NCBI RefSeq assembly: GCF_027359575.1
Contig: NZ_CP114784.1
Coordinates: 1,301,819-1,365,818 of the forward strand
Length of the DNA: 64,000 bases
Direction: 5' to 3'
DNA from: Prochlorococcus marinus str. MIT 0917
GTDB lineage: Bacteria > Cyanobacteriota > Cyanobacteriia > PCC-6307 > Cyanobiaceae
In this document: in pieces, positions 1 through 64,000 of the stretch
Layout of the letters: each line of letters starts with the position of its first letter
Position numbering within the stretch: the stretch's first letter is position 1
Notes under the pieces: model-generated
What the model was told of the DNA's origin: nothing
Seen by the model: the letters and a program-made list of their open reading frames with translations, nothing else
Database searches by the model: none
Translations under genes and position numbers: made by a program

Positions 1-1115
1 GCCAAAAATCAGAAAAAAAGCAAACTGAAATCTCAGTTATTGGTTGCGGTATAGCAGGAATTACAACTGCCTTTCATCTAGGGACAAAAGGTTATAAAGT
101 AAATTTAATCGACCCAACAGTAAACTCAGAAATAAATAATTTATGTCCAAAAAATGGAACACAAGCTAGTTTGGGTGTTCTCATGGGTAATGTCTACAAA
201 AGATCAAAAGGAAGAGCTTTTTCACTAAGAAATAAAAGTATGAAATTATGGAAAGATTGGCTTACTCAAATAAACTATTCTGAGTCAGGCTTTATATTTG
301 AAAAACCATTAATTAAACTAACAAATTCTGAAAAAGAATATCAATCAATGATTGAATTAAGAAATAATAAAAAAAATTTTGGAATTGAACTATTAGATAA
401 AAATTCTTTATCTTTTTGGAATTCAATATTTGAAACAAAATTAATCGGGGGATTAATATCTCATGAAGATGGACGATTAAATCCGATACAATTAATAAAG
501 TCATTAATGAAAAGTCTTGACCAGATAAAGATAAATAAAATCGACAAAAACGTTAGTAAAATAAGTAAAAATAGTAGTTCATACGATAAAAACTGGAATA
601 TAGATTTAGAAAATAATCAATCTATTACTCAAGATTATATTGTCATTTGTTCTGCATTAAATACTCACAAATTATTAAAGCCATTAGGCCATGAAATACT
701 TTTAGAACCAATATTAGGACAAGTTATTGAATTAGAGTTAAAAAAAAGGAGTTCGAATTGGAAAGAATGGCCTGCAATATTAAATTATCAAGCTATAAAC
801 TTTATACACCATCATCCAAATCATATGATTATAGGAGCAACTATCGAACAAAGCACGAAACCAAGCTTTATAAATAAACAAGAAATGTTAAATATGAACA
901 ATACTGCTCCAAAATGGATGGCTAGCGCAAGAGTTTGCCATGAATGGAATGGAATCAGAGCTAAGCCAGTTAACGAACCTGCTCCCTTATTGAAACAACT
1001 AGAACCCGGTTTATTAATTAATACTGGTCACTATAGAAACGGTGTTTTGTTAGCTCCTGCATGCGCTGAGTGGATTGGAAATCAAATAGAGGGTCAAATA
1101 AATATTAATGAGTAA
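1..1115 (+). CDS. FAD-dependent oxidoreductase (DAO family, glycine-oxidase ThiO-like), 5' truncated
   Basis: The reading frame is open from the window edge (first full codon at base 3), so the true start lies upstream. Near the left edge it encodes VIGCGIAGITTA, a GxGxxG dinucleotide-binding loop of the Rossmann fold that holds FAD. The C-terminus has WNGIRAKP and then GHYRNGVLLAPA, a pattern I know from glycine oxidase ThiO and related D-amino-acid oxidases, where it closes over the FAD. The likely reaction is oxidation of glycine or another small amine, possibly for thiazole synthesis, but substrate cannot be read from sequence. It converges on dnaK with an 8-base gap. Confidence 0.8.
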   Translation, partial: QKSEKKQTEISVIGCGIAGITTAFHLGTKGYKVNLIDPTVNSEINNLCPKNGTQASLGVLMGNVYKRSKGRAFSLRNKSMKLWKDWLTQINYSESGFIFEKPLIKLTNSEKEYQSMIELRNNKKNFGIELLDKNSLSFWNSIFETKLIGGLISHEDGRLNPIQLIKSLMKSLDQIKINKIDKNVSKISKNSSSYDKNWNIDLENNQSITQDYIVICSALNTHKLLKPLGHEILLEPILGQVIELELKKRSSNWKEWPAILNYQAINFIHHHPNHMIIGATIEQSTKPSFINKQEMLNMNNTAPKWMASARVCHEWNGIRAKPVNEPAPLLKQLEPGLLINTGHYRNGVLLAPACAEWIGNQIEGQININE

Positions 1116-1123
1116 ATATATAT

Positions 1124-3016
1124 TTATTTTGTCTCGGTGAAGTCAGCATCAATAACTTCATCTCCACCAGTGCCACCTTCAGTATTAGAATCTTCGGCAG
1201 CTTGAGAAGCAGCATTTGCTTGTTGATATACAGAAGCTCCTAAGGAATACAATTCTTGTTGAAGCTCCTCAACTAAAGTCTTCATGCTTTCATAATCATC
1301 TTTTTCTGTGGCCTCTTTTAACTTGACGCGTTTCTCTTCAACTTTCGCTTTCGCTGCTTCATCTACTTTATCGCCAAGCTCTCCTATTTGTTTTTCTGCT
1401 TGATAAACAAGTGTTTCAGCTTGATTTTTAATATCAATTCTTTCACGTTTTTCTTTATCAGCAGAAGCATTCATTTCTGCATCTTTAACCATTTTATCAA
1501 CTTCGTTATCCGACAAAGTAGATGCTCCAGTAATAGAGATACTTTGCTCTTTGCCGCTTCCTTTATCTTTTGCGTTAACACTTAGAATTCCATTTGCATC
1601 GATATCAAAAGTTACTTCAATTTGCGGTACACCCCGAGGAGCAGGAGGAATTCCATCTAAACGGAAGGTTCCTAAACTTTTATTATCTGAAGCCATCTCA
1701 CGTTCACCTTGTAAGACGTGAATTTCTACATTTGTTTGACCATCAACTGCAGTTGAGTATGTTTCAGCTTTTTTAGTGGGAACCGTAGTATTTCTTGAAA
1801 TCATTTTTGTCATCACTCCACCCAATGTTTCAACGCCAAGTGATAATGGAGTGACATCAAGTAGCAAAATATCTTTAACTTCTCCAGCAAGAACTCCACC
1901 TTGAATAGCTGCTCCAACAGCTACTACTTCATCTGGGTTAACTGTTTGATTTGGATCCTTAGTAGTTACTCTTTTTACTAACTCTTTAACCGCTGGCATT
2001 CGTGTAGAGCCTCCAACCATAACAATCTCATCAATTTCTCCAGTAGATAATTTTGCATCTTTCAAAGCTTGCTCTACAGGAACTCTGCAACGATCAATAA
2101 GGTTTGAAGCCAATTCCTCAAATTTTCCTCTTGTTAGGGTCAAATCAAGATGCTTAGGACCCTCAGGCGTAGCAGTAATAAATGGAAGATTTATTTCGCT
2201 TTGAGTAGCATTTGATAATTCTATTTTAGCTTTTTCAGCTGCTTCAGTTAAACGTTGAAGTGCTTGCTTATCCTGGCGTAAATCAATACCTTCATTACCT
2301 TTAAATGTGGAAGCCAAATGATCAACAATTACTCTATCGAAGTCGTCGCCACCTAAATGAGTATCTCCGGAAGTAGAGAGAACTTCAAAAACTCCATCTC
2401 CTACTTCTAAAACAGATACATCAAAAGTTCCTCCACCCAAATCGAAAACTAAAATTCTTTCGTTACTCTTTTTATCCAATCCATATGCAAGAGCAGCAGC
2501 AGTTGGCTCATTTATAATTCTAAGAACTTCTAAGCCAGCAATCTTTCCTGCATCCTTAGTCGCTTGTCTCTGGGAGTCATTGAAGTAAGCAGGGACTGTA
2601 ATTACAGCTTGAGTAACTGTTTCACCTAAATATTTACCAGCATCATCAGACAGTTTTCTTAAAACTTGAGCACTTACTTCTTCAGGAGAAAACTGCTTAT
2701 CCAGTATGGGGCATTTTAATTTAACGTTGGAGCCTGCTTTTTCAACTCCATAACTAACTTCCTTTGATTCATCATTAACTTCATCAACTCTGCGACCAAC
2801 AAATCTCTTTGAGGAGTAAAAAGTATTTTCAGGATTCATCACTGCTTGGCGCTTAGCAATTTGCCCAACCAATTGATCTTGATTTTTTGTATAAGCAACG
2901 ACAGATGGAGTTGTTCTGAATCCTTCAGCATTTGCTATTACTGTAGGCTTACCGCCTTCCATAACAGCAACACAACTATTTGTAGTTCCTAGATCGATTC
3001 CGACAACCTTCCCCAT
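1124..3016 (-). CDS. dnaK: Molecular chaperone DnaK (Hsp70)
   Basis: A 630-residue Hsp70, the usual bacterial length. The ATPase domain shows [13 protein letters not shown] (6-18), the phosphate loop DLGGGTFDV (192-200) and [12 protein letters not shown] (332-343), followed by the substrate-binding domain and an alanine/glutamine-rich tail ending in [10 protein letters not shown]. The tail matches the EVxDADF-type end of cytosolic DnaK. Cyanobacteria carry several DnaK paralogues; this one resembles the essential DnaK2 type, an inference from memory. Its co-chaperones grpE and dnaJ lie at about 38-40 kb rather than next to it. It is divergent from aroE. Confidence 0.97.
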
Positions 3017-3134
3017 GAGTGATTCGCTCCTTTGATTTCATTCTTTAAATATCATCCTCGTCAGTGAAACCTATTTGAGGCGAGGCGTGGTTCCCGAACA
3101 GTCTCTTAGCAATTTTGAATCAGCATTATCAAAA

Positions 3135-4022
3135 ATGAGTACTATCACTGGAAAAACTAATCTGGTAGGACTTCTTGGACAACCAGTAAATCATTCCCTT
3201 TCCCCGATTATGCACAATGCCGCATATGAAGAAATGGGACTTGACTGGTGTTATGTAGCAATGCCTTGCGAAAGTAAAAATCTAACAAAAGTAACAAAAG
3301 CATTAAGGTACTTAGACTGCAAGGGATTGAATATAACTATTCCTCATAAACAAGAAGTATTAAAGGCCTGTAATAAGTTAACCGAAATTGCAAATGACAT
3401 CCAAGCAGTTAATACACTTATACCTGAAAAAAATAATCAATGGATAGGTGCTAATACAGATGTAGAAGGATTCTTGACACCATTAAAAGATCATAATTTA
3501 GGCAATAAAAGTGTGGTTGTAATAGGTTGCGGAGGCAGTGCTAGAGCAGTAGTAATGGGATTAAGTAGATTAAATATTAAAAAAGTAACAATCATTGGTA
3601 GGAACGAAAGTTCTTTAGATATTTTTGTAAAAAATATGAGTAATTTATTATCAAATAAAAAGATATTAATTGAAGGTATTAATAACAAAAAATTAAATAT
3701 TTTACCATATATACAAGAAGCCGATTTAATTATTAACACAACTCCAATAGGGATGAATAGCAGAAATGCAAAGCAAGATAATGTTCCTCTTGGTTATGAA
3801 ATATGGGACTGTCTATCTAATAAAACTATCTTGTATGATTTGATTTATACTCCAAGACCAACAAACTGGTTAATACTTGGACAACAAAAAAATTGTATTA
3901 CAATTGATGGTCTAGATATGCTTGTCGAACAAGGAGCTATTGCAATAAGACTTTGGAGTGGTTTTAATAACGTACCTGTTAAAACAATGAAATCATCTGC
4001 AGAAAAACATTTAATGGTTTAA
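3135..4022 (+). CDS. aroE: Shikimate dehydrogenase
   Basis: Reduces 3-dehydroshikimate to shikimate with NADPH in the aromatic amino-acid pathway. Counting from the ATG at 3135, the protein is 295 residues with the substrate motif NHSLSP (19-24), catalytic-lysine region NITIPHK (66-72), GANTDVEGF (105-113) and NADP loop GCGGSARAV (131-139). An in-frame ATG exists at 3075, but the extra 20 residues are not typical of the family and overlap the divergent dnaK upstream region, so the downstream start is preferred. It is followed after 23 bases by the Tic20-like gene. Confidence 0.95.
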   Translation: MSTITGKTNLVGLLGQPVNHSLSPIMHNAAYEEMGLDWCYVAMPCESKNLTKVTKALRYLDCKGLNITIPHKQEVLKACNKLTEIANDIQAVNTLIPEKNNQWIGANTDVEGFLTPLKDHNLGNKSVVVIGCGGSARAVVMGLSRLNIKKVTIIGRNESSLDIFVKNMSNLLSNKKILIEGINNKKLNILPYIQEADLIINTTPIGMNSRNAKQDNVPLGYEIWDCLSNKTILYDLIYTPRPTNWLILGQQKNCITIDGLDMLVEQGAIAIRLWSGFNNVPVKTMKSSAEKHLMV

Positions 4023-4045
4023 TCTAAGCATAAATACAATAAATT

Positions 4046-4504
4046 ATGCCTTCACTAGGTGAAAAAATACTAGGGATTATTCTATATATGATTCCATGGT
4101 CTGAATCTCTAATCTTTGGTAATCATTTATTTATAAAGTATCCTTTTACACAAATAATTCAAATACCTGCGATCCCAATAATCTTAATTGAAAGATCAAT
4201 ACCCTTTGGCAGTTTATTATTATTTTTAGCTATCTTTATTGGATTAGTAAGAAATACTAAAGTATCTTACTTTATGCGTTTTAATGCACTCCAATCATTA
4301 TTAATCAATATTGGAATAATAATAGTAAGTTTTACTTTCGAAATTATATCTAGTACTTTTTCAAACACACTAATTATAAGAACCTTCTCGAGTACTTTAT
4401 TAATCAGTCTGTTTTTAGTGATTCTTTATTGTGTTTGGTCTTGCACACAAGGCAATGAACCTAATCTGCCAGGAATCAGCCAAGCAACAAAAATGCAATT
4501 GTGA
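4046..4504 (+). CDS. Tic20-like membrane protein (Ycf60 family)
   Basis: A 152-residue protein with about four hydrophobic segments. It resembles the cyanobacterial/plastid Tic20 family, whose plastid members form part of the inner-envelope protein import channel; the role in cyanobacteria is not settled. Seen directly are YMIPWSESLIFG near the N-terminus, the loop VRNTKVSYFMRFNALQSLL before a central helix and a short C-terminal tail after CVWSCTQG. The RFNAxQ segment is the feature that suggests the family. It lies between aroE and rpsF on the same strand. Confidence 0.75.
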   Translation: MPSLGEKILGIILYMIPWSESLIFGNHLFIKYPFTQIIQIPAIPIILIERSIPFGSLLLFLAIFIGLVRNTKVSYFMRFNALQSLLINIGIIIVSFTFEIISSTFSNTLIIRTFSSTLLISLFLVILYCVWSCTQGNEPNLPGISQATKMQL

Positions 4505-4519
4505 AAGTTACCACCTGGG

Positions 4520-4553
4520 TATAATATTGAGGCTCCGTCGCTCTTAATGAGCC
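4520..4553 (+). promoter_or_regulatory. Candidate promoter and hairpin leader of rpsF
   Basis: A consensus -10 hexamer TATAAT is at 4520-4525. It is followed by a small hairpin, GGCTC (4531-4535) pairing with GAGCC (4549-4553), ahead of the rpsF start at 4580. The 5' arm of the stem runs directly into CCG. A -35 element is not clear. The call rests only on motif and position. Confidence 0.45.
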
Positions 4554-4579
4554 AGAAGTCCTAGTCGGAAATCTCATCC

Positions 4580-5014
4580 ATGTCTGAAAAACCTTATTAC
4601 GAAACCATGTACATTCTTCGTCCGGACATACCGGAAGAAGAAGTAGATAGCCATCTAAAAAAATATAGTGAAATTCTTGAGAAATCTGGAACTGAAGTAT
4701 TAGATAGTCAAATGAGAGGCAAAAGAAGACTTGCCTACCCCATTGCAAAACATAAAGAGGGAATATATGTGCAATTGAGTCACACAGGCAATGGACAACA
4801 AGTTGCAATCCTAGAGAGAGCCATGAGGTTAAGTGAGGACGTTATTCGCTACCTCACAGTGAAACAAGATGGTCCTTTACCAACTCCAAAATCCACTTCT
4901 AAAGAGGATGAAACAGAAAAATCTGAAACAGAAAAAGAAGAAATAAAACCTACTGAGGATAAGAAGACTGAAACACCTGACAAAGATGAAAAAAACGAAG
5001 AAGCTAAGGAATAA
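4580..5014 (+). CDS. rpsF: 30S ribosomal protein S6
   Basis: A component of the small-subunit platform that pairs with S18. The N-terminal 100 residues form the S6 fold: [16 protein letters not shown] at the start, [10 protein letters not shown] in the middle and [17 protein letters not shown] near the end of the core. It then carries a highly charged tail rich in Glu, Lys and Thr from about residue 100 to 144. Acidic tails are known in S6 from some bacteria. The next gene, argG, converges on it with a 38-base gap. Confidence 0.96.
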
Positions 5015-5052
5015 AAGTAAGAGCTAAATAAAATTCAAAAAAATTCTTTATT

Positions 5053-6255
5053 TTACTTGTTTATCCAAGACCAAATTCTACTAGGCAATCCCCAAACATA
5101 AATAAATCCTTCTGCGGATTTATGGTTGAACTTATCCTCACTTCCATAAGTAGACATGTCAGAGATATACAAACTATTTTCTTTCGACTTGCGACCAATA
5201 ACATCAGCATTGCCCTTGAAAAGCCTAACCCTTACTGTTCCATTAACTTGCTTTTGCGAATAATTAATAAATTCATCCAAAGCTTCTTTTAAAGGGCTAA
5301 ACCAGAACCCTTTATAAACCAAGTCAGCCCATTGCCTTTCCAGCCTAGATTTAGTATCTAATAAATCAGCTGGTAAGGTTAAACTTTCCATTTCTTGATG
5401 AGCTTTAATTAATAAAAGCAAACCTGGTGTTTCATAAATTTCTCGACTTTTAATTCCCACTACTCTGTCTTCAATAATATCCAAACGTCCAAAGCCATGC
5501 TTTGCTGAAAGACTATTCGCATTTTTAATCAGCGATACTGGATCCATTAGTTCTCCATCAATTGCAACTGGAAAACCATTTTCAAAAAGAATATCTACAA
5601 TTTCAGGCTCGTTAGGCGAATCAGCAATAGAAGAAGTGATGCCAAAAACTTCATCTGATGGCATCTCAAATGGATCTTCAAGAGGACCAGCTTCAATACT
5701 TCTCCCCAAAAGATTCAAATCAATCGAATAAGGATTTTTTTTACTTACAGGAGGCACTATTCCATATTTTTCGCCATAAGCAATAGTTTCTTCACGACTC
5801 ATGCCCCATTCACGTGCTGGTGTAAGCAATTGCAAATCGGGAGCTAAAGCTCCTATTGTCACATCAAAACGAACTTGATCATTGCCTTTACCCGTGCATC
5901 CGTGAGCAACTCCATCAGCATTAAATTCCCTTGCAATTTCAACAAGTTTTTTTGCAATTAATGGTCTAGCTAATGCCGTTGAAAGTGGATATCTACCTTG
6001 ATACAAAGCATTGGACCTAATTGCAGGAAAAGCAAAATCTTCAATAAAAGGCTTTACTAAATTACCAATTAATGATTGTGAGGCTCCTGCTGAAATAGCC
6101 TTTTTTTTAATTTCATCAAGCTCGTCTCCTTGACCAAGATCTGCTGCAAAAGCAATTACATGCTCCACTCCATACTCCTTCTTCAAGTAAGGAATACAAA
6201 CGCTAGTATCGACTCCCCCTGAATAAGCCAAAACAACCTTTTTAGCCTTTCCCAT
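5053..6255 (-). CDS. argG: Argininosuccinate synthase
   Basis: Joins citrulline and aspartate using ATP, the penultimate step of arginine synthesis. The 400-residue protein has the PP-loop [10 protein letters not shown] (10-19) that binds ATP and the citrulline/aspartate motif [12 protein letters not shown] (119-130). Length is normal for the family. The last enzyme of the pathway, argH, is at 34.2 kb in the same window. Two small membrane-protein genes lie just upstream on the same strand. Confidence 0.97.
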
Positions 6256-6390
6256 ATGGTTCTCTCCTTGATAAGGAAATTCAATGCTCCTTATTAAATA
6301 TATAGAACTATTGGACAGTATTTCTGATTTAGATCATCAATGCTGATTAAATATTTTGAAGGGCTAAAAAACTGTAAAAATGATTCAATA

Positions 6391-6600
6391 TCATTCCCAT
6401 GGCTGCTTAATAGATTTTCCTGATTGGCTTTCAGCTAAGAAACCTATGAGCCATACCGAAATAAAAGCAAATGAAGTTAATCCAAAAAAAATAAGTACAT
6501 AAATTAACCAAGCATCAATGTTATGACCAAAAATCAATAAATCTTGAAGATCACCATTAGTAGTGAAAATAAAATAAAGATATAAAAATTTAGAAGTCAC
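6391..6600 (-). CDS. Small membrane protein, unknown function
   Basis: A 69-residue protein with one strong hydrophobic helix (WLIYVLIFFGLTSFAFISVWLIGFL, about 31-55) and a short polar tail ending KQPWE. I do not recognise the family. It sits 13 bases downstream of another small membrane protein on the same strand, and argG lies 135 bases further on, so the pair may be co-transcribed. The start is uncertain because a shorter form beginning near the helix is possible. Confidence 0.55.
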   Translation of the reverse strand: MTSKFLYLYFIFTTNGDLQDLLIFGHNIDAWLIYVLIFFGLTSFAFISVWLIGFLAESQSGKSIKQPWE

Positions 6601-6613
6601 TTGATAATCAAAA

Positions 6614-6820
6614 TTAAATTGAAGGATTTAAGAAGAAAGATCTCTTGACCAAAAAATAAATTAAAAGAAAAAGGGAAGGTCCAAACACCAAGCATCCTAC
6701 TAACCAATGGTTTATGTGAAAGGAGTGAGGATGAAGAATACCTGCTGCGCGTAGAGAAATACTTACTAAGAAAGCTATAACCCATGTATAAATCATCAAT
6801 ATCAACTTTGAACTCAGCAT
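6614..6820 (-). CDS. Small membrane protein, unknown function
   Basis: A 68-residue protein with two predicted membrane helices (about 3-24 and 38-60) separated by a His-rich loop (HPHSFHINHW). I do not recognise it. The overlapping frame on the same strand at 6597-6785 lacks this two-helix pattern and is considered spurious. It is divergent from the DUF3134-like gene at 6879. Confidence 0.55.
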   Translation of the reverse strand: MLSSKLILMIYTWVIAFLVSISLRAAGILHPHSFHINHWLVGCLVFGPSLFLLIYFLVKRSFFLNPSI

Positions 6821-6878
6821 AAAGATTAGAAAATTAATCCATAATGCACTATGTTAATTCATCGACCATAATATTTAT

Positions 6879-7154
6879 ATGAGCGATCTAGAAAAAATCA
6901 ATTTATCTGATTTAGACGGCATTAACCCCGCATTAACTCGCTATGGCAGACAAGAGCCTGCTCCTGTACTCCCACTTAGAGAAGAACCCGATTTATTATC
7001 TTGGCTAGAAACAAGTGGAAGATTAGTGGCTGATGAAGATTCAAATGATCAAGAAATAAGTACAGTTGAAGAAGAAGAGCTTTCAGCTTTAATGGGAGAA
7101 AAAGAAGACTATAAAGCCGAAGAAGAATCAACCGATGAAGAATGGGAAGATTAA
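6879..7154 (+). CDS. DUF3134-like cyanobacterial protein
   Basis: A 91-residue soluble, very acidic protein. The N-terminal half (INPALTRYGRQEPAPVLPLR, then DLLSWLETSGRLVADE) resembles the cyanobacterial DUF3134 family, whose function is unknown. The C-terminal half is low-complexity Glu/Asp. The gene ends 16 bases before mraY on the same strand. Confidence 0.7.
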   Translation: MSDLEKINLSDLDGINPALTRYGRQEPAPVLPLREEPDLLSWLETSGRLVADEDSNDQEISTVEEEELSALMGEKEDYKAEEESTDEEWED

Positions 7155-7170
7155 ATTACTAGCTTAAGTT

Positions 7171-8298
7171 TTGGCAAAATCCATAAAGCTTTTAAATAAT
7201 AAAAAAATATCATTTTTTTATAGTGTTAATAATCAAATATTCATTTTATTTGGATTAATATTAATTACTTGTATATTTTCTGATTATTGGTTTAAAATTA
7301 ATAATTTAACTATTACTTTTATAATTACAACGCTAGTATCATCAATTGTTACTTTTATAGGAATACGTAAATTAAAAAAAATTAAGGTTCAACAAATCAT
7401 TAGAGAAGAAGGTCCAAGAAACCATCTTATTAAGCAAGGAACTCCAACAATGGGTGGAATTTTTTTTATTCCTATTGGAATAATAATAAGCAATATTTTA
7501 TATTTTAATAAAGACGATTACAAAATTATTTTGACTTTAACCTTTGTTATTATATCTTTTATGTTTATTGGCTTCATAGATGATTTTATTAGTTTAAAAA
7601 AACAATTCAATACTGGTCTCAAATCTTACGAAAAAATAATTTTACAATTTTTTTTTAGTTTTGTTTTTATTATTATTTGTGCATATAATAATTTAATACC
7701 ATACGATATTCAAATAGCAGGCAATATTATTTATATAGGAAATCTAATTTATCCTTTAGGAATATTTGTATTATTAGCTGAAAGTAATTCAACCAATTTA
7801 ACTGATGGTCTAGATGGTTTATTGAGTGGATGTAGCGTATTAATTTTCACAGGACTAGCTATTAATATTTTATTAAATAATACAAGTAATAATTCAACAC
7901 TAGCTCCTGTTTGTATTGCAATGGCTGGAGCTTGTATGGGATTTCTTTTTCTAAATAAATATCCTGCAAAATTATTTATGGGAGATTCAGGTTCTCTAGC
8001 TATTGGAGCATCTCTGGGTGGTATAGCTTTAATATCAAATAATCTTTGGTCTCTTTTGATCATGGGAGGCATACTTGTCGCAGAGTCTATATCAGTAATA
8101 ATTCAAGTAAGTATTTTTAAAATTTCTAAGCGATTAAAAGGAAAAGGTCATAGATTATTTTTAATGACTCCATTACATCACCATTTTGAACTTAAAGGTA
8201 ACAATGAAATTCTTATTGTAGGTAGCTTTTGGTTAGTTACATTATTGTTAGTAATGATAAATCTAATTTTTTTAATAAATACTAGCTCTTTCAATTAA
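7171..8298 (+). CDS. mraY: Phospho-N-acetylmuramoyl-pentapeptide-transferase
   Basis: Transfers phospho-MurNAc-pentapeptide from UDP to undecaprenyl phosphate, making lipid I in the inner membrane. The 375-residue protein has about ten hydrophobic segments and the family landmarks GTPTMGG, FIDDFISLKK, NSTNLTDGLDGL, MGDSGSLAIG and PLHHHFELKG. The acidic DD and TDGLDG residues match the Mg-binding active site. The start is a TTG at 7171. The gene is distinctly AT-rich, as is common for membrane proteins in this genome. Confidence 0.95.
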   Translation: MAKSIKLLNNKKISFFYSVNNQIFILFGLILITCIFSDYWFKINNLTITFIITTLVSSIVTFIGIRKLKKIKVQQIIREEGPRNHLIKQGTPTMGGIFFIPIGIIISNILYFNKDDYKIILTLTFVIISFMFIGFIDDFISLKKQFNTGLKSYEKIILQFFFSFVFIIICAYNNLIPYDIQIAGNIIYIGNLIYPLGIFVLLAESNSTNLTDGLDGLLSGCSVLIFTGLAINILLNNTSNNSTLAPVCIAMAGACMGFLFLNKYPAKLFMGDSGSLAIGASLGGIALISNNLWSLLIMGGILVAESISVIIQVSIFKISKRLKGKGHRLFLMTPLHHHFELKGNNEILIVGSFWLVTLLLVMINLIFLINTSSFN

Positions 8299-8302
8299 AC
8301 AG

Positions 8303-8554
8303 ATGACCTATTTTACCTGGAGAGAAGAAGGGCTAACTAAAGACTGTGAAACTCTAGATTCTATGGCCGCTAGATTTGAAGAGTCTGCAAGACTTATGAG
8401 AAAGATGTCAGAAGAAGGTTTTAAAGTCGAAAAAAGAAATAAACAACAAATAATAACTCATATGGATTCAAAAATTTTTAATGATTGGGGCTTTGTTAGT
8501 GAAGAACCTCCATACCAACAACTTACATTAATACTTGAAGAAGAAAAAGAATAA
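8303..8554 (+). CDS. Conserved-looking small protein, unknown function
   Basis: An 83-residue charged protein starting 4 bases after mraY, so probably in the same transcript. The first part looks helical (DSMAARFEESARLMRKMSEEGF, about 19-40). The end, FNDWGFVSEEPPYQQLTLILEEEKE, is acidic. I do not recognise the family and assign no function. Confidence 0.65.
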   Translation: MTYFTWREEGLTKDCETLDSMAARFEESARLMRKMSEEGFKVEKRNKQQIITHMDSKIFNDWGFVSEEPPYQQLTLILEEEKE

Positions 8555-8606
8555 AACTTATCTATTTTTTCAAAGATAATTCTTAAAACTACAAGAACAG
8601 AAAAGG

Positions 8607-10733
8607 TTAATGACTTTTAAAAAATCGAAAATGTTTTAAACCATCTAAAACACCATCTTGAGCATCAGAAAAGAAAGCTCTTTGTTGAGATCTCAAAGTG
8701 TCTAATGATAAATCATGATCCAATGGAATAACACTAGTGGTCAATCCTCTTATCAGCTCAGCATCACCTTGTTGACTTGCTATAACAAGAATATTTTCTA
8801 GAGACAACCCCCAGCGTAAAGTCAAAAATCTAATGGCTTCTGCTCGTGATGCTCGCAAAGGAACAACGTCTAAATACCAATGACATTTCAGATGTGGCAA
8901 AGCAGCAAGTCCAGACTGCCTAAGTCTTTTTCGTACTAAAGGTAAAATTGCATCACTTGGTTCTTTTAATAAATAACTAACCTTATACAAACCTTGATTT
9001 TCAGTTGATTGAAGGACTAAATAATCTTTTAAATCGAACAAAACCTTTTCTACGCCTTTACGATTCCAATCAACACTTATTGCATCTTGCCAAAAAATAT
9101 CTGATTTATTTTCATCACCATAATAAATTTCAGTTCCAGCTTGACATATCCAAACTGCAGGTTTAGGTAGACCTATTTCTGCGTATCGATAACGAGCAGC
9201 TTGAATTGATCTGCCAGTTAAAATTCCCAATTGAATTTTGTAATTAAAAAAATGATCTTTTAACTTGTTCCTTAATTTTGATAAGCCATTTGATTGCTCA
9301 AGGTAGTTGTCTAAATCAAGAAATATTAGCTTTTTAGCGAAAGGACTCTCTTGTTTAATATTTCCAAATGTCCAGTTTCGAGGTGCAAGAAATTTGAGAC
9401 GCTTCTGCATCAATGCAATGTAATTACAAATATGAGCATCCCAACTGAAATGCCTGCTTACTCCCTCAACTCCATTTTTACTCCAACTATTCCATACAGA
9501 AGGGTTGGATCCAGCAGTCTCTAAACCATCTCTCAACGCTTCTAAATCAGTTACATCTACAAGTAGACCATTGTCACAACGAGCAAGAATATCCCTTGGA
9601 CCACCATCGTCAGTAGTAACCATAGGCAATCCACACGCAGCAGCCTCCAACAATGTCAAGCCAAATGGCTCAGTCAAGGCAGGATTAACAAATAGTCCTT
9701 TTCTAGTTGCAGCCCAACGATAAATTGAGGGGATTTGATCTCTTTTATGTTGTTTTGGATAAGCAACTTTGCCGTATAAATTATATTTGTCTACCAATTC
9801 AAAAACTTGCTGAAAAACTTCTCTTTGCTGTTTATCAAGCTGACGTGAATCATCTCGACAACCTAAAATTAAAATCAGATTATGTCTTTGCTGCAAAATT
9901 GATGACCGTCCGTAAGTCTCAACCAATGCAGGAATATTTTTTCTCCTTACTGCTCTTGATATAGCTAGTAATGGAGGAAGATTTAAATCTCTTAAAAAAG
10001 GTTTGAAAAGTTTGTTTAATGTTTTTTCTTCTTCCTTTAAATTAAAATTTATTGCATGAAAACGATTTAAATCAACACCAGGAGGAATTATTTCTACATT
10101 ATCTGCGCTAAACCGTCCATAACGAGCATACTGTTCATCAGATTCCTGCTTAGTGCTTGTTATGAGTAAGTTTGAATGTGCTAAAGCTAATTCTTCTGCA
10201 TCAATTCTTTTGCTAATTGAATAATTTTGCTCTATTTGGTCATGATCTATTCCAGCAGCCAATAATCTTCTAAGTTTTTCACGGCCTAAGGAATGGCCAG
10301 TAAAAACCAATGGCAAGCCTAATCTTCTACTAACTAAAGACCCAACATAACCAGCATCTGCGTAATGAGCATGAATCCAATCTGGCAAATTATTTTCGTT
10401 CTGTAATCTTTGAACTATTTGATCAGCCAAATCATCTAAATAAGGCCACAACAATTCTTTCCTGACATAACGCTTAGGGCCAAAAGGTAGTCGAATAATT
10501 TCAGCACAACTTGATATCTTTTCCACAGGCTTTGAATAGTCAGAAGATACTTTCCTATCAATAATTAATCTTGTAATAAGTTCAACTTTTTCAACTTCTG
10601 GCCTTGCTGCAAGTCCTTTTACTAATTCTAAAACGTATAAAGTTTGACCTCCAGTATCTGAATCTCTGCCCAGCTCAAGATCATGTGAACGGATTAAACC
10701 ATGCAAATTTAAATGTAAAAGTCTTAAGCCCAA
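8607..10733 (-). CDS. spsA: Sucrose-phosphate synthase with C-terminal HAD (phosphatase-like) domain
   Basis: Makes sucrose-6-phosphate from UDP-glucose and fructose-6-phosphate; marine picocyanobacteria use sucrose as a compatible solute and carbon store. The 708-residue protein has a GT4 glycosyltransferase region (about 1-450) with SDTGGQ (25-30), FTGHSLG (144-150) and PALTEPFGLTLLEA (351-364). A HAD-like domain from about 468 to the end resembles sucrose-phosphate phosphatase. Its motif I is DLDNY (473-477), keeping both aspartates but with Tyr where active phosphatases usually have Thr. The gene is monocistronic, with about 200 featureless bases upstream. Confidence 0.93.
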   Translation of the reverse strand: MGLRLLHLNLHGLIRSHDLELGRDSDTGGQTLYVLELVKGLAARPEVEKVELITRLIIDRKVSSDYSKPVEKISSCAEIIRLPFGPKRYVRKELLWPYLDDLADQIVQRLQNENNLPDWIHAHYADAGYVGSLVSRRLGLPLVFTGHSLGREKLRRLLAAGIDHDQIEQNYSISKRIDAEELALAHSNLLITSTKQESDEQYARYGRFSADNVEIIPPGVDLNRFHAINFNLKEEEKTLNKLFKPFLRDLNLPPLLAISRAVRRKNIPALVETYGRSSILQQRHNLILILGCRDDSRQLDKQQREVFQQVFELVDKYNLYGKVAYPKQHKRDQIPSIYRWAATRKGLFVNPALTEPFGLTLLEAAACGLPMVTTDDGGPRDILARCDNGLLVDVTDLEALRDGLETAGSNPSVWNSWSKNGVEGVSRHFSWDAHICNYIALMQKRLKFLAPRNWTFGNIKQESPFAKKLIFLDLDNYLEQSNGLSKLRNKLKDHFFNYKIQLGILTGRSIQAARYRYAEIGLPKPAVWICQAGTEIYYGDENKSDIFWQDAISVDWNRKGVEKVLFDLKDYLVLQSTENQGLYKVSYLLKEPSDAILPLVRKRLRQSGLAALPHLKCHWYLDVVPLRASRAEAIRFLTLRWGLSLENILVIASQQGDAELIRGLTTSVIPLDHDLSLDTLRSQQRAFFSDAQDGVLDGLKHFRFFKSH

Positions 10734-10931
10734 TAAAAACCCTTATCAAGAATGATGTTTCTTAACTGATTTTTTGACGATTAAACCTAAAGAAAGAATA
10801 ATAATTTATTTTTAATAAAAATTAAACCATCAAGACGCTTGCTATGACTGAATTTTAAGGTATGGACGAATAAGGGTCAGAAAAAATTGATCTTAAAGAT
10901 TAAGGAATATGAACGAAATCATAAAAGATTT

Positions 10932-13880
10932 TCAAACCTTATTAGGAGGATGTAATTCCAAAACTTTTTTTAAATAATTACCTGTATAACTATTTGAATC
11001 CTTTGCAATTTCTTCAGGAGTTCCAATAGCAATAATTTCACCTCCACGATTACCTCCTTCCGGACCCATATCAATAATCCAATCTGAACATCTAATAACA
11101 TCCAAATTATGCTCAATAACAATAATTGAATTTCCTTTATCTACCAATCTTTGTATGACATCCATCAATTTATGAACATCATAAAAACTTAAACCAGTAG
11201 TGGGTTCATCAATTAAATATAAAGTTTTACCAGTAGCTCTTCTAGATAACTCAGTAGCAAGTTTTACTCTCTGAGCTTCTCCACCAGATAATGTTGGAGC
11301 AGGTTGACCAAGCTTAATGTAACCAAGACCAACGTCTAAAAGTGTCCTTAATCGATCTGCAGCTTGAGGTATTGCAGAAAAAACATCAACTGCTTGCTCA
11401 ACAGTCATTTCTAATACATCGGAAATAGAATAATTTTTATATTTCACTTGCAATGTCTCTCGATTAAATCGAGCTCCTTTACATACATCACATTGAACAT
11501 AGACATCAGGTAAAAAATTCATTTCAATTACATTTACCCCTTGGCCACGACAAGCCTCACATCTTCCACCTTTGACATTAAAACTGAATTGCCCTGCTTG
11601 ATATCCTCTCGCTTTTGCTTCAACAGAAGTAGCAAAAAGTTGTCTTATAGGATCAAATGCACCTGTATAAGTGGCCGTATTAGATCTTGGGGTTCTACCA
11701 ATTGGAGATTGATCAATAACAATAACTTTATCAATAGATTTAATACCTTTCAGTTCTTTTAATCCTTTTGGAAAAGGAACTTTCAACCCTAGAGAGTGGT
11801 TTAAAGCAGGATGAAGTAATTCATTTATTAGAGTACTTTTCCCACTTCCACTAACTCCAGTAACTGCAACTAATCTGCCTAATGGAAAATCAACTGAAAG
11901 ATTTTTTAAATTATTTTTTTCACAATCAATCAAACGTAATTTTCTTTGTACTGAGTCTCTTCTACTAGCAGGGGTAGGAATAGATGAGCGCCCGCTAAGA
12001 TAAGCACCAGTCAATGATCCTTTTGCGGTCAACAAACTATCTAAAGAACCTTCAGCGATAATTTCACCTCCATGCACACCAGCACCAGGACCTATGTCTA
12101 CTAAATGGTCAGCAGCTCTTATCGTATCTTCATCATGTTCAACAACAACCAAAGTGTTGCCTAGATCACGTAATTTTTTTAAAGTAGACAATAATCTATC
12201 ATTATCTCTTTGATGGAGTCCAATACTAGGTTCATCTAACACATAAAGAACTCCTGTTAAGCCTGCACCTATTTGAGTAGCAAGTCGTATTCTTTGAGCT
12301 TCCCCACCGGACAAAGTCATTGCTGGCCTATCTAGAGTTAAATAATCAAGCCCTACATCCAACAAAAATTGAAGACGTAATCGAATTTCTTTTAAAACTA
12401 ATTCCCCAATCTTTTTTTGTTTATTAGAAAGTAATTGCTGAGAATTTTTAGTTGTCTCGAGACCCATTAATGCCTCAACATTCTCTAGTGTGGTAGAAAC
12501 ACTAGATGAAGTGAGATCAGTTATTGCAAAAGGTCCAAGTTTTACAGCAAGAGCTTCAGGACGTAACCTCTTGCCATGACAGCTTGCGCAAGGGACTAAT
12601 TCAAGGTATTTTTCTAATTTTTGTCGAACGGCTTCACCATTTGCATCCTGTAACTGTCTTTCTAAAATAGGTAAAATACCTTCAAAAGGTCTTTTAAATC
12701 CAGAATCTTGCTTATATCTACTATCTACTTTTATTAAAATAGGCTCTTTACTACCATTTAACAAAATATTTTTTTGCTCTTCTTTTAAATCTTTCCAAGG
12801 AGTTTTTATCTCAAAACCGAATGCCTCACCAACTGAGAATAATAGTGAAAAATAATACGAATTATCTTTGTCACTCCATGGTGCAATAGCTGCATAAACC
12901 GGTAACGATGGATCAGGTACAACTCTTTCACAGGTAAATTTTTTCAAGTGACCAAGACCATGGCAATCAGGACATGCGCCATATGGACTATTGAATGAAA
13001 ATAATCGTGGAGATAATTCTTCAATAACTGCTCCATGAACAGGGCAAGCGAAATTTTCAGAAAATAATCTTTCTCTATCAATACCTTTAGGAAGTTCTTC
13101 ATTCTTTTTAGGTACTGCTTCAACTATTGCTAAACCATCTCCCCTTTTCAAAGTAGTACTTAAAGAATCAGTTAATCTCTCTTCAATTCCCTCTCTCGCA
13201 ATCAATCTATCAACAACTACCTCAATAGAATGAACTTGATTTTTGTCTAATTCAATATTATCTGACAATTCTCTCACTTCTTTGTTAATTCTTACACGAA
13301 CAAATCCCTCTGCAGCAAGTCCAGACAAAAGTTTTGAGTGTGTTCCTTTTTTACCTCTAACAACTGGTGCAAGTAATTGATATCTAGTTCCTTCAGGAAG
13401 AGTCTTAATTTGATCAACCATCTCATCAATACTTTGAGGCTTAATTGGCCTAGAGCACTCAGGACAATGAGGTTCTCCCGCTCTTCCAAAAAGCAAACGA
13501 AAATAGTCTTGTATTTCCGTAACCGTTCCAACTGTTGAGCGAGGATTATGACTTGTTGATTTTTGATCAATAGAAATTGCTGGAGACAAACCTTCAATTG
13601 AATCGACATCTGGTTTATCAACCTGACCTAAAAATTGTCTTGCATAAGCAGATAAACTCTCAACATATCGCCTTTGTCCTTCAGCAAAAATAGTATCAAA
13701 AGCTAAAGAACTTTTACCACTTCCGCTAACACCTGTAAAAACAACCAACTTATTTCTTGGGATAGATAAATCAACGTTTTTTAAATTGTGCTGCCTTGCA
13801 CCACGAATAGTTATGACTTCTTCAGTTGAAGAACCAATCTTTAATGTCTTTTTTTTTGAATTAGATTCTTGGCTTCCCAT
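10932..13880 (-). CDS. uvrA: Excinuclease ABC subunit A
   Basis: The DNA-damage recognition ATPase of nucleotide excision repair, partner of UvrB. The 982 residues contain two ABC ATPase units. The first Walker A, GVSGSGKSSLAF, starts at residue 50 and the second, GVSGSGKSTLINEL, lies in the C-terminal half. Two LSGGEAQR signatures and a CEAC...CDVC zinc module are also present, with another CPEC/CPDC zinc region in the N-terminal half. It is followed on the same strand (upstream side) by recN, making a DNA-repair pair. Confidence 0.97.
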   Translation of the reverse strand: MGSQESNSKKKTLKIGSSTEEVITIRGARQHNLKNVDLSIPRNKLVVFTGVSGSGKSSLAFDTIFAEGQRRYVESLSAYARQFLGQVDKPDVDSIEGLSPAISIDQKSTSHNPRSTVGTVTEIQDYFRLLFGRAGEPHCPECSRPIKPQSIDEMVDQIKTLPEGTRYQLLAPVVRGKKGTHSKLLSGLAAEGFVRVRINKEVRELSDNIELDKNQVHSIEVVVDRLIAREGIEERLTDSLSTTLKRGDGLAIVEAVPKKNEELPKGIDRERLFSENFACPVHGAVIEELSPRLFSFNSPYGACPDCHGLGHLKKFTCERVVPDPSLPVYAAIAPWSDKDNSYYFSLLFSVGEAFGFEIKTPWKDLKEEQKNILLNGSKEPILIKVDSRYKQDSGFKRPFEGILPILERQLQDANGEAVRQKLEKYLELVPCASCHGKRLRPEALAVKLGPFAITDLTSSSVSTTLENVEALMGLETTKNSQQLLSNKQKKIGELVLKEIRLRLQFLLDVGLDYLTLDRPAMTLSGGEAQRIRLATQIGAGLTGVLYVLDEPSIGLHQRDNDRLLSTLKKLRDLGNTLVVVEHDEDTIRAADHLVDIGPGAGVHGGEIIAEGSLDSLLTAKGSLTGAYLSGRSSIPTPASRRDSVQRKLRLIDCEKNNLKNLSVDFPLGRLVAVTGVSGSGKSTLINELLHPALNHSLGLKVPFPKGLKELKGIKSIDKVIVIDQSPIGRTPRSNTATYTGAFDPIRQLFATSVEAKARGYQAGQFSFNVKGGRCEACRGQGVNVIEMNFLPDVYVQCDVCKGARFNRETLQVKYKNYSISDVLEMTVEQAVDVFSAIPQAADRLRTLLDVGLGYIKLGQPAPTLSGGEAQRVKLATELSRRATGKTLYLIDEPTTGLSFYDVHKLMDVIQRLVDKGNSIIVIEHNLDVIRCSDWIIDMGPEGGNRGGEIIAIGTPEEIAKDSNSYTGNYLKKVLELHPPNKV

Positions 13881-13924
13881 TAGGGAAAATTGTTAATAGC
13901 TAATTGTATAAAAAAATATGCTCA

Positions 13925-15610
13925 TCATGCAGCTTTATGTTCCAGCAAACTCTCCGCATAAGCATTAGCTTCTACGATTTCACCACCAGCCAATAGAGCC
14001 AATTCCCTTTTCCGGTCTGCGATTTCCTTTAAATTAATAACAATAGACTTTGTAGCACCAGCGATAACACTCTTTTTTAAAACAAAATGATTATCAGCAA
14101 ATGCTGCAATTAAAGGTTGATGCGTAACGCAAAAAACTTGCTGATGAATTGACAATTCGTGAAGTAAATTAGCTACGTAACTACTGACTGATCCGCTAAC
14201 ACCTAAGTCGATTTCGTCAAAAATCAACAGATTAGATTGATTAAATGTAGAAAAAATTGACTTTATTGCCAAAAGAACTCTAGATTTCTCTCCCCCAGAG
14301 GCTCTTTCTGCAAGAGGTGCTAAAGGCAGACCTGGATTCGCTGAAAACATAAAATTAACTTTATCAAACCCATTCATTGTTGGTTCAGATTCTTCAAAAA
14401 CAACTTTAAAACGAGCATTGGGAATACCTAAATTTTTTAAACTCATAATCAATTTATCTTCAAATTCTAAAGCAATATTTTTTCTTATTTTCGATAAATC
14501 TTTATTAGAGTTATCTCTTATGCGTCTTTTTTTATCTTCAAATAAAGCCATTTCATTTATATTATTAAAAGAATTTTGAGAAGATAAACAATTCATTAAT
14601 TCATTTTTATAATTAATCAGATCTTGTAAATTTCTTTGATATTTTTTTTGATAAAATTTCAAATTAGATAATCTAACTTGTAAATCATTTAAAAAAGATG
14701 GATCTATATCTAATGTTTTTTCATAATCATTTATCTGATAAATTAAGTCATTAAGATTATTAATTATTTTATAAAAATTATCATAAGTCGGTTCCAAAGA
14801 AGAGTCCATTTGTGACAATATTTTTAATTCATTCATACAAAAATTAAAATGGTCTAGCACTGTTGGATACTCATCTAAACTTTCATTTAAACGAATTAAT
14901 AAAGATTTAACTCCTTCTTTTAATCTTAAAACATTTGATAAACGATTTTGAGCAGTTTCTAGCTTAATTTGCTCGTCTGGGTCTTCTAATTCTAATTTAT
15001 TCAAATCTTGGTATGTATATTCCATTTCCTCAAACTCTTTTTTAGAATCTAAGATTCTATGTCGAGCTTTCTCTAATTTAATATTAGATTCATGCCATAT
15101 CTTCCAATCTTCCTTAACTTTAGATATAGATGATTGAATTTTTTTTAAACCTAATGAATCTAATAAGTTTAATTGATACAATGAATCATTTAAAAGATAA
15201 GTATCTCCTTGTAGTGTGAAATCAAATAAATTGGATCTCAATTCTGATATTTGATCTCTATTAACTAATACACCATTAATTCTAAATCTAGATTTATATT
15301 TATTTTCTTTTAAACGCCATTCCCTAGTCACAATTAATTCTTCCTCAATATCAAATTCGTTATTAATTAGCCAATTTTTCGTATTTTGCGACACAGAAAA
15401 AACACCCTCGATTGATGAAAAATCAGATCCTTTAGATACCAATCGATCATCATGAAAACTTTTTTTATTCGCCAATAAAGCATTCAACGTATCAATAAAT
15501 ATTGATTTACCTGAACCAGTTTGCCCTGTAAAAACAGTAAATCCTTTATCAAAGTCGATCTCTAAATTCCCAAATAAAGCTATATTTAGAAAACGAAGGC
15601 TGGTAAGCAT
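13925..15610 (-). CDS. recN: DNA repair protein RecN
   Basis: An SMC-like ATPase that acts on double-strand breaks. The 561-residue protein has Walker A GQTGSGKS (29-36), long central coiled-coil segments, the ABC signature ASGGEKSRVLLAIK, Walker B LLIFDEIDLGVSG and a switch histidine in VTHQP. All catalytic landmarks are intact. It lies 44 bases upstream of uvrA in the same orientation and is divergent from the ABC1 kinase gene. Confidence 0.95.
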   Translation of the reverse strand: MLTSLRFLNIALFGNLEIDFDKGFTVFTGQTGSGKSIFIDTLNALLANKKSFHDDRLVSKGSDFSSIEGVFSVSQNTKNWLINNEFDIEEELIVTREWRLKENKYKSRFRINGVLVNRDQISELRSNLFDFTLQGDTYLLNDSLYQLNLLDSLGLKKIQSSISKVKEDWKIWHESNIKLEKARHRILDSKKEFEEMEYTYQDLNKLELEDPDEQIKLETAQNRLSNVLRLKEGVKSLLIRLNESLDEYPTVLDHFNFCMNELKILSQMDSSLEPTYDNFYKIINNLNDLIYQINDYEKTLDIDPSFLNDLQVRLSNLKFYQKKYQRNLQDLINYKNELMNCLSSQNSFNNINEMALFEDKKRRIRDNSNKDLSKIRKNIALEFEDKLIMSLKNLGIPNARFKVVFEESEPTMNGFDKVNFMFSANPGLPLAPLAERASGGEKSRVLLAIKSIFSTFNQSNLLIFDEIDLGVSGSVSSYVANLLHELSIHQQVFCVTHQPLIAAFADNHFVLKKSVIAGATKSIVINLKEIADRKRELALLAGGEIVEANAYAESLLEHKAA

Positions 15611-15685
15611 AACTCAAAGAAATCAAAAAGACACAAACTAGGCGTAAAATCGATTAGAAGGGATGTAGATCACTGCCATACTCAC

Positions 15686-17545
15686 ATGGCCGAAGAATTA
15701 AGCGATTTTATTGAAGCCTCAGGTCTACTTGAGTATGACCCTGTGGCTATAGACTCAATCTACAAAAGAAATCCAATTCGTCTACTTCGCAGACTTTGGC
15801 AAACCCTTTTGCCAATTGGATTGTTTTTGTTGGGAGTTGGATGGGAAAAATTAATTGGTTCGTTAGAGAAAAATGAGAGAAAAGCATTTAGAGCAAAAGA
15901 ATTTACACAACTCCTTGTTGATTTGGGACCAGCCTTCATAAAAGCTGGTCAAGCGCTATCTACGAGACCAGATATTGTTCCACCAATAGTTTTAGAAGAA
16001 TTAGCACAGCTTCAAGATCAACTACCAGGGTTTGAAAGTAAACTGGCTATGGCATGTATTGAACAAGATTTAGAAGATAAAATTGAAAACATTTTTCAAG
16101 AAATAGATAAAGAACCAATTTCTGCAGCATCTTTAGGTCAAGTTCATAAAGCTATACTCAAAAGTGGAGAAAAAGTTGCTGTTAAAATTCAGAGACCAGG
16201 TTTAAGAGAGCAAATCACTTTAGATTTATACATAGTCAGAAATATATCTATTTGGTTTAAAAACAATATTGGGATTATTAGAAGTGATCTAGTCGCATTA
16301 ATAGATGAGCTAGGTAAAAGAATTTTTGAAGAAATGGATTATATTAATGAAGCCACGAATGCTGAAAGATTTAAAAACCTTCATAGTGAAAATAATAAAA
16401 TTGCGGTACCAAAAATCTACAGAGAAGCTACTAGTAGAAGGGTGCTTACAATGGAATGGATAGATGGAATAAAATTAACAAATATAGAAGCTGTCAGAAA
16501 ATTAGGAATTGATCCAAATGAAATGATAGAAATTGGCGTAAGTTGTAGTCTACAGCAATTAATTGAGCATGGTTTTTTTCACGCCGACCCACATCCAGGA
16601 AACATTTTAGCAATGAAGGATGGACGACTTTGTTATTTGGATTTTGGAATGATGAGCGATATTACGCAGCAATCAAGAATTGGATTAATCAGAGCTGTTG
16701 TTCACCTTGTAAATAAAAGATTCGATAAGCTTTCCAATGATTTTGTCCAATTAGGGTTTCTTTCTGAAGAAGTAGATTTAGCACCTATTGCTCCTGCTTT
16801 TGAAAGTGTTTTTACAAGCGCCTTAGAAATAGGAGTTAATAAAATGGATTTTAAAGCTGTAACTGATGATATGTCCGGAATTATGTATAAATTTCCATTT
16901 AAATTACCACCTTATTACGCACTAATAATTAGATCTTTAATTACTTTAGAAGGAATAGCACTTAGTGTTGATCCCAATTTTAAAATATTAGGAGCTGCAT
17001 ATCCTTATTTTGCAAGAAGACTTATGGAAGATGAAAATCCAGAACTAAGAAATAGTTTAAAAGAAATGCTCTTTGATGAAAACAGTCTTAAATTGGAAAG
17101 ATTGGATGATCTTCTTACAAGCGCTACTAAAGAAAAAAAATTAGATAGCGAAAAAATATTAGATCAAACAATTGATTTTTTATTTTCAGAAAAAGGTATA
17201 ATTCTTAGAAATGAATTAGTTAATATTTTAGCTGAAAAGATAGATGCTATTGGATGGAGGACAGTAATAAAATTAAATAATAAACTCCCATCAAAAATTA
17301 GATCAAAAACAATTGAAAAATCTTCATTAATCAACACTAAGCAAATTTTGAACATATCTTCAATAAATAAAATGTTTAATACATCAAAAATAAAACCTGG
17401 ATTTAAAAGAAAAATATTTCTTAAAAAAATACCAAAAATTTTAATAACTAAAGATACTTACAAAATGGGTTTTGGTTTAGTGAAAAAAACATCTGAAAAA
17501 GGACTAATTAGATTAGTCAAAGTTGCCGCTGGTGTAAGACAATAA
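15686..17545 (+). CDS. ABC1/UbiB-family atypical protein kinase
   Basis: A 619-residue member of the ABC1K/ADCK/UbiB family, which supports quinone metabolism in bacteria and plastids. It shows KAGQ (86-89), the alanine-rich SAASLGQVH (145-153), VAVKIQRPG (163-171), the catalytic-loop HADPHPGNIL and the metal-binding LDFGMM. The C-terminal extension of roughly 150 residues is lysine-rich and poorly conserved in look. The next gene begins immediately after the stop codon, so they are likely co-transcribed. Confidence 0.92.
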   Translation: MAEELSDFIEASGLLEYDPVAIDSIYKRNPIRLLRRLWQTLLPIGLFLLGVGWEKLIGSLEKNERKAFRAKEFTQLLVDLGPAFIKAGQALSTRPDIVPPIVLEELAQLQDQLPGFESKLAMACIEQDLEDKIENIFQEIDKEPISAASLGQVHKAILKSGEKVAVKIQRPGLREQITLDLYIVRNISIWFKNNIGIIRSDLVALIDELGKRIFEEMDYINEATNAERFKNLHSENNKIAVPKIYREATSRRVLTMEWIDGIKLTNIEAVRKLGIDPNEMIEIGVSCSLQQLIEHGFFHADPHPGNILAMKDGRLCYLDFGMMSDITQQSRIGLIRAVVHLVNKRFDKLSNDFVQLGFLSEEVDLAPIAPAFESVFTSALEIGVNKMDFKAVTDDMSGIMYKFPFKLPPYYALIIRSLITLEGIALSVDPNFKILGAAYPYFARRLMEDENPELRNSLKEMLFDENSLKLERLDDLLTSATKEKKLDSEKILDQTIDFLFSEKGIILRNELVNILAEKIDAIGWRTVIKLNNKLPSKIRSKTIEKSSLINTKQILNISSINKMFNTSKIKPGFKRKIFLKKIPKILITKDTYKMGFGLVKKTSEKGLIRLVKVAAGVRQ

Positions 17546-18106
17546 ATGAATTTAAATTACAGCTTTATCTTATTATTAATATTTTTTTTAAGTCCAAATG
17601 TCAAAGGAGCAGAAAATCTATTTCTTTATAAAGGAACATTTAGCAGAAACATAAAGATAGAAGAATTAAATAAATTCAAGTCAACAAAAAAGCCAAGTAG
17701 TAAATTAAAAAATCTAATAAAAATTACAAATCAAAATGAAAAAGATCTACACAAAATCCTATCTTTAAAAATAGAAGTTCCACTAAAGACAAGTAGTAAA
17801 TTGATGAATAGTAAAATAGGTGAGGTTTTTTTAAGCAGATTATCTAAAATTGTATATACCAATAAAATATTAAATAAAAAATTAACTACTAAAGCAATTA
17901 GGTCTGGTATTTTATTAAGTTCTTATAAGAACGATCAGAAAATTAATCTAATAGATTTTTTGAGAGCATATCCCAATAAAGATATTGCGATTGATCTAAA
18001 TGCATTGAGTAAAGCCCTTAAAAAAATAGAATCATTAAAAGAATTAATTGAATTCTATTCAGATTCACCTTTTAAAAAACTTAAAGATGGAAGGTCTAGC
18101 ACTTAG
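17546..18106 (+). CDS. Secreted DUF1400-like protein
   Basis: A 186-residue protein with an N-terminal signal peptide (about 1-22, cleavage after KGA), then a Lys-rich domain. Elements such as TSSKLMNSKIGEVFLSRLSK, AIRSGILLSS and INLIDFLRAYP resemble DUF1400, a domain found in cyanobacterial exported proteins and at the N-terminus of some alpha/beta hydrolases. No hydrolase domain follows here. The function is unknown. It starts directly at the stop of the ABC1 kinase gene. Confidence 0.7.
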   Translation: MNLNYSFILLLIFFLSPNVKGAENLFLYKGTFSRNIKIEELNKFKSTKKPSSKLKNLIKITNQNEKDLHKILSLKIEVPLKTSSKLMNSKIGEVFLSRLSKIVYTNKILNKKLTTKAIRSGILLSSYKNDQKINLIDFLRAYPNKDIAIDLNALSKALKKIESLKELIEFYSDSPFKKLKDGRSST

Positions 18107-18133
18107 ATTGTTTAAAAATTAATTAGTTAAGAA

Positions 18134-19240
18134 GTGGCTCTCTCTAAAAAATTAAAACAACTTTTTTCTTCTGCCCCCCAAAAAAATAACTGGGATGGAC
18201 TAATAGAAGCATACAAACCTTGGTTACCAATTACAAAAAAAACACCAATCATTACTTTAAAAGAAGGTGCAACTCCTCTTATAGAAGTCAAATCAATAAG
18301 TAATCGAATTGGAAAAGGAGTAAAAGTATATGTTAAATATGACGGTCTAAATCCAACAGGATCATTCAAAGATAGAGGAATGACAATGGCAATCAGCAAA
18401 GCTAAAGAAGCTGGTTGCGAAGCGGTAATTTGCGCAAGCACAGGTAATACCTCAGCCTCAGCTGCTGCTTATGCAAGCAAAGGAGGGATGAAATCATTTG
18501 TTATTATTCCTGATGGATATGTAGCTCAAGGTAAATTAGCTCAGGCTTTAGTCTATGGAGCAGAAGTGTTAGCTATAAAAGGAAACTTTGATAAAGCATT
18601 AGACATTGTTAGAGAATTGTCTAATAAATATCCAATAACATTAGTTAACTCAGTTAACCCTTATAGATTACAAGGACAAAAAACAGCGGCTTTTGAGATA
18701 ATAGAAAATCTTGGAAATGCTCCTGACTGGCTATGCATTCCAATGGGAAATGCAGGAAATATAAGTGCTTACTGGATGGGATTTCAAGAATTTTTTCAAG
18801 CTAAAAAATCAAAAAAACTTCCTCGAATGATGGGTTTTCAAGCAAGTGGTTCTGCTCCCTTAGTCGAGGGGAAAAGCATTAGCAATCCAGAAACAATTGC
18901 TACTGCGATAAGAATTGGTAATCCTGTTAATAAAGAAAAAGCTCTCTTAGCAAAAGAATCGAGTAATGGTAAGTTTTCTTCCGTAACAGATTCCGAAATA
19001 ATCGAAGCATATAAAGTTCTTGGTAGAGAAGAAGGTATTTTTTGTGAACCTGCTAGCGCAGCTTCCGTTGCTGGTTTATTAAAGATTAAAAATGAGGTAC
19101 CAAAAAATTCCACTATTGTTTGTGTCCTAACTGGAAATGGTTTAAAAGATCCTGATTGCGCAATTAAAAATAACGAATCAGTTTTTCATACAGGTATAGA
19201 TCCAGAATTAACTTCAATAACAAAAGTAATGGGGTTTTAA
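18134..19240 (+). CDS. thrC: Threonine synthase
   Basis: A PLP enzyme converting O-phosphohomoserine to threonine. The 368-residue protein has the PLP lysine in [11 protein letters not shown] (73-83, Lys79), the phosphate loop [10 protein letters not shown] and a C-terminal [11 protein letters not shown] segment. The start is a GTG at 18134. It is the last gene before the replication origin, as in Prochlorococcus genomes as I recall them. Confidence 0.96.
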
Positions 19241-19616
19241 AGACATAAAAAATATCCAAAAAAAAAACTGTCTGTTAATTTCGATTTTTTATCTTTGAGT
19301 TTATTGTGGAAAAAAGATGAAAAGTCTTCTTATATTAAATATCTTTTTTCCACAGACCGTTGTATTCGTGGATAAGACTATTTTTATCCACGATAAGAAA
19401 AACTTTTCCACACCTGAAAAATCTGATATAGCTGTTCTCTACTATGTTTTTTGAATTAACCACAAAAACCACAATAACTACTACTACTAATTCAATTTCA
19501 TATCAAGAATAAAGAATTAGAATAGAAATAAAAAATTTTGTTTTTTTTAACGGTATTGCTTTTTGGAAATAGCTATGAAATTCTTATATGAATGGATTTT
19601 TATTTGAAATAACAGA
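19241..19616. other. oriC: Chromosomal replication origin (oriC) with DnaA-box cluster
   Basis: A 376-base non-coding gap between thrC and dnaN. DnaA boxes are visible at 19305-19313 (TGTGGAAAA, reverse), 19346-19354 (TTTTCCACA), 19367-19375 (CGTGGATAA, reverse), 19384-19392 (TTATCCACG) and 19404-19412 (TTTTCCACA). A weaker TTAACCACA lies at 19456-19464, with an AAAACCACA just after it at 19465-19473. An AT-rich stretch at about 19495-19600 could be the unwinding element. The position next to dnaN is classical for bacterial origins. Confidence 0.88.
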
Positions 19617-20777
19617 ATGAAATTAAATTGCTCTCAATCTGAATTAAATACTGCTCTTCAGTTAGTAAGCAGAGCAGTTTCTCACCGACCGACACACCCT
19701 GTCTTAGCTAATGTTTTACTAGCAGCTGATGAAGTAACTGGAAAACTTCGTTTGACTGGTTTTGATTTGAGTTTAGGTATACAAACTTCAATATCAGCTT
19801 CTATAGAAAGTAGTGGTGCAATAACTCTTCCTGCTAAGTTGTTTGGTGAAATAGTTGCAAAATTGTCTAATGATTCTCCCTTAACTTTGACTTCTGATGA
19901 AAGTAGTCAACAAGTTGAATTAACTAGTAAAAGTGGTACATATCAAGTAAGAGGAATGCTTGCTGATGATTTTCCAGATTTACCTTTAGTACAAAGTGGT
20001 ACTTCACTTAAGTTAAATCCATTCTTATTATCTAATGCAATTAAATCGACTTTATTTGCAAGTAGTACGGATGATGCTAAACAATTATTAACAGGTGTTA
20101 ATCTTACATTTAATGGTTATGGAATTGAATCTGCAGCTACTGATGGACATAGATTAGCTGTTCTGAATTTAAACAATATTTTATCTGATTCTAAAGATCT
20201 AGACGTTTCTGATAAGATTGATAAGTTTTCAATTACTTTACCTTCAAAATCTTTAAGAGAAGTTGAAAAATTTTTAAGTACTTGTGATATTAGTCAGCCA
20301 ATTAATTTTTTTATTGATAAAGGACAAGTAGTTTTTATCTCAGCTGATGAAATTATAACTATAAGAGCTTTAGAAGGCTCTTATCCAAATTATTCTCAAT
20401 TATTGCCTGATACATTTGAAAACATATTAGAATTCGATAGAAAAGAATTTATTGCTTCATTAGAAAGAATAGCTGTTTTAGCTGATCAACATAATAACGT
20501 TATTAAAGTAACTACTGATAACTCAGCAAATTTAATTAAAATTAGTACTGATGCTCAAGATATCGGCACAGGTAACGAATCTCTTCCTGTTTCATTTATA
20601 GGTGAACCATTTCAAATAGCATTTAATGTGAGGTATTTATTAGATGGACTTAAAGTTATAGATTCAAATTTTATTAAATTAAGTTGTAATTCTCCTACTA
20701 CACCTGCAGTGTTCTCACCTGTTAATAGTGATGTTAATTTTACTTATTTAGTTATGCCTATACAGATACGCAATTAA
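19617..20777 (+). CDS. dnaN: DNA polymerase III beta subunit (sliding clamp)
   Basis: The ring-shaped processivity clamp of the replicative polymerase. The 386-residue protein starts MKLNCSQSELNTALQLVSRAVSHRPTHPVLANVLL and ends YLVMPIQIRN, the usual beta-clamp C-terminal MP(I/M)(Q/R) signature. It shows the three-domain length. It is the first gene right of oriC and heads a run dnaN, PRC-barrel gene, purL, purF on one strand. Confidence 0.97.
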   Translation: MKLNCSQSELNTALQLVSRAVSHRPTHPVLANVLLAADEVTGKLRLTGFDLSLGIQTSISASIESSGAITLPAKLFGEIVAKLSNDSPLTLTSDESSQQVELTSKSGTYQVRGMLADDFPDLPLVQSGTSLKLNPFLLSNAIKSTLFASSTDDAKQLLTGVNLTFNGYGIESAATDGHRLAVLNLNNILSDSKDLDVSDKIDKFSITLPSKSLREVEKFLSTCDISQPINFFIDKGQVVFISADEIITIRALEGSYPNYSQLLPDTFENILEFDRKEFIASLERIAVLADQHNNVIKVTTDNSANLIKISTDAQDIGTGNESLPVSFIGEPFQIAFNVRYLLDGLKVIDSNFIKLSCNSPTTPAVFSPVNSDVNFTYLVMPIQIRN

Positions 20778-20779
20778 TT

Positions 20780-21562
20780 TTGGCTATTCCGACTAAACTA
20801 TTATTTAGTAATTTATTAAAACATAACGTTCGTTGTGAAAATGGAATTGATCATGGTTTAGTTATTAGTCCATGGATGCATCCTCCTGTTCATCGAATAT
20901 TAGGTTGGGTAAGTCGTCCCTCTAGTTTAAAACTTGAAAGAAAGGTATGGAGGCTTGATCAATTAAAAGGAATAAATCAACAAGAAATTTATGTGAAAGG
21001 ATCTTATTCACTTTCAGATGAGCAAACCCTACAACGTTTTCCAACGTTAATGAATGCAAATATTTTTAATAGAAGTGGACAAAAGCTAGGTCTAGTAGCT
21101 GATTTTGTTTTTGAGCTTAATAAAGGAAACATACAATACTATTTAGTTAGTCGTTCAAATCCCTTAATTCCAGGAACAAGTCGATGGCGTTTATCCATAT
21201 CACAAATTATTGATAAACAACCCGGTTCTATTTCTTGTGATATTGATACATTTGAAGATTTACCAATACAGAAAGCAAGTTTAAAAGAAGAATTTCTTAG
21301 TAAGAGTAGAAAATGGAAAATTCAATTTGAAGATTTGACTAATAACGCTTCTGATAAGCTTGAGGGGTGGTTTGATGATCAAATTAGTGAAAGCAAGAAC
21401 GAAGGTGAAGATGTTTCTTCTGAAGCATCCAATGATTATGATTCATATGATGATTGGATAGATAATTTAGATATAGATACTTTTGATGAATTTAATACAA
21501 TGAATAAAAGCAAGAGAAATAAAAGTTCAAACAATGAAAGAGATCTTGATCCCTGGATTTAA
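20780..21562 (+). CDS. PRC-barrel-domain protein of unknown function
   Basis: A 260-residue protein starting with TTG at 20780, two bases after dnaN, so probably co-transcribed. A central segment (LMNANIFNRSGQKLGLVADFVFEL then YYLVSRSNPLIPG) reads as a PRC-barrel fold, a small beta-barrel found in RNA-processing and photosynthetic proteins. The C-terminal 60 residues are acidic and low-complexity (Asp, Glu, Ser, Asn). It occupies the second gene position of Prochlorococcus genomes, from memory. The exact start is unsure. Confidence 0.72.
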   Translation: MAIPTKLLFSNLLKHNVRCENGIDHGLVISPWMHPPVHRILGWVSRPSSLKLERKVWRLDQLKGINQQEIYVKGSYSLSDEQTLQRFPTLMNANIFNRSGQKLGLVADFVFELNKGNIQYYLVSRSNPLIPGTSRWRLSISQIIDKQPGSISCDIDTFEDLPIQKASLKEEFLSKSRKWKIQFEDLTNNASDKLEGWFDDQISESKNEGEDVSSEASNDYDSYDDWIDNLDIDTFDEFNTMNKSKRNKSSNNERDLDPWI

Positions 21563-21565
21563 TTA

Positions 21566-23977
21566 ATGTCATCTACTTCCAAAAACAATGATTTTAATCA
21601 AATCATTGATTCACCAAAATTTTCTGTTGAATATGATGTTCTATCTTCTCTTAAACAAGAAGGATTAAAAAAATCCGATTATGTAGAAATTTGTCGAAGA
21701 CTAGATCGGGCGCCAAATAGAAATGAATTAGGAATGTTTGGTGTTATGTGGTCTGAACATTGCTGCTATCGAAATTCTCGCCCTTTACTTAAAAATTTTC
21801 CTACAACAGGTAATCGAATTCTTGTAGGACCAGGAGAAAATGCAGGCGTTGTAGATATTGGTTTAGGTCAAAAATTAGTTTTTAAAATTGAGAGTCATAA
21901 TCATCCGTCAGCAGTGGAGCCTTTTCAAGGGGCAGCAACAGGAGTAGGTGGAATACTGAGAGATATTTTTACCATGGGAGCTAGACCAATAGCATTATTA
22001 AATGCTTTAAGATTTGGTCCTTTGGAGGATGAAAAAAATATTAGTTTATTAGAAGGTGTTGTTGCAGGTATTTCACATTATGGAAATTGTGTAGGTGTTC
22101 CCACTGTTGGAGGTGAAGTTGGCTTCGATAGTAGTTATTCAGGTAATCCTTTAGTTAATGCAATGGCATTGGGTTTGATGGAAACGGAGGAAATAGTTTG
22201 TTCAGGTGCTAGTGGAATCGATTTTCCAGTTCTTTATGTAGGAAATACAACTGGTAGAGATGGCATGGGAGGAGCAAGTTTTGCAAGTTCTGAACTTTCT
22301 AAAACTTCAATAGATGATCGACCCGCAGTACAAGTCGGTGATCCTTTTCTTGAAAAAGGATTAATAGAAGCTTGTTTAGAGGCTTTTAAAACAGGTCATG
22401 TAATTGCTGCACAGGATATGGGAGCAGCAGGTTTAACTTGTAGTTGTTCTGAAATGGCTTCAAAAGGTGAGGTAGGCATTGAATTGAATCTTGATTTAGT
22501 TCCAGCGAGAGAAAAGGAAATGACTGCATATGAATTCTTGTTGTCAGAATCACAAGAAAGAATGTTATTCGTTGTGAAACCTGGTTCAGAAGAAGAATTG
22601 AGACAATTATTTATGAGATGGGGATTATATGTTGAAGTTGTAGGAAAGGTTTTAAAACAAAAAGTTGTTAAAGTCATCCATAAAGGACAAGTTGTAGCAA
22701 ACTTACCAGCATCTGCACTTGCTGATGATACACCTATAGAAGAGCATCTATTAAATAAGTCAACGCCTGAATATTTACAAGAACATTGGAAATGGACAGA
22801 AGATTTATTACCTGAAAATTTAAATAATGGAATTATTAATATAAAAAATAATCTATTTATTAGTTGGAATAATGTTTTATTAAATTTATTAAATACGCCA
22901 TCAATAGCCTCAAAAAATTGGATATATAAACAATATGATTATCAAATACAATCTAATACAGTTGTTGCTCCTGGAGAAGCTGATGCAGCTGTTATAAGGA
23001 TTCGTTCTCAAAATGATTTTATAACTTCATCAAATCAAGATAGAGGAATAGCGTCAGTTGTTGATTGCAACGATAGATGGGTTTATTTAGATCCTCAACG
23101 AGGAAGTATGTCAGCCGTTGCAGAAGCGGCAAGGAATTTAAGTTGTGTTGGAGCTGAACCTATAGCAATTACAAATAATTTAAATTTTTCTTCTCCAGAT
23201 GAACCAGTAGGTTTTTGGCAATTATCAATGTCATGTCAAGGTATAACTAATGCTTGTACAATATTGAATACTCCAGTCACAGGAGGCAATGTGTCTTTAT
23301 ATAATGATACTAAATTGCCTAATAATACAGTTATTCCAATACATCCAACGCCTGTAATTGGGATGGTTGGATTAATAGAAGATATTAATAAAATTTGTAA
23401 AAAATCTTGGGTTAAAGATGGAGATCAAATATGGATGATTGGATTACCTTTAGAAGCTAATATAAAAAAAGATAAAAGAATATCATTAGCCGCTTCATCT
23501 TTTTTAGAGTATATTCATGGACTAAAAACGGGAAGACCGCCCGAAATAGATTTATATTTAGAAAAAGAAGTTCAGTCATTTTTAAGAAAAATAATAAACA
23601 AAGGTATTATCAACTCAGCTCATGATTTAGGTGATGGTGGTTTAGCAGTAGCTTTAGCTGATTGTTGTATTTCTTCTGGATATGGAGCAAATATTGTGCT
23701 ACCTCCAAGCAAATCAAGATTAGATAGGCTTCTGTTTGCTGAAGGCGGGCCAAGAGTTTTAGTTAGTTGCTCAAGCAATCAAAGCTTAGAATTAAAAAAA
23801 TACTATGAAATTATTTCTATAGAAGAACCTAATGTTTTTTCAATATCTCATTTAGGAACTGTAAATAATCAAAAAAAACTATTAGTTTCTCAAGCTAATA
23901 ATTCCATTATAGATGTTGACATTTTAGATTTGAAAGATACATATAAAGAATGTATCTATAAAAAAATATCTAAATAA
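21566..23977 (+). CDS. purL: Phosphoribosylformylglycinamidine synthase subunit PurL
   Basis: Fourth step of purine synthesis, converting FGAR to FGAM with PurS and PurQ. The 803-residue length marks the small, multi-subunit type. Seen are [20 protein letters not shown] near the N-terminus, [33 protein letters not shown] and a second AIRS-like half with [13 protein letters not shown] and [14 protein letters not shown]. It starts three bases after the PRC-barrel gene and is followed by purF. Confidence 0.96.
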
Positions 23978-24035
23978 AATCATCTATGATTTATAATTTT
24001 AAAAAATTAAATCTATTTTATTTCGGAATATAATT

Positions 24036-25493
24036 ATGTGTGGAATTGTAGGTGTTGTTTCAACAGATCAATGTAATCAACAAATTTACGATAGTTTGTT
24101 ATTACTCCAGCATAGAGGTCAAGATTCTACTGGTATCGCAACAATGGATGGCAGTGTTTTTCATATTAATAAATCTAAAGGTCAAGTCAGAGAAGCTTAT
24201 AGAACTAGAGATATGAGAGCTTTGATTGGAAAAATAGGATTGGGACATGTACGATATGCCACTAAAGGAGCTGCTCATCGAGAAGAAGAAGCACAACCTT
24301 TTTATGTAAATGCTCCTTACGGTATTATTCTTGTTCACAATGGAAATTTAACTAATACACGAGAGTTAGAAAAAGAACTTTTTAAAGTTGATAAAAGACA
24401 TACAAATACTTCAAGCGATACTGAAATGTTATTAAATGTTTTAGCAACAGAATTAAATAGTGCAATAAAAGAAAAAGATATCAATCCTGATGATCTTTTT
24501 AATGCCGTTAAAGCACTTCACGCAAGAGTAGAGGGATCTTACGCTTCAATTGCTTTAATAGCAGGTCATGGCCTTTTAGCTTTTAGAGACCCTTTTGGAA
24601 TTCGCCCTTTGGTTATTGGTAAAAGGGTATTAGACAACAATAAACCTGAGTGGGTAATCGCCAGTGAATCATTAGTTATCGAAAATAATGATTATGAAAT
24701 TGTTAGAGATGTTGAACCAGGCGAGGCTATTTTTATAACTTCAGAAGGTGAGTTTTTTTCTAAACAATGTTCAAATAATCCTCAATTATTCCCTTGTTCA
24801 TTTGAATATGTTTATTTAGCTAGGCCCGACTCAATAATGAATGGTATTTCTGTTTATGAGTCAAGATTAAGAATGGGAGATTTATTAGCAGAAACTATAA
24901 AAAAGCAAATTTCTCTTGGTGATATAGATGTTGTAATGCCAATTCCTGATTCTTCTAGACCTGCTGCTATGCAAGTCGCAAGGCAGTTAGGGATTGAATA
25001 TAGAGAGGGATTTTTCAAGAATCGTTATGTTGGTAGAACATTTATAATGCCTGGTCAATCTTTAAGAAAACGTTCAGTGCGTCAGAAGTTAAATGCATTG
25101 AGTACTGAATTTAAAAATAAAAATGTATTGATAGTTGATGATTCAGTTGTTCGAGGAACGACATCTCAGCAAATAGTTCAAATGGCAAGAAATGCTGGGG
25201 CTAATAAAGTTACGTTTACATCTGCTGCTCCACCAATTAGATATCCACATGTTTATGGAATTAACATGCCAAGTAGAAATGAATTGATCGCTTATAATAG
25301 AAATATCAACGAAATAGAAAATAATTTATTTATTGATAAAATGATTTACCAAGAAGTATGTGATCTTACTAAGGCTATTATTCAAGGTTCTAAAATTAAT
25401 GAGTTAGATTTATCTTGTTTCACAGGAAAATATGTTACTGGAACAGTCACAGATGAATATCTAAATTGGGTTGAACAAACGTCTATATCTTAA
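24036..25493 (+). CDS. purF: Amidophosphoribosyltransferase
   Basis: First committed enzyme of purine synthesis, PRPP plus glutamine to phosphoribosylamine. Of the 485 residues, Cys2 in MCGIVGVVS is the N-terminal nucleophile of the glutaminase domain, exposed by Met removal, with no propeptide. The phosphoribosyltransferase domain has the PRPP loop [13 protein letters not shown] at about 365-377. Its last four bases overlap the stop end of the convergent gyrase A gene. Confidence 0.97.
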
Positions 25494-27973
25494 TTTTTTT
25501 CTGGGATTATCATTGAAAATATAGAAGTTATAAATTCATTATCGTTTAACTCTATATTTAATTTTTTTTCTTTTTTATATGGACTACTATCAATTTGATC
25601 GGTTTTTAATTTTTCATATCTCTCTTTATCCGTTTTAATATAAACATATTTATTATTTATAAAACAATTAATTACTCTGTCTTTGATTTTTTTATTTTCT
25701 TTAAAATGTATTCCCATAGTTCCTAATTCTCCACGTTTAGATTCTTTTATTTCTTTCGTAGAATGTTTTATGAAAGAACCTTTATTAGTTACTAAAATTA
25801 AATCTTTATCATGTTTTTCTTCAAAACTTAAAGCTTCAATTATATTTTCACCTGGGAATAATTTTATTATATTTGTTCCTTGAGCTAATTTGCCCATAAA
25901 TGGGAAGTTATTTTCTGTTATTTTAATTTTAATGATTCTACCTATATCACTAACTATATACAAATAGTTATTCTCTTTACAAAGAATACAAGTTTTAAGT
26001 TTTATACTGTCTTTTAATTTTAAAATTGTTGTTGATCTATTAGAAATATCTTTAATCTCATTTATGGAAATTCTTTTAAACTTCCCATCACTACTTATTA
26101 ATCCTAAACTTATATCTTTTACTTCTATTAATGGAATAAGATTTATTATTTTATCATTTTCTAAACCTGCAGGTAAAAATTGTTCTATAGGGCCAGGTTT
26201 TTGTCCAGCAAATTCCCACTTAAGAAGGCCAACCTTACCTTCTTGACTGACAGCTAATATTTTTGGTTCATCTTTAATGGGCCAAATTAGCTTCGTAGGT
26301 AGAATATCTTTTCTATTTTGATCACTATCTTTTAATTTTAATTTTTTTATTGTTATTGAAGGGATTATTTTTATTTCATTATTTGATTGAATAATAATTT
26401 CAGAATCTGTTGATAATTCTTTTAAAGCATTTATTCTTTGAAGTTCTTTATTTGGTCTCTGATTTGCCATTCTTTCAGCAATAAGAGCATCTCCACCTTC
26501 TATTAATTTGGTTCTTCTTGGACTACCAAATCTTTTTTTAAGTTCTTTCATCTCTTTAATCATCACTTTCATTAATTCTTTTTTATCGTTAATAATTAAC
26601 TCGAGCTCTATTCTCTTACTTTTTAAATCTTTTATTTCATTTTTTAGTGAATCTTTTTCCAGACTCGTAATTTTTTTTAAAGGCATACCTAGTATCCCAT
26701 CAGCTTGTCTTTCATTTATCTTTAAGTTAATAATTAAATTATTTCTTGCTTCAGCTGTATCTTTAGATTTTTCTATTAAATCAATTATTTCTCGGAGATT
26801 ATTTGTGGCTTGGATCAGAGCTTCAACTATCTCTTGTCTATTTTTAATATTTTTTAGCAAATAATTACTTCTTAGTAAAATAGTATTTTCTCTAAACTCT
26901 AAGAAATTATCTAATAATTTTCTTAGTGTAAGTTGTACTGGTTGGCCATTGACCAATGCAAGTAAAATGGCACCAAAATTATTTTGTAATGCAGTTTTTT
27001 GATACAAAAAATCTAGAATTCTTTTTGGATCAGAATCTCTTTTAACTTCAACAAGAATTCGCATTCCATCTCGATCACTTTCATCTCTAATGTCTGCTAT
27101 TCCCGAAACTTTACCATTATTTACAAGATCAGCTAATTTTTCAATCCAACCAGCTTTGTTTAATTGATACGGTAGTTCGGAAATAATAATTACACTTCTT
27201 TTGTGTTTACCTTTACCAGGATTAATTTCTTCAATGTGAGCTATTCCTCTCATAGTTATACTTCCTCTCCCTTTTGTATATGTTTCTTTGATTCCATGAC
27301 TTATTAAGATTTCACCTCCCGTTGGAAAGTCTGGTCCAGGTATGAGTTCTAATAATTTTTCTTCATTTAATGAGGGTTTCTTTATTATTGCTATTAAAGC
27401 CTCGACTACTTCATTTAAATTATGTGGTGGAATACTTGTTGCCATCCCAACGGCAATTCCTGCACTTCCATTTAAGATTAGGAAAGGTAGTTGAGCTGGT
27501 AAGACATCTGGTTCCTGCTGTGAGCCATCAAAATTTGGTGAGAAATCTACAGTTTCTTGATCTATTTCGCTTAAAATTGCATCGTTAGATATCGGTGCTA
27601 GTCGAGTTTCTGTATATCTCATTGCAGCTGGAGGATCATCATCAATTGATCCAAAGTTTCCATGGCCATCAAGAATTGGGTATCTTGAATTAAAAAGCTG
27701 AACTTGTCTTACAAGTGCATCGTAAACAGCTTGATCTCCATGCGGATGATATTTGCCAAGAACATCGCCTACAACACGAGCACATTTTCTATAAGGCCTA
27801 TCGGGTGTAAGTCCTAATTCGTGCATCGCAAAAAGAATTCTTCTTTGCACTGGTTTCAAACCATCTCTTGCGTCTGGCAATGCTCTTCCAACGATTACGC
27901 TCATTGCGTACTCGAGATAAGAACGCTGCATTTCTTGATGCAACGATATGGGTTTCAGGCGTTCTTTGGCCAT
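25490..27973 (-). CDS. gyrA: DNA gyrase/topoisomerase IV subunit A
   Basis: The DNA-breaking subunit of a type IIA topoisomerase. The 827-residue protein contains QRSYLEYAM (16-24), [22 protein letters not shown] (103-124) with catalytic Tyr120, and a C-terminal beta-pinwheel region that is Lys/Ile-rich. Gyrase versus topo IV cannot be decided from this chain alone; its place near the origin is normal for Prochlorococcus. The pinwheel half looks far more AT-biased than the breakage-reunion half. Confidence 0.92.
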
Positions 27974-28056
27974 CTTTGAGTTTGTAAGAGGCCTAAATTT
28001 CTTTATTTAGGCTACTAACTAATTTACTAAAAACCAGTTTTTTGTTATACATTAAT

Positions 28057-28920
28057 TCATTGACTTTTTTCTTTGGCTTCTCTAACTACTTTTTTCATTT
28101 CTTTGTTTTTAAATAAAAGTTGTGCAGATTTTTGTAATTTCTTTCCCCATAATTGTTTTCTTTGATATTCGTTTGAAACATAATTAGGATTAGATTTCAA
28201 AGCAATTTTTGCTAAGTTCAATGATTCAACAGATTTATTATTAAAGGAATATAATACTATTGCTAGAGCTAGCATTGGTTCAGCATCATTGCTGATTTCA
28301 AGTGCAGATCTAAACTTTGAGATAGCTTCTTTGAAATTATTTAATTCATATAAAACGAGACCTTCATTATTAATCGATTGCCAGAAATTGGAATTAATTT
28401 TTGAAGATTTTTTAAAAGCAATTAGTGCTAATCTATAGTTGTTTAACATTATTTCAGCGTTACCTAGCTGAAAATAGCCTCTTGCATTATTTTTATTAAT
28501 TGATAATCCTTTTTTTATAGAAGTTTTGGCGTTTTTTGGATCATTCAGGTTCATGTATATATAGGCTTTTCTCAGATATATACTTTCCTCATTTGGTCTT
28601 AATTTTATTGCTTGGTTTAAAGATGATAATGCTTCATAATTCTTATTTGATCTAACCTGAGCTTCTGCAAGGCTTGTCCAAAGTGCTATTTCATTAGGAT
28701 GTAATTTAATAGCCAGTTTTAAAAGTCTGATTGCCTCTTCATTTTGGCCAAATTGAATTAATTGTATAGCTGTTTTTTCAATTTGTATGGCAGTAGATTC
28801 TAATTCTTGTTGATTAGGCTCGTTTATTTTAGGAAAAAAAGCTGATGATTGATTTATAAGACAAGATTCAAATAGACTTAGATAAAGTATAAACTTATAA
28901 ATCCCTGATATTTTTTTCAT
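28057..28920 (-). CDS. TPR-repeat protein, probably exported
   Basis: A 287-residue protein with an N-terminal hydrophobic signal (about 8-28), then five or more tetratricopeptide repeats from about 45 to 240, for example AIRLLKLAIKLHPNEIALWTSLAEAQ and ALSSLNQAIKLRPNEESIYLRKAYIY. The C-terminus is Lys-rich. TPRs mediate protein contacts, and no enzyme domain is visible. It is downstream of queG on the same strand with a 5-base gap, suggesting co-transcription. Confidence 0.82.
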   Translation of the reverse strand: MKKISGIYKFILYLSLFESCLINQSSAFFPKINEPNQQELESTAIQIEKTAIQLIQFGQNEEAIRLLKLAIKLHPNEIALWTSLAEAQVRSNKNYEALSSLNQAIKLRPNEESIYLRKAYIYMNLNDPKNAKTSIKKGLSINKNNARGYFQLGNAEIMLNNYRLALIAFKKSSKINSNFWQSINNEGLVLYELNNFKEAISKFRSALEISNDAEPMLALAIVLYSFNNKSVESLNLAKIALKSNPNYVSNEYQRKQLWGKKLQKSAQLLFKNKEMKKVVREAKEKSQ

Positions 28921-28925
28921 TTTTA

Positions 28926-29861
28926 TTAATCATTTGATATTGAATTTATATTTCTGCGCCACATCCATGGTTTAATTCTTTTTAATGCTGACTTGCTTAA
29001 AGTTTCTTTCCATTTTGAATCACTCCATGATAAGGCATCTTTTTTAGTTATATTTAATATCCATTGAGATGGTTGAAGATCAGGTTCAGAAGTGTTTGGG
29101 ATGTTTTTATGATTCCACGGACATACTTCTTGGCAAATATCACAACCAGCAACCCAATTACCCATTTTATTAATAATATCTTTTGGTAGTTGTTGATCTC
29201 TGTTCTCTAATGTGTGATAGGCCAAACATTTGTTTGAATTAATAATAAATGGCTCTTCTATTGCCTTCGTTGGGCATGCTTCAATACATTGCTCACATTC
29301 ACCACATATAGGTTTTGAAGGTTCGTCAGCTTCTAAAGCCTCAGTAGATAAAAGATGGCCTAAAAACATCCATGAGCCTATTGTAGGGTTAATTATATTG
29401 CTATGTTTTCCTATCCATCCAATTCCAGCTTCTTCGGCCCAGGCTTTGTCTAATAATGCGCTTGTATCAACACATATTTTCCATTGTGAGTTTGGTCTTT
29501 CTTTTTCTAAAAATTTAGCAATTTTGTTTAATTTTTTTTCAATAATCTTGTGATAATCTTTTCCCCACCCATATCTGGCAATTGATATATCTTTAGGCGT
29601 TTTTTCCATATCTACATAGTAATTAAGTCCAACGGCAAGAACACTTTGAACGCCTTGAAGCAAGTTTTCTATATTTTTTCTTCTTGCGCTTTTCATCCAT
29701 TCCATTTTTGCTTGATGTCCAGCTTGGAGCCATCTCTCTAAGGAAGCAGTTCGAAGTTTGATTCTTGAAGATCCTGGAACCTTTGCAATACCTACTGCAT
29801 CAAAGCCTTCTTCAAAAGCTTTTTCTTTAATTTTTTTTGTGAGAGCAATAGAATTTTTCAA
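28926..29861 (-). CDS. queG: Epoxyqueuosine reductase
   Basis: A cobalamin-dependent iron-sulfur enzyme for the last step of tRNA queuosine synthesis. The 311-residue protein has CVDTSALLDK (130-139), whose Asp lies where the catalytic acid is expected. It has two [4Fe-4S] sites, CGECEQCIEACP (186-197) and CDICQEVCPWN (240-250). The dependence on B12 agrees with the cobalamin-synthesis gene cbiD in this window. Confidence 0.94.
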   Translation of the reverse strand: MKNSIALTKKIKEKAFEEGFDAVGIAKVPGSSRIKLRTASLERWLQAGHQAKMEWMKSARRKNIENLLQGVQSVLAVGLNYYVDMEKTPKDISIARYGWGKDYHKIIEKKLNKIAKFLEKERPNSQWKICVDTSALLDKAWAEEAGIGWIGKHSNIINPTIGSWMFLGHLLSTEALEADEPSKPICGECEQCIEACPTKAIEEPFIINSNKCLAYHTLENRDQQLPKDIINKMGNWVAGCDICQEVCPWNHKNIPNTSEPDLQPSQWILNITKKDALSWSDSKWKETLSKSALKRIKPWMWRRNINSISND

Positions 29862-30050
29862 GATCGGAGTTAGCTTTTCATTAATAATGTTTTTGCCTTT
29901 AATTAAAAGGTTCTTCAGTCAATTCGCACTTTATTAGGAGCTTCAAATACTTTTTTTGATGTTTTATTTCTATTAATAGCTTAAATTATTTAATTAATGC
30001 ACTTAATTTGGTTAGATTGTGTATATATATATTTTTCGGACTCTCTTTAT

Positions 30051-30776
30051 TTGGTGCAGTCCTCTCCTAAGGAAGATCTGACTCTTGGCTCAAGGCTTCA
30101 GCAGGATCTTAAAAATGACCTAATAGCTGGTCTATTGGTGGTTATTCCGTTAGCTACCACTATTTGGTTGTCTACAATTGTCAGCCGCTTTGTTCTGGCA
30201 ATATTAACTTCAATACCAAAACAATTAAATCCCTTCATTACTCTCAATCCTTTATTGCAAGACCTTATCAATCTTGCTTTGGGTTTAACCGTCCCACTAC
30301 TCGGGATTTTGTTGATAGGTCTCATGGCCAGAAATTTTGTGGGGAGATGGTTGCTCGAATTTGGGGAAGGAACTCTGTCTCGAATACCACTTGCGGGTTC
30401 AGTGTATAAAACCCTTAAACAACTTTTAGAAACTTTTTTGAGAGATAATTCAACTAGATTTAGAAGAGTTGTGTTAGTTGAATATCCCCGAGAAGGTTTA
30501 TTCAGCGTTGGTTTTGTGACTGGTATTGTTGGACCATCTCTACAAACTGAACCAAATCAACCTTTATTAAGTGTTTTTATACCTACTGCACCAAACCCTA
30601 CAACTGGTTGGTACACATTAGTGCCAGAAGACTCTGTTAAAGATTTAGATATATCTGTTGAAGATGCTTTTAGAACCATTATTTCTGCTGGAATTGTAAA
30701 TCCTGATGATAGGAGTAACTCTACAAATACGTCTTTTTCTAGTTTGTTTTCTCAGTTAAGAGCATCATCTTCGTAA
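30051..30776 (+). CDS. DUF502-family membrane protein
   Basis: A roughly 240-residue membrane protein with two hydrophobic segments (LIAGLLVVIPLATTIWLSTIV and LINLALGLTVPLLGILLIGLMA) and the family stretches IPLAGSVYKTLKQLLETF and GFVTGIVG, followed by FIPTAPNPTTGWY. These identify DUF502, which is widespread in bacteria and plants, where a member affects leaf development. The frame also opens at an ATG at 29997, but the extra residues look non-conserved, so TTG at 30051 or GTG at 30054 is preferred. Confidence 0.82.
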   Translation: MVQSSPKEDLTLGSRLQQDLKNDLIAGLLVVIPLATTIWLSTIVSRFVLAILTSIPKQLNPFITLNPLLQDLINLALGLTVPLLGILLIGLMARNFVGRWLLEFGEGTLSRIPLAGSVYKTLKQLLETFLRDNSTRFRRVVLVEYPREGLFSVGFVTGIVGPSLQTEPNQPLLSVFIPTAPNPTTGWYTLVPEDSVKDLDISVEDAFRTIISAGIVNPDDRSNSTNTSFSSLFSQLRASSS

Positions 30777-30796
30777 AGTAATTTTTAGTCATAGTT

Positions 30797-31423
30797 ATGC
30801 AATTAAAATCAATTTCCAGAGAGTTAGCTCTTTTACTTTTAGGACAAATTAAAAAAAAAGATATTAATAAATTAAATATTGAAAGTTTACTTAGTAGAGC
30901 AATTGAATCTTTAACCCAACATTGGCGCGATCAATTAGATTCATGTGCATCACAATTAGAAAAAGCAAATCAGGCATTATTGGATAGTGAATTTAAAGCA
31001 GATGCTGGATTGTTAATTAAATCTCGAAATCATTTAGAAACTTGTTTAATCGACTCAGAGAACATACTTAACTGTTTGTCTGAAAGTATCGAATTACCAA
31101 GATTACTAGCGTTAGTTGATCAAAATGAAATACGTGAGCTAGCTATTAAGAGAGTTCACTTAATCATTGACAAGCAAGATGAGATTGATCATAAGCTTGA
31201 TAGCGTTATGGAAGGTTGGCGTTTAAAAAGATTACCCAGAATTGATAGAGACATTTTGAGATTGGCATGGATTGATTTGATCGATTTTAATACTCCTATT
31301 GCTGTTACTTGTAATGAAGCCGTAAACCTGGCTAATCGTTATAGCGATGAACAAGGACGGAGAATGATTAATGGAGTTTTAAGGAAACTTCAAAATTCTG
31401 CTTTAATACTAAATTTGAAATGA
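30797..31423 (+). CDS. nusB: Transcription antitermination protein NusB
   Basis: Binds BoxA RNA with S10 during rRNA transcription antitermination. The 208 residues are longer than the common 140. The C-terminal NusB fold shows LPRIDRDILRLAWIDLI, FNTPIAVTCNEAVNLANRYSDEQGRRMINGVL, all typical. The N-terminal 80 residues hold a helical extension common in cyanobacterial NusB. Its last four bases overlap the start of ftsY. Confidence 0.94.
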   Translation: MQLKSISRELALLLLGQIKKKDINKLNIESLLSRAIESLTQHWRDQLDSCASQLEKANQALLDSEFKADAGLLIKSRNHLETCLIDSENILNCLSESIELPRLLALVDQNEIRELAIKRVHLIIDKQDEIDHKLDSVMEGWRLKRLPRIDRDILRLAWIDLIDFNTPIAVTCNEAVNLANRYSDEQGRRMINGVLRKLQNSALILNLK

Positions 31424-32721
31424 AAGACGATTTTTCTCAGGAGGAAAAGAATGCTTCTAATATGAAGCAAAGTGAGAATTCCTCATCTGTTAAAGACGAA
31501 TCTTTAGACTGGGCAAAACAAGCTTATTTGCAATTAAAATATAAGCAAAAAGAGCAAAAAGAGTTACGTCAAAAAGAAATTGAAGAAAAAGAGATATTTA
31601 AAACTAAAACTAAAATTAATGTCAACGAAGATTTCAAATCAAATATTGAAGTTGAAAATACACAACAAATTAGTCAAGATTCAGAAGGAGAAGATCAGCC
31701 TCAACTTGGGGATTTTGATGATACTTTTACATGGTCAGCAGAAGTTTTAGCTGCCCAAGGTAAAAAAATTGATCAATTTTCATTAGATGAAATCGATTGG
31801 TTAAGCAGGCTAAAGCAAGGATTAGAAAAAACTCGTAAAGGATTTGTTACTGATTTATTAGATAAATTAGGTGACGATCCACTTACTCCTGAAGTTCTTG
31901 ATGATCTAGAGACCCTTTTACTTAGAGCAGATGCTGGAGTTTCTGCCACTGATCAAATTCTAGAATCGCTAAGAACGAAGCTCAATGAGGAAGTTGTTGA
32001 ATCTTCTGAGGGTTTGCGTTTTTTAAAAGAACAATTAGTGAATATTTTAGAAAAGCCAATAAAAGATAGTGGCATTGATTTACTTTCTCCACAAAAAGGT
32101 TGTTTAAATATTTGGATGTTAGTAGGTGTTAATGGAGTTGGAAAAACGACAACTCTAGGTAAATTGGCAAGTGTTGCAAAAAGAAGTGGTTTTTCAGCAA
32201 TGATTGCTGCTGCAGATACTTTTAGAGCAGCAGCAGTTCAACAAGTAAAGGTATGGGGAGACAGAACAGGTGTTGAAGTTATTGCAAATGAATCTAAGAA
32301 TGCCGATCCAGCATCGATAGTTTTTGATGCTATTGGTGCAAGTAAATCAAAAAATATAGATTTATTATTAGTAGATACTGCTGGAAGATTACAAACGAAA
32401 AATAATTTGATGGAGGAATTAAAAAAAATTAGAAAAATTATCGATAAACTTGCTCCTAATGCAAACGTTGAATCTTTACTAGTGCTTGATTCTAGTCAAG
32501 GTCAAAATGGTCTAAGGCAGGCTTTAGCATTTGCTGATTCAGCAGAATTGACAGGGGTAATACTCACCAAACTTGATGGATCTTCTAGAGGAGGTGTTGC
32601 GATGGCTGTTGCATCAGAAGCAAAACTTCCTGTCAGATTTATCGGGGCTGGTGAGAAAATTAGGGACTTGCGACCATTTAATAGTTTTGAATTTATTGAG
32701 GCACTTTTAACTGTGAGATGA
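31420..32721 (+). CDS. ftsY: Signal recognition particle receptor FtsY
   Basis: The SRP-receptor GTPase that docks ribosome-nascent chains at the membrane. The 433 residues begin with a charged linker (1-110) that is Lys/Glu-rich and coiled-coil-like, then the N domain and the G domain with GVNGVGKTTTLGKLA (236-250), AADTFRAAAVQQ, DTAGRLQTKNNLMEEL and TKLDGSSRGG. Translation probably couples to nusB through the ATGA overlap. Confidence 0.96.
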   Translation: MKDDFSQEEKNASNMKQSENSSSVKDESLDWAKQAYLQLKYKQKEQKELRQKEIEEKEIFKTKTKINVNEDFKSNIEVENTQQISQDSEGEDQPQLGDFDDTFTWSAEVLAAQGKKIDQFSLDEIDWLSRLKQGLEKTRKGFVTDLLDKLGDDPLTPEVLDDLETLLLRADAGVSATDQILESLRTKLNEEVVESSEGLRFLKEQLVNILEKPIKDSGIDLLSPQKGCLNIWMLVGVNGVGKTTTLGKLASVAKRSGFSAMIAAADTFRAAAVQQVKVWGDRTGVEVIANESKNADPASIVFDAIGASKSKNIDLLLVDTAGRLQTKNNLMEELKKIRKIIDKLAPNANVESLLVLDSSQGQNGLRQALAFADSAELTGVILTKLDGSSRGGVAMAVASEAKLPVRFIGAGEKIRDLRPFNSFEFIEALLTVR

Positions 32722-32776
32722 TCTTTAGATATTTTTTGTATATGTTGCTAGGTTTTAATTTCTTTATTGCTGGAGA

Positions 32777-34171
32777 ATGGTGAAAGAAAATTCTCCAATT
32801 TCAGAACAACAAAGTCAACCTCCAACTAACCTCTTATCAAGTGCTGCTTCCAAGTCTCTAAGCGATTTGGTTCATAGTCTTTCTCAAGAGCAAATTGTTA
32901 ATCAAGATTTATTGCTTTCATTAAGCTTTGCTCTGCGAAGCTTTACTAATTTACAGCGTTTTTTTGAACTTATTCCACTTCTTGTAACGCAATTAGTTGG
33001 TGTTAGAGGATCATTGTTAATTCCATTTCAAGATGATGGAAGTCTTTGGCGCGAACAATTACGAATGGTTCCTATCGATGAAGATCAGGAACTTTTTAGA
33101 AAATTATTTCTTTTAGAAGAAGGTAAGAAAACGGGTTTTGGGATGCAGGAAAATAATATTGCAATGTTAGATCGTTTAGTTCAAAGACATTTTGATTCTT
33201 CTAATGTAATTGCCACATCGATAGTTTCTCGAGGAAGACCGCGGGGTAGGTTATATGCATTTGATAAAAAAGAGATTGTTTTTGGTAGTAATGTTCATCG
33301 AAAACATATTCAAATAGTTGCTGATCTGACAGGAGTAGCTATAGAAAACGATGCCATATTTCAGGTCATTCGTAATCATGAGAAAGTTGATAGACAAATA
33401 AGTATTGGCGCTGAAATCCAATCACAATTATTACCTGATCAATGTCCAGTAATTGAAGGGGTTGAATTAGCTGCTTGCTGTAGGCCGGCTTTTCAAGTAG
33501 GTGGTGATTATTACGATTTTATGCCCACTCGCTCAGATTTGAATGAAACAGCCAAAGCAACTGGCCGTTGGGCTTTTGTGATTGGTGATGTTATGGGTAA
33601 AGGTGTTCCTGCTGGATTGTTGATGACTATGTTACGAGGAATGCTTAGAGCGGAAGTTTTAACAGGATTATCCCCTGATTCTATTTTGCATGACTTAAAT
33701 CAATTAGCTCTGGAAGATTTGACTCAGTCACATCGGTTTGTAACTTTGTTTTATTCGGACTTTGATCCGCAATCAAGAAAATTACGTTTTGCTAATGCCG
33801 CTCATAATCCTCCGTTGCTGTGGAGCGCTAAGTCAAAATCAATTAAAAGATTAGATGCTCCCGGTTTATTGATAGGTCTTCAACCTGAAGCTGAATATGG
33901 ATGTGGGGAGATATTTCTGCAGCCGGGTGATGTCCTTCTCTACTATACCGATGGAGTTACTGAGGCACCTGGTGTATCAGGCGAACGTTTTGATGAGAAT
34001 CGTTTAATAACTTATTTAAATAAATTTGCTAGGGAAGGCTTGGGGGCTAAACAAATACTAAATAAACTTTTTGAAAGATTAGATGGTTTTGTTGGTGTTA
34101 GTGACCATCATCTTGAAGATGATGCATCAATGGTGGTTTTAAAAGTTAATGAAGAATCAATGGTTCCTTAA
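32777..34171 (+). CDS. SpoIIE/RsbU-type PP2C phosphatase with GAF-like N-terminus
   Basis: A serine phosphatase of the type that controls anti-sigma or anti-anti-sigma proteins. The 464-residue protein has an N-terminal region (about 40-205) that reads like a degenerate GAF sensor. The PP2C core follows, with VGGDYYDFMP (241-250), GDVMGKGVPAGLLMTMLR (270-287), AAHNPPLLW and LLYYTDGVTEA. The Asp residues that bind manganese are present. No partner anti-sigma gene is adjacent. Confidence 0.9.
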   Translation: MVKENSPISEQQSQPPTNLLSSAASKSLSDLVHSLSQEQIVNQDLLLSLSFALRSFTNLQRFFELIPLLVTQLVGVRGSLLIPFQDDGSLWREQLRMVPIDEDQELFRKLFLLEEGKKTGFGMQENNIAMLDRLVQRHFDSSNVIATSIVSRGRPRGRLYAFDKKEIVFGSNVHRKHIQIVADLTGVAIENDAIFQVIRNHEKVDRQISIGAEIQSQLLPDQCPVIEGVELAACCRPAFQVGGDYYDFMPTRSDLNETAKATGRWAFVIGDVMGKGVPAGLLMTMLRGMLRAEVLTGLSPDSILHDLNQLALEDLTQSHRFVTLFYSDFDPQSRKLRFANAAHNPPLLWSAKSKSIKRLDAPGLLIGLQPEAEYGCGEIFLQPGDVLLYYTDGVTEAPGVSGERFDENRLITYLNKFAREGLGAKQILNKLFERLDGFVGVSDHHLEDDASMVVLKVNEESMVP

Positions 34172-34228
34172 TTAACTTATTAATCGCCTGACAATTGTTA
34201 ATACTCTTGCTTTATTTGTATTAGTAAC

Positions 34229-35620
34229 TTGGAAAAAGCATTGAGCACAACTTGGAGCGAGAGATTTGATAAAGGACTTAATCCCTTTATAGAAAAATTT
34301 AATGCTTCAATCGAGTTTGATATTTGTTTATTAGAAGAAGATTTGGATGGATCAATTGCTCATGCACGTATGCTTGGAATTCAAGGGATTATTACTAAGG
34401 AAGAGGCTATTAGATTAGAAAATGGTCTTCAACAGATTAGGAAAGAGGCCTCAGATGGCTTATTCCAGCCTGTCATTGCAGATGAAGACGTGCATTTTGC
34501 AGTAGAAAAAAAATTAATAGATTTGATAGGGCCGTTAGGGAAAAAGCTACATACTGGTCGTAGTCGTAATGATCAAGTTGGAACAGATCTTAGATTATGG
34601 CTAAGAAAGCGTATTGATGAAATTGATATGGATTTGGAGCGTCTTCAGAAATCTCTTTTTTTATTAGCAGAAGAAAATCTTTATACGCTTATTCCTGGTT
34701 ATACGCATTTACAAAGAGCACAACCTTTGTCCTTAGCTCATCATTTATTGGCATATGTTGAGATGGCACAAAGGGATAGAAATAGATTAAAAGATGTAAG
34801 AAAAAGAGTGAATATTTCCCCACTAGGAGCAGCTGCTTTAGCTGGAACATCTATTTCTATAAGTAGAAAAATTACTTCTTCAGAATTGGACTTTCAAGAT
34901 ATTTATTCTAATAGTTTAGATGCTGTAAGTGATAGAGACTTTGTCGTAGAATTTTTAGGAGCTTCTTCCTTGATTATGGCTCATTTAAGTAGATTATCTG
35001 AAGAAGTTATTTTGTGGGCATCGGAAGAATTTGCGTTTATTCAATTAACCGACCGTTGTGCTACCGGAAGTAGTCTTATGCCTCAAAAAAAGAATCCTGA
35101 TGTACCAGAGCTTGTTCGAGGTAAATCTGGGAGAGTCTTTGGACATTTACAAGCTATGCTTACTATGATTAAAGGATTACCTTTAGCTTACAATAAAGAT
35201 TTTCAAGAAGATAAAGAAGCCATATTTGATAGTGTAAAAACAGTTAAGAATTCCTTGATTGCTATATCAATATTGTTTGAAGAAGGTTTAATTTTTAGAA
35301 AAGAAAGACTTAATAATTCTGTTTCATCGGATTTTTCAAATGCCACTGACGTTGCTGATTATTTAGTGGCTAAGGACATTCCATTCCGAGAGGCTTATCA
35401 ATTAGTTGGGCGAATTGTAAAATCTTCTTTGGAGGAGGGGATTTTATTAAAAGATATTCCTTTAGAAAGATGGAAAACATTTCATAAATTTTTTGAAAAA
35501 GATATTTATCATAAGCTTTTACCATCCAGTGTTGTTAAGTCTCGTTTGAGTGCTGGTGGAACTGGCTTTGAGAGAGTCCAAGAACAGCTTGATTCTTGGC
35601 GCGAAAAATTATTTAATTAA
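34229..35620 (+). CDS. argH: Argininosuccinate lyase
   Basis: Splits argininosuccinate into arginine and fumarate, the last step of the pathway that argG serves. The 463-residue protein has [25 protein letters not shown]-like [12 protein letters not shown] and the fumarase-superfamily signature [12 protein letters not shown] at about 280-291. The start is a TTG at 34229, 57 bases after the phosphatase gene. Confidence 0.97.
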
Positions 35621-35698
35621 AAAAATTGTTTTCAATCAATTTTAGGGCTTTCGGTATTAAAGTGTTTAGTGATAACTCAATTTAGAGTTATTAATTTT

Positions 35699-35712
35699 GG
35701 CTATTTATAGCC
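35699..35712 (+). promoter_or_regulatory. Small hairpin in the 5' leader of the RNA-binding protein gene
   Basis: GGCTA TTTA TAGCC forms a perfect 5-bp stem with a 4-base loop, 35 bases before the GTG start. Cyanobacterial rbp genes have cold-regulated leaders; whether this stem plays a part is unknown. Confidence 0.3.
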
Positions 35713-35746
35713 GATTAGTTACATTTCATTTTAAGTCAATTTTCAA

Positions 35747-36484
35747 GTGAGTATTTTTGTCGGCAACTTGCCCTTCCGCGCTGAGCAGGAAGATGTCATG
35801 GAATTGTTTACTCCCTTTGGGGAGGTGTCAAATTGTTCTTTACCTTTAGAACGAGATACAGGACGCAAAAGAGGTTTTGCTTTTGTTGAGATGGCTGATG
35901 AAGCAGTTGAAGCTTCAGCAATTGAATCTCTTCAAGGTGCTGAGCTTATGGGTCGTCCATTAAGAATCAATAAAGCTGAACCTAGAGGGAGTGCTCCCAG
36001 ACGAGGTGGCGGTGGCGGCTATGGCGGTGGCGGCCAAGGCGGTTACGGCGGTGGCGGCTATGGCGGTGGTGGCCAAGGCGGTTACGGCGGTGGTGGCCAA
36101 GGCGGTTACGGCGGTGGCGGCCAAGGCGGCTATGGCGGTGGTGGCCAAGGCGGTTACGGCGGTGGCGGCCAAGGCGGCTATGGCGGTGGTGGCCAAGGCG
36201 GTTACGGCGGTGGCGGCCAAGGCAGCTATGGCGGTGGTGGCCAAGGCGGCTATGGCGGTGGCGGCTATGGCGGTGGTGGCCAAGGCGGTTACGGCGGTGG
36301 CGGTCAAGGTGATCAATCAGCTCAAGATAGACCTTCTGGAGCTAAAGGCTGGGAAGACCGTAGTCATGGCAATGCTTCTCAAGATTCAAATGGCTTTGAT
36401 CAAGGTCGTAGTAGAAGAAGAAGAGGTGCTTCGCCTGAAGGGGGAGACGACTCTACTGCAGATTATGGCGGCGCAGAATCTTAA
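35747..36484 (+). CDS. Glycine-rich RRM RNA-binding protein
   Basis: A cyanobacterial Rbp-type protein with one RRM (1-78) showing RNP2 IFVGNLPF (3-10) and RNP1 KRGFAFVEM (41-49). It continues as a very regular Gly/Tyr/Gln tail from about 86 to 189 made of the 8-residue unit GGYGGGGQ. An Arg/Ser-rich end follows (SRRRRGASPEGGDD). The start is GTG at 35747. Rbp proteins bind RNA and are often cold-induced. The tail is much longer and more uniform than in other Rbp proteins I know, and its DNA is strikingly GC-rich against an AT-rich genome. Confidence 0.93.
   Translation: MSIFVGNLPFRAEQEDVMELFTPFGEVSNCSLPLERDTGRKRGFAFVEMADEAVEASAIESLQGAELMGRPLRINKAEPRGSAPRRGGGGGYGGGGQGGYGGGGYGGGGQGGYGGGGQGGYGGGGQGGYGGGGQGGYGGGGQGGYGGGGQGGYGGGGQGSYGGGGQGGYGGGGYGGGGQGGYGGGGQGDQSAQDRPSGAKGWEDRSHGNASQDSNGFDQGRSRRRRGASPEGGDDSTADYGGAES
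36003..36309 (+). repeat. GC-rich minisatellite encoding the glycine-rich tail
   Basis: A tandem array of 24-base units (GGYGGGGQ) with a higher-order 48-base period: tat/tac tyrosine codons and ggt/ggc glycine codons alternate, and the dimer is repeated almost exactly about three times at 36125-36240. Such arrays expand and contract by slippage or recombination. The regular pattern leaves long open frames on the other strand and in a second forward frame; these are shadows. Confidence 0.9.
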
Positions 36485-36502
36485 AGATTTTGCTTCTTAT
36501 TT

Positions 36503-37510
36503 TTATTGCCCAGCATCTTCGAGTTGTTGGGCAATTTTTTTTAAAATTGAAACGTCAGCTTTCGGCTTTTGACATTTTTCACTTAATTCTTTTCTCAATA
36601 TTTTTGCATTAGGAATATTTTCTATCAGATTTATAATGTGTCTAGAAATTTGCCAAAGACGTCCATTATTTTCTATGTGCTTTTGAGCAAAAGGAATCAT
36701 TTTTTTTATTATTTTTGATCTAGAAAGATATTCTTCTTTTTGTCCGTAAATCATTGAATCTATTTTTGTCCAGCTAAAAGGATGTGAGTATGCCGCTCTT
36801 CCTACCATTGCTCCATCAAAGACTTTGAGAGCTCTAATACAATCATTTATTGTATTTATTCCACCATTAAGTTCGATAATTAATTCCGATCTTTTGTTTT
36901 TTAATTTTTCAACTCTTTCATATTGAAGGGGTGGAATGGATCGATTTTCTTTTGGGTTTAATCCATTTAACCAGGCTTTTCTTGCGTGAATTATAAATCT
37001 GTCTGCTCCTGCAATTGAACAATGATCAACAAATTGCAAAAGGTAATCATCGCTATCGAGATTATCAATACCAAGTCTCTGTTTGACTGTTATTGGGATA
37101 TTGCATGATTTTTTCATTTTCTCTATACAACTGGCCACTATTTTTGGCTTTCCCATCAGACAAGCTCCAAAGTTGCCAGATTTTACTTTTGGACTAGGGC
37201 AGCCAATATTTAAATTAATTTCGTCATATCCCCAATCTTCAGCCATTTGAGCTGCTTCAGCTAAAAGATTTGGATTATCTCCTCCGAGTTGTATGGAAAT
37301 CGGATGTTCAATCTCATCAAAATCTAATAATTTATTCCTGTTTTGGCTGTAATGAAGTGCTTGGGCCACAATCATTTCTGTGTAAAGCATTGACCTTTTT
37401 GTGATTTGGCGCATAAGGACACGAAAATGTCTGTCTGTGCAATCCATCATTGGAGCAATACTTAATCGGTAATCAGCTAATTCATCTGTTTTTAAAGAGT
37501 TGGAAATCAT
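36503..37510 (-). CDS. dusA: tRNA-dihydrouridine synthase (DusA type)
   Basis: A flavoenzyme reducing uridine to dihydrouridine in tRNA D-loops. The 335-residue protein begins APMMDCTDRHFR (19-30) and has NIGCPSPKVKSGNFGACLMG (101-120), with Cys104 as the catalytic acid. FIIHARKAWLNGL and NGGINTINDC follow. The MMDxTDRHFR start favours the DusA subfamily over DusB/C. Its 3' end carries a terminator for the gene on the other strand. Confidence 0.92.
   Translation of the reverse strand: MISNSLKTDELADYRLSIAPMMDCTDRHFRVLMRQITKRSMLYTEMIVAQALHYSQNRNKLLDFDEIEHPISIQLGGDNPNLLAEAAQMAEDWGYDEINLNIGCPSPKVKSGNFGACLMGKPKIVASCIEKMKKSCNIPITVKQRLGIDNLDSDDYLLQFVDHCSIAGADRFIIHARKAWLNGLNPKENRSIPPLQYERVEKLKNKRSELIIELNGGINTINDCIRALKVFDGAMVGRAAYSHPFSWTKIDSMIYGQKEEYLSRSKIIKKMIPFAQKHIENNGRLWQISRHIINLIENIPNAKILRKELSEKCQKPKADVSILKKIAQQLEDAGQ
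36505..36542 (+). terminator. Rho-independent terminator of the RRM gene
   Basis: A 10-bp stem, ATTGCCCAGC (36505-36514) with GTTGGGCAAT (36526-36535, one G-U pair), an 11-base loop and a run of eight T. It lies 20 bases after the RRM stop and inside the last codons of the convergent dusA gene. Confidence 0.8.
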
Positions 37511-37581
37511 TTTTTATCAATTAATTTTTTCGACTTTTAAGGAATAAATTTTATTAATATTAATCCAATTGAAAAACACCT

Positions 37582-38067
37582 TTGAACCGTAGATTTTTAA
37601 TGATTGGATTCTTGAATACTCTTTTTGGTTTTATTATCAAACCAAAAAGTACTTTTGCTGTATCAAAAACTATGGATAACTATAAAGCTTTAACTGATGC
37701 AGAATGGGAAAATCGCTTACCTAAAGATGCTTTTTACGTTTTAAGAAAGGAAGGAACAGAGAGGCCTTTTTCAAGTGCCTTGAATAATGAAAAAAGGAAA
37801 GGCATTTTTAGCTGTGCAGGATGCGGGCTTGCACTATTTTCCTCAAAAACCAAGTTTGACAGTGGAACAGGCTGGCCAAGTTTTTTCGATCATTTGCCTG
37901 ATGCAATCGAGACAAAAACAGATTTTAAGTTAATTGTTCCTAGAACTGAATATCATTGCCGGCGTTGTGGCGGGCATCAGGGGCATGTTTTTAATGATGG
38001 ACCAAGGCCAACTGGTAAAAGGTATTGCAATAATGGTGTCGCTCTTGTTTTCGCAGCTGATGCGTAA
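37582..38067 (+). CDS. msrB: Peptide-methionine (R)-S-oxide reductase MsrB with twin-arginine-like leader
   Basis: Repairs methionine-R-sulfoxide. The core is complete: zinc cysteines at 78, 81, 126 and 129 (CAGC, CRRC), GTGWPSFFD (96-104), GHQGHVF and the catalytic Cys149 in RYCNNG. The N-terminus NRRFLMIGFLNTLFGFI, then KPKSTFA, looks like a Tat signal peptide, suggesting periplasm or thylakoid lumen. The start is TTG at 37582. If translation begins at the later ATG (residue 31) the protein would be cytosolic. Confidence 0.9.
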   Translation: MNRRFLMIGFLNTLFGFIIKPKSTFAVSKTMDNYKALTDAEWENRLPKDAFYVLRKEGTERPFSSALNNEKRKGIFSCAGCGLALFSSKTKFDSGTGWPSFFDHLPDAIETKTDFKLIVPRTEYHCRRCGGHQGHVFNDGPRPTGKRYCNNGVALVFAADA

Positions 38068-38159
38068 ATGTTTTTTTACTATTTAAGTAGGTGTGGGCTT
38101 CCGTAGCTTGTATAAAAAACCCTTTGCTATCAACATGTACTAATAGCCAATTTAACTAT

Positions 38160-38939
38160 ATGAATTCAGACGTTCCCTCCTCAGAACATGAATTATCTCA
38201 GGATGGTTCATCACAAAATGATTCCGATGAAAACTCTGTAAGTTCTCATAAAAATGATGAATCATCCAATCACGCTCAGATTTCTGATACTCCCGAAGTA
38301 GCGCCCCAACCAATCGATGATTCTGTAGATAAAGCCAACGATCAATCATCAACTAGCTCTGAGCCAAATATTAAAGTACCAGATACTGAAGCAAGGTTAC
38401 AGCAATTAGAAAAAGAGCATGAAACTCTAAACAGCCAATATATGAGAATAGCTGCTGACTTTGATAATTTCCGTAAGCGTCAGACGCGTGATCAGGATGA
38501 TCTAAAAATTCAACTGACTTGCACAACGCTTAGTGAAATACTTCCGGTTGTAGATAATTTTGAAAGAGCAAGACAGCAATTAAATCCTGAGGGCGAAGAA
38601 GCTCAAGCCTTACATCGAAGCTACCAAGGACTTTATAAGCAATTAGTTGAAGTTCTTAAGAATTTAGGCGTCGCTCCAATGCGAGTAGTTGATCAAGCCT
38701 TTGATCCCTCTTTGCATGAAGCGGTTATGAGAGAGCCTAGTGATGAAAAGGCCGAGGATATTGTGATTGAAGAATTACAACGGGGTTATCACTTAAATGG
38801 TCGTGTTTTAAGGCATGCTTTGGTCAAAGTTTCTATGGGACCAGGACCAAAAGCTGCTAATGATGATATTTCTGATCAGAATACTTCTAATCAAGAACAA
38901 AGTGAGTCTTCAGATAGTTCAAATAAAGATGAGAATTAA
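38160..38939 (+). CDS. grpE: Nucleotide exchange factor GrpE
   Basis: Releases ADP from DnaK. From ATG 38160 it has 259 residues: an acidic, Ser/Asn-rich N-terminal tail of about 75 residues, a long coiled coil ([32 protein letters not shown]) and the beta domain ending [24 protein letters not shown]. The frame extends upstream to a GTG at 38091, but those residues look non-conserved. It is followed by dnaJ after 44 bases. Confidence 0.95.
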
Positions 38940-38983
38940 CGAAATAGTGAACGAAACGGAGATGAATTTGTTTAAATGGACTA

Positions 38984-40117
38984 ATGGCTGATTTTTACGA
39001 ACTATTGGGTGTCAGCAGAGATGCTGATGCTGACGCTTTAAAAAGAGCTTATAGACAGCAAGCTCGGAAATATCATCCTGACGTCAATAAGGAACCAGGT
39101 GCAGAAGACAAGTTTAAAGAAATAGGTAAGGCATATGAAGTGTTAAGTGATTCTCAAAAGCGATCTCGTTACGATCAATTTGGAGAAGCCGGATTAGGCG
39201 GGGCAGCTGGAATGCCAGACATGGGAGATATGGGCGGTTTTGCAGATTTGTTTGATACTTTTTTTAATGGCTTTGGTGGCTCTAATTCATCTGGAGGTTC
39301 TCGTCCTCAAAGGCGAGGACCTCAGCAAGGTGATGATTTACGTTACGACCTTACAATTGATTTTGATAAAGCAATTTTTGGACAAGAAAAAGAGATTACG
39401 GTTCCTCATTTAGAAACTTGTGATGTTTGTAGAGGGAGTGGTGCTAAGAAAGGTACTGGTCCTGTTACTTGCCCTACATGTGGCGGGGCAGGTCAAGTGA
39501 GAAGAGCTACGCGTACACCTTTCGGAAGTTTTACTCAAGTAGCTGAATGTCCAACTTGTGGCGGTACTGGACAAACTATTAAGGATCCTTGTAATTCGTG
39601 TGGGGGAAAAGGTGTTAAACAAGTAAGAAAAAAATTAAAAATTAATATTCCTGCTGGAGTTGATAGCGGGACACGATTAAGAGTTTCAGGAGAGGGTAAT
39701 GCTGGATTAAAGGGTGGTCCCTCTGGAGATTTGTATGTTTTCTTAAAAGTTAAAAATCATTCTAATTTAAAGAGAGATGGATTGACTATTTTATCTGAGG
39801 TAAATATCAGCTATCTTCAGGCAATATTGGGAGATACTATTGAAATAGATACTGTAGATGGTCCTACTAAATTACAAATTCCAGTAGGTACACAACCTAA
39901 TTCTATTTTGAATTTAGAAAATAAAGGAGTTCCGAAATTAGGTAATCCTGTTGCCAGAGGAAATCATCAAGTCTCAGTAAAGGTCAAATTACCTACAAAA
40001 TTATCAGACTCTGAAAGAAATTTATTAGAAGAATTAGCAGGACATTATTCTGCACGCGGACCTCAACATCATTACCATAAAAGTGGCTTATTTAGTCAGT
40101 TGTTTGGAAATAAATAG
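38984..40117 (+). CDS. dnaJ: Chaperone DnaJ (type I Hsp40)
   Basis: Stimulates DnaK ATPase and delivers clients. The 377-residue protein has the J domain with HPD (KYHPDVN), a Gly/Phe-rich linker ([19 protein letters not shown]), four CxxCxGxG zinc repeats at about 146-208 and the C-terminal substrate domain. All features of a type I DnaJ are intact. The last base of its stop codon overlaps the GTG of the TusA-like gene. Confidence 0.97.
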
Positions 40118-40356
40118 TGAAGAAAAATACATTAACTGATCATTATTTAGATTTGTGCGGTTTGACTTGCCCAATTAATTTTGTTAAGTGTTGTTTGGCT
40201 TTGGAAGGCTTATCCTTAAAAGATATTTTAAAAGTAGATTTGGATGCAGGAGAAGCCGAAACAAGCCTTATTGATGGCTTGCAAGAGAAGGGCTATACAG
40301 TAAAAATAATAAATAAAGATTCTAAAAAAGTAACTTTGATAATATCGAGTGAATAA
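40117..40356 (+). CDS. TusA-family sulfurtransferase-like protein
   Basis: A 79-residue protein of the SirA/TusA fold: DLCGLTCPINFVKCCLALEGL holds the conserved Cys-Pro of the family, followed by the typical beta-alpha-beta pattern. The classic CPxP signature is changed to CPIN, so the second proline is missing. TusA proteins carry sulfur for tRNA thiolation or cofactor synthesis. The GTG start overlaps dnaJ by 1 base and the end overlaps rsgA by 8, indicating one transcript. Confidence 0.85.
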   Translation: MKKNTLTDHYLDLCGLTCPINFVKCCLALEGLSLKDILKVDLDAGEAETSLIDGLQEKGYTVKIINKDSKKVTLIISSE

Positions 40357-41278
40357 AAATAAATCTAAGAATTTAAAAGGTATAGTTGTTGCACTTAAGG
40401 CGAATTTTTTAATTGTTGAGATTGATTATACAAATGAGTCATTGAATCAATTTTTTCAGAAAATTAGATTGCTTTGCACACGGAGAAGAAAGTTAGACTA
40501 TCAAGGTTTATTTATAGATGTAGGTGATATAGTTTGTGTTGAGTCGATAGATTATAAAAATAAACGAGCTGTAATTTGTGAAGTTGAGCCTCGAATAAGT
40601 TTTTTAAAACGTCCAGCGGTGGCAAATGTTACATTAGTTTCTATTTGTATATCAGTTGATGAGCCTTTATTTGATCTAGCACAAGCTAGTCGTTTTTTAT
40701 TAACAGCAGAATGTTCAAACATAAAACCGTTGATAGTTTTAACTAAAATAGATTTAATTACAAAGAATGATTTGAACTTATACGTAAATAAATTAAAATG
40801 TTGGGGTTATGATTGTATACCAGTATCTATAAAGAATTCTAAAGGTATTGATTCATTAATAGAACGATTTAGAAAAACAAAATTAACTGTACTTGCTGGT
40901 CCTTCTGGAGTAGGAAAGACAAGTTTAATTAATAGCTTAATCCCAACCGTTTCCCTTGCTACTTCATCTGTTTCAAAAAAATTAAAGAGAGGTACACACA
41001 CGACCAGACACGTCGAACTTTTTGCAATTGGAGAAGGTTCGCTTCTTGCTGATACACCAGGTTTTAATCGTCCAGAAATAGTATGTAAGCCATCTTCTTT
41101 TGCTTCTTTGTTCCCAGAGTTTCGAACGCAATTAACTAATTCACAATGCAAGTTCCGTAATTGCTTGCATAAAGATGAGCCTGGTTGTGTAATTAATAAA
41201 GATTTTGAAAGATATCCTTTTTATCGTGAGAACCTTGAGGAAATGATTAATTCTCCTCTCCCATACCAGGCAGGTTAA
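40349..41278 (+). CDS. rsgA: Ribosome small-subunit-dependent GTPase RsgA
   Basis: A circularly permuted GTPase for 30S maturation. In order it has an OB-fold N-terminus, G4 LTKIDL (about 131-136), G1 [10 protein letters not shown] (about 184-193), G3 DTPGF (about 235) and a zinc knuckle C...CLHKDEPGC. The start is GTG at 40349. The last 32 bases overlap the end of the convergent YbaB gene. Confidence 0.95.
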
Positions 41279-41594
41279 GCTTGAACCCACCTGTTAAATC
41301 TTCCATTCTCTCTTTCATCGTCGAAGTTGAAACTTCGTGGGCAGATTTCATAGCATCTAGTATTGCGTCTTCAATTATTGCTTTTTCTTCGGATAGAAGT
41401 GATGGATCAATTTCTACTCGTAAAGGCTTTTGATTTCCTGACATCCATATTTTTGCACGATTGTCATTACTTGTTCCCTCTATCTCCATAACCTCAAGCT
41501 CTTCTTGTAGTTTTTGAGCATTCTGCTGAATTTGTTGTGCTTTTTTAAAAGCTTCAGTGAGTTGTCCGAAATTTGGTAGTCCGAATCCAGCCAT
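41247..41594 (-). CDS. YbaB/EbfC-family nucleoid-associated protein
   Basis: A 115-residue DNA-binding protein. The N-terminus is helical ([30 protein letters not shown]) followed by the beta-sheet core with [18 protein letters not shown] and a helical [28 protein letters not shown], the signature of the family. It is the gene upstream of murB on the same strand and overlaps rsgA tail to tail. Confidence 0.93.
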
Positions 41595-41631
41595 GAGAAT
41601 TTCCTATTGTTGTTGATCTTAGGGGTTAATT

Positions 41632-42507
41632 TTAAAAGCCACATTGTTTGACTTCTGTTTCTAACAAGATTCCATAAGAATTAAAAACTTTTTTTTGGAT
41701 ATATTTAATCAACTCTCTAACGTCATAAGAGGATGCTTTGTTTGCGTTAATTATAAAATTTGAATGTATTTTGGATATTTCAGCTCCGCCAAAACGAAAT
41801 CCTTTTAAACCAAGCTCTTCAATTAATTTTGCAGCTTTCAAAGGTTCAGGATTACGAAAAACACTACCGCAGGTTTGGGCTTGATAAGGTTGAGTTTTTA
41901 ATCGATGATTTAGGTTTTGGTTTGTGACCTGTCTAATTTTTTCTGCATGACCTGATACCAGCTTGAGTCGAGCAGATAAGACAATTAAATTCTCATTCTG
42001 AAGAAGACTGTATCGGTATCCAAAATTGAGATCTTTCCCTTTGATCATTTTGTATTCACCTGTCAAAGATAGTGTTGTAATACTTTCGAGATAGCTAGAT
42101 ATGCAATGTTCTTGTGCTCCTGCATTCATGGCCACTGCTCCTCCAATTGTTCCTGGTATTCCTACAGCCCATTCGAGTCCTTGAAGTCCACTTGCAGCAG
42201 CTTTTCTAGCTAAAGTCGGAAGCATTTCACCGCTAAGGACTTCGATTATTCCACTACTTGTATCAATTTGAATTCCCTTGAAATTACGCATACATAGTAT
42301 TAAACCTTTAATTCCTTTGTCATTGATTAAAAGATTTGATCCGGCACCAATAATATTGCAGGGGATTTTTTCTTTATTTGACCAATTAACTAAATATTTA
42401 ATTTCTTCAATATTTGTCGGTTGAGCAATCCATTCTGCAGGACCACCTATTCTCCAAGTAGTAAAATTTGATAAGGAAATATTTTTTTCTAATTGAATTG
42501 AATGCAT
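41632..42507 (-). CDS. murB: UDP-N-acetylenolpyruvoylglucosamine reductase
   Basis: Reduces the enolpyruvyl group to make UDP-MurNAc, with FAD and NADPH. The 291-residue protein shows TTWRIGGPAEWIAQP, the FAD loop IIGAGSNLLI, WAVGIPGTIGGAVAMNAGA and a catalytic-serine region CGSVFRNP. The C-terminal HSNFIINANKASSYDV agrees with type II MurB. It lies 4 bases from murC on the same strand. Confidence 0.96.
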   Translation of the reverse strand: MHSIQLEKNISLSNFTTWRIGGPAEWIAQPTNIEEIKYLVNWSNKEKIPCNIIGAGSNLLINDKGIKGLILCMRNFKGIQIDTSSGIIEVLSGEMLPTLARKAAASGLQGLEWAVGIPGTIGGAVAMNAGAQEHCISSYLESITTLSLTGEYKMIKGKDLNFGYRYSLLQNENLIVLSARLKLVSGHAEKIRQVTNQNLNHRLKTQPYQAQTCGSVFRNPEPLKAAKLIEELGLKGFRFGGAEISKIHSNFIINANKASSYDVRELIKYIQKKVFNSYGILLETEVKQCGF

Positions 42508-42511
42508 TAAA

Positions 42512-43996
42512 TTAAGCCGCCAAATTATTTCTTATCGATTTGTTATTAATTAATTTTAAAAATAGATTTGCACATATGATATTAATATCACCTGCGCCCA
42601 TAATTAAAATCAAGTCCTTTTCAATAGTATGTTCTTTGATTAGCTTTATTAAATTTTTATTGTTATCTGGAGTATATATTTCTAATTTAGGTTTTAATTT
42701 TTTCAATTCATATCCAATAGTCTTATGATTTATTCCTTTGATTTCCGCTTCTCCAGCAGAGTAAATAGGAGTTATGAATACTAAATCAGATTTACTTAGA
42801 CTTTTTGCAAATTCTTTTTGAAATGTATTAGTTCTGCTATAGCGATGCGGTTGAAATATCGTAACTAATCTCTTAGGTGATATTTTTGAAAGGTTTTGTT
42901 TTGTTTTAATTATCGATGAGGCAATTGATATTGCAGCATCAATTTCGCTGGGATGATGAGCATAATCTTCAACTATTAATCTTTTTTTCCATAATCCTTT
43001 ATATTCAAATCTTCTTAGAGGGAGCTGTAAATTATCAATTCCTTTTTTTATATCTTTAAAAAGAATTCCAGATAATCTACACGCAGCGATAGCAGCGATA
43101 GTATTGCTTAAATTATGTATTCCAGGAATAGGTATTTTTATGGTGTCAATAAATTTTTCTTGTTCATAATAATCAGCAATAATTTCACATCCATTAGACT
43201 CTTTTGGAATTAATGCAAAATCTATATTACTTATTTTTTGAATAGAAAACCATTTAGTATTTTGTATATTATCTTTAAGATTCTCACAGTCAAAATTGGT
43301 AATCAAGTATTCACATTTTTGAGCAAACTGTTGCATGGTTTTGATTAGATCTTCTAGATTTTTATAATGATCAACGTGTTCAAGCTCTAAATTAGTTATT
43401 ACTCCAATATTTGGATTAAATTGTACTAATGATCCATCTGATTCGTCTGCTTCTGCGATTAGAAACTCACCATCACTAAAATTGTGGTTTCTTTTGTAGA
43501 GAGGCACAATTCCTCCTATGATAGCTGTTGGATTCTTATTTGCATAAGAAAATAATGTTGTAATGTAAGTACTTGTTGTTGTTTTGCCATGAGATCCCGA
43601 GACAATTATTGATTGCTTTTGTTCAATTAAAAAGGCTAATATTTCAGAACGATGAGTGATTCTTAAATTATATTTTTTCGCTTTACATAATTCTAAATTA
43701 TCTTCATGTATTGCTGAGCTTCTAACAATTAATATATTTTTTCCATGAACTTTAAAAATTTTGTCAATATTTGATTCTGCTTGAGTAGGAAAGATATGGA
43801 TTTGATTTTCAGCTAATTCTTTTAGAGTTAGGCTTTTTTTTTGGTCAGAGCCAGATATTGAATATCCTTTTTTGGCTAGAATCACTGCTAGAGCAGACAT
43901 GCCAATACCTCCGATTCCAATAAAGTGAATATGAGGTGATTGCTCTTGTGTATTCTTCAATTTCGCTTCAGTGTCGAGTGAAACATAACTCTTCAT
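42512..43996 (-). CDS. murC: UDP-N-acetylmuramate-L-alanine ligase
   Basis: Adds L-alanine to UDP-MurNAc with ATP. The 494-residue protein has [11 protein letters not shown] (27-37), the ATP loop GSHGKTTTS (134-142), EADESDGSL, a central HHPSEI element and FQPHRYSRT. The murC-murB pair forms a transcription unit with a 4-base gap. It is divergent from gap. Confidence 0.96.
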
Positions 43997-44145
43997 CCAT
44001 CTAAAGGCACATTTTTTAAAGAATTAGACAGTTTTTGTACTTTTTATGTCCTTAACACTTCAATTATTTTTCAAAATGCACAGAAAATGATCATCGTTCT
44101 GTATGATCAGCGGCCAGTAGCTTGTGCGGTTTTACCGTTATTTAA

Positions 44146-45168
44146 ATGACTTTGCGTGTAGCGATTAATGGATTCGGAAGAATTGGACGCAATTTTATGC
44201 GTTGTTGGCTCAGTAGAGGTACAAATACAAATATTGAGGTGGTCGGTATTAACGTCACTTCTGACCCAAAAACTTGTGCCCATTTGCTTAAGTATGACTC
44301 TATTCTGGGTGCTATAAAAGATGCCGAAATTTCACACACAGACGATACATTTCAAATTAATGGCAAAACTATAAAATGTTATTCAGATAGAAATCCATTA
44401 AATCTCCCTTGGAAAGAGTGGGGAATTGATTTAGTAATTGAGTCTACAGGTGTATTTAATACTGATGTTGGTGCTAGTAAGCATTTACAAGTTGGAGCTA
44501 AGAAGGTAATTCTCACTGCACCTGGTAAGGGTGATGGTGTAGGTACTTATGTCGTTGGCGTTAATGCCGATACTTATTCTCATGAAGATTTTGATATCCT
44601 CAGCAATGCAAGTTGCACCACTAATTGTTTAGCTCCAATAGTAAAAGTTTTAGATCAACAGTTAGGCATTAATAAAGGTCTAATGACCACGATTCATAGT
44701 TATACGGGAGATCAAAGAATCTTAGATAATGCTCATCGTGATTTACGTCGTGCAAGAGCGGCTGCAATGAATTTGGTCCCTACTTCAACTGGAGCGGCTA
44801 AAGCAGTTGCTCTTGTTTATCCAGCAATGAAAGGCAAATTAACTGGTATTGCGATGCGAGTCCCTACTCCTAATGTTTCTGCAGTTGATTTAGTTTTTGA
44901 ATCAAGTCGTAAAACTAGTGCTGAAGAGGTGAATTCATTATTGAAAACTGCTTCACAGGGAGAAATGAAAGGAATCATCAAATATGGTGACCTGCCTCTA
45001 GTCTCTACTGATTATGCAGGAACTAATGAATCAACTATTGTTGATGAAGCTTTAACAATGTGTATAGATGACAATATGGTGAAAGTTTTAGCCTGGTATG
45101 ACAATGAGTGGGGCTATAGCCAAAGGGTTGTTGACTTGGCTGAAATTGTTGCTCAAAAATGGAAATAA
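44146..45168 (+). CDS. gap2: Glyceraldehyde-3-phosphate dehydrogenase
   Basis: Calvin-cycle and glycolytic enzyme. The 340-residue protein has NGFGRIGRN (8-16), the catalytic SNASCTTNC (153-161, Cys157), HSYTGDQ and the C-terminal [12 protein letters not shown]. Cyanobacteria use Gap2 with NADP or NAD for photosynthetic carbon fixation; the symbol rests on the organism and the general sequence, not on a tested specificity. Confidence 0.95.
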
Positions 45169-45183
45169 ATTTTAAATTTATCC

Positions 45184-46167
45184 TTAAAAATGTTGAAATA
45201 GACTTGATTGTTCAAGATTAATTGGTTCTGAGCTATCCCAAAAAATATTGGGTTTACCTTCTTTTATAAACCCAATAATGTTTGCGGGTTTAAATTCTTT
45301 TGAGAAAGCCTCTGCCCATTTTTTAGGAAGAGTAAGTATCAATTTATAGTCCTCTCCACCATTTAGGATCCAATTATCCAAAATTGAATCTTCTGGCCAT
45401 TCAGGGTCTTTAAGAATAGAAGTTTTTGACAAAACTGCTTGGCAGTTACTGCTTTGGCAAATTCCTCTAATTGATTCAAGCATTCCATCACTGCTATCAG
45501 TTCCTGCGGCTCTCCAACTTGTTGATTCAGGCTTGCACTTTCTTAATGCCTTCAGTGCCTTTATGGCTGGATAGGGACGTTTATGTGCGCTTATAGCTCT
45601 ATTAGTAAGTTCACGACTTATTTGGACTTCACTTGGTAGTTGCTCGGATGTTAATAGCGCTAAACCTAATCTACTTAATCCATGGAATCCAGTGCTAACA
45701 ATATAATCTCCTGGTAAAGCGTTTCCTCTATGGAGTCTGGGTCGTTTCATTTCTCCAATTGCTGTAATTGAAATCATCTTTGTTTCTCCACAAGAGCAAT
45801 CTCCACCAATTATTTCTCCTCCAAATTCTTGCATCGCTTCCCACATCCCTTCATATAGGTTTTCTACCCATTTCCAATGTGTGTTTGGTGGTAAAACAAG
45901 TCCAACAGTAAAAGAAATTATATTTTCTGAGCCGCTGCAAATAAGATCAGAAATATTTGTGGTAATACATTTCCAGCCTATATCTTTTGCATTAGATATT
46001 TTTTCAGAAAAATGAATTTTTTCTACTAGTAAATCAGTATTAATCAATAAGGTTTTATTGGTTGTATTTATTTCTGCCAGATCATCATCTATCTGTCCAT
46101 ATCGCATAAATTTTTTTAAACGATTCAGTAATTCTATTTCACCTAAATCTTTAATTGTAGTTGTCAC
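45184..46167 (-). CDS. thiL: Thiamine-monophosphate kinase
   Basis: Phosphorylates thiamine monophosphate to the active pyrophosphate. The 327-residue protein starts with LGEIELLNRLKKF, then DDLAEINTTNKTLLINTDLLVEKIHF, GWKCITTNISDLICSG, GGDCSCGETK and GTDSSDGML, the acidic metal-binding motifs of the PurM/ThiL fold. The end (ILNGGEDYKLILTLP) is typical. It is followed on the same strand by the cyclophilin gene 12 bases away. Confidence 0.95.
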   Translation of the reverse strand: MTTTIKDLGEIELLNRLKKFMRYGQIDDDLAEINTTNKTLLINTDLLVEKIHFSEKISNAKDIGWKCITTNISDLICSGSENIISFTVGLVLPPNTHWKWVENLYEGMWEAMQEFGGEIIGGDCSCGETKMISITAIGEMKRPRLHRGNALPGDYIVSTGFHGLSRLGLALLTSEQLPSEVQISRELTNRAISAHKRPYPAIKALKALRKCKPESTSWRAAGTDSSDGMLESIRGICQSSNCQAVLSKTSILKDPEWPEDSILDNWILNGGEDYKLILTLPKKWAEAFSKEFKPANIIGFIKEGKPNIFWDSSEPINLEQSSLFQHF

Positions 46168-46179
46168 TTTATTTGAAAT

Positions 46180-47256
46180 TTAAGCTTGAAGTTTAAGATT
46201 TTCTGAACCATTTAATACTTTAATTGAGATAATTTTATCATCTACTCCAAGTTTATTTAATATTTCAGAACCTTCTATTACATATCCAAAAGCTGCGTTT
46301 CTTCCATCAATAAGATTACGTCCAGCTGGATTTAATTCAGCTTCATATAAGAAGAAGAAAAATTGAGATGAACCATCATTTAAATCTTCTTCAGAGTGAG
46401 CCCAGCCAAGTGTTCCTAGAGTTGCAAAAGGAAGGGTTGGTGTTTCTGTGTAAAGACCAACTTCCTCAAAGGTTTCTCCATAAAGCGTATCTTCTAAATT
46501 AGGAGTTCTTATTTCTAATGGAACTTTTCTCAACTCATTATTCTCAGTGTCTACATATCCATTTGCTTCTCCTTTAGGATCCCCAGTTTGAAGAATAAAA
46601 AATTCTTCAGCTCTATTAATTGGTAAACCATCGTAAAAACCTTTTAATGAAAGATCGATAAATGCACCAGCCGTTAGAGGAGCATTATAACCATCAATAA
46701 TTGCGCTCATATTTCCTTGGGATGTTTTTATTTCTACATTTGCTCTACCTAAAAGTCTTGGTAAATTGTCATATTCACTGGGTATTTTATATGGAAAATC
46801 ATTAGTGATTAAAAGAGACTCTAGATCATCAATTGTTTTTAAACTTTTACGTCTGATGTCAAGAAATGATACTTTATTTTTTTCGTTTGCTATTTGTCTT
46901 AATTCATCAAGTTCTTCATTTAAATCATAAAGAAGATTAACTGCTTTTTCTTTATTTTCCTCTGGTATGGAGTCAAGAATTTGATTTTTTCTATTGCTTG
47001 CTAAGAATTGACTTCTTGAGGTGGCTTTGCTAACAGCTGACCATCTACTTCCTCGAAGATCGTCGCTAGTATCTTCAAGTTTGTTTTGTAATTCACGTAA
47101 TTCTTTTTGCTCAATCGGTAAAGAATTTCTTAATATTGCATATGGATCTTTTAGTCGATTACCATTTGGAAGGCTTGCAACAGCAGGGTCAATCCATGGA
47201 GAGCTCAACGAAAATAGGATTGTTAGCAGGGCAAGAATGCAAATCTTTTTTGCCAT
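46180..47256 (-). CDS. Exported cyclophilin-type peptidyl-prolyl isomerase
   Basis: A 358-residue protein with an N-terminal signal peptide (about 1-27, ICILALLTILFSLSSPWI then AVA). A helical region follows (about 40-150; ELRELQNKLEDTSDDLRG), and the cyclophilin domain lies from about 175, with TAGAFIDLSLKGFYDGLPINRAEEFFILQTGDP and FATLGTLGWAHSEED. The layout matches the cyanobacterial/plastid TLP38-TLP40 type, which acts in the thylakoid lumen in photosystem II assembly. The role here is inference. Confidence 0.88.
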   Translation of the reverse strand: MAKKICILALLTILFSLSSPWIDPAVASLPNGNRLKDPYAILRNSLPIEQKELRELQNKLEDTSDDLRGSRWSAVSKATSRSQFLASNRKNQILDSIPEENKEKAVNLLYDLNEELDELRQIANEKNKVSFLDIRRKSLKTIDDLESLLITNDFPYKIPSEYDNLPRLLGRANVEIKTSQGNMSAIIDGYNAPLTAGAFIDLSLKGFYDGLPINRAEEFFILQTGDPKGEANGYVDTENNELRKVPLEIRTPNLEDTLYGETFEEVGLYTETPTLPFATLGTLGWAHSEEDLNDGSSQFFFFLYEAELNPAGRNLIDGRNAAFGYVIEGSEILNKLGVDDKIISIKVLNGSENLKLQA

Positions 47257-47319
47257 ATTGAATCTATGTTTTGCATGACTTTGGCACAGACTTATGATCG
47301 ATTGGTATCTTTTGTGTGA

Positions 47320-47883
47320 ATGATTTCAAGTAACGACTTTCGCACTGGCACTACGATCGAGTTAGACGGTGCAGTTTGGCGTGTTATTGAATTTCTACAT
47401 GTCAAGCCTGGCAAGGGTTCTGCATTTGTCAGGACTAAATTAAAGGCGGTAGTGAGCGGTAGTGTTGTCGAAAAGACTTTTAGAGCTGGGGAAATGGTTC
47501 CACAAGCTCTTTTGGAGAAATCAAAGTTGCAACATACATACATGGAAGGAGATGATTTTGTATTTATGGATATGACTTCTTATGAAGAAACACGCCTAAC
47601 AGCTAAACAAATTGGTGAAAGTAGGAAATATCTAAAGGAAGGTATGGAGGTTAATGTATTGTCTTGGAATGAAAAACCTCTTGAAGTTGAATTGCCCAAC
47701 TCAGTTGTTTTAGAAATAAAAGAAACTGATCCTGGCGTCAAAGGTGACACAGCTTCGGGAGGGACAAAGCCTGCAATCTTGGAAACAGGAGCTCAAGTAA
47801 TGGTCCCATTATTTATTTCAATTGGTGAGAAAATCCGAGTAGATACTCGAAATGACAGTTATCTAGGCCGAGAAACACAATGA
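47320..47883 (+). CDS. efp: Translation elongation factor P
   Basis: Relieves ribosome stalling at proline runs. The 187-residue, three-barrel protein starts [17 protein letters not shown]. It has [14 protein letters not shown] (27-40), with Lys32 at the position that is modified in many bacteria. The end is [19 protein letters not shown]. The last four bases overlap accB (ATGA), so the two are coupled. Confidence 0.97.
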
Positions 47884-48389
47884 CTATGAATCTTGATCAT
47901 GAAGAGCTTCATCGCTTGTTGGCAACTTTAGCTGAGAGCGATATTCAAGAGTTTCGACTTGAGGGAGAGGACTTTTCCTTGGAAGTTAAACGTAATCTAG
48001 GGACTTCCTCGGATTCAATTGCTTCTCAAAAGAAAATTATTTCAGAAGAGATTATTTCAGAAGAGATTGATCCACCATCTCAACGTAAAATAGAGGCTTC
48101 TCCAGCACCAAGCACACCTCCTCCTTCAGTGCCAGGGTCACGCTCTGATTTGGTCGAAGTAACTGCTCCTATGGTTGGTACCTTCTATCGCGCACCAGGC
48201 CCAGAAGAGCCCCCTTTCGTGGATATTGGATCGAGAATCAGTGTGGGTCAAGCAGTTTGTATTCTTGAGGCAATGAAATTAATGAATGAATTAGAGTCAG
48301 AAGTAAGTGGTGAAGTAATTGAAATTCTTGTTGAGAATGGAACTCCAGTGGAGTTTGGTCAAGTTTTAATGAGATTAAAACCTGTCTAA
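47880..48389 (+). CDS. accB: Biotin carboxyl carrier protein of acetyl-CoA carboxylase
   Basis: Carries biotin for fatty-acid synthesis. Of the 169 residues, the N-terminal 40 form a helical domain, then a Pro/Ser-rich linker with a short internal repeat ([10 protein letters not shown], 54-63). The biotinyl domain follows, with the acceptor Lys133 in [11 protein letters not shown]. The efp-accB pairing is common in cyanobacteria. Confidence 0.96.
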
Positions 48390-48398
48390 AAGTTTTAC

Positions 48399-49430
48399 TT
48401 ATTGAGAAAGAAGCCAAGCGTTATTTATTGCAGCAAGCATACTTTTTTCTCTTGCCTTGAACTTACCTGCGATATCAAGTGCAGTTCCGTGATCAGGTGA
48501 TGTTCTTACAAAAGGAAGCCCAAGCGTTGTGTTAACAGCCTCATCAAAGGCGATCAGCTTGACCGGTATAAGAGCTTGATCGTGATAGAAAGCGAGTATT
48601 CCGTCAGGTGCATTATTTTCAAAGGAGGTGTCATGCCATGCTTTTGCTGATGAAATCCAGCAGCTATCTGGAGGGATAGGCCCACTAATTTTGATAGCTG
48701 GATTATCTAATTTCCATTCATTTATAGTAGGAATAATTAAGTTTTTTTCTTCGGTTCCAATTTTTCCGTCTTCTCCAGCATGTGGATTTAAGCCCGCTAT
48801 ATGTATTAATGGTTTTTCTTTGAACTTAAGACAGAAATGCAATAAGGCATCTAACTTAAATCTAATTAATTCTTTTGTTAAACTATCATTGATTTTGTTA
48901 AGAGGTATATGTGTTGTAGCCAATAAAGTATTAAATCTCCACCCATTGTTTGGTGATCTTGCTGTAAAAAGCATAGAAGTTCTTTTATTAGTTAACTTAC
49001 CTAATAATTCAGTTTGCCCTGCAAAGTCATGACCAGCTTTATACCAGGCAATTTTTGAAATAGGAGCTGTAACTAGAGCATTAGCTTTCCCTTCTAAAAG
49101 TATATTAGTTGCATTACAAAGCCATTGAAAGCTAGCTGACCCAGAATATGCATCGACTATTCCTGGAATAACTTTCTTTGTTAATGGAATATCAATAATA
49201 TCAAGCTTATGTGGATCAGGGATATTATTGAATCCATGTTTAATTAACTTTGAACAAGTTTTAAAAATATTATTTTTGCAACCTACAAGTAAAGGCTCTA
49301 TATTTTTATTTAAGTTCTTAGATCCAAGAGCTTTTAATGTTATTTCAGTTCCTATTCCTGCAGGATCTCCTAATGAAATAATAAGTTTGTTTTTATTTTT
49401 TGTTAATTTTTTAAAATCTTTCATTTGCAA
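48399..49430 (-). CDS. pdxA: 4-hydroxythreonine-4-phosphate dehydrogenase
   Basis: Part of pyridoxal phosphate synthesis. The 343-residue protein has ISLGDPAGIGTEITLKAL at the N-terminus, ALVTAPISKIAWYKAGHDFAGQTELL, AGLNPHAGEDGKIG, and a C-terminal AFYHDQALIPVKLIAFDEAVN followed by TSPDHGTALDIAG. These cover the metal and substrate residues. It converges on accB with a 9-base gap. Confidence 0.95.
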   Translation of the reverse strand: MQMKDFKKLTKNKNKLIISLGDPAGIGTEITLKALGSKNLNKNIEPLLVGCKNNIFKTCSKLIKHGFNNIPDPHKLDIIDIPLTKKVIPGIVDAYSGSASFQWLCNATNILLEGKANALVTAPISKIAWYKAGHDFAGQTELLGKLTNKRTSMLFTARSPNNGWRFNTLLATTHIPLNKINDSLTKELIRFKLDALLHFCLKFKEKPLIHIAGLNPHAGEDGKIGTEEKNLIIPTINEWKLDNPAIKISGPIPPDSCWISSAKAWHDTSFENNAPDGILAFYHDQALIPVKLIAFDEAVNTTLGLPFVRTSPDHGTALDIAGKFKAREKSMLAAINNAWLLSQ

Positions 49431-49550
49431 TAAGTTTTTTTGATTGAAATTTTTTAGCTTAAGAAAAGCTTTTAGTAAGGTTTAAACTAATAAATTTGAG
49501 GAAGTTTTGTAAAAAATAGTGAATAAAGATAATATTAAAAATAAAGAATA

Positions 49551-50447
49551 TTAATTCATTTTTAATTGTGAGAAACAATTTTTTAATCCAGATTTAAAAC
49601 TAGGATAAATTAGAGGATAACCAAGTATTTTGCATAATAACTTGTTATCAACTTTTCGATTTTCTTCCCAAAAAGATAGCGCCATTGGGCTCATTGTTTC
49701 TTTTGCAATTTCAAAAGGTACCTTTGATGGTATAGATTTTTTAGCTATTTTTGCTGCGAATGCAATAACTTCAAGATTATTTGTTGGTAAGTTATCAGCT
49801 ACGTTTACTACAGAGGGATTCTTTCCTGCTGCATAGAGATTAATTAAAAATAAGACAGCCCCAGCAATATCATCGACATGCACTCTTGAAAACACTTGAC
49901 CAGGCTTATCGACCATTTTTGTTGTTCCTTTCAGCAGGCTTTCAAATGCAGATCTGCCAGGTCCATAAATACCTGGCAATCTAATTATTTGGACAGGAAG
50001 CTTTGTTTCTAACCATTTTTTTTCGCAGGAAAATCTGCGAATACTTCTTTCTTGTTTAGGGTTTGGAGATGTATTTTCATTTACCCAATCTCCTTTTGTA
50101 TCTCCATAGACACCAGTAGTAGATAAGTAACCCACCCACTTTAATTTTTTTGAATTCAGTAATTTAGCTTTGAGTTTATTTAGTACTGGGTCTTCTCCGT
50201 TTGATAAAGGAGGTATACAACTTAAAACATGAGTTGTCCCGTCGAAAATTTCATTAGAGATTTCTTTATCGGTGTTAAATATGAAATCAGCTCCTTTGCT
50301 ATTTTCTTTTCTTCTGCTGCACAAAACTTTTGTTCCTAAACTTCTTCCTACACTTGCTATTCTTTGCCCACTAAATCCCCCGCCAAAAATGATGAATTTT
50401 GATTTTGGCGGTAGAGGATCTAATCGCTTGACAATATCTTCAATCAT
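49551..50447 (-). CDS. NAD-dependent epimerase/dehydratase-like SDR protein
   Basis: A 298-residue Rossmann protein with FIIFGGGFSGQRIASVGRSLG (18-38) as nucleotide-binding loop and YLSTTGVYGDTKGDWVNE holding a Ser/Thr and Tyr pair. It ends with a variable substrate region. The catalytic YxxxK is not clear, so the activity is uncertain. It is divergent from the small gene at 50456 with an 8-base gap. Confidence 0.8.
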   Translation of the reverse strand: MIEDIVKRLDPLPPKSKFIIFGGGFSGQRIASVGRSLGTKVLCSRRKENSKGADFIFNTDKEISNEIFDGTTHVLSCIPPLSNGEDPVLNKLKAKLLNSKKLKWVGYLSTTGVYGDTKGDWVNENTSPNPKQERSIRRFSCEKKWLETKLPVQIIRLPGIYGPGRSAFESLLKGTTKMVDKPGQVFSRVHVDDIAGAVLFLINLYAAGKNPSVVNVADNLPTNNLEVIAFAAKIAKKSIPSKVPFEIAKETMSPMALSFWEENRKVDNKLLCKILGYPLIYPSFKSGLKNCFSQLKMN

Positions 50448-50455
50448 TAGTACAA

Positions 50456-50704
50456 ATGTATTATGTTGATTATTTAGCCATGATTGCTTCTTATTTAAAG
50501 CCTAGCCTGAATTCCATTAATAGTGTTAGTAAATTTACTAACCATAAAAGATTACCTCTCCAAAAGAAAAATCAAAACTTAATAAAACCTTTTTTTGCTT
50601 CAATTATCTTTCTTCTGTGTATCAGTATTGTGCCCGAAAAGCCTTCTAATTTAGCTTCCATATGTGAAAAATATAATTCTTCTGTTGCTTGTCAAGTTTG
50701 GTAG
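50456..50704 (+). CDS. Small, probably membrane or exported protein, unknown function
   Basis: An 82-residue protein with one hydrophobic segment (FFASIIFLLCISIVP, about 46-60) preceded by a Lys-rich stretch and followed by a short tail with two Cys (CEKYNSSVACQVW). A second ATG at 50480 gives a 74-residue form. I do not recognise it. It lies in the narrow gap between the SDR gene and the HNH gene. Confidence 0.5.
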   Translation: MYYVDYLAMIASYLKPSLNSINSVSKFTNHKRLPLQKKNQNLIKPFFASIIFLLCISIVPEKPSNLASICEKYNSSVACQVW

Positions 50705-50708
50705 TATT

Positions 50709-51119
50709 TTAAGCTGCTTGCCAAGAATAATCTTCATTCAATTGAGATTTTGAGCTCTTACAACTTTCGCTATTTTTAGGTTGAGCCCATTTTAGAAGTC
50801 TTAGAGCTAAACGAATGTCTCCTTCCGTCCAGGCTTTAATAGCCATAGAACGTCTTGGGTCGTAAAAACGTTGTTTTCTATACCATTCAAAAGCATCATT
50901 GTCTGTTTTTCTTCCATTGCATGAGAGGCAGGCAGGCACACAATTTTCAGTGATGCTTAATCCACCTTTGCTTCGTGGTAAGACATGATCAATTGATTCT
51001 GAGCTTTTCCCACAATATATACAGCTTTTACCGGTGTATTCATGTAATGATCTGCGCCATCTTCGGTCACGTAGCTTTGGGCAGAGATCCTCTAAGAAAA
51101 CCGCGTCCCTATTGTGCAT
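50709..51119 (-). CDS. HNH endonuclease-domain protein
   Basis: A 136-residue protein with the HNH fold: CIYCG (33-37), the core [11 protein letters not shown] (43-53), [14 protein letters not shown] (58-71). This pattern is shared by many small HNH proteins, both stand-alone housekeeping ones and those of mobile elements. It is a known neighbour in the origin-proximal core of Prochlorococcus, as I recall. The natural substrate is unknown. Confidence 0.88.
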
Positions 51120-51265
51120 ACGTATTAATTAATTAAATGAATTCTGCCTTGATAGGACCATAAGTCAATGTATCGAAAATTGCATTTTTAGATTTTATAA
51201 GATTATTTTTTAAATTGACTTAGAAAAAGCTCGCAACTGCTTGTATTTACATAAATTTTATTTAA

Positions 51266-51688
51266 TCAATAATCATAACGATCAATGTATTTGCCTTTAG
51301 GACTTTTTTCTGTATTCTCGTTTAATGTATTTACTTCATTTTCCAATTCTTTATCACTACTAGATCCTATTGAGCTTGAGTCACCCGTATATAGATCACC
51401 TAAATAATTGATGCAATCTTCATATTTAGTAGGATCTTGAACCACTTCTTCAACAATGAAAGAAGCAGCTTGTTTCGGAGATGTTTTAAATAAACCTTGT
51501 TTTTTATTTTTTATAAATTGATAGGCTGCTTCCCAACTGGGTTCATGAGAGTTGCCCCCATTTCTCATAAAGCAATATATATCTGCTCCGTTTGTCACAG
51601 CTGCATTAATTTTTAAGCCTAAAGTTGAGCTGCAGACTAAACAAATTATTGAAATTGGTAAGAAGTTTCGCTTTATCCCAATTGGCAT
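51266..51688 (-). CDS. Small exported protein of unknown function
   Basis: A 140-residue protein with an N-terminal signal (about 8-29, LPISIICLVCSSTLGLKINA). A globular region with YCFMRNGGNSHEPSWEAAYQFIKNKK follows, then a Ser/Asp/Glu-rich acidic tail. Two cysteines in the mature part could form a disulfide. It resembles small exported families of marine cyanobacteria (I think DUF6554, not checked). Confidence 0.72.
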   Translation of the reverse strand: MPIGIKRNFLPISIICLVCSSTLGLKINAAVTNGADIYCFMRNGGNSHEPSWEAAYQFIKNKKQGLFKTSPKQAASFIVEEVVQDPTKYEDCINYLGDLYTGDSSSIGSSSDKELENEVNTLNENTEKSPKGKYIDRYDY

Positions 51689-51930
51689 GATTTTAAGAGA
51701 ATTATCAATCTTAAATTATCTATTTTTCTTTCTTCTGTCTAGCTTTAGCTTGTATTAGCGTTTCCATTTTATTACCTAACTTTTATGATCTTGATTTGAA
51801 AAAGATCGCATTTAAATACTCGCTAATTAAATTTTTTCAACTTTGATCTCACTTATTTTTTTAAGATGAATAAATTATCTATTCTTTGATATAGTGATTT
51901 GGAAAATTTTTTGTACTTAAATACTGAATA

Positions 51931-52119
51931 ATGAATGCAGTACAAGTAAAAAAAGAAGCATTTTTAAAAGAGGCTGGTTATTTTTTTAAGGATGCATCAG
52001 TGCATGCTGACCAAGGAGATTTGCAATCATGTGCTGGTTTGATTTTAAAAGCACTTGATAAAGAGAGAATGGCTTGTGGGGTTGGACCTCAAGTGCTTCA
52101 TCTAATTAAAACTAGATAG
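51931..52119 (+). CDS. Small soluble protein, unknown function
   Basis: A 62-residue, probably helical protein (VKKEAFLKEAGYFFKDASVHADQ, then SCAGLILKALDKERMACGVGPQVLHLIK). I do not recognise the family. The ATG is preceded by a 242-base gap with no other feature that I can see. It converges on the aminotransferase gene. Confidence 0.6.
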   Translation: MNAVQVKKEAFLKEAGYFFKDASVHADQGDLQSCAGLILKALDKERMACGVGPQVLHLIKTR

Positions 52120-52142
52120 TTATTTCATTTATTTTTATAATA

Positions 52143-53297
52143 TTATTCGTTATTTAGGACTGAAATTGTTTTTGCAATTCCTTCGCCAATTGGAACTTCT
52201 AGCTTGCCCATTTTATCTAGAGTGCTTTCTAACGCTGATATGACGCTAACAATATCTCTATCATTTACAAATCCCAAATGACCAATTCTAAAGATTTTAC
52301 CTTTTAGGTGGTCTTGACCTCCAGCAAGGAGTATGTCGAAGTCATTCTTTATTGCTTTTCTGATGTTTTCTGCATCTATATTTTTTGGTTGAACAGCTGT
52401 TATTGCTGGACTTCCAAAACCTTCTTTTGTAAATAAGTTTAAACCCATTGCTTTTACTCCTTCTTGTATTGCTTTTTGATGACGAGAGTGACGTGTGAAT
52501 ATATTACTTAACCCTTCTTTTTGCATCATTTTTAATGAGGCTTCTAAGGCAAAATATAAATTTATTGCAGGTGTGAATGGATTACTATTTTTATTTACTG
52601 TCTTTAAATATTGTTTTAAATCTAAGTAAAATTTTGGTAAATTGGATTGATTATTAAACTCCCAGGCTCTTTTGCTCATAGCAACAAAACTGAGACCCGG
52701 TGGAATCATATAGCCTTTTTGTGAGCCTGAAGCTATTACATCTATTCCCCACTCATCCATTGGAATATTAGATGCACCAAGACTTGTAACGCAATCAGCT
52801 ATTGTAATAGCTTTACTATTACTTTTTACTTCGTTATTTATTGTTTTAAGATCATTAATCACTCCGGTTGAAGTTTCTGAGTGAGTTAAAATTACAGCTT
52901 TAATTGTTTCACTAGTGTCTTCTTCAAGAATCCTCTTGAATTGATTGGGATCAAGAGGCTGTCCCCAATCAGCTTCTACGGTTTTCACGTCTAGGCCATA
53001 AGCTTTTGCTACCTTTACCCACCTTTCACCAAATTTTCCATTATTGCCACATATAACTCGATCACCTTTGCTTAATGTATTGATTATTCCTGCTTCCATT
53101 GCGGCTGTCCCACTTCCTGTAATTGTCAGGACATCAGCAGTTGTTTGGTGAAGCCATTTGAGTTGTTCAGTAGTTTTTTGAACAATTTCTTGAAAATCGC
53201 TACTTCTATGACCGATGGGATGTTTACTCATAGAACTCAAAACATTTTCTGGTACCGGTGTTGGTCCAGGAATCATTAGATTGAGTTTGTCTTGCAT
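52143..53297 (-). CDS. Class V PLP-dependent aminotransferase (alanine/serine-glyoxylate type)
   Basis: A 384-residue enzyme of the AGT1/SGAT group. Evidence is the N-terminal MIPGPTPVPENVL (8-20), GSGTAAMEAG (61-70) and the PLP lysine in SGSQKGYMIPPG (190-201, Lys194). In photosynthetic cells such enzymes convert glyoxylate to glycine with alanine or serine as donors, part of photorespiration. It is older-annotated as soluble hydrogenase small subunit in cyanobacteria, which is a misnomer. Confidence 0.92.
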   Translation of the reverse strand: MQDKLNLMIPGPTPVPENVLSSMSKHPIGHRSSDFQEIVQKTTEQLKWLHQTTADVLTITGSGTAAMEAGIINTLSKGDRVICGNNGKFGERWVKVAKAYGLDVKTVEADWGQPLDPNQFKRILEEDTSETIKAVILTHSETSTGVINDLKTINNEVKSNSKAITIADCVTSLGASNIPMDEWGIDVIASGSQKGYMIPPGLSFVAMSKRAWEFNNQSNLPKFYLDLKQYLKTVNKNSNPFTPAINLYFALEASLKMMQKEGLSNIFTRHSRHQKAIQEGVKAMGLNLFTKEGFGSPAITAVQPKNIDAENIRKAIKNDFDILLAGGQDHLKGKIFRIGHLGFVNDRDIVSVISALESTLDKMGKLEVPIGEGIAKTISVLNNE

Positions 53298-53376
53298 TTA
53301 ATTATTTAAATCTGGATTATTATTATTTTAAAAAATTATTTAGGGAATTTCTGCTATCGTCAGCTCTTCCAATGAT

Positions 53377-54519
53377 TTGAATGAATTTACTCTTCCAGTT
53401 TGGGTTGTTGCAGCTGCAAAGTCTGCAACGAACATACTTATTGGAAACAAATTTAAAGATACTGAGATAATTGACCTGCCTAATGAAAAAGAATCAATTA
53501 GTGTACCTGTTTGTTCTTCTGCATTACTCGATAATGGAGAGAGATCTTTAGGAGTAAGTCATTGTCAGTCTGGATTGCCTCTTGACATAACCAGAGGAGT
53601 AGAAATATGGGCTTATATTCAATTCAGTAAATTAAGTTTTCAATCCGAAAAAATAGTTGAAAATGATTTTCCTAATTGGCTTGATTTCCATGCCGGTTAT
53701 GGCGTAGGTAAATATGAAATATCTGGTCAGCCATGTATCTCTAAGTTTGCGCGTGATTTGCTGTGTATAAACCTTTATCCCCTCGTACCCAAAGGCAGTT
53801 CAATTAAAGTTGAGATTGTTTTACCTGAAGGTAAAGATCGTGCTTTAAGGACGAGTAACGAATCATTTGGAGTTGTTGATGGATTATCTCTGATTGGGAC
53901 ACAGGCTGAGGTGCAAGTTAGTGCTTCTCCTCATCAGTTGAGAAAATGCAAAGAGATTTTGCAGAACATTTGCTCTAAATCAAAATTTGATGGATGTCTT
54001 ACTTTTGTGATTGGTGAAAATGGAATGGATTTAGCACTGAAGTTTGGACTTCCAGAAAATCGAATTATTAAAACGGGTAATTGGTTAGGCCCTCTTCTTG
54101 TGGCTGCTGCAGAAAATGGTGTTAAGAAACTTTTATTATTTGGTTATCATGGAAAGTTGGTAAAACTCTCTGGAGGCATTTTTCATACCCATCATCATCT
54201 CGCTGATGGAAGACTTGAAATTTTAACTTCACTTGCAGTTAGAGAAGGTATATCTTTTGATTTGATTCAGTTAATAAGTAAATCAACGTCGGTAGAAAAT
54301 GCTTTATTAGCACTTGAAGCTCGCAACCCAGAAGTGGTGAATTTGATTTGGGGCAGAATGGCCAAAGAAATTGAAATTAAAAGCCGGAACTATGTTAATC
54401 GATATTTGTCTTCATCGATGGAGGTAGGATCTGTGTTGTTTGATCGTAAAAGGAAAATTCGTTGGGCTGGTTTTGATGGAGTTAAACAAATAAATTCTTT
54501 GGGGTTAATGCTTAAGTGA
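53377..54519 (+). CDS. cbiD: Cobalt-precorrin-5B (C1)-methyltransferase CbiD
   Basis: Methylates cobalt-precorrin-5B at C1 in the anaerobic (early-cobalt) B12 route. The 380-residue protein has AAAKSATNIL, TRGVEIWAYIQFSK, GYGVGKYEISGQP, and a C-terminal block with GNWLGPLLVAAAENGVKKLLLFGYHGKLVKLSGGIFHTHHH. The His-rich end is typical of CbiD. The start is TTG at 53377. Picocyanobacteria make pseudocobalamin, consistent with B12-dependent queG here. Confidence 0.94.
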   Translation: MNEFTLPVWVVAAAKSATNILIGNKFKDTEIIDLPNEKESISVPVCSSALLDNGERSLGVSHCQSGLPLDITRGVEIWAYIQFSKLSFQSEKIVENDFPNWLDFHAGYGVGKYEISGQPCISKFARDLLCINLYPLVPKGSSIKVEIVLPEGKDRALRTSNESFGVVDGLSLIGTQAEVQVSASPHQLRKCKEILQNICSKSKFDGCLTFVIGENGMDLALKFGLPENRIIKTGNWLGPLLVAAAENGVKKLLLFGYHGKLVKLSGGIFHTHHHLADGRLEILTSLAVREGISFDLIQLISKSTSVENALLALEARNPEVVNLIWGRMAKEIEIKSRNYVNRYLSSSMEVGSVLFDRKRKIRWAGFDGVKQINSLGLMLK

Positions 54520-54573
54520 TAGGCACATTCCTATGCTCTTAATTAGTCTATTTGATAAGAATGATTTCTAAGG

Positions 54574-56175
54574 ATGCATCAGGTTGATATGGCTTCAATG
54601 ATTTCAGAGGAAAAACGTAATCCAGCAATCGTAATTCTCGATTTTGGTTCTCAATACTCAGAACTAATTGCTCGAAGAATTAGAGAGACAGAGGTTTACT
54701 CATTAGTTATGAGTTACACAACATCTGCAGATCAATTGCGTTCTCTTATGCCTAAAGGGATCATTTTAAGTGGCGGCCCTGGATCTGTTTATGAAGCAGG
54801 TGCACCTTATTGTGATCCAGAGATCTTTCAATTAGGTGTTCCTGTACTTGGTGTTTGTTATGGAATGCAATTAATGGTTCATCAGCTAGGAGGATCAGTA
54901 AAACCTGCTACTGGGAAAGCAGAATATGGAAAGGCTCCTTTAGAAATTGATGATTCAACAGCTTTATTAACTAATGTCTTGAGTGGATCAACAATGTGGA
55001 TGAGCCACGGGGATTCAGTTCAGGAATTGCCTGAGGGATTTGTCAGATTAGCTCATACTTCCAATACTCCAAAAGCAGCTATTGCTTTGCACGAAAAGAG
55101 CTTTTATGGAGTGCAGTTTCATCCTGAAGTGGTTCATTCTACTCAGGGAATGCTTTTAATAAGGAATTTCGTACATAATATATGTGCATGTGAGCCAGAT
55201 TGGACAACAAATTTATTCATAGATGAAGCTGTTTCTCAAGTACAACAACAGGTAGGCGATAAAAAAGTTTTATTAGCTCTTTCGGGTGGTGTTGATTCAT
55301 CAACTCTTGCATTTTTATTAAACAAAGCAATAGGACCTCAGTTGACGTGTATGTTTATTGATCAAGGTTTTATGAGAAAAGGGGAGCCAGAATTCTTAAT
55401 GTCTTTTTTCGATGAAAAGTTCAAAATTAAGGTTGAATATATTAATGCTAGAGAAAGATTCATTTCAAAATTAAAAGGAGTAACTGATCCTGAGCAAAAG
55501 CGTAAAATTATAGGTAAAGAATTTATTAGAGTTTTTGAAGAGGAGAGTCTTAGATTGGGCCCCTTTGATTATTTGGCTCAAGGTACGCTTTATCCAGATG
55601 TAATAGAAAGCTCTGGAACAAATATTGATCCAAAAACTGGTGAACGAATAGCGGTTAAAATAAAAAGTCATCATAATGTCGGAGGCTTACCAAAAGATTT
55701 ACAATTTAAATTAGTAGAGCCCTTGAGACGTTTATTTAAAGATGAAGTTAGAAAAGTTGGTAAATCATTGGGATTACCTGATGAGATTGTTAGAAGACAC
55801 CCATTTCCAGGTCCAGGATTGGCTATAAGAATTTTAGGAGAGGTTACTCATGAAAAATTAAATTGTTTAAGGGATGCAGATTTAATTGTGCGAGAGGAGG
55901 TGAATAATGCTGGTTTGTATAACGAGATTTGGCAGGCTTTTGCAGTTTTGTTGCCTGTTTATTCAGTTGGAGTAATGGGAGATCAAAGAACCTATGCATG
56001 GCCAATAGTTGTTCGTTGTGTTTCAAGTGAAGATGGAATGACCGCAGATTGGTCTCGTTTACCGTATGAAGTTCTTGAAAAAATTTCTAATCGGATAGTT
56101 AACGAAGTTAAGGGAGTTAATAGAGTTGTTGTAGATATAACAAGTAAACCCCCAGGAACTATTGAGTGGGAATAA
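54574..56175 (+). CDS. guaA: GMP synthase (glutamine-hydrolysing)
   Basis: Amidates XMP to GMP. The 533-residue protein has a glutamine amidotransferase domain with nucleophile Cys95 (GVCYGMQ, 93-99), HPE motif and an ATP pyrophosphatase P-loop LSGGVDSST at about 236-244. The C-terminus is [13 protein letters not shown]. Those last codons are present again, degenerate, 2.95 kb downstream, marking an insertion locus. In-frame ATGs at codons 6 and 9 are alternative starts. Confidence 0.97.
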
Positions 56176-56332
56176 CTCGTCTACTAAAAGGTAGATATAG
56201 TCTAAAAAATAGGGTTTGTCACAAGTTCACCTCCTGATATTAGTTGACGAAACAACAGGGATTTAACCCCTTGTGTTTGTCACGGGTTTGTTTATGACCT
56301 TGTCAGCGTCTTCATGAAGAAATCGTAGAAAG
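56155..56332 (+). repeat. guaA 3' end and flank, left copy of a diverged direct duplication
   Basis: Covers the last seven guaA codons (GTIEWE stop from 56155) and 157 bases downstream. Anchors matching the right copy are ACAGGGATTT at 56255-56264, ACCTTGTCA at 56297-56305 and ATCGTAGA at 56322-56329. Their offsets from the guaA stop are 80, 122 and 147, against 81, 123 and 148 in the right copy. Confidence 0.8.
56275..56291 (+). repeat. 17-base direct repeat, left copy
   Basis: GTTTGTCACGGGTTTGT. An exact second copy is at 59038-59054. The two flank the TPR-methyltransferase gene. Confidence 0.85.
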
Positions 56333-56377
56333 GTGTTTTTCCCTGAAAGATTAAAGATTTTTATTCTGTGGAAGTTT

Positions 56378-58903
56378 TCAATTCTCCGTTTTAGAAACCC
56401 AGAACTGATACATCGCTATGAAGGTATGTGGCTGTTTTTCTTCAAATTTTTCCCAGTTTTGTAAGTTTGTTTGTTTTTTATCCTCTGGGAAATATTGCTT
56501 ATAGAGTGATTTAACTGGTTTTGGAAGCAAGAATCCAAGAAACTCTAATTCATTAGATTTGAGAGTTTCTTGTAGTTGGTTAATGGTGAACCTATGTTCT
56601 GCTGCGTGAAAGCATAGATCACGGAATTCTGATAATGAATAAAAGTCCCCCATTGATTTAAAGGATTTTAATTCGCTTAACGCACCTGAAATAATTTTTT
56701 GTCTAAAATCACGAATGTTATCCTCATTTGTTTGAAGTTTTTTGCTGGAAATATAATTCCTTGCTTTAATAATGTCTTGTCTTGCTAGTTCGCTATATAA
56801 TCCTAATTTAAGAAAACCATTATCTTTTAAACTACCTAATAATGTTTTCAATCCTTGTGAGGGATCATTCATATGGTGTAAAACCCCTCCACATTCAATA
56901 ATATCAAATTGTTCTTCTAGTAAACTAACTTCTAAAATATCCATCTGAATCAGTTCAACATTATCAATTTTCAGTTCATTTATTTTTCTTTGAGCATAAG
57001 AAAGACTAGATAAACTTAAATCTATAGCAATTATTTGAGCGTTCTTATACCTCTGTGTTTGTAAAATTTGATTACCAGTTCCACACCCAGCAATAAGAAC
57101 TTTTAATTGATTATTATCTACACTTTGCCTTATATAATTAGGATTAATTTCAGTATTAATTGCTTGAATAATAGATATCTTTTGGTTTGTTTGATGACTG
57201 CTATACCTCCATCTAGGATATGGATGTTCTTCGTATTGAGATTTTACTTTTTGAGAAATATCATCATTAATTGACCCTAGTTTCTTGATGTTTTTGGATA
57301 ATTTAATTTCTTTTAGAGGGTCTGTTATTTGTAATGTCATTAGTTCATTAAAACTTTGATTAGACGAAATAAACGATTTTAAAGATGGAATCCGATTAAG
57401 AAGTTTATATAGTGGGAAGTAACATGATAAAACTGAAATATTTGTTTCACTTAATTCATCATCTTGACACCTTTTGATGATGGTTTCTAGAGATGCTTTT
57501 TCTTCTTCAGTAACTGAATAAACATATTCATTTAAGAAGCATTGTTCTCCTAATGCAATAATAAATTGCAATGCAGAATAATTAATAGTTTCTGTATTTT
57601 TAGCGATAATATCGCATATATTTCTTCTGATTTTAGTTAGCGATTCCTCCAATTTTGCATCACAAAAGATAATCTTTTTAAGTGCATTAATTATGACTTT
57701 ATCATTAATAAGCAATTCTATTCTAGAAAAATCTGAATCAATTTTTTCTAGACTAATAATTATTTCATTGCTATATATAAAGTTAAATGCTCTTGTTAAC
57801 TCCTTATGTGAAATATCATTCTTTTCTAGCAGAAGATTTATTATATGTTTTAATTTTGATTGATTTAATTGGGATGGATCTGAATCCTTTAGCAATCTTG
57901 CTATTGAGGCATAAATATTATAAAGTTTTGGATTGATATCAATAGATTTTAGATAAGAATCAAACGCTTCTTGTGATTTGCCAATATCATTCAATATATT
58001 TCCCAGGTTGTAATGCGCTTCTGCGTAATCAGGTTTAATTTCAATTGCTTTGCGGTATGAGATTTCTGCTTCTTGTAATTTGCCAAGATCATTCAATATG
58101 ACTCCCAGATTAGAATGCGCCTCTGCGTAATCAGGTTTAATTTCAATTGCTTTGCGGTATGAGATTTCTGCTTCTTGCAAGTTACCAAGATCTCTCAATA
58201 TATTTCCCAGGTTGTAATGCGCTTCTGCGTAATCAGGTTTAATTTCAATTGCTTTGCGGTATGAGATTTCTGCTTCTTGTAATTTGCCAAGATCTCTCAA
58301 TATATTTCCCAGATTGGAATATGCCTCTGCGTAATCAGGTTGAATTTCAATTGCTTTGCGAGTAGATAATTCTGCTTCTTTTAATTTGCCAAGATCTCTC
58401 AATATATTTCCCAGATTGTAATGAGCATCTGCGTAATCAGGTTTGATTTCAATTGCTTTGCGGTATGACAATTCTGCATCTTGTAATTTGCCAAGATCTC
58501 TCAATATATTTCCTAGATTCAAATGAGCCTCTGCGTAATCAGGTTGAATTTGAATTGCTTTGCGATATAACACTTCTCCTTCTTGTAATTTACCAATAGC
58601 TTGTAACAAATTTGCCAGATTGTAATGAGCATCTGCGAAATCAGGTTTAATTTCAATTGCTTTGCGATATAACACTTCTGCTTTTTTTGATTTACCTTGA
58701 CCTTGTGAAATTATTCCATAATTATAAAAAACTCGGTGATCATTGAAACCTTGATTTATACAATACTGATAACATTTTGTTGCTTCTGGAATATTTCCTT
58801 TTAGATGAAACTGAATTGCTTGATTGATTATTTGCTCTTTAGAAACTTTGATCTTCTTATTGTTTTTCTTTTTAGATTTATGCTTCTCTCCAAAACCTTT
58901 CAT
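56378..58903 (-). CDS. TPR-array protein with C-terminal SAM-dependent methyltransferase domain
   Basis: An 841-residue, two-part protein. Residues 1-20 are Lys-rich. About eight tetratricopeptide repeats follow (43-345), six of them nearly identical with YRKAIEIKPDYAEAHYNLGN cores. An uncertain helical region spans 346-545. The last third contains EEHPYPRW (558-565), SAM loop GCGTGNQ (606-612), AIDLSLSSL, IECGGVLHHMNDP and a C-terminal helical cap. Such TPR-methyltransferases occur in marine cyanobacterial islands, where they are thought to modify sugars or proteins; the substrate is unknown. It is the only large gene between the duplicated guaA ends, an island passenger. Confidence 0.9.
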   Translation of the reverse strand: MKGFGEKHKSKKKNNKKIKVSKEQIINQAIQFHLKGNIPEATKCYQYCINQGFNDHRVFYNYGIISQGQGKSKKAEVLYRKAIEIKPDFADAHYNLANLLQAIGKLQEGEVLYRKAIQIQPDYAEAHLNLGNILRDLGKLQDAELSYRKAIEIKPDYADAHYNLGNILRDLGKLKEAELSTRKAIEIQPDYAEAYSNLGNILRDLGKLQEAEISYRKAIEIKPDYAEAHYNLGNILRDLGNLQEAEISYRKAIEIKPDYAEAHSNLGVILNDLGKLQEAEISYRKAIEIKPDYAEAHYNLGNILNDIGKSQEAFDSYLKSIDINPKLYNIYASIARLLKDSDPSQLNQSKLKHIINLLLEKNDISHKELTRAFNFIYSNEIIISLEKIDSDFSRIELLINDKVIINALKKIIFCDAKLEESLTKIRRNICDIIAKNTETINYSALQFIIALGEQCFLNEYVYSVTEEEKASLETIIKRCQDDELSETNISVLSCYFPLYKLLNRIPSLKSFISSNQSFNELMTLQITDPLKEIKLSKNIKKLGSINDDISQKVKSQYEEHPYPRWRYSSHQTNQKISIIQAINTEINPNYIRQSVDNNQLKVLIAGCGTGNQILQTQRYKNAQIIAIDLSLSSLSYAQRKINELKIDNVELIQMDILEVSLLEEQFDIIECGGVLHHMNDPSQGLKTLLGSLKDNGFLKLGLYSELARQDIIKARNYISSKKLQTNEDNIRDFRQKIISGALSELKSFKSMGDFYSLSEFRDLCFHAAEHRFTINQLQETLKSNELEFLGFLLPKPVKSLYKQYFPEDKKQTNLQNWEKFEEKQPHTFIAMYQFWVSKTEN
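57962..58678 (-). repeat. Near-identical TPR-coding tandem repeats
   Basis: About seven 102-base units coding for 34-residue TPRs (residues 76-314 of the protein). The DNA of neighbouring units is almost the same, for example the shared phrase cagattgtaatg and the repeated gcgtaatcaggtt. This points to recent expansion or ongoing homogenisation. Confidence 0.9.
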
Positions 58904-59037
58904 GTATCAATTTTTATTATTTCTCACTATACAATGTTTATAAGAATTTAAATAATATTTTCAATGAACTTTCTACGATTATACAGAAAATCAACTCATA
59001 GACTAGAACTAATGCTCTTCATTTCTGAACTTTGTCA

Positions 59038-59054
59038 GTTTGTCACGGGTTTGT
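59038..59054 (+). repeat. 17-base direct repeat, right copy
   Basis: Exact match to 56275-56291. It lies 51 bases before the remnant guaA end at 59106. Confidence 0.85.
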
Positions 59055-59105
59055 CATGAGAAAACAATCCTTGAGAACCCAGTTATATCTTGATTCTTTT
59101 TAGTA

Positions 59106-59281
59106 GGGACTATTCAGTGGGAATAGTTTAGGGCAGTAAAACCCAGTCCACCACTCAAAAACCCACTTCCACGTGACTTCCACGTAGGAATTTAAGTGCC
59201 AAGGTGACAGGGATTTCAAATGTCACTTCCACTTCACTTCCACGTGTCACCTTGTCACCTTCTCTGTAAAGACATCGTAGA
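59106..59281 (+). repeat. Remnant guaA 3' end and flank, right copy
   Basis: 59106-59126 reads GGG ACT ATT CAG TGG GAA TAG, coding GTIQWE stop against GTIEWE stop in guaA. Collinear anchors follow: ACAGGGATTT (59207-59216), ACCTTGTCA (59249-59257) and ATCGTAGA (59274-59281), all shifted by one base relative to the left copy. The rest is diverged. Confidence 0.8.
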
Positions 59282-59536
59282 TAGTTCATTTTCTCTACAC
59301 CTGAACCGTAGAGAACTTGTAGAGAAAACGTTTTAGAGGAATTGGTTATTTTCTTATCAACTATTTGATAATTTATATTTTTGATATTGACTACTTTTAT
59401 AAGACTAGTCAGAAAATATAGATGTATGACTATGAAAAGTATCATTTATACAGACTAAGGATTGATACGCATCTTCTGGATTTAGACTATTAATCTTTCT
59501 CTCAATCCTTATCAACACTGAAGTCTTTTAATCATA

Positions 59537-59675
59537 TTTTAGTCACAATTTAGTCGCAATTCATTTTATTTTAGTCGCAGTTTTCCAATCAGGTCTTGAA
59601 TTCACTTCCCCAATCTAGCGAGGCAAAGGGATTTCAAGCGATAAGGAAAGGTGCGTATTAGTCATTTTGTCGCAA
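59537..59675 (+). repeat. Cluster of AGTCGCAA-like short repeats
   Basis: TTTTAGTCACAA (59537-59548), ATTTAGTCGCAA (59548-59559), TTTTAGTCGCAG (59569-59580) and TTTTGTCGCAA (59665-59675). The first three are spaced by about one to two helical turns. Their role is unknown. Confidence 0.5.
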
Positions 59676-59716
59676 CATGGTCGTAATTTATTAGACGTTT
59701 GTAATCTGCTTTTTAT

Positions 59717-60109
59717 CTAATTTCCAAAAGTACAAACCTGATCGATAACACCCAAAATCAATTTATCTCCATTGGGATCTTTCCATTCTGAATCTTGATT
59801 CTTGAACTCATTAAATTCCTTTGCTCCTACTGCAACGTCTCTAAAAGAATTTGCCGAACAGTTGACATCCATCGTGTACAGAATGTCTTGAGTAATTTCA
59901 GTAGTGCTTGTAGGAATAAATTTGCTGAATACTCGTATGGATCCATCTTTATTTTTTTGTACGCTGTTCTTATCCCATAATTGCTTTCCATACTGACTCT
60001 TTGGAACTCCAACCCACTCATGTGATAGAGCATCTATTTTTGACGGGTAGAGAAAAAGTAGGAGCGCGAAGCAACTAAGACAAATACTTCTAAAAGTTCT
60101 GAAGGTCAT
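59717..60109 (-). CDS. Small exported protein, surface-adhesin-E-like
   Basis: A 130-residue protein with a signal peptide (about 8-28, ICLSCFALLLFLYPSKIDALS). The mature domain EWVGVPKSQYG, LWDKNSVQKNKDGSIRVFSKF, YTMDVNCSANSFRDV and a final Cys near the end resembles the surface-adhesin protein E-like fold, a small beta-rich exported domain. Two cysteines may pair. It is divergent from the small gene at 60138. Confidence 0.75.
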   Translation of the reverse strand: MTFRTFRSICLSCFALLLFLYPSKIDALSHEWVGVPKSQYGKQLWDKNSVQKNKDGSIRVFSKFIPTSTTEITQDILYTMDVNCSANSFRDVAVGAKEFNEFKNQDSEWKDPNGDKLILGVIDQVCTFGN

Positions 60110-60137
60110 TAGGTAAAAAACATTATTGTTATCGTTG

Positions 60138-60308
60138 ATGGAAACTTCACATCAGTACGTCAATTTTATGAACAGACTGCTCTCTGGTGAGAGATCTAAA
60201 TGGATCTTTGTAATTGGACTTGTTGCGATAGGTGCTGGATTTACAGCAAAGAATGTGATCTCATATCCAACTGAATGCACTACTCCAGAAATGGTCACTT
60301 TGAGATGA
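60138..60308 (+). CDS. Small membrane protein, unknown function
   Basis: A 56-residue protein from the ATG at 60138, with one strong helix (WIFVIGLVAIGAGFTAKNVI) and a tail with one Cys. A TTG four codons upstream is also open. Its stop codon overlaps the ATG of the next small gene, suggesting coupling. No family was recognised. Confidence 0.5.
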   Translation: METSHQYVNFMNRLLSGERSKWIFVIGLVAIGAGFTAKNVISYPTECTTPEMVTLR

Positions 60309-60430
60309 AATACAACTGGAAAGATCTTTTAGTAGATGCTGCAATCGTGGCGGTTGTTCTTGGAGAAGTGACACTCATTGTTGGTTCGTTTCCAGCGACC
60401 TTCAGTAAGTTGCTTCCATTTCTGAAATAG
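60305..60430 (+). CDS. 41-residue membrane microprotein, unknown function
   Basis: ATG at 60305 overlaps the previous stop in ATGA. The protein reads MKYNWKDLLVDAAIVAVVL, GEVTLIVGSFP, then ATFSKLLPFLK, with a clear hydrophobic helix. The hydrophobic pattern and tight coupling support a real gene, though no family is recognised. It is too short for most gene callers. Confidence 0.5.
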   Translation: MKYNWKDLLVDAAIVAVVLGEVTLIVGSFPATFSKLLPFLK

Positions 60431-60441
60431 GGGATCGAAAA

Positions 60442-60882
60442 ATGTATAAAACTAAAAAAGAAATAGAAGATTGGATAAAAAAATTCAATCTAGAACAAGT
60501 TGAGAGGATGAGAGCAGACAATTATTTGGATCACATAAACGATGACGATTTAGATGGAAATGAAAGGTTTAGAAGTGGTGGAAATTGGTCAGTAGAACTT
60601 CTTGCTCCACAAGCATTACTTGATTTGCTACCAGAATGGGAAAGTAAAAATTGGTGGGAAGTCAGTGTTGTTATTGATGGTGAAGGTGAAGGAGTTTTTG
60701 ATTCAGAGCAAGAAGCATTAGATGAATATGGGGTTAACAGTATTGATGAAATAAACGTACATTTCGCAAGAAGGTTTTATGACGTTTCATTAGACGAAGA
60801 GGAATGGTGGATCTCGTTAGAAAAAGAAATCGAGGGTAAAACTGGTCTGCCTTTTGAACAATTTAGAGTGAATTATGGTTAG
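60442..60882 (+). CDS. Hypothetical acidic protein
   Basis: A 146-residue soluble acidic protein with a helical start (KKEIEDWIKKFNLEQVERM), a central SGGNWSVELLAPQALLDLLPEWESKNWWEVSVVIDG and a tryptophan-rich EEEWWISLEKEIEG. A GGGGA-type ribosome site precedes it. I do not recognise the family. It converges on the DUF1651-like gene with a 4-base overlap. Confidence 0.7.
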   Translation: MYKTKKEIEDWIKKFNLEQVERMRADNYLDHINDDDLDGNERFRSGGNWSVELLAPQALLDLLPEWESKNWWEVSVVIDGEGEGVFDSEQEALDEYGVNSIDEINVHFARRFYDVSLDEEEWWISLEKEIEGKTGLPFEQFRVNYG

Positions 60883-61154
60883 GCAGCATCTTCATTTATC
60901 TGATGTTCCATTAGTTCCCAATCTTGGGTTAAGAGTTCATGCCAAGTTTCAATAGCAGATTCGAGATCAATTCTTCTTGTATTTTTTAATTTGGTTGGAG
61001 TGCCATCTTCAAGGCAATACCAAAGTTGTGTATACACTCTTGGGAATGCCATTTCGGATTTGGGATCACGAATAAAGAACATACAAAATTCTCTAGTAGG
61101 TGATACCAACCATCCTGTTGGAGTTGGGATTGCTTCTCTGATTGGTTGATTCAT
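60879..61154 (-). CDS. DUF1651-like small protein
   Basis: A 91-residue protein with GWLVSPTREFCMFFIRDPKS, PRVYTQLWYCLEDGTPTKLKNTRRIDLESAIETWHELLTQDWE. The pattern of a GWLxxP start, KxxRRIDLxxAxxxWxxLxxxGW-type end matches DUF1651, a family restricted to Prochlorococcus and Synechococcus and often found in many copies and islands. The function is unknown. Confidence 0.8.
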   Translation of the reverse strand: MNQPIREAIPTPTGWLVSPTREFCMFFIRDPKSEMAFPRVYTQLWYCLEDGTPTKLKNTRRIDLESAIETWHELLTQDWELMEHQINEDAA

Positions 61155-61197
61155 ATAACTGATATCCGATGGTGAAATCTATAAGAAGAGACAAAAA

Positions 61198-61221
61198 AAG
61201 CACGATGCTCACTTCGTGCTT
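61198..61221 (-). terminator. Hairpin with T-run on the minus strand
   Basis: AAGCACGA (61198-61205) and TCGTGCTT (61214-61221) form a perfect 8-bp stem with an 8-base loop. A run of seven A on the plus strand before it is a T-run on the minus strand, so it reads as a terminator for leftward transcription. Confidence 0.7.
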
Positions 61222-61309
61222 CCTTTGTCGGTTTAGTGATGGGGATAACATTAATACAAACGTACTATATTTGTCTATTAGGTCAAGTCACCTATTTTTT
61301 CCATTAAAG

Positions 61310-61343
61310 AAGGGAGCGAGATTTTGGTCGCTCCCTTTGAGTC
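61310..61343 (+). terminator. Terminator hairpin, copy 1 of an inverted pair
   Basis: AAGGGAGCGA (61310-61319) pairs perfectly with TCGCTCCCTT (61328-61337), loop 8 bases. The 34 bases to 61343 are the reverse complement of 62304-62337 except at three positions. Confidence 0.75.
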
Positions 61344-61456
61344 AAGCACTCAACTGACTGAACTAAATTTCCATATTTCCATCCTTTATTTAACTTTGAC
61401 CCACAGAAGGTGCTGTGACTCCTAATTCATTAATAACAAATCCAGATCAGGTGAAC

Positions 61457-61663
61457 ATGAGAAAAAACTACTGTTTAACCAACCACCCAATAATCTTTGT
61501 GTTTCCTGAGAATGAGTTTGAGAAGATCGAGAATCATCATTTTTACCTCAATATTTCAACTGAAAGTAATAAGGAACAAGGTGTGGAAGTGTTCCAAGTG
61601 AGATTAAAAGGACAGAAAACCAAAGAAAGATCGATGAAAGAGTATTCGACCCATTGGATCTGA
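61457..61663 (+). CDS. Hypothetical small protein
   Basis: A 68-residue protein from the ATG at 61457, which has an AGGTGA ribosome site just upstream. An upstream in-frame start at 61415 lacks one. It reads FVFPENEFEKIENHHFYLNIS then VEVFQVRLKGQKTKERSMKEYS. I do not recognise it. Confidence 0.5.
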   Translation: MRKNYCLTNHPIIFVFPENEFEKIENHHFYLNISTESNKEQGVEVFQVRLKGQKTKERSMKEYSTHWI

Positions 61664-61711
61664 AACTACGTGTTGCTTGCATAATTAGATCTCCTGTTAG
61701 TTCAATGTTTT

Positions 61712-61897
61712 TTAGTAGTCCATTGAGCAGTTGCCAAACTGCAAACATTCATTCTCGTAATCGACCTCATCAAAATCAGTTTCATAATTTGAAACCAGAT
61801 CGCACCAATCGTTCCCTTGCATAGGAACTCCACAAGATTTTGAGAATGTTTTTTTTACGTCTTCGATTGCATGTTTAAAAGGATTACCGCATGACAT
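61712..61897 (-). CDS. Small cysteine-containing protein, unknown function
   Basis: A 61-residue acidic protein with five Cys (MSCGNPFK, SKSCGV, NDWCD, NECLQFGNCSMDY). A full AGGAGG site stands 8 bases before the ATG, which supports translation. The region upstream contains one copy of a duplicated 40-base element. No family was recognised; a metal-binding or disulfide-rich role is possible but unproven. Confidence 0.6.
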   Translation of the reverse strand: MSCGNPFKHAIEDVKKTFSKSCGVPMQGNDWCDLVSNYETDFDEVDYENECLQFGNCSMDY

Positions 61898-61918
61898 GGT
61901 TTGACCTCCTAATAGTGC

Positions 61919-61958
61919 CTTGATTTATATCTACTCCTCCTAATTCAAAAAATCTATA
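61919..61958. repeat. 40-base duplicated element, copy 1
   Basis: Starts cttgatttatatctactcct. It matches 62153-62192 at 33 of 40 positions in direct orientation. It lies just upstream of the minus-strand gene at 61712-61897 and may carry its promoter. Confidence 0.65.
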
Positions 61959-62004
61959 GGACAAAAACCCTAAAGTATTAACTCTGATTACCGCACAAAG
62001 AAAG

Positions 62005-62026
62005 ACCCCTGAAAATAATCAGGGGT
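62005..62026. terminator. Hairpin, possible terminator
   Basis: ACCCCTGA (62005-62012) and TCAGGGGT (62019-62026), a perfect 8-bp stem with a 6-base loop. Only a short T-run follows (TTT), so termination strength is uncertain. Confidence 0.55.
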
Positions 62027-62064
62027 TTGGGTTGTTCCGACTGTTGCAGAGACCGCACGAAAGG

Positions 62065-62109
62065 TGACTCTGTTCACATCAGGAGGTGTGAGATTCCTCC
62101 TTAGAGTCA
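62065..62109 (+). ncRNA. Candidate structured RNA with nested stems
   Basis: Outer stem TGACTCT (62065-62071) with AGAGTCA (62103-62109), 7 perfect pairs. Inner stem AGGAGG (62081-62086) with CCTCCT (62096-62101), 6 perfect pairs, loop of 9 bases. It lies in a 460-base gene-free stretch (61898-62357) just after the hairpin at 62005. Whether it is transcribed is unknown. Confidence 0.35.
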
Positions 62110-62152
62110 ATGCACATTTCCCCTTTTTAATATCTTCGAGAGTGCGATGACT

Positions 62153-62192
62153 CTTGATTTATGTCTACTCCCCTTATTAGAAAATATCTATA
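62153..62192. repeat. 40-base duplicated element, copy 2
   Basis: Starts cttgatttatgtctactccc; 33 of 40 positions match 61919-61958. No gene with a clear ribosome site stands beside this copy. Confidence 0.65.
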
Positions 62193-62303
62193 CAGAGAAC
62201 CCAAATGTAGAAATACTTTGGTGTTCTTACCCATAGCAATTTCCATTCAGTAGTAGTAAAACATTCTCAGGAGTCAACGCACTTCCTTAGGTCTGGAGTG
62301 ATG

Positions 62304-62337
62304 GACTCAAAGGGGGCGACCAAAATCTCGCCCTCTT
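62304..62337 (-). terminator. Terminator hairpin, copy 2 of an inverted pair
   Basis: AAGGGGGCGA pairs with TCGCCCTCTT (one G-U pair). It is the reverse complement of 61310-61343 at 31 of 34 positions. One stem pair differs as A-T against G-C, a compensatory change that supports a selected hairpin. Confidence 0.7.
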
Positions 62338-62357
62338 ACTACTTTTGAGGTATATCT

Positions 62358-62528
62358 ATGACCAGAAAAAGAGACAAGATCTGGACAGCAATTATTGCAA
62401 CTAAGCAATGGTTCACTAAACTTTTTACAAGTGAGGCAGATGCTTTGGTTGATGACTTCGGAAATAATCCACCACCAGAGATAGGAACTCAATCTTATTC
62501 AGGCGATATTCACGATAAAGGAGACTGA
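62358..62528 (+). CDS. Hypothetical 56-residue protein
   Basis: From ATG 62358: MTRKRDKIWTAIIATKQWFT, then KLFTSEADALVDDFGNNPPP and a Gly/Asp-rich end. A TGAGG ribosome-binding site is 8 bases upstream. The start is basic and amphipathic and the rest is acidic. The opposite strand has a longer open frame over this region, but it lacks a ribosome site. No family was recognised. Confidence 0.55.
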   Translation: MTRKRDKIWTAIIATKQWFTKLFTSEADALVDDFGNNPPPEIGTQSYSGDIHDKGD

Positions 62529-62556
62529 TTTAACTCATTTAAATTGCATTAACATT

Positions 62557-62600
62557 AAGAAAGGGACCCTGCTGCCTCAGCGACCTTGAGTCCCTCTCTT
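62557..62600 (+). terminator. Hairpin, probable terminator
   Basis: AAGAAAGGGAC (62557-62567) pairs with GTCCCTCTCTT (62590-62600) with one mismatch, enclosing a GCTG/CAGC mini-stem. It comes 28 bases after the 56-residue gene and would end its transcript. Confidence 0.65.
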
Positions 62601-62690
62601 CATTGACAGAACGAATTTTGGTAAGGAGTTGTTCTGCTTTTCCTTTTCTAATCAATTTCACAAAGGTTCTGCATCCGAAAAAATTCCTAA

Positions 62691-62804
62691 TTAGATATCG
62701 TCCTCACTGTTTCCGAATGGGTTGTATCTGATATCAAAAATCAAAACTACTGCTGTGCTTAAAAGCAGTAATCCAAAAACAACTTGGGGAGGTGGAAATA
62801 TCAT
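62691..62804 (-). CDS. 37-residue membrane microprotein, unknown function
   Basis: MIFPPPQVVFGLLLLSTAVV, LIFDIRYNPFGNSEDDI. It has one transmembrane helix and an acidic tail, with a proline-rich start. The Shine-Dalgarno is weak, and the reading is supported only by hydrophobic pattern and composition. The gap around it (62529-63137) has no other gene. Confidence 0.45.
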   Translation of the reverse strand: MIFPPPQVVFGLLLLSTAVVLIFDIRYNPFGNSEDDI

Positions 62805-62830
62805 TAGACCACTCTAGAAAAGGCACAAAA

Positions 62831-62858
62831 AAACCGCCCAGTTCTGTTAGGGCGGTTT
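62831..62858. terminator. Bidirectional terminator hairpin
   Basis: AAACCGCCC (62831-62839) with GGGCGGTTT (62850-62858), nine perfect pairs and a 10-base loop, with A-rich sequence before and T-rich after it. Confidence 0.75.
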
Positions 62859-62859
62859 C

Positions 62860-62922
62860 TTTGTGAGATCAGGCGCAAGTGTTTCCTTGTTTCCACTGCG
62901 GAGGATCTCAACTCCTCACAAA
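62860..62922 (+). ncRNA. Candidate structured RNA with competing stems
   Basis: TTTGTGAG (62860-62867) pairs with CTCACAAA (62915-62922), 8 perfect pairs. Inside, AGTG/CACT (about 62879-62882 and 62894-62897) and GAGGA/TCCTC (62901-62905 and 62913-62917) can form; the last competes with the outer stem for 62915-62917. It starts directly after the terminator at 62831. Transcription is not shown. Confidence 0.3.
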
Positions 62923-63013
62923 ATCAACTTATTAGACGCAACTAGGGGTCTCAAGTGTTAGCAGATGAGTTTCTCAACTGTCACATGTGCCAATTCTATA
63001 AAATCAACCATTA

Positions 63014-63051
63014 AAAAAGCACCCTACTTACGCGAAGTCGAGTGCCTTTTT
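63014..63051 (+). terminator. Terminator hairpin
   Basis: AAAAAGCAC pairs with GTGCCTTTTT (one bulged C) and encloses ACTT/AAGT with loop ACGCG. A T-run follows. It is the last of seven hairpins in 1.9 kb. Confidence 0.7.
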
Positions 63052-63137
63052 ACAACAGAACTATTGTGTGAGGAGTTGTTCTGTTATTTCATTTTTACTC
63101 CTGTCTGCACCTTTTGTCACTAGGGAAACACAAACTG

Positions 63138-63222
63138 ATGAAACCCTGCAAAAAAGGAACAAGAACACATGAATAGATCTACAGTTCAAAAGATTGTTGA
63201 AAGAGAAGGAGTGGCAGCATGA
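63138..63222 (+). other. Two overlapping mini-ORFs (12 and 17 codons) leading a gene chain
   Basis: ATG 63138 gives MKPCKKGTRTHE, stop at 63176. ATG 63169 gives MNRSTVQKIVEREGVAA, whose stop (63220-63222) overlaps the next start in ATGA. AAGGAAC precedes the second. They may be leader peptides or chance ORFs; length alone cannot decide. Confidence 0.35.
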
Positions 63223-63422
63223 CTAAAAAAAATAATTATGCAGGTGGATTATCTAATTACATTGTTTTGAAGGAAGAGAAGGAAGTTATTTTTTATTTGC
63301 ATAACCCTTATCCAGATTGCTTGGAAATTCCAGCAATCATGAAGGCACGCTTCCCTGAGGATTACAAGAGCATAGTTGTCAGTTCATTGGATGAGTTTAA
63401 AAAATATGGAGGGAAAGCATGA
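63219..63422 (+). CDS. Hypothetical small protein
   Basis: A 67-residue protein: MTKKNNYAGGLSNYIVLKEEKEVIFYLHNPYPDCLEIPAIMKARFPEDY. It is soluble and possibly a small alpha/beta domain. An AAGGAGT site precedes the ATG, which overlaps the 17-codon ORF. The stop overlaps the next gene's start in ATGA. I do not recognise the family. Confidence 0.65.
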   Translation: MTKKNNYAGGLSNYIVLKEEKEVIFYLHNPYPDCLEIPAIMKARFPEDYKSIVVSSLDEFKKYGGKA

Positions 63423-63589
63423 GCACCAAATGGGATGACACCTCATGGCAAGAAGAGTTCTTAGAAATGAAGACATATAAACCTGAAGTAGTGAGACTGC
63501 TAATGGAAGGTCCAAGAGGATTCCGAGACGCATGGCAACTGGGTGCACTTCATGAGGAATACAAAAGATTGAAGAAGATATATGAGTAA
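63419..63589 (+). CDS. Hypothetical small protein with WxLGAL motif
   Basis: 56 residues from ATG 63419, which overlaps the stop of the previous gene and has a GGAGGG site before it. The C-terminal half contains FRDAWQLGALHEEYKRLK, a helix that resembles LTDSWLLGALYTRWKKM in the next gene. The two may be diverged relatives. Function unknown. Confidence 0.65.
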   Translation: MSTKWDDTSWQEEFLEMKTYKPEVVRLLMEGPRGFRDAWQLGALHEEYKRLKKIYE

Positions 63590-63624
63590 CTAAAACTGCA
63601 AAAAGAACAAAAGGAAGAACAGCA

Positions 63625-63891
63625 ATGAGAGAACAAATAGATTGGAAGCAAGAACTACTTGATTCAGCAAACTTCAATGGCAAACAAGAAAAGATATTGA
63701 AGCATGGTCAAAAGTCTTTAACTGATAGTTGGTTATTAGGTGCGTTGTATACCCGTTGGAAAAAGATGGAAGGATATCGAGAACCTCCAACTTCTAATTG
63801 TCAGAGTTCATTTCTTGAATGGGAAAAGCGACTTGCAAAAAAAGAGTTTTATGTCCTTATTGAGGACGATGTTCTCTATCTAGATTGGTAA
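63625..63891 (+). CDS. Hypothetical small protein with WxLGAL motif
   Basis: 88 residues with REQIDWKQELLDSANFN, SLTDSWLLGALYTRWKKMEGY and a C-terminal LAKKEFYVLIEDDVLYLDW. AAGGAAG precedes the ATG. Its stop overlaps the next start by one base (TAATG). No family was recognised; it is soluble and charged. Confidence 0.7.
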   Translation: MREQIDWKQELLDSANFNGKQEKILKHGQKSLTDSWLLGALYTRWKKMEGYREPPTSNCQSSFLEWEKRLAKKEFYVLIEDDVLYLDW

Positions 63892-64000
63892 TGAGATTTC
63901 AAGTCACGATGATCGATAAGGAGGAGAAGACTTTTGAAGAAACAATCGTTGCAGGAAATATGGACGAAGCAAAAACGATTGCAAAAGAAAGTAACCCAGA
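63891..64000 (+). CDS. Small protein, 3' truncated by window edge
   Basis: ATG 63891 overlaps the previous stop. It begins MRFQVTMIDKEEKTFEETIV then GNMDEAKTIAKESNP, a beta-hairpin followed by a helix. Similar short proteins ending in DxxEAKxxAxxxNP occur in several Prochlorococcus islands, from memory. The rest lies beyond the window. Confidence 0.6.
   Translation, partial: MRFQVTMIDKEEKTFEETIVAGNMDEAKTIAKESNP

Follow-up and report, generated by a model that had tools for sequence, protein, structure and literature searches.

The oriC of cyanobacteria adjoins dnaN in most of the species listed in the accessible text of PMC4674748, which gives TTTTCCACA as the consensus of their DnaA boxes. 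For Prochlorococcus, the available part of PMC2836286 describes origins flanked 5' by threonine synthase and 3' by DNA polymerase beta, with DnaA boxes nearby and a GC skew, and the thrC/dnaN location of the origin in this genus is already published there. DnaA itself is dispensable in some cyanobacteria, according to the accessible text of PMC7198777. With regard to duplex opening, the Bacillus subtilis-type BUS is composed of tandem DnaA boxes, the upstream one being nearer the consensus, a short spacer, at least three 3'-GAT-5' triplets (the DnaA-trio), and AT-rich DNA beyond (PMC8287927). The associated search rule, as given in the available part of that paper, asks for a box with three or more trios no further than 16 bp away, and for at most two and at most four mismatches in the boxes. 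In vitro, S. elongatus DnaA opens a scaffold carrying its own box and trio, in a box- and trio-dependent manner (PMC8287927).

The gap between thrC and dnaN analysed here is very probably an origin of an ordinary, known bacterial type, to which our sequence comparisons add base-resolved detail, namely, near-fixed spacing, a BUS module, and clade-specific weak boxes. Like the oriC of Synechococcus elongatus PCC 7942, Anabaena 7120, and Cyanothece 51142, it adjoins dnaN and harbours the box TTTTCCACA; unlike them, it has thrC on its left and an inverted pair of TTATCCAC boxes, and per-site geometry is given here only, in comparison with the accessible texts of PMC4674748 and PMC7198777. It shares flanks, DnaA boxes and GC skew with the Prochlorococcus origins predicted in the available part of PMC2836286, and box sequences, spacing and trio are added here. 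It resembles the Bacillus subtilis-type BUS in its tandem boxes, short spacer, triplets and AT-rich DNA, and the 13 bp from first box to trio are the most common spacer for BUS (PMC8287927). In contrast to that system, both tandem boxes are weak here, with one to three mismatches to TTWTCCACA in the first (B1) and mostly three in the second (B2) among 22 sequences, and five strong boxes lie at least 43 bp upstream at near-fixed distances. No description of box spacing in Prochlorococcus or cyanobacterial origins was found among the literature matches listed (titles, openings of abstracts, and text passages).

The thrC–dnaN gap and its strand composition

The intergenic space between thrC and dnaN covers exactly positions 19241–19616 of the window, i.e., the whole stretch of 64,000 nucleotides analysed, with the thrC stop at 19240 and the dnaN start at 19617 (ORF positions). 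Identities given below are to the window, in 22 sequences taken as the genus, which comprise the window and 21 loci from a dnaN search with DnaN at least 85% identical.

18134–19240, + strand: thrC (threonine synthase), left neighbour; NCBIfam TIGR00260, 4.2e-99, above cut-off
19267–19283, strand not given: conserved block ACTGTCTGTTAATTTCG, left of R1; identity 0.87
19305–19313, - strand: DnaA box R1, TTTTCCACA; identity 0.965
19346–19354, + strand: DnaA box R2, TTTTCCACA; identity 0.995
19367–19375, - strand: DnaA box R3, TTATCCACG, left arm of the inverted pair; identity 0.83
19384–19392, + strand: DnaA box R4, TTATCCACG, right arm of the inverted pair; identity 0.83
19404–19412, + strand: DnaA box R5, TTTTCCACA; identity 0.97
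19548–19590, + strand: conserved block before dnaN, possibly the dnaN promoter; identity 0.93, sigma-70 consensus scan negative
19617–20777, + strand: dnaN (DNA polymerase III beta), right neighbour; NCBIfam TIGR00663, 2.9e-97, above cut-off

The five strong boxes reported in the first-pass annotation all lie where stated and span 108 bases, and the TTATCCACG pair indeed forms an inverted repeat with 8 bases between its arms. Box number was rejected as an informative character, exact TTWTCCACA being about as frequent in the 1,924,674-bp genome as its reversed control (44 vs 42). Within the window, TTWTCCACR has 6 sites against a chance mean of 2.53, a number reached by 5 of 100 shuffles, and five of the six sit in the gap, so the count is ordinary and the clustering unusual. 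Among the 44 genome-wide sites, the sole three lying within 110 bases of each other are also those of the gap, a DnaA box cluster beyond chance. Two other explanations of the gap were rejected: a sigma-70 promoter, with three promoter-like sites for 2.6 expected and none in the conserved block preceding dnaN, and an intrinsic terminator, with no terminator found. At the position of ACTGTCTGTTAATTTCG (19267–19283), some distant relatives carry a DnaA-box-like stretch on the - strand, as read by eye.

The genome encodes a DciA-family helicase loader and a single dnaA, located about 604 kb from the gap when the single contig is taken as a circle (TIGR00362, 2.7e-156, above cut-off). No consensus DnaA box was found near dnaA (G000:C1:1-600, L002), and since the nearest exact ones lie about 25 kb and about 91 kb away, the sequence gives no sign of DnaA autoregulation through such a box.

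Strand composition was sampled in 46 blocks (40 stretches of 10 kb and six window blocks), representing 24% of the genome. Right of the gap, 22 of 24 blocks show a positive T-A skew; left of it, 19 of 22 show a negative one, a contrast that none of 2000 permutations reached. The cumulative T-A maximum is close to the antipode (358.9 kb), in the interval from block centre 293001 to 341001. The GC skew has the expected sign in 17 of 24 blocks on the right and 14 of 22 on the left (20 of 2000 permutations reach this contrast); its best two-arm split is found near 1.24–1.25 Mb (0.0453 vs 0.0406 at the gap), and its cumulative maximum lies away from the point opposite the gap, between centres 581001 and 629001. 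The cumulative minimum, whose location had been suggested as a check at first pass, lies for both T-A and G-C between centres 1316819 and 1326819, bracketing the gap (1321198). GC skew alone was rejected as a locator, the eight tied best splits printed being 69–83 kb off, as were the cumulative minima internal to the window (GC at 15500, T-A at 25500). The strand-composition switch seen in this 24% of the genome is thus clear for T-A, and weak and partly at odds for GC; composition supports the origin, with T-A skew carrying most weight.

The boxes could instead form a control region through which DnaA regulates dnaN and thrC, with replication starting elsewhere or at many places in a Synechocystis-like manner. 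A conserved block does precede dnaN, and the GC skew is weak, but the T-A skew switches sign at the gap and near the opposite point. A trio next to DnaA boxes is not known to have a promoter role. DnaA-independent multi-origin replication is known in cyanobacteria, but multi-origin species tend to have irregular skew, with listed exceptions (accessible text of PMC7198777). We regard such a control region as a very improbable explanation.

Weak tandem boxes and a DnaA-trio beside dnaN

To the right of the strong boxes, the gap harbours the following features (identities to the window in the same 22 sequences).

19456–19464, + strand: weak DnaA box B1, TTAACCACA (BUS box, trio-distal); identity 0.90
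19465–19473, + strand: weak DnaA box B2, AAAACCACA (BUS box, trio-proximal), abutting B1; identity 0.93
19478–19489, - strand: DnaA-trio, CTACTACTACTA on the + strand and four 3'-GAT-5' triplets on the - strand; identity 0.94
19491–19550, strand not given: AT-rich, the probable unwinding region, with the least stable duplex of the gap

The order is TTAACCACA-AAAACCACA-ATAA-CTACTACTACTA-ATTC, with a 4-base spacer and four CTA triplets on the + strand. This candidate opening module, made of B1-B2, the trio and the least stable DNA of the gap, had been overlooked at first pass; the two weaker boxes mentioned then without positions can be taken as TTAACCACA and AAAACCACA. The AT-rich region proposed near dnaN was borne out, the 50-mers starting at 19481, 19491, and 19501 being among the 1.1–2.4% least stable in the window, though the least stable 50-mer of the whole window is at 22815, outside the gap. 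The gap contains the genome's single copy of the exact 13-mer ACTACTACTACTA; written backwards, the same letters occur five times.

The four CTA triplets lie 13 bp from B1 and 4 bp from B2, and, counted by eye, B1 and B2 carry two and four mismatches to TTTTCCACA (one and three to TTATCCACA). By these counts, B1-B2 and the trio constitute a predicted BUS under the published search rule. Binding of B2 by DnaA appears doubtful because it shows three mismatches to TTWTCCACA in 21 of the 22 genus sequences; B1 shows one to three.

The trio was further surveyed in loci chosen by dnaN so as to avoid motif-based selection. A dnaN-protein search returned 53 loci, of which 42 were usable, nine non-cyanobacterial loci, one truncated at 75 bp, and a duplicate being left out. 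CTWCTAC is present at most 300 bp upstream of dnaN in 41 of these 42 cyanobacterial loci, 118–158 bp before the ATG, as against 0 for the reversed motif, 0 and 0 for two shuffled ones, and 1 for the reverse complement. The strict pattern (two abutting boxes, spacer, CTACTAC) is absent in 12 of the 42, including freshwater forms with one clear box.

In other genera, the counterpart of B1-B2 has the form TTTTCCACA/GTTTCCACA. Position 4 of B1 is never T in 24 genus sequences (20 A, 4 C), compared with T in 55 of 58 others, and B2 almost always reads (A/G)AAACCACA in the genus, with A at position 4 in 22 of 24 vs T in 50 of 58 others; the change in the window's clade is from T to A/C before CCACA. 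The DnaN tree places the B1 change on a single branch, shared by L063, L064, and the genus (24 rows, support 100/100, midpoint root); L118, outside the tree, likewise has no T. The NTTTCCACA form is usual, as read by eye, among the matches of a class-wide scan with the BUS pattern, which matched 59 of 97 class genomes, its reversed control also matching some large genomes. In five sequences of genus g18 (L126–L130), a C-to-A change gives many outer boxes the form TTTTCAACA or TATTCAACA, and the trio-side boxes remain TTCCACA-like, a change opposite to that of the window's clade.

Altered DnaA specificity was rejected as the main reading of the trio-side changes, R1, R2, and R5 staying at or near TTTTCCACA. 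As these outer boxes match TTWTCCACA in the same genus genomes (0 mismatches in 18, 21, and 17 of 22, respectively), the sequence preference of DnaA is probably unchanged in the clade. The simplest inference would be a weakening of the trio-side boxes, which would now depend on the array handing DnaA over to them.

Conservation and spacing of the box array

Alignment of the gap among relatives, the other check suggested at first pass, revealed conserved boxes (0.83–0.995 identity in the 22 genus sequences), with 0.40–0.68 identity to the window for the spacers between them. A mask covering boxes and trio has 0.927 identity to the window, a value reached by none of 375 mask shifts (largest 0.912, mean 0.769); the largest shift is high because other conserved blocks exist in the gap. 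The distances from R2 to R3 (12), R3 to R4 (8), B1 to B2 (0), and B2 to the trio (4) are the same in 22 of 22, those from R4 to R5 (11) and R5 to B1 (43) in 21 of 22, and R1-R2 ranges from 31 to 33; the stretch from trio to ATG takes six lengths between 123 and 128. In the window, start-to-start distances from R1 through the trio-side boxes are 41, 21, 17, 20, 52, and 9. In an alignment-free set of 24 sequences (21 dnaN-search loci or the window, and three G loci that have the BUS pattern and come from genomes labelled with the genus), boxes with at most two mismatches occupy exact offsets of 52, 110, 89, and 72 bp upstream of B1 in 23, 22, 22, and 21 sequences, respectively, compared with at most 17% at any offset in shuffled sequence.

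The comparison was extended to 58 sequences of other genera found by dnaN or by the BUS pattern, the latter fixing the trio core by construction; duplicates were removed, and seven of 30 loci without a downstream dnaN were dropped as chance matches. An R5-like box starts 51–55 bp before B1 in 46 of the 57 sequences with enough upstream DNA, and among these 46, R4, R3, R2, and R1 are found within one base of the window offsets in 28, 24, 20, and 27, for 0–8 in controls when slid and 0–5 with strands flipped. The 43 nt left of B1 average 33% pairwise identity in other genera, and about half of the sequences keep each outer box in place. Spacing thus appears to be kept more than sequence, with near-complete retention in the genus and partial retention in the family. 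Such fixed spacing might reflect common ancestry rather than selection on distances, since the 22 sequences are close relatives and each outer box retains its offset in only about half of the sequences from other genera. This is nevertheless unlikely: the spacers drifted to 40–68% identity with hardly any change in length, compared with the six trio-ATG lengths, and other genera repeat the array offsets despite the 33% identity left of B1.

Two records in these sets deserve mention. The single-cell contig QCHR01000019.1 carries the dnaN/oriC region twice in opposite orientation (L051/L052; G284 C19:5675 and 13489), probably an amplification chimera, and was given one count only. The record CALPNT020000155.1 (L075), titled as a Bifidobacterium breve MAG, contains a cyanobacterial dnaN and origin, and is a mislabelled record or a mixed bin.

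The inverted TTATCCACG pair had been put forward as a loading platform. Its 8-bp spacing is invariant (22 of 22), but R3 and R4 are the least conserved boxes (0.83 vs 0.965–0.995), and the tandem B1-B2 pair beside the trio seems the better candidate for the start of opening. One could still conceive that the origin is real and that its working platform consists of R3-R4 and the AT-rich DNA, B1-B2 and the trio being relics or a dnaN regulatory site, all the more as B1-B2 deviate from the box consensus in this clade. We find this improbable, given that B1-B2 and the trio (0.90–0.94) are better conserved than R3-R4, that 41 of 42 loci retain the trio, and that a similar module functions in vitro for S. 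elongatus (PMC8287927).

The replication origin read at first pass is supported by the skew, by the clustering of the boxes, by conservation among relatives, by the DnaA-trio module, and by the thrC/dnaN location already published, and 19241–19616 is very probably the chromosomal origin. We consider it highly probable that the gap is a DnaA-dependent oriC, in which the outer array delivers DnaA to B1-B2 and the trio before opening and helicase loading. DnaA would bind R1–R5, and this array, with its near-fixed spacings, would deliver it to the weak tandem B1-B2, the dependence of which on the array is presumed. From there, a DnaA filament would run onto the TAG repeats of the - strand (the DnaA-trio) and open the AT-rich DNA between trio and dnaN, where the helicase may be loaded, with the DciA-family protein as candidate loader.

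DnaA boxes upstream of DUF2811 and what the findings mean

Outside the window, two facing DnaA boxes separated by 35 bp are present at G000:C1:936248-936300 (L166 1249-1301; L172). The corresponding TTTTCCACA-N-TGTGGAAAA pattern was found in 26 of 41 genus genomes (gap of 35 in every case, with 22–50 allowed), 43 of 151 family genomes (35 or 36 in every case, with 32–38 allowed), and 22 of 97 class genomes (35–37), the reversed control giving 0 in each case; most searched genomes outside the genus are without this exact convergent form. A further box-like site, read by eye, lies on the - strand 2 bp past the pair, and pairwise identity of the spacer averages 31% in the family set. The pair is adjoined by a DUF2811 gene (PF10929) in 31 of 32 genus and family loci and 10 of 13 loci of other families, and DUF1818 stands on the opposite side in 31 of the 32. 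In five genomes, the pair lies at 19.0–20.9% of the contig from oriC, on one arm in four and on the other in one, a constancy that synteny alone may explain.

DUF2811 is present in 96 of 97 Cyanobacteriia genomes; among 14 control genomes, it was found in S. elongatus only, being absent from those of E. coli and B. subtilis. Exact TTWTCCACA occurs at most 900 bp upstream of DUF2811 in 29 of the 30 loci with the best E-values (71 boxes; 0 for the motif controls), and in none of these 30 within 900 bp downstream. A second set of 40 loci, hand-picked down the same list with one per genome and scanned on the upstream side, gave 37 with boxes (97 boxes; controls 3, 0, 0), one of the three misses having just 280 bp of upstream DNA. 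Overall, consensus boxes precede DUF2811 in 66 of the 70 cyanobacterial loci examined (70 of 96 genomes). Neighbouring boxes of the second set follow one another at 21–22 bp in the same direction in 35 of 60 steps. The genome under study has three DUF2811 loci, all with boxes at most 750 bp upstream, which was matched by none of 200,000 random placements (post hoc test):

C1:936248-936300: DUF2811 locus with the convergent box pair
C1:522803-523903 (L245): DUF2811 locus
C1:91215-91928 (L244): DUF2811 locus

DUF2811 is a small cyanobacterial protein whose sequence may be of ribbon-helix-helix type. A Pfam scan gave no ribbon-helix-helix match, and a sequence search among solved structures no match; the predicted fold comprises helices 10–22, 28–42, and 48–58 at low confidence (mean pLDDT 62.3). 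DUF2811 proteins are also encoded on two virus-like contigs of IMG/VR, L286 (3028-3219) and L287 (2971-3237), possibly phage-borne copies of the cyanobacterial protein, and no exact DnaA box was found near them in the contig pieces examined. DUF2811 is unmentioned in the main text of PMC7198777 and PMC6478999.

In sequence terms, the boxes upstream of DUF2811 look like a conserved DnaA target, belonging either to a DnaA-controlled gene or to a site that titrates or switches DnaA, as datA and DARS do in E. coli. The convergent pair at 35–37 bp and its third box-like site, seen by eye, might recall the opposed boxes plus further box of those E. coli elements, whose arrangement is described in the accessible texts of PMC8682772 and PMC4585315, and the site is not assigned to this class. 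More tentatively, as a possibility short of probable, cyanobacteria might have two ancient and separate DnaA landing sites, oriC and the cluster upstream of DUF2811. DUF2811 would then be a DnaA-controlled regulator feeding back on initiation, or the cluster a titration or switching site, and the trio-side oriC boxes of this clade would have been weakened, with opening through hand-over from the spacing-locked array.

The DUF2811 link is a more novel lead than the origin detail; if true, it would mean that cyanobacteria possess a conserved DnaA target. For Prochlorococcus, the base-resolved map with its near-fixed distances makes the start of replication directly testable, and the clade-specific rewriting of the trio-side boxes provides a test case for an origin running on weak landing boxes.
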